Source: Candidatus Delongbacteria bacterium
GTDB taxonomy: Bacteria > UBA4055
Direction of reading: 5' to 3'
Length of the DNA: 7,267 nt
NCBI GenBank assembly: GCA_016937995.1
Contig: JAFGVM010000073.1
Coordinates: 1 to 7,267, forward strand
Position numbers and translations under genes: made by a program. The notes beneath the pieces were generated by a model. The model searched no databases, was not told the origin of the DNA, and saw only the letters and a program-made list of their open reading frames with translations. This document shows positions 1 through 7,267 of the stretch, one piece after another. The stretch's first letter is position 1. Each line of letters opens with the position of its first letter.

Positions 1-488
1 AGATCAAAATCCTCTTTGCTAAGGTCGAACAGATCAAATTCTTCAAATTCATTCGTATAGTCTATGTAAAACCTGAGCTTCTGAAAGTTTGAAGTTATGA
101 CATATTTACAACCATCCTGATTATTCTTATACCCGAAAGCCTGTTCAGTGATAAGCTTCAAATCCTTCGTCTTAGTAGATTTAAGCTCAATAACAGCAAC
201 AGCTTTCTCATCCTTCAAAATTGCACCGTCAGCTTTCCTACCATCAGACTGATTCTTATGCTCACGAACAAGGTTGAAATTATCAGCAGGCTTCAAAGTA
301 TAACCCAGAACATCCACGAATAAGTCACGCAGAAAACCGTCCTGATACTCCTCTTCCTTAAGCTCCTTTATCTGCTCTATCTTAGAATGTGAGAAGTTTT
401 TCTGAAATACCTCGTAGGCTTCGCTGACCTTGGTTTTATCAAGATGTTTAAGGAACTGCTTAATTACCGATTTTTGAAACAATGGCAT
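1..488 (-). CDS. Type IIG (Eco57I-like) restriction-modification enzyme, N-terminal part, cut by window edge
   Basis: The minus frame reads from ATG at 488-486 to the window edge without a stop (162 codons, opening MPLFQKSVIKQFLKHLD). The start matches proteins in which an amino-terminal nuclease domain precedes an adenine-specific DNA methyltransferase and target-recognition domain. Such single-chain enzymes are usually around 1,000 residues, so most of the gene lies outside. A PD-(D/E)xK-type site is visible: ADG at 86-88 (Asp87) and IELKS at 100-104 (Glu101, Lys103), preceded by the helix FLRDLFVDVLGYTL at 52-65 and followed by ITSNFQKLRFYI at 131-142. A good ribosome site (AAGGA, nine bases upstream) supports this start. 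Its four arginines use CGT or AGG, never AGA, whereas the carboxyltransferase gene at 1424 uses AGA for 15 of 18; this hints at acquisition by transfer. Seen: frame and motifs. Inferred: the methyltransferase part. It could instead be a nuclease-only protein with the same domain. Confidence 0.8.
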   Translation of the reverse strand, partial: MPLFQKSVIKQFLKHLDKTKVSEAYEVFQKNFSHSKIEQIKELKEEEYQDGFLRDLFVDVLGYTLKPADNFNLVREHKNQSDGRKADGAILKDEKAVAVIELKSTKTKDLKLITEQAFGYKNNQDGCKYVITSNFQKLRFYIDYTNEFEEFDLFDLSKEDFD

Positions 489-497
489 TGTATTATT

Positions 498-502
498 TCC
501 TT
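498..502 (-). promoter_or_regulatory. Ribosome binding site of the restriction-modification gene
   Basis: AAGGA on the minus strand, nine bases before the ATG at 488. It separates the coding start from the palindromic element at 511-563 and supports the chosen start codon. Confidence 0.6.
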
Positions 503-510
503 ATTGTCTA

Positions 511-563
511 GAGACTCACAGGCAATTAGCCTGACAAGGGGATATATCCCCTTGTTGAGTCTC
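511..563. repeat. 53-base palindromic element forming a gap-free three-way junction
   Basis: Outer arms GAGACTCA (511-518) and TGAGTCTC (556-563) are perfect inverted repeats of eight bases. Between them lie, with no spare base, a hairpin CAGGC-AATTA-GCCTG (519-533) and a perfect 22-base palindrome ACAAGGGGATA/TATCCCCTTGT (534-555). Every base except the five-base loop and the turn of the palindrome can pair, giving a Y shape on either DNA strand or in RNA. It lies just upstream of the ribosome site of the minus-strand restriction-modification gene and would be in that gene's leader. It is probably a REP-like or miniature mobile element; a role in controlling the gene is possible but unproven. 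Confidence 0.75.
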
Positions 564-572
564 GATTGTTTT

Positions 573-607
573 GTCATTGCGAGGATTTCAATGAAATCCG
601 TGGCAAT
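573..607. repeat. Interspersed palindromic repeat (GTCATTGCGAGG type)
   Basis: The sequence begins GTCATTGCGAGG and ends GGCAAT. ATTGC (576-580) pairs with GCAAT (603-607), and inside it GGATTT (583-588) pairs with AAATCC (594-599) around a CAATG loop. This resembles the intergenic palindromes with a GTCATTGCGAGG start and CAATC end that are scattered through many bacterial genomes. No protein is associated with it here. Confidence 0.6.
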
Positions 608-617
608 CTTGTTTTGC

Positions 618-647
618 GTAAAAGCCGTTGCGGGGCAACGTCTTTAC
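618..647. repeat. Imperfect hairpin repeat
   Basis: CGTTGC (626-631) and GCAACG (635-640) form a six-base stem around GGG. The flanks GTAAAAG (618-624) and CTTTAC (642-647) extend the pairing with small bulges. No T-run follows, so it is not an obvious terminator on either strand; it belongs to the repeat cluster at 511-738. Confidence 0.5.
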
Positions 648-653
648 TTCATT

Positions 654-697
654 CCCCTCCCCTGGAGGTGTGTCAGCCACAGGCTGACGGGGTGGTC
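654..697. repeat. Interspersed palindromic repeat (CCCCTCC...GGGGTGG type)
   Basis: A C-rich left end (CCCCTCCCCTGGAGG, 654-668) and a G-rich right end (GGGGTGG, 688-695 region) flank a clean hairpin: GTCAGCC (672-678), loop ACA, GGCTGAC (682-688). The layout recalls a common intergenic repeat of Bacteroidota and candidate-phylum genomes with a CCCCTCC...GGGGTGG outline. The copy is imperfect and probably decayed. Confidence 0.5.
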
Positions 698-715
698 ACG
701 TGTGCCGCGTTGTCC

Positions 716-738
716 GGGGACGAATGGGAATCGTCCCC
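716..738. repeat. Eight-base-pair hairpin repeat
   Basis: GGGGACGA (716-723) and TCGTCCCC (731-738) are perfect inverted repeats around the loop ATGGGAA. It is GC-rich in AT-rich surroundings and lies directly before the heptamer tract at 745. No T-run on either side suggests termination. Confidence 0.55.
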
Positions 739-744
739 TACTTG

Positions 745-772
745 CCACTTATCACTTACAACGTACCACTGT
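745..772 (+). repeat. Short degenerate heptamer tract (CCACTTA-like)
   Basis: Four consecutive seven-base units can be read: CCACTTA, TCACTTA, CAACGTA, CCACTGT. The seven-base period is the same as in the array at 6807-6890, but the unit differs, so this is probably an older or separate tract. Confidence 0.45.
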
Positions 773-800
773 ATTTTTATACTTTTCAATACTTATAAAG

Positions 801-829
801 AATATATCTATGATATAATGTTTGTGCAA
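801..829 (-). promoter_or_regulatory. Predicted sigma70 promoter for the restriction-modification gene
   Basis: On the minus strand TTGCAC (829-824) is followed after exactly 17 bases by TATATT (806-801). Transcription would start near 794 and give a leader of roughly 300 bases, crossing the palindromes at 511-738 before the ATG at 488. No better -35/-10 pair was seen closer to the gene. Confidence 0.5.
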
Positions 830-854
830 ATGATTTTATTATAAAAAGAGTCTC

Positions 855-868
855 GGGTTGCGGGTTGT
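855..868 (+). repeat. Two heptamers related to the 6807-6890 array, opposite strand
   Basis: GGGTTGC and GGGTTGT stand in tandem. The second is the exact complement of the CCCACAA unit seen at 6814-6890 (rotated), so this is a two-unit remnant of the same repeat family in the other orientation. Confidence 0.45.
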
Positions 869-883
869 GCATCTTTTGACTTA

Positions 884-914
884 CCCGGCACTAAAAGTGG
901 TTTCAACCTTCGGG
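884..914. repeat. Degenerate palindromic repeat
   Basis: CCCG (884-887) and CGGG (911-914) enclose a small hairpin CACT-AAA-AGTG (889-899). The layout recalls the family of ACTAAAGT-centred intergenic palindromes. Weak evidence and short stems. Confidence 0.35.
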
Positions 915-916
915 AT

Positions 917-946
917 AAAAAAAAAGCGAGTCTCTCAACTCGCTTT
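917..946 (-). terminator. Intrinsic terminator of the tRNA-Leu transcript
   Basis: On the minus strand AGCGAGT pairs with ACTCGCT (938-944 with 925-931, extendable by A-T pairs) around a six-base loop, followed directly by a run of nine T (925-917). It lies five bases beyond the tRNA 3' end. It also insulates the tRNA from the minus-strand promoter at 801-829. Confidence 0.85.
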
Positions 947-950
947 AACG

Positions 951-1032
951 TGCGGGTAAAGGGATTCGAACCCCCACACCCAAAGGCACCAGATCCTAAG
1001 TCTGGCGTGTCTGCCAATTCCACCATACCCGC
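951..1032 (-). tRNA. tRNA-Leu(UAG): tRNA-Leu, anticodon UAG
   Basis: The minus strand folds as a class II (long variable arm) tRNA of 82 bases. The acceptor stem is GCGGGTA (1032-1026) with TACCCGC (958-952), and the discriminator is A at 951. The anticodon arm is CCAGA-CTTAGGA-TCTGG, with TAG in the middle of the loop, reading CUA-family leucine codons. A variable arm of the leucine type follows, then a T arm with the loop TTCGAAC, whose stem includes two G-T pairs. The discriminator A is typical of leucine tRNAs. CCA is not encoded (ACG follows in the DNA) and must be added after transcription. It has its own promoter and terminator and appears to be a single-gene transcript. Confidence 0.95.
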
Positions 1033-1042
1033 AGCAGAGGCA

Positions 1043-1071
1043 AATATATATTTTTGAAATTTTATTGTCAA
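1043..1071 (-). promoter_or_regulatory. Sigma70 promoter of tRNA-Leu
   Basis: On the minus strand a consensus TTGACA (1071-1066) is followed after 17 bases by TATATT (1048-1043), which puts the start of transcription a few bases before the tRNA 5' end at 1032. The -35 box is one arm of an inverted repeat, ATTGTCAA (1064-1071) and TTGACAAT (1080-1087). Confidence 0.8.
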
Positions 1072-1178
1072 GGTTTTTTTTGACAATATAATACTCCGGT
1101 TAACAATACGGATTTATTCATCAACTATGTTGATAAATTCAAAAATTGAAATTTTATTGTCAAGGTTTTTTTTGACAA
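1054..1178. repeat. Exact 33-base direct repeat, two copies 92 bases apart
   Basis: Positions 1054-1086 and 1146-1178 are identical, starting TTGAAATTTTATTGTCAAGG and continuing through eight T to TTGACAA. Copy one carries the -35 box of the tRNA promoter. Copy two keeps the minus-strand TTGACA (1163-1158) but has no convincing -10 box 17 bases on. Both copies contain the inverted repeat TTGTCAA / TTGACAA with an eight-base centre (GG plus T6). The 59 bases between the copies hold a small hairpin and no gene. Confidence 0.85.
1116..1138. repeat. Small inverted repeat between the two 33-base copies
   Basis: ATCAAC (1120-1125), TAT, GTTGAT (1129-1134), with three more pairs outside one mismatch. 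No T-run follows. It could be an operator or chance. Confidence 0.3.
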
Positions 1179-1210
1179 ATAGGATCTTTTGACTTTCACT
1201 TGAGAATTGG

Positions 1211-1272
1211 ACATTCCTGCCTGTCCCGATTTATCGGGAGATATTCAAAACAGATTCTGAATCAAGTCCGAG
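1211..1272. repeat. Degenerate interspersed palindromic repeat (ATTCCTGCCTG...GATTCTGAATC type)
   Basis: ATTCCTGCCTG is followed by the hairpin TCCCGAT-TT-ATCGGGA (1224-1239) and by AGATTCTGAATCAAG (1252-1266), itself containing GATTC/GAATC. The segments appear in the order known from intergenic repeats of several bacterial groups that start ATTCCTGCCTG and end in CTGAATCAAGT. The gap 1033-1423 otherwise holds the tRNA promoter, the 33-base repeats and the promoter at 1321; no small gene was seen in it. Confidence 0.45.
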
Positions 1273-1320
1273 TATAAATTTTTATTCCTTTATCTCTTAG
1301 CGGCTTTGTGATAAACTGTT

Positions 1321-1349
1321 TTGCATGGTTTTCTGCGAATAAATATAAT
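1321..1349 (+). promoter_or_regulatory. Sigma70 promoter of the carboxyltransferase operon
   Basis: TTGCAT (1321-1326) and a perfect TATAAT (1344-1349) are separated by 17 bases. Transcription would start near 1356, giving a leader of about 70 bases before the ATG at 1424. No riboswitch-like fold or operator is evident in the leader. Confidence 0.75.
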
Positions 1350-1423
1350 TTGCTTTTAACATATCATTATAATAAATTATCCGTGGAAATTAACAGAAAA
1401 CTATTAAGTATTTTGGAGCAAAC

Positions 1424-2962
1424 ATGCTTGAAAAGATAAAACAACTTGCAGAAAAAATAGGTATTCTTAAAAAGGGCGGTGGACAGGAAAAATTAGAAAA
1501 AAGAAGAGAAAAGGGCCTTTTGACCGCACGTGACAGGATCGAGCAACTTTTAGATAAGGGAACATTTAATGAAATAGATCTTTTCGTGGAACATCAGGGA
1601 AGAGATTTTGGACTGGACAAGCAAACTCTGGCAGGTGACGGAGTAATTACAGGTTACGGAAAAATAGAAGGAAGACCTGTTTGTGTATTCGCACAGGATT
1701 TTACTGTGGCAGGTGGTTCACTCGGCAGAATGCATGCTGCTAAGATAACAAAAGTAATGGATATCGCTTCTAATATGGGCGTACCTATTATAGGAATAAA
1801 TGACTCCGGTGGTGCAAGGATCCAGGAAGGTGTGGACTCTTTAGCGGGATACGGAGAAATATTTTACAGAAATACTCTGAACAGTGGAAAAATACCTCAA
1901 ATATCAGTAATAATGGGACCTTGTGCCGGTGGTGCTGTTTATTCACCTGCGATCACCGACTTTGTGTTCATGACAGATAAATTATCAAAGATGTTCATAA
2001 CCGGACCAAAAGTTATCGAATCTGTACTTAACGAAAAGATCGATGCTGAAACACTTGGCGGTGCAAGAGTTCATAACGAGCTTACAGGTAACGCTCACTT
2101 CTTCTCAAGCACAGAACATGAAACTCTTGATCAGATAAAAAAATTACTGAGATTCTTACCGTCAGCCTGGGATAAACCTGTTCCTGCAGTTGCACCAAAA
2201 CCTCCGAAAACACATAAGAAAATTCATGATATAGTACCTGAAGACTCTAAGATAGGTTTTGATGTAAAAGAACTGATAGCTTATCTTGTAGATGATTCCT
2301 ATTTCATGGAAGTTCAGGAGTTATTCGCTCCCAATATCGTAACAGGATTCGCTCATATGGACGGGAAATCGATCGGTATCGTTGCAAATAATCCTGCAAA
2401 AATGGCCGGTGTTCTTGATGTTGACTCCAGTGATAAGGCAGCAAGATTCGTAAGATTCTGTGACTGCTTCAATATCCCTATTCTAACTCTTGTTGACCTT
2501 CCTGGATATTTACCTGGTATCGATCAGGAGCATTTTGGAGTTATCAGACACGGTGCCAAATTACTTTACGCATACTCTGAAGCGACAGTTCCTACTGTTA
2601 CAGTCGTGATCAGAAAAGCATTTGGTGGCGGATATATTGCAATGGCTTCAAAGCACTTGAGAACGGATTTTGTTTACGCATGGCCTACTGCTGAGATAGC
2701 AGTTATGGGCGCTGAAGGTGCTTGTAATGTAGTTTTTGCTAAAGAGATCGCAGAGGCAAAAAATCCTGAAGCTGTAAGACAACAGAAGATCAAAGAGTAT
2801 AAAGACAAGTATTCAAATCCTTACAATGCAGCTTCAAAAGCTTATATTGACGCTATTATTAATCCTGAGGATACAAGAAAACAGATCATTACTTCCTTTG
2901 AACTGGCTCAGAACAAAGAATACGTCAAGAAAAAGCATAAGCATGGTTCAATACCGTTATAA
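1424..2962 (+). CDS. Biotin-dependent acyl-CoA carboxyltransferase subunit (MmdA / PccB / transcarboxylase 12S type)
   Basis: A 512-residue protein, the usual length for this family, beginning at ATG with GGAG five bases upstream. It moves a carboxyl group between carboxybiotin and an acyl-CoA (propionyl-CoA/methylmalonyl-CoA is most likely). Both crotonase-like halves are intact. The N-terminal half has DSGGARIQEG at 127-136 and GPCAGGAVYSP at 165-175, which form the CoA and oxyanion pocket. The C-terminal half has VDLPGYLPG at 357-365, RKAFGGGYIAMASKH at 397-411 and AWPTAEIAVMGAEGA at 419-433. Residue 405, in the GGxYxxM motif tied to acyl-CoA choice, is Ile, as in many MmdA proteins, rather than the Asp of strict propionyl-CoA carboxylases; I rely on memory for this. 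A biotin carrier gene follows, but no biotin carboxylase or membrane subunit does. The protein could therefore serve a carboxylase, a sodium-pumping decarboxylase or a transcarboxylase. Cytoplasmic. Confidence 0.93.
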   Translation: MLEKIKQLAEKIGILKKGGGQEKLEKRREKGLLTARDRIEQLLDKGTFNEIDLFVEHQGRDFGLDKQTLAGDGVITGYGKIEGRPVCVFAQDFTVAGGSLGRMHAAKITKVMDIASNMGVPIIGINDSGGARIQEGVDSLAGYGEIFYRNTLNSGKIPQISVIMGPCAGGAVYSPAITDFVFMTDKLSKMFITGPKVIESVLNEKIDAETLGGARVHNELTGNAHFFSSTEHETLDQIKKLLRFLPSAWDKPVPAVAPKPPKTHKKIHDIVPEDSKIGFDVKELIAYLVDDSYFMEVQELFAPNIVTGFAHMDGKSIGIVANNPAKMAGVLDVDSSDKAARFVRFCDCFNIPILTLVDLPGYLPGIDQEHFGVIRHGAKLLYAYSEATVPTVTVVIRKAFGGGYIAMASKHLRTDFVYAWPTAEIAVMGAEGACNVVFAKEIAEAKNPEAVRQQKIKEYKDKYSNPYNAASKAYIDAIINPEDTRKQIITSFELAQNKEYVKKKHKHGSIPL

Positions 2963-2990
2963 CAATCTATTGTAATGAAAAAAGAAACTC

Positions 2991-2995
2991 AGGGA
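2991..2995 (+). promoter_or_regulatory. Ribosome binding site that decides the biotin carrier start
   Basis: AGGGA lies six bases before the ATG at 3002. The earlier in-frame ATG at 2975 has no purine-rich site before it, so translation most likely begins at 3002. Confidence 0.7.
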
Positions 2996-3001
2996 TACTA
3001 T

Positions 3002-3310
3002 ATGTCAGATCACTTAGAAATAAACGGTATTAAATATAAAACTGAATTAACTCAGAAATATTTAGACCGCAAAGGTTATAAGTTAAAGAAAAATAATGAT
3101 ATTAGAGCTTTTATACCGGGATTGATCCACAAGATATTCTGCAAACCCGGAGACCGTATAAAACCAAATACACCGATAATATCACTTGAAGCTATGAAAA
3201 TGTATAATAATATCACTTTGATAGATGAGATTATTATTCAGGATGTTCTGGTAAAGATCGGGGATTCGGTTGAGAAAGATCAGATACTGGTCACTTACAA
3301 ACCTGTTTAA
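3002..3310 (+). CDS. Biotin carboxyl carrier protein (biotin/lipoyl attachment domain)
   Basis: A 102-residue protein that carries carboxybiotin between active sites of the carboxylase or decarboxylase. The biotin-attachment motif EAMKM is at 63-67 and the biotinylated lysine is Lys66. It sits in the usual half-barrel: IPGLIHKIFCKPGDRIKPNT at 38-57 ahead of the motif, and VLVKIGDSVEKDQILVTY in the mirrored second half. Roughly 35 N-terminal residues precede the domain, too short for a longer linker or a second domain, so the size is like the 1.3S or gamma carriers. A longer reading from 2975 would add nine residues but lacks a ribosome site. The gene follows the carboxyltransferase by 39 bases and is the last of the operon, closed by the terminator at 3319. 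A biotin ligase and biotin carboxylase must be encoded elsewhere. Confidence 0.9.
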   Translation: MSDHLEINGIKYKTELTQKYLDRKGYKLKKNNDIRAFIPGLIHKIFCKPGDRIKPNTPIISLEAMKMYNNITLIDEIIIQDVLVKIGDSVEKDQILVTYKPV

Positions 3311-3318
3311 AATAAAAG

Positions 3319-3346
3319 ATCCCTGATTCTATCAGGGATTTTTTTT
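3319..3346 (+). terminator. Strong intrinsic terminator between convergent genes
   Basis: ATCCCTGAT (3319-3327) and ATCAGGGAT (3331-3339) form a perfect nine-pair stem around TCT, followed by seven T. On the minus strand the stem is followed by CTTTTATTTT, so it probably also ends the convergent transcript from 3737. Confidence 0.92.
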
Positions 3347-3353
3347 AATTTTC

Positions 3354-3737
3354 TTAATCCTTTAGATGCTTTTCAATATTTTTCAATTTTTTTGAAATAT
3401 CATTTACTCTGAATTCGATCGAATTCAATATCCAGAATTGAAAATGCTCAACCTTAGTCTGTTTATGGATCATCCATATTATCTTGATCGATACCAGCAG
3501 CAGCCCAATTTCGAGAGAAAATAACGGTGGTAGAGCTGTTTCAACATTAAAAAAATGTCTTAGAACATCCAGAACAAAAAATACAATCAAAAATACAATG
3601 AACAGAACGTTGAAGATTCGGTCATACTGATTTAATGTCTTCCCTCCGATAGTTCCGATAATATTTTTAATTTTTTCCTTTTCTTTCTTATACTGCTCAA
3701 GTTCTTCCTGTAAGGCTTTCATTTCTTTTTCACTCAA
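3354..3737 (-). CDS. Small membrane protein with coiled-coil N-terminus and two membrane helices, function unknown
   Basis: A 127-residue protein. Residues 1-26 are charged and heptad-like (EMKALQEELEQYKKEKEKIK), probably a coiled coil. Two hydrophobic segments follow, about 41-62 and 72-91, then a cytoplasmic-looking tail, HFQFWILNSIEFRVNDISKK (98-117), which looks like the conserved part of the protein. The start is TTG at 3737: GAGGGAG lies five bases upstream (3743-3749), whereas the first ATG, five codons in, is too far from it. I recall similar uncharacterised proteins in other bacteria but cannot name a family, and no catalytic motif is visible. It is convergent with the biotin carrier gene, sharing the terminator at 3319, and divergent from the U32 gene across 122 bases. 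A helical-hairpin membrane protein with both ends inside is the likely topology. Confidence 0.8.
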   Translation of the reverse strand: MSEKEMKALQEELEQYKKEKEKIKNIIGTIGGKTLNQYDRIFNVLFIVFLIVFFVLDVLRHFFNVETALPPLFSLEIGLLLVSIKIIWMIHKQTKVEHFQFWILNSIEFRVNDISKKLKNIEKHLKD

Positions 3738-3742
3738 AATAA

Positions 3743-3749
3743 CTCCCTC
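3743..3749 (-). promoter_or_regulatory. Strong ribosome binding site that decides a TTG start
   Basis: GAGGGAG on the minus strand, five bases before TTG (3737-3735). The nearest ATG is a further 15 bases away, outside the usual spacing. Confidence 0.75.
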
Positions 3750-3859
3750 TATTGTTTGAAATTGATCGACCTATACAATATACGAAATTTCAACTGATGA
3801 ATTAATGTAAAATTTTAGTTATATTTATCTTGTATAAGTGTACTTAATAGAGATCTACT

Positions 3860-5905
3860 ATGGAATTAATGTCACCTGCAGGAAATTATTCATCTTTTAA
3901 AGCCGCAATAAAGTCCGGTGCAGACGCTGTATATATGGGATTAAGCCTGTTCAATGCAAGAAGACCTGCCAAAAATTTTGGATTTACCGAATTAGAGGAA
4001 ATTATTCATGAAGCCCATGAAAATAATACAAAAGTATATATTACATTAAATATAGACTTAAAATCCAATGAACTCACAGATGCCGTAAAAATCCTTCTGC
4101 TTCTTGTTAAAGTTAAAGTTGATGCTGTAATAGTCAAAGATACGGCTGTAATTTATCTGATAAATAAATATTTCCCTGAACTGGAAATTCACTTAAGTAC
4201 TCAGTTCGGGATCGCTAACTCAAAGGCAATGACAGCTGCCGGTAAATTACTGAAAGCTCAGAGAGTTGTTCTTGCAAGAGAGTTGAATTTCAATGAATTA
4301 AAAGCACTCAATAACGATGATTATCCTGAAAGAGAGATATTTATTCAGGGATCAATGTGTTATTCTTTTTCCGGAAGATGCCTGATGTCCAGCTGGAATG
4401 GCGGAAGGTCAGCTAACCGAGGTGCCTGCCAGGCTCCCTGCAGATTTTTATATAAAAAAAATGATGAGAATATCCCTGAAAGTTATTTTTCAATGAAAGA
4501 CCTTTCTCTTGCTGATAAAATTGATGTATTGAACGAACTTAATATATCAGCTTTGAAAATCGAAGGAAGATTGAAAAGCAGTGACTGGGTCGGAGAAATT
4601 ACTTCCATATACAGGGCTATACTTGATCACAGCACAGAACCAGATCTGGACGTATTACAAAAGTTCTCCGGTAGAGAACTGGCTCATGGTTTCTATGGCG
4701 GTCTTGATGACCTGACTTCAGAACAGAAGATCAAACAGGGACAGTTCTCAGATAATAAGACCGGAGATACTTCTGTAGGTAAAGGTAAATACGATCTTTC
4801 GATCATGCTTCAGAATAATAAAATAATAATCAATATTTTCTCAGATTACGGTAACATAATTGTTACTGTTCCTCATAAATGGATCATAAAGGAGAACAGA
4901 GCTATCTATTTCAGTGAGCTGGAACAGAGGATCTCAAATACTTCTTTCGGAGGTTTATTTTTAAATAAATTCACAATTAAAGATGATTTCCTTGTCACAA
5001 AATCTCAAATGAAAAATATTATTTCCGAGATCGGATCCAATATCGCTCCTCTAATGAACAGAGAGAGAAAGTTTTTAAAAAGTATAAACGTCCCCGCCGA
5101 GATCGAATCCGAGCTGAAAATAAGTTCTTCTGATATTTTTAACAGAATACCGGTAGATTTCAGGAATGCTACTACTTTACGGATCAATGCGAAAGATATA
5201 AATGGCATTTTAAAAAGCATCGGTTCCTCCTCGGTAAAAAAAGTAGTGATAGATCAGGCAGGACCTGATGATCTGGATAAAATCGTTGAGCTTTCTGAAA
5301 TTATCAAAGTGGAGATTTCTTTATTTCCTGTTCAGTTCGAGAATGATATACATGAACTTGAAGAACTGATATCGAAATTAGAACATACAAAGATAAGATC
5401 ATTTGAGATCAATGATATCGGACATTTGATGTTATTGAAGAACAGCAAAAAGCCGGTCAATGGCGGTCCTTTTATCGCTCCATATAATCATGTTGCAGCT
5501 AAATTCATGAATTCTCTGGGAATGGAAAAAGTACACATGCCAATGGAGTCGGATATAGAATGTTTAAAAGGACTTTCAGGTTCGGAAGTGAAACTGAGGT
5601 TCACTCTTTATTCAAAAATACCTTTGTTCTACACCAGAGCTCAAAATAATGATATTCATACCGGTGATAAATTTACAGACTTTCAGGAAATAAGTTCAGT
5701 GGTAAATAAGTATAAAGACATTTCTATTTACTATTCAGATGAATATTTCACTACTAACGGGATAGATCTGAACGATCTGAACGTAAATGAACTGATAATT
5801 GACCTTTCAGATGAAACTGATATAATCAAAAAATTTGAACAGCTGAAAATACATCCTGAAAAATTCAAAGGAAATAGTTTCAATCTTAAAAGAAGACTCT
5901 CATAG
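3860..5905 (+). CDS. U32 family protein (peptidase U32 / RlhA-TrhP-like RNA hydroxylation protein)
   Basis: A 681-residue protein; the opening MELMSPAGNYSSFKAAIKSG and ADAVYMG are the standard U32 start. The N-terminal barrel carries HLSTQF at 111-116, VLARELN at 137-143, and the signature region with Cys167, Cys174, Cys190 and Cys194 around GRSANRGACQAPCR (182-195); these four are likely iron-sulfur ligands. SMKD (211-214) and KIEGR (233-237) follow. After about residue 270 comes a long, less conserved extension, as in E. coli RlhA (about 650 residues), which is needed for hydroxylation of a 23S rRNA cytidine; TrhP, the tRNA relative, is shorter. Family members were first called collagenases, but RNA hydroxylation is better supported. 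Which RNA is modified here cannot be told. The ribosome site is weak (AGAG about eight bases before ATG). No clear promoter was found in 3738-3859. The stop codon overlaps the start of the radical SAM gene. Confidence 0.88.
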   Translation: MELMSPAGNYSSFKAAIKSGADAVYMGLSLFNARRPAKNFGFTELEEIIHEAHENNTKVYITLNIDLKSNELTDAVKILLLLVKVKVDAVIVKDTAVIYLINKYFPELEIHLSTQFGIANSKAMTAAGKLLKAQRVVLARELNFNELKALNNDDYPEREIFIQGSMCYSFSGRCLMSSWNGGRSANRGACQAPCRFLYKKNDENIPESYFSMKDLSLADKIDVLNELNISALKIEGRLKSSDWVGEITSIYRAILDHSTEPDLDVLQKFSGRELAHGFYGGLDDLTSEQKIKQGQFSDNKTGDTSVGKGKYDLSIMLQNNKIIINIFSDYGNIIVTVPHKWIIKENRAIYFSELEQRISNTSFGGLFLNKFTIKDDFLVTKSQMKNIISEIGSNIAPLMNRERKFLKSINVPAEIESELKISSSDIFNRIPVDFRNATTLRINAKDINGILKSIGSSSVKKVVIDQAGPDDLDKIVELSEIIKVEISLFPVQFENDIHELEELISKLEHTKIRSFEINDIGHLMLLKNSKKPVNGGPFIAPYNHVAAKFMNSLGMEKVHMPMESDIECLKGLSGSEVKLRFTLYSKIPLFYTRAQNNDIHTGDKFTDFQEISSVVNKYKDISIYYSDEYFTTNGIDLNDLNVNELIIDLSDETDIIKKFEQLKIHPEKFKGNSFNLKRRLS

Positions 5906-6834
5906 TGCAAAAATTTGACAGATTAAACAGGATCGGGGATCACTGGAAAAAAAAGTACGGTGCAAAAACCTATAAGCTTATATTCAGAGGTGAATTTACC
6001 TGTCCGAACATCGACGGTAGTCTGAGCAATAAAGGCTGTATTTACTGTAATATGAGATCCCTGGAACCTTTGATAGACAGTAAAAATATCGAAGGACATA
6101 TAAAATATCTGGAAGATAGGAATAATGCAGAACTTTTTATAGCTTTCTTTCAGGATTTTTCATCGACCTATCCGGTTCATTCCATTGAAAATAAACATGA
6201 CTATCTTAAAAAATTGTACACGAGTTCTATTGATAATGATAAAGTTGTCGGCATTTCAATTTCCACAAGACCTGACTGCATAAACACTGAAGTTCTTGAT
6301 ATCCTGGCAGAATTGCAAAAGGACGTAATAATTGAACTCGGATTACAGACAACCTGTGAAAAAGATATTAAATGGATAAACCGGGGATATGCAAACGATC
6401 AATTTATTGAAAGTGTCGAAATGATAAGATCTTACGGTTTTAATACCGTAGTGCACATTATATTAGGACTGCCAAATGAAACTGACCGGACGATATTAGA
6501 AAATGTAAAATTCATCAATGCTCTTAAAATTCACGGAATTAAATTTCACCAGTTGATGGTTTTAAAGAACACTGAATTGGAAAATATTTTCAATAAAGGT
6601 GAGGTGAACGTATTAGATATTCAGGAGTATTTCCGGAGAGTTTCGCTGTTCTTAGCCCATCTTGATAAGAATATCATTATTCACAGACTTTATGGTGACG
6701 CACCGAAAAAAGATCTAATTGAGCCTCTATGGTGTCTAAATAAAACAGGTATTCAGGATAAATTATTCGATTATCTTGAAGAGCATAATATATGGCAGGG
6801 AATGCACCCAAGACCCACAACCCATAACCCATAA
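5905..6834 (+). CDS. yhcC: YhcC-type radical SAM protein (TIGR01212 family)
   Basis: A 309-residue protein starting at GTG, whose G is the last base of the upstream TAG stop, so translation is probably coupled. The radical SAM cluster is Cys33, Cys45, Cys48 (C-x11-C-x2-C, the spaced form of this family). Other family blocks are FFQDFSSTYPVH (81-92), GISISTRPDCI (116-126), IELGLQTT (143-150), INRGY (158-162), HIILGLPNET (184-193), FHQLMVLKNT (214-223) and a final WQG (297-299). These enzymes bind a 4Fe-4S cluster and cleave S-adenosylmethionine; the substrate of YhcC is not established as far as I know. The conserved protein ends at about residue 300. The last eight residues (PRPTTHNP) and the stop TAA are supplied by the heptamer array at 6807-6890, so the native tail seems to have been replaced. 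It forms an operon with the U32 gene. No hairpin terminator directly follows. Confidence 0.93.
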   Translation: MQKFDRLNRIGDHWKKKYGAKTYKLIFRGEFTCPNIDGSLSNKGCIYCNMRSLEPLIDSKNIEGHIKYLEDRNNAELFIAFFQDFSSTYPVHSIENKHDYLKKLYTSSIDNDKVVGISISTRPDCINTEVLDILAELQKDVIIELGLQTTCEKDIKWINRGYANDQFIESVEMIRSYGFNTVVHIILGLPNETDRTILENVKFINALKIHGIKFHQLMVLKNTELENIFNKGEVNVLDIQEYFRRVSLFLAHLDKNIIIHRLYGDAPKKDLIEPLWCLNKTGIQDKLFDYLEEHNIWQGMHPRPTTHNP

Positions 6835-6890
6835 CCCACAACCCACAACCCATAACCCATAACCCACAACCCATAACCCATAACCCACAA
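6807..6890. repeat. Telomere-like heptamer array, CCCATAA / CCCACAA
   Basis: After one divergent unit (CCCAAGA, 6807-6813) there are eleven perfect seven-base units from 6814 to 6890, each either CCCATAA (T) or CCCACAA (C), in the order C T T C C T T C T T C. The only difference between the two is one pyrimidine. On the minus strand this reads as GGG runs separated by TTAT or TTGT, meeting the usual rule for G-quadruplex motifs (four or more runs of three G with loops of four). The array begins inside the radical SAM gene, provides its stop codon and occupies the place where a terminator would be expected. From 6891 to the promoter at 6971 the DNA is AT-rich without other clear features. Confidence 0.95.
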
Positions 6891-6969
6891 CTATCTTTTA
6901 ACTATGTTAATCCAATTATTTCACATATATTTCATAATATCTAACTGAAAAAAATAAAAATATACATAT

Positions 6970-6985
6970 ATTGACATCTGTCAAT
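6970..6985. promoter_or_regulatory. Inverted repeat over the -35 box: operator or weak terminator
   Basis: ATTGACA-TC-TGTCAAT is a perfect seven-base inverted repeat, of which the left arm is the -35 box of the downstream promoter. It is followed by TTTTGTTTT, so it could alternatively act as a weak AT-rich terminator for the radical SAM operon. Both readings are inference. Confidence 0.45.
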
Positions 6986-6999
6986 TTTTGTTTTATATT
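6971..6999 (+). promoter_or_regulatory. Sigma70 promoter of the SPFH gene
   Basis: Consensus TTGACA (6971-6976), 17 bases, TATATT (6994-6999). Transcription would begin near 7006, leaving a short leader that carries AAGGAG (7015-7020) seven bases before ATG. Confidence 0.75.
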
Positions 7000-7027
7000 A
7001 CTTTCAAACTTTAAAAGGAGAAACACA

Positions 7028-7267
7028 ATGAGCGAATTCCCTGTTACTAAAAAACAAATAAAAGTATTTGTTACAATTTTTATTGTACTGATTCTTCTAA
7101 TTTTCGGTAAAAGATTCTTCATTAGCATTGAAGCGGGACATGTGGGTGTTGCAACCCTTTTCGGTGATGTTCAGGAAAAAATCTACGATGAAGGTCTGCA
7201 TATTCCTGTTAATCCCCTCTACAAATGGCATATATACGATGTCAGACAGAAGACACATCTTGAGCAG
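7028..7267 (+). CDS. SPFH/band 7 (prohibitin-like) membrane protein, N-terminal part, cut by window edge
   Basis: Eighty codons are visible from ATG to the window edge. The start has the best ribosome site of the window (AAGGAG, seven bases away). A short basic N-terminus (KKQIK, 8-12) leads into a single hydrophobic segment at about 11-27, the membrane anchor usual for bacterial prohibitin, HflC and HflK proteins. The beginning of the SPFH domain follows: IEAGHVGVATLFGDVQEKIY (34-53), then EGLHIPVNPLYKWHIYDVR (55-73), which matches the family pattern of G-x-VGV...G-x-V...GLH...P. Such proteins form ring-like oligomers at the membrane and often regulate proteases such as FtsH; which subgroup this is cannot be decided from 80 residues. 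It has its own promoter, so it is probably not part of the radical SAM operon. Confidence 0.88.
   Translation, partial: MSEFPVTKKQIKVFVTIFIVLILLIFGKRFFISIEAGHVGVATLFGDVQEKIYDEGLHIPVNPLYKWHIYDVRQKTHLEQ

Follow-up and report, generated by a model that had tools for sequence, protein, structure and literature searches.

The window analysed here, 7,267 nucleotides from a Candidatus Delongbacteria bacterium, is an entire contig (C20) of a 2.75 Mb assembly that is 97% complete; the nearest named relative within its genus is the MAG "Candidatus Delongbacteria bacterium GH31". At its left end, an Eco57I/MmeI-type restriction-modification (RM) gene on the minus strand runs off the contig at codon 162, and its open reading frame (ORF; 488..3) matches MmeI_N (7.6e-6) and HSDR_N_2 (7.9e-5), both slightly below the Pfam cut-off. 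The leader side of this gene carries a 53-nt palindromic element (Table 1) that reads, on the minus strand, as outer stem, core palindrome (hpA), second hairpin (hpB) and outer stem, with the RM ATG following 22 nt on. A promoter-like site upstream of the element would, if used, place the latter within the mRNA leader.

Table 1. Features in and around the element, in window coordinates
Feature	Position	Strand	Remarks
Eco57I/MmeI-type RM gene, N-terminal part	3..488	minus	ends at contig edge; Pfam and N-terminal sequence
Probable ribosome site AAGGAA	497..502	minus	between element and ATG; read from the sequence
Outer stem, one arm, GAGACTCA on the plus strand	511..518	minus	8 pairs with 556-563; covaries across copies
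Second hairpin hpB (CAGGC-AATTA-GCCTG)	519..533	minus	5 pairs, 5-base loop; fold and covariation
Core palindrome hpA, ACAAGGGGATATATCCCCTTGT	534..555	minus	22 nt, perfect; nearly invariant within the genus
Outer stem, other arm, TGAGTCTC on the plus strand	556..563	minus	fold and covariation
Promoter-like site upstream of the element	801..830	minus	consensus match only

Several other features share the window. The segment between the element and the neighbouring tRNA (564-850) is pieced together from other repeats that are dispersed in the genus, at about 566-615 (TCATTGCGAGGA.., more than 20 copies), 648-699, 716-741 and 776-841. The tRNA-Leu(TAG) gene (950-1032, minus) is followed by a terminator-like hairpin (946-923), and upstream of it an exact 33-base duplication (1054-1086 and 1146-1178) overlaps a promoter-like TTGACA..TATATT. 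At the other end, a 7-base unit (ACCCATA/ACCCACA) is repeated about 11 times between 6806 and 6891, starting in the 3' end of the ORF at 5905-6834 and continuing into intergenic sequence.

The minimum-energy fold of the plus strand between 500 and 575 consists of the outer stem and the two hairpins with zero unpaired junction bases, every base of 511-563 being either paired or at a hairpin tip. It bears out the first-pass annotation, which had described a three-way junction fitted by every base and made of an 8-base stem, a 5-pair hairpin and a perfect 22-base palindrome, and had placed it in the leader of the RM gene, where a plausible ribosome site does lie between fold and ATG. As RNA, the fold has an energy of -32.8 kcal/mol, compared with -15.6 +/- 2.8 for 200 dinucleotide shuffles (z -6.14), none of which equalled it; as single-stranded DNA of the minus strand, the corresponding values are -21.0 and -5.1 +/- 2.0 (z -8.14). 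The first-pass annotation had held chance to be very unlikely at this completeness.

The complete 53-mer is single-copy in its home genome, where the hpA arm has one further exact copy (C56:38061-38082) and a degenerate one (C41). Exact 20-mer matches in the genome of a sister species, G002, all display the same grammar of stem, hpA and hpB. A covariance model (R1), built on an alignment of eight sequences (seven natural and one from which a nested copy had been excised), was used to search 13 genomes of the family and retrieved 22 full-length copies at E<=1e-7, seven of which had gone into building the model; 13 are located in G002, five in a second sister genome, G001, and four in the home genome. 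Full-length copies were absent from the ten other family genomes searched with R1, which yielded weak, mostly palindrome-only matches. The copies occur in both orientations and at both gene ends (after stop codons, between convergent genes, in leaders or overlapping an ORF end), next to unrelated neighbours that range from RM to housekeeping genes; 8 of about 25 genus copies are situated in RM loci. The same R1 search returned many stand-alone hairpins from G001 and G002, such as ACAAGGGGTTTCAACCCCTTGT, that have neither outer stem nor hpB and may be precursors or remnants of the Y elements.

All full-length copies keep a fixed form of 53-56 nt without any internal gene remnant, and they have diverged so that only the architecture and the palindrome core are common to them. 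Within this architecture, hpA is near-constant (ACAAGGGGAT..ATCCCCTTGT, 22 or 23 nt, with a short variable tip) and the CA/TG at the junction end of the stem is nearly invariant; the outer stem belongs to two main types, ..GTTGCA/TGCAAC.. and GAGACTCA/TGAGTCTC, its arms covarying across copies as GAGACTCA/TGAGTCTC or NNGTTGCA/TGCAACNN, and the sequence of hpB varies. The first-pass expectation for a mobile element, many near-identical intergenic copies, therefore holds as far as dispersal is concerned, but not as regards number (four clear copies in the home genome) or near-identity.

In an alignment of 24 natural copies made with MAFFT without structure, 92% of the cells pair, compared with 37-41% after sliding the 3' partner by 1-3 columns, and cells changed on both sides number 60 as against 17 +/- 4 in shuffles (0/500 as high), although the model that retrieved the copies takes structure into account and related copies do not count as independent. 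Compensatory two-sided change is found in 11 pairs of this set, including all five pairs of hpB, where 95% of the cells are paired. The regulatory alternative of the first-pass annotation, for which such changes would occur only upstream of this gene, is contradicted, since they are seen in copies at unrelated loci. RNA structures under selection normally change by way of G.U pairs, yet here the outer stem has none among 159 paired cells and hpB has 3 among 114 (3/273 together). Because G.U is nearly absent despite the two-sided changes, we infer that the structure is kept at the level of DNA rather than RNA, by folding of a single strand or by copying of one arm from the other.

One copy, on contig C95 of G002, is nested: in locus L022 (1708-1812, the arrangement itself at about 1712-1807), a complete Y folds within the hpA tip of an outer Y, in the layout ..TTGTTGCA-ACAAGGGGGATA-[CA hpA hpB TG]-TATACCGCCCTTGT-hpB-TGCAACAA. 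This single case suggests insertion into the centre of a palindrome, and another copy of the same genome (G002:C204b) looks like the deletion product of such a nested arrangement. Neither a clean empty site nor a target duplication was seen for any copy; a comparison of the paralogous loci L022 and L023, after hsdM, showed a different palindrome at the equivalent position rather than an empty site.

The element before the RM gene does not look like the recent arrival that its perfect pairing had been taken to allow. G001 has an element at the corresponding position ahead of a homologous RM start (L091:1118-1173); the two sequences are 79% identical across 119 bases that take in the RM start and the element, and G001 differs from the window by an A-T/T-A swap in hpB and in its hpA tip. 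Judging from this occupied site in a sister species, the insertion probably predates the species split or travelled with the gene. At the homologous site of G002 (L100:183-236, contig C83), a degenerate copy has lost its outer stem. In the same genome, a homology between the sequence after the element linked to a Y1 gene (see below) and the RM gene start, suggested by a multiple alignment, was set aside because only one of three pairwise comparisons scored above shuffles.

The first-pass annotation had also noted that Y-shaped elements of this type can be substrates of REP-associated (RAYT/Y1) transposases, and had advised looking for a Y1-HUH gene in the genome. One such gene was found in the home genome (C56:32618-32959); it was rejected as the mover, since it belongs to a different subfamily and is flanked by different repeats (AAAGTCCCT..AGGGACGAC). 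A candidate cognate emerged from G002, where a complete Y element extends over the 3' terminus of a Y1 gene (L029:5189-5557, minus; PF01797, 5e-9). In G003, from a different genus of the same family, the homologous gene (L033/L042) has ACAAGGGGATTAATCCCCTTGT shortly before its ATG and contains a variant palindrome in its reading frame. Profiles of these two proteins uncovered further members of the subfamily in G237, G246 and five of the 395 genomes of the phylum of a Lutibacter genome, the phylum searches around G246 and G237 covering only 2 and 4 genomes, respectively. In G237, ACAAGGGGTCATGACCCCTTGT lies on each side of the Y1 gene (L045:1435-1456 and 1847-1868) as an hpA palindrome rather than a full Y, and in-frame copies of the palindrome are present in L044 and L112-L115.

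Counted with the pattern ACAAGG-N4..16-CCTTGT, the palindrome is present next to or overlapping 8 of the 9 loci of this Y1 subfamily and at none of the 12 loci from other Y1 subfamilies (Fisher p 4e-5), L112, L114 and L115 being so closely related that the independent events are fewer than eight. Every match has a single 22-nt form with a self-complementary centre, ACAAGGRG-N6-CYCCTTGT, which is also that of hpA in the window. The full Y architecture is seen in one genus only; elsewhere, the hpA palindrome alone accompanies Y1. The catalytic elements of a Y1-HUH enzyme, HxH and a Tyr-bearing NTIEYIKNNRYKH-type helix, are present in L044 and L112-L116, whereas the Y1 genes of G002 and G237 are devoid of the C-terminal segment with the catalytic Tyr helix and appear truncated. 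NCBIfam models gave only weak REP_Tyr_transpos/IS200 matches, under their cut-offs, for the Y1 proteins. Y1 genes of other subfamilies (L034, L008/L032 and L046) have flanking palindromes of their own, namely GGAACGCATTCCTGCGTTCC, AAAGTCCCTTAGGGACGAC and the perfect 28-base TGAACCGACGATTTAAATCGTCGGTTCA.

A Y1 gene of the cognate subfamily was found neither in the home genome nor in G001. Exact 20-mer matches in Latescibacterota, Omnitrophota, Defluviitaleaceae, Lutibacter and another bacterium were set aside because their flanks form no such Y; as a search of six genomes holding the same 20-mer also yielded no Y1 of the subfamily (one weak match, 9.8e-4, is a different Y1), these 20-mer matches are treated as chance or unrelated. 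Searches of viral contigs, plasmids and phages recovered neither the Y1 nor the palindrome. Of the proposed relation to REP/RAYT systems, the dispersed Y-shaped repeat and the link of its palindrome to one Y1 subfamily are thus borne out; a cognate enzyme in the home genome is not, the cognates being found only in a sister species and other lineages.

In six of the nine genomes with this subfamily (G246 and the five from the Lutibacter phylum), the Y1 domain is found in-frame within an RM enzyme of the Eco57I/MmeI/TaqI_C type (L044:1-2286 and L112-L116), the family to which the RM ORF of the window belongs as judged by its N-terminal sequence. Alignment with Y1-free enzymes from Pontibacter and Sinorhizobium plasmids (L117 and L118; FDWQKEFYDVFAT-GGFDVVVGNPPY) places the insertion always just before the NPPY motif. 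The inserted domain retains both the HUH motif and the Tyr-bearing helix, and in five of six cases the insertion ends in residues encoded by the palindrome (NKGLQPLV, NKELQLLV or NKGFKPLV). Literature searches turned up no description of fusions between Y1 and Eco57I, which is no proof of novelty, and a Y1-HUH domain that lies together with its palindrome in-frame in RM enzymes is apparently an undescribed arrangement. A further idea, which we regard as rather unlikely, is that the RM-embedded Y1 is a working part of a defence-linked system, which would act on ACAAGGRG-N6-CYCCTTGT, including its own coding copies, and would spread or maintain Y satellites preferentially in RM loci.

The comparison with known systems is framed by literature on REP/RAYT and TIRYT systems (PMC2817692, PMC3116915, PMC3733652, PMC6006769 and PMC8266576). 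Like REP/REPIN-RAYT (TnpA-REP) systems, the elements are short dispersed palindromic units (22 full-length copies in addition to stand-alone hpA hairpins) that outnumber the Y1 genes, and a Y1-HUH gene has the same unit beside it or overlapping it. Classic REPs exceed 100 copies per genome; copy number is low here. Other differences are an architecture in which two unlike hairpins meet at a three-way junction, where REPs have one imperfect hairpin or an inverted pair; the presence of hpA in coding sequence, in-frame with the Y1 domain; and the lack of a GTAG/CGTC foot, GTAG at the 5' side and CTAC at the 3' side each occurring in 1 of 24 copies and CGTC/GACG in none, which is chance level. A cognate gene in the same genome, as expected of a RAYT, is found in G002, in truncated form, and not in the home genome.

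TIRYT units or TIRtrons are described, in portions of De Nocera 2013 (PMC3733652) and Quentin 2018 (PMC6006769), as Y1 genes with inverted, partly self-complementary flanks that lack GTAG, may overlap the gene 3' end and form moderately abundant families; their Y1 proteins belong to subclass 2.1, with a C-terminal HTH. Inverted flanking repeats without GTAG are seen at the G237 gene (hpA only), and overlap with a gene 3' end also recurs here; in contrast, the three-way junction and the nesting have no counterpart in those portions of PMC3733652 and PMC6006769. The TIRYT motif GGGGWSAS is not matched by hpA, which reads GGGGATAT/GGGGATTA/GGGGTCAT/GGGGTTGC/GGGGTTTA.

A Y1-HUH enzyme that recognises subterminal hairpins in single-stranded DNA is also typical of IS200/IS605, but the dispersed copies described here are gene-free, and the hairpin pair itself makes up the element. 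Small double-hairpin or palindromic DNA elements, dispersed and sometimes in-frame in genes, further include the double-hairpin elements of fungal and algal mitochondria and the Rickettsia palindromic elements. These reside in other hosts and are not known to have a dedicated enzyme, unlike the present element with its associated Y1.

An alternative origin of the fold as a cis-regulatory RNA leader, in which the junction 22 nt before the RM ATG would control translation or mRNA stability and the family would comprise leaders sharing one regulator, draws on the Y-like element at the equivalent spot before homologous RM starts in all three genomes of the genus, on the compensatory hpB change between the window and G001 and on the promoter-like site. 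It could also account for six copies that sit 17-30 nt before a start codon in one orientation, with hpB nearest the ribosome site, a bias that is suggestive only, as three of these are at homologous sites. Most copies nonetheless lie outside leaders, the genes downstream of copies are unrelated, and G.U pairs are nearly absent. Moreover, the G001 RM gene has been gutted (L091:1193-1441), with about 12 N-terminal residues fused to the C-terminus, while the Y in front of it is intact, which argues against the fold being maintained for that gene; the G002 counterpart lacks the outer stem, and the sole Rfam match in the window is the tRNA. We therefore deem a regulatory leader unlikely.

Palindromes arising from replication or repair (template switching, quasi-palindrome correction or fold-back synthesis), with polymerases correcting one arm from the other and no dedicated enzyme, would fit the perfect arms with their scarce G.U, and nested growth could be local. 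Such copying may account for the arms staying perfect; it leaves unexplained a single 53-nt architecture, constant in the order of its parts and in its CA/TG junction, at more than 20 mostly unrelated loci, as well as the link between hpA and one Y1 subfamily, and as a full explanation we rate it just as improbable as the leader. Least probable of all is that the copies are remnant ends of an IS200/IS605-like or other transposon whose full copy is absent, rather than a dedicated REP-like element: the two identical palindromes bracketing the G237 Y1 gene are IS-like, but the copies keep a fixed form of 53-56 nt and have no trace of an internal gene.

In summary, the 53-mer is a copy of a small, non-coding, dispersed double-hairpin DNA element of this genus, which is likely non-autonomous and REP/TIR-like and moved by a Y1-HUH enzyme. 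The family of copies, the two-sided covariation with scarce G.U, one nesting and the presence of hpA at genes of one Y1 subfamily are observed; recognition, nicking and movement by Y1 are the presumed part. An enzyme of the subfamily would recognise hpA folded as a hairpin in a single DNA strand, for instance on the lagging strand, nick beside it and move or copy the folded strand, whose single-strand processing or repair would keep the arms perfectly complementary. Since searches of the home genome yielded no cognate Y1, its element is probably no longer mobilised, and an effect on translation of the RM gene is possible but would be secondary. The element is regarded as working like REP and TIRYT systems while being a member of neither, because both the GTAG/CGTC foot and GGGGWSAS are lacking. 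On this reading of the element as a Y1-mobilised satellite, Y1/REP-type systems extend to a deep lineage of bacteria, where they show a double-hairpin architecture of a distinct kind, and the copies provide a natural data set, with two-sided changes and scarce G.U, on how palindromic DNA stays perfect. The fusion of Y1 with RM enzymes, finally, constitutes an intact and linked enzyme-substrate pair that makes the spread of REP-like repeats testable.
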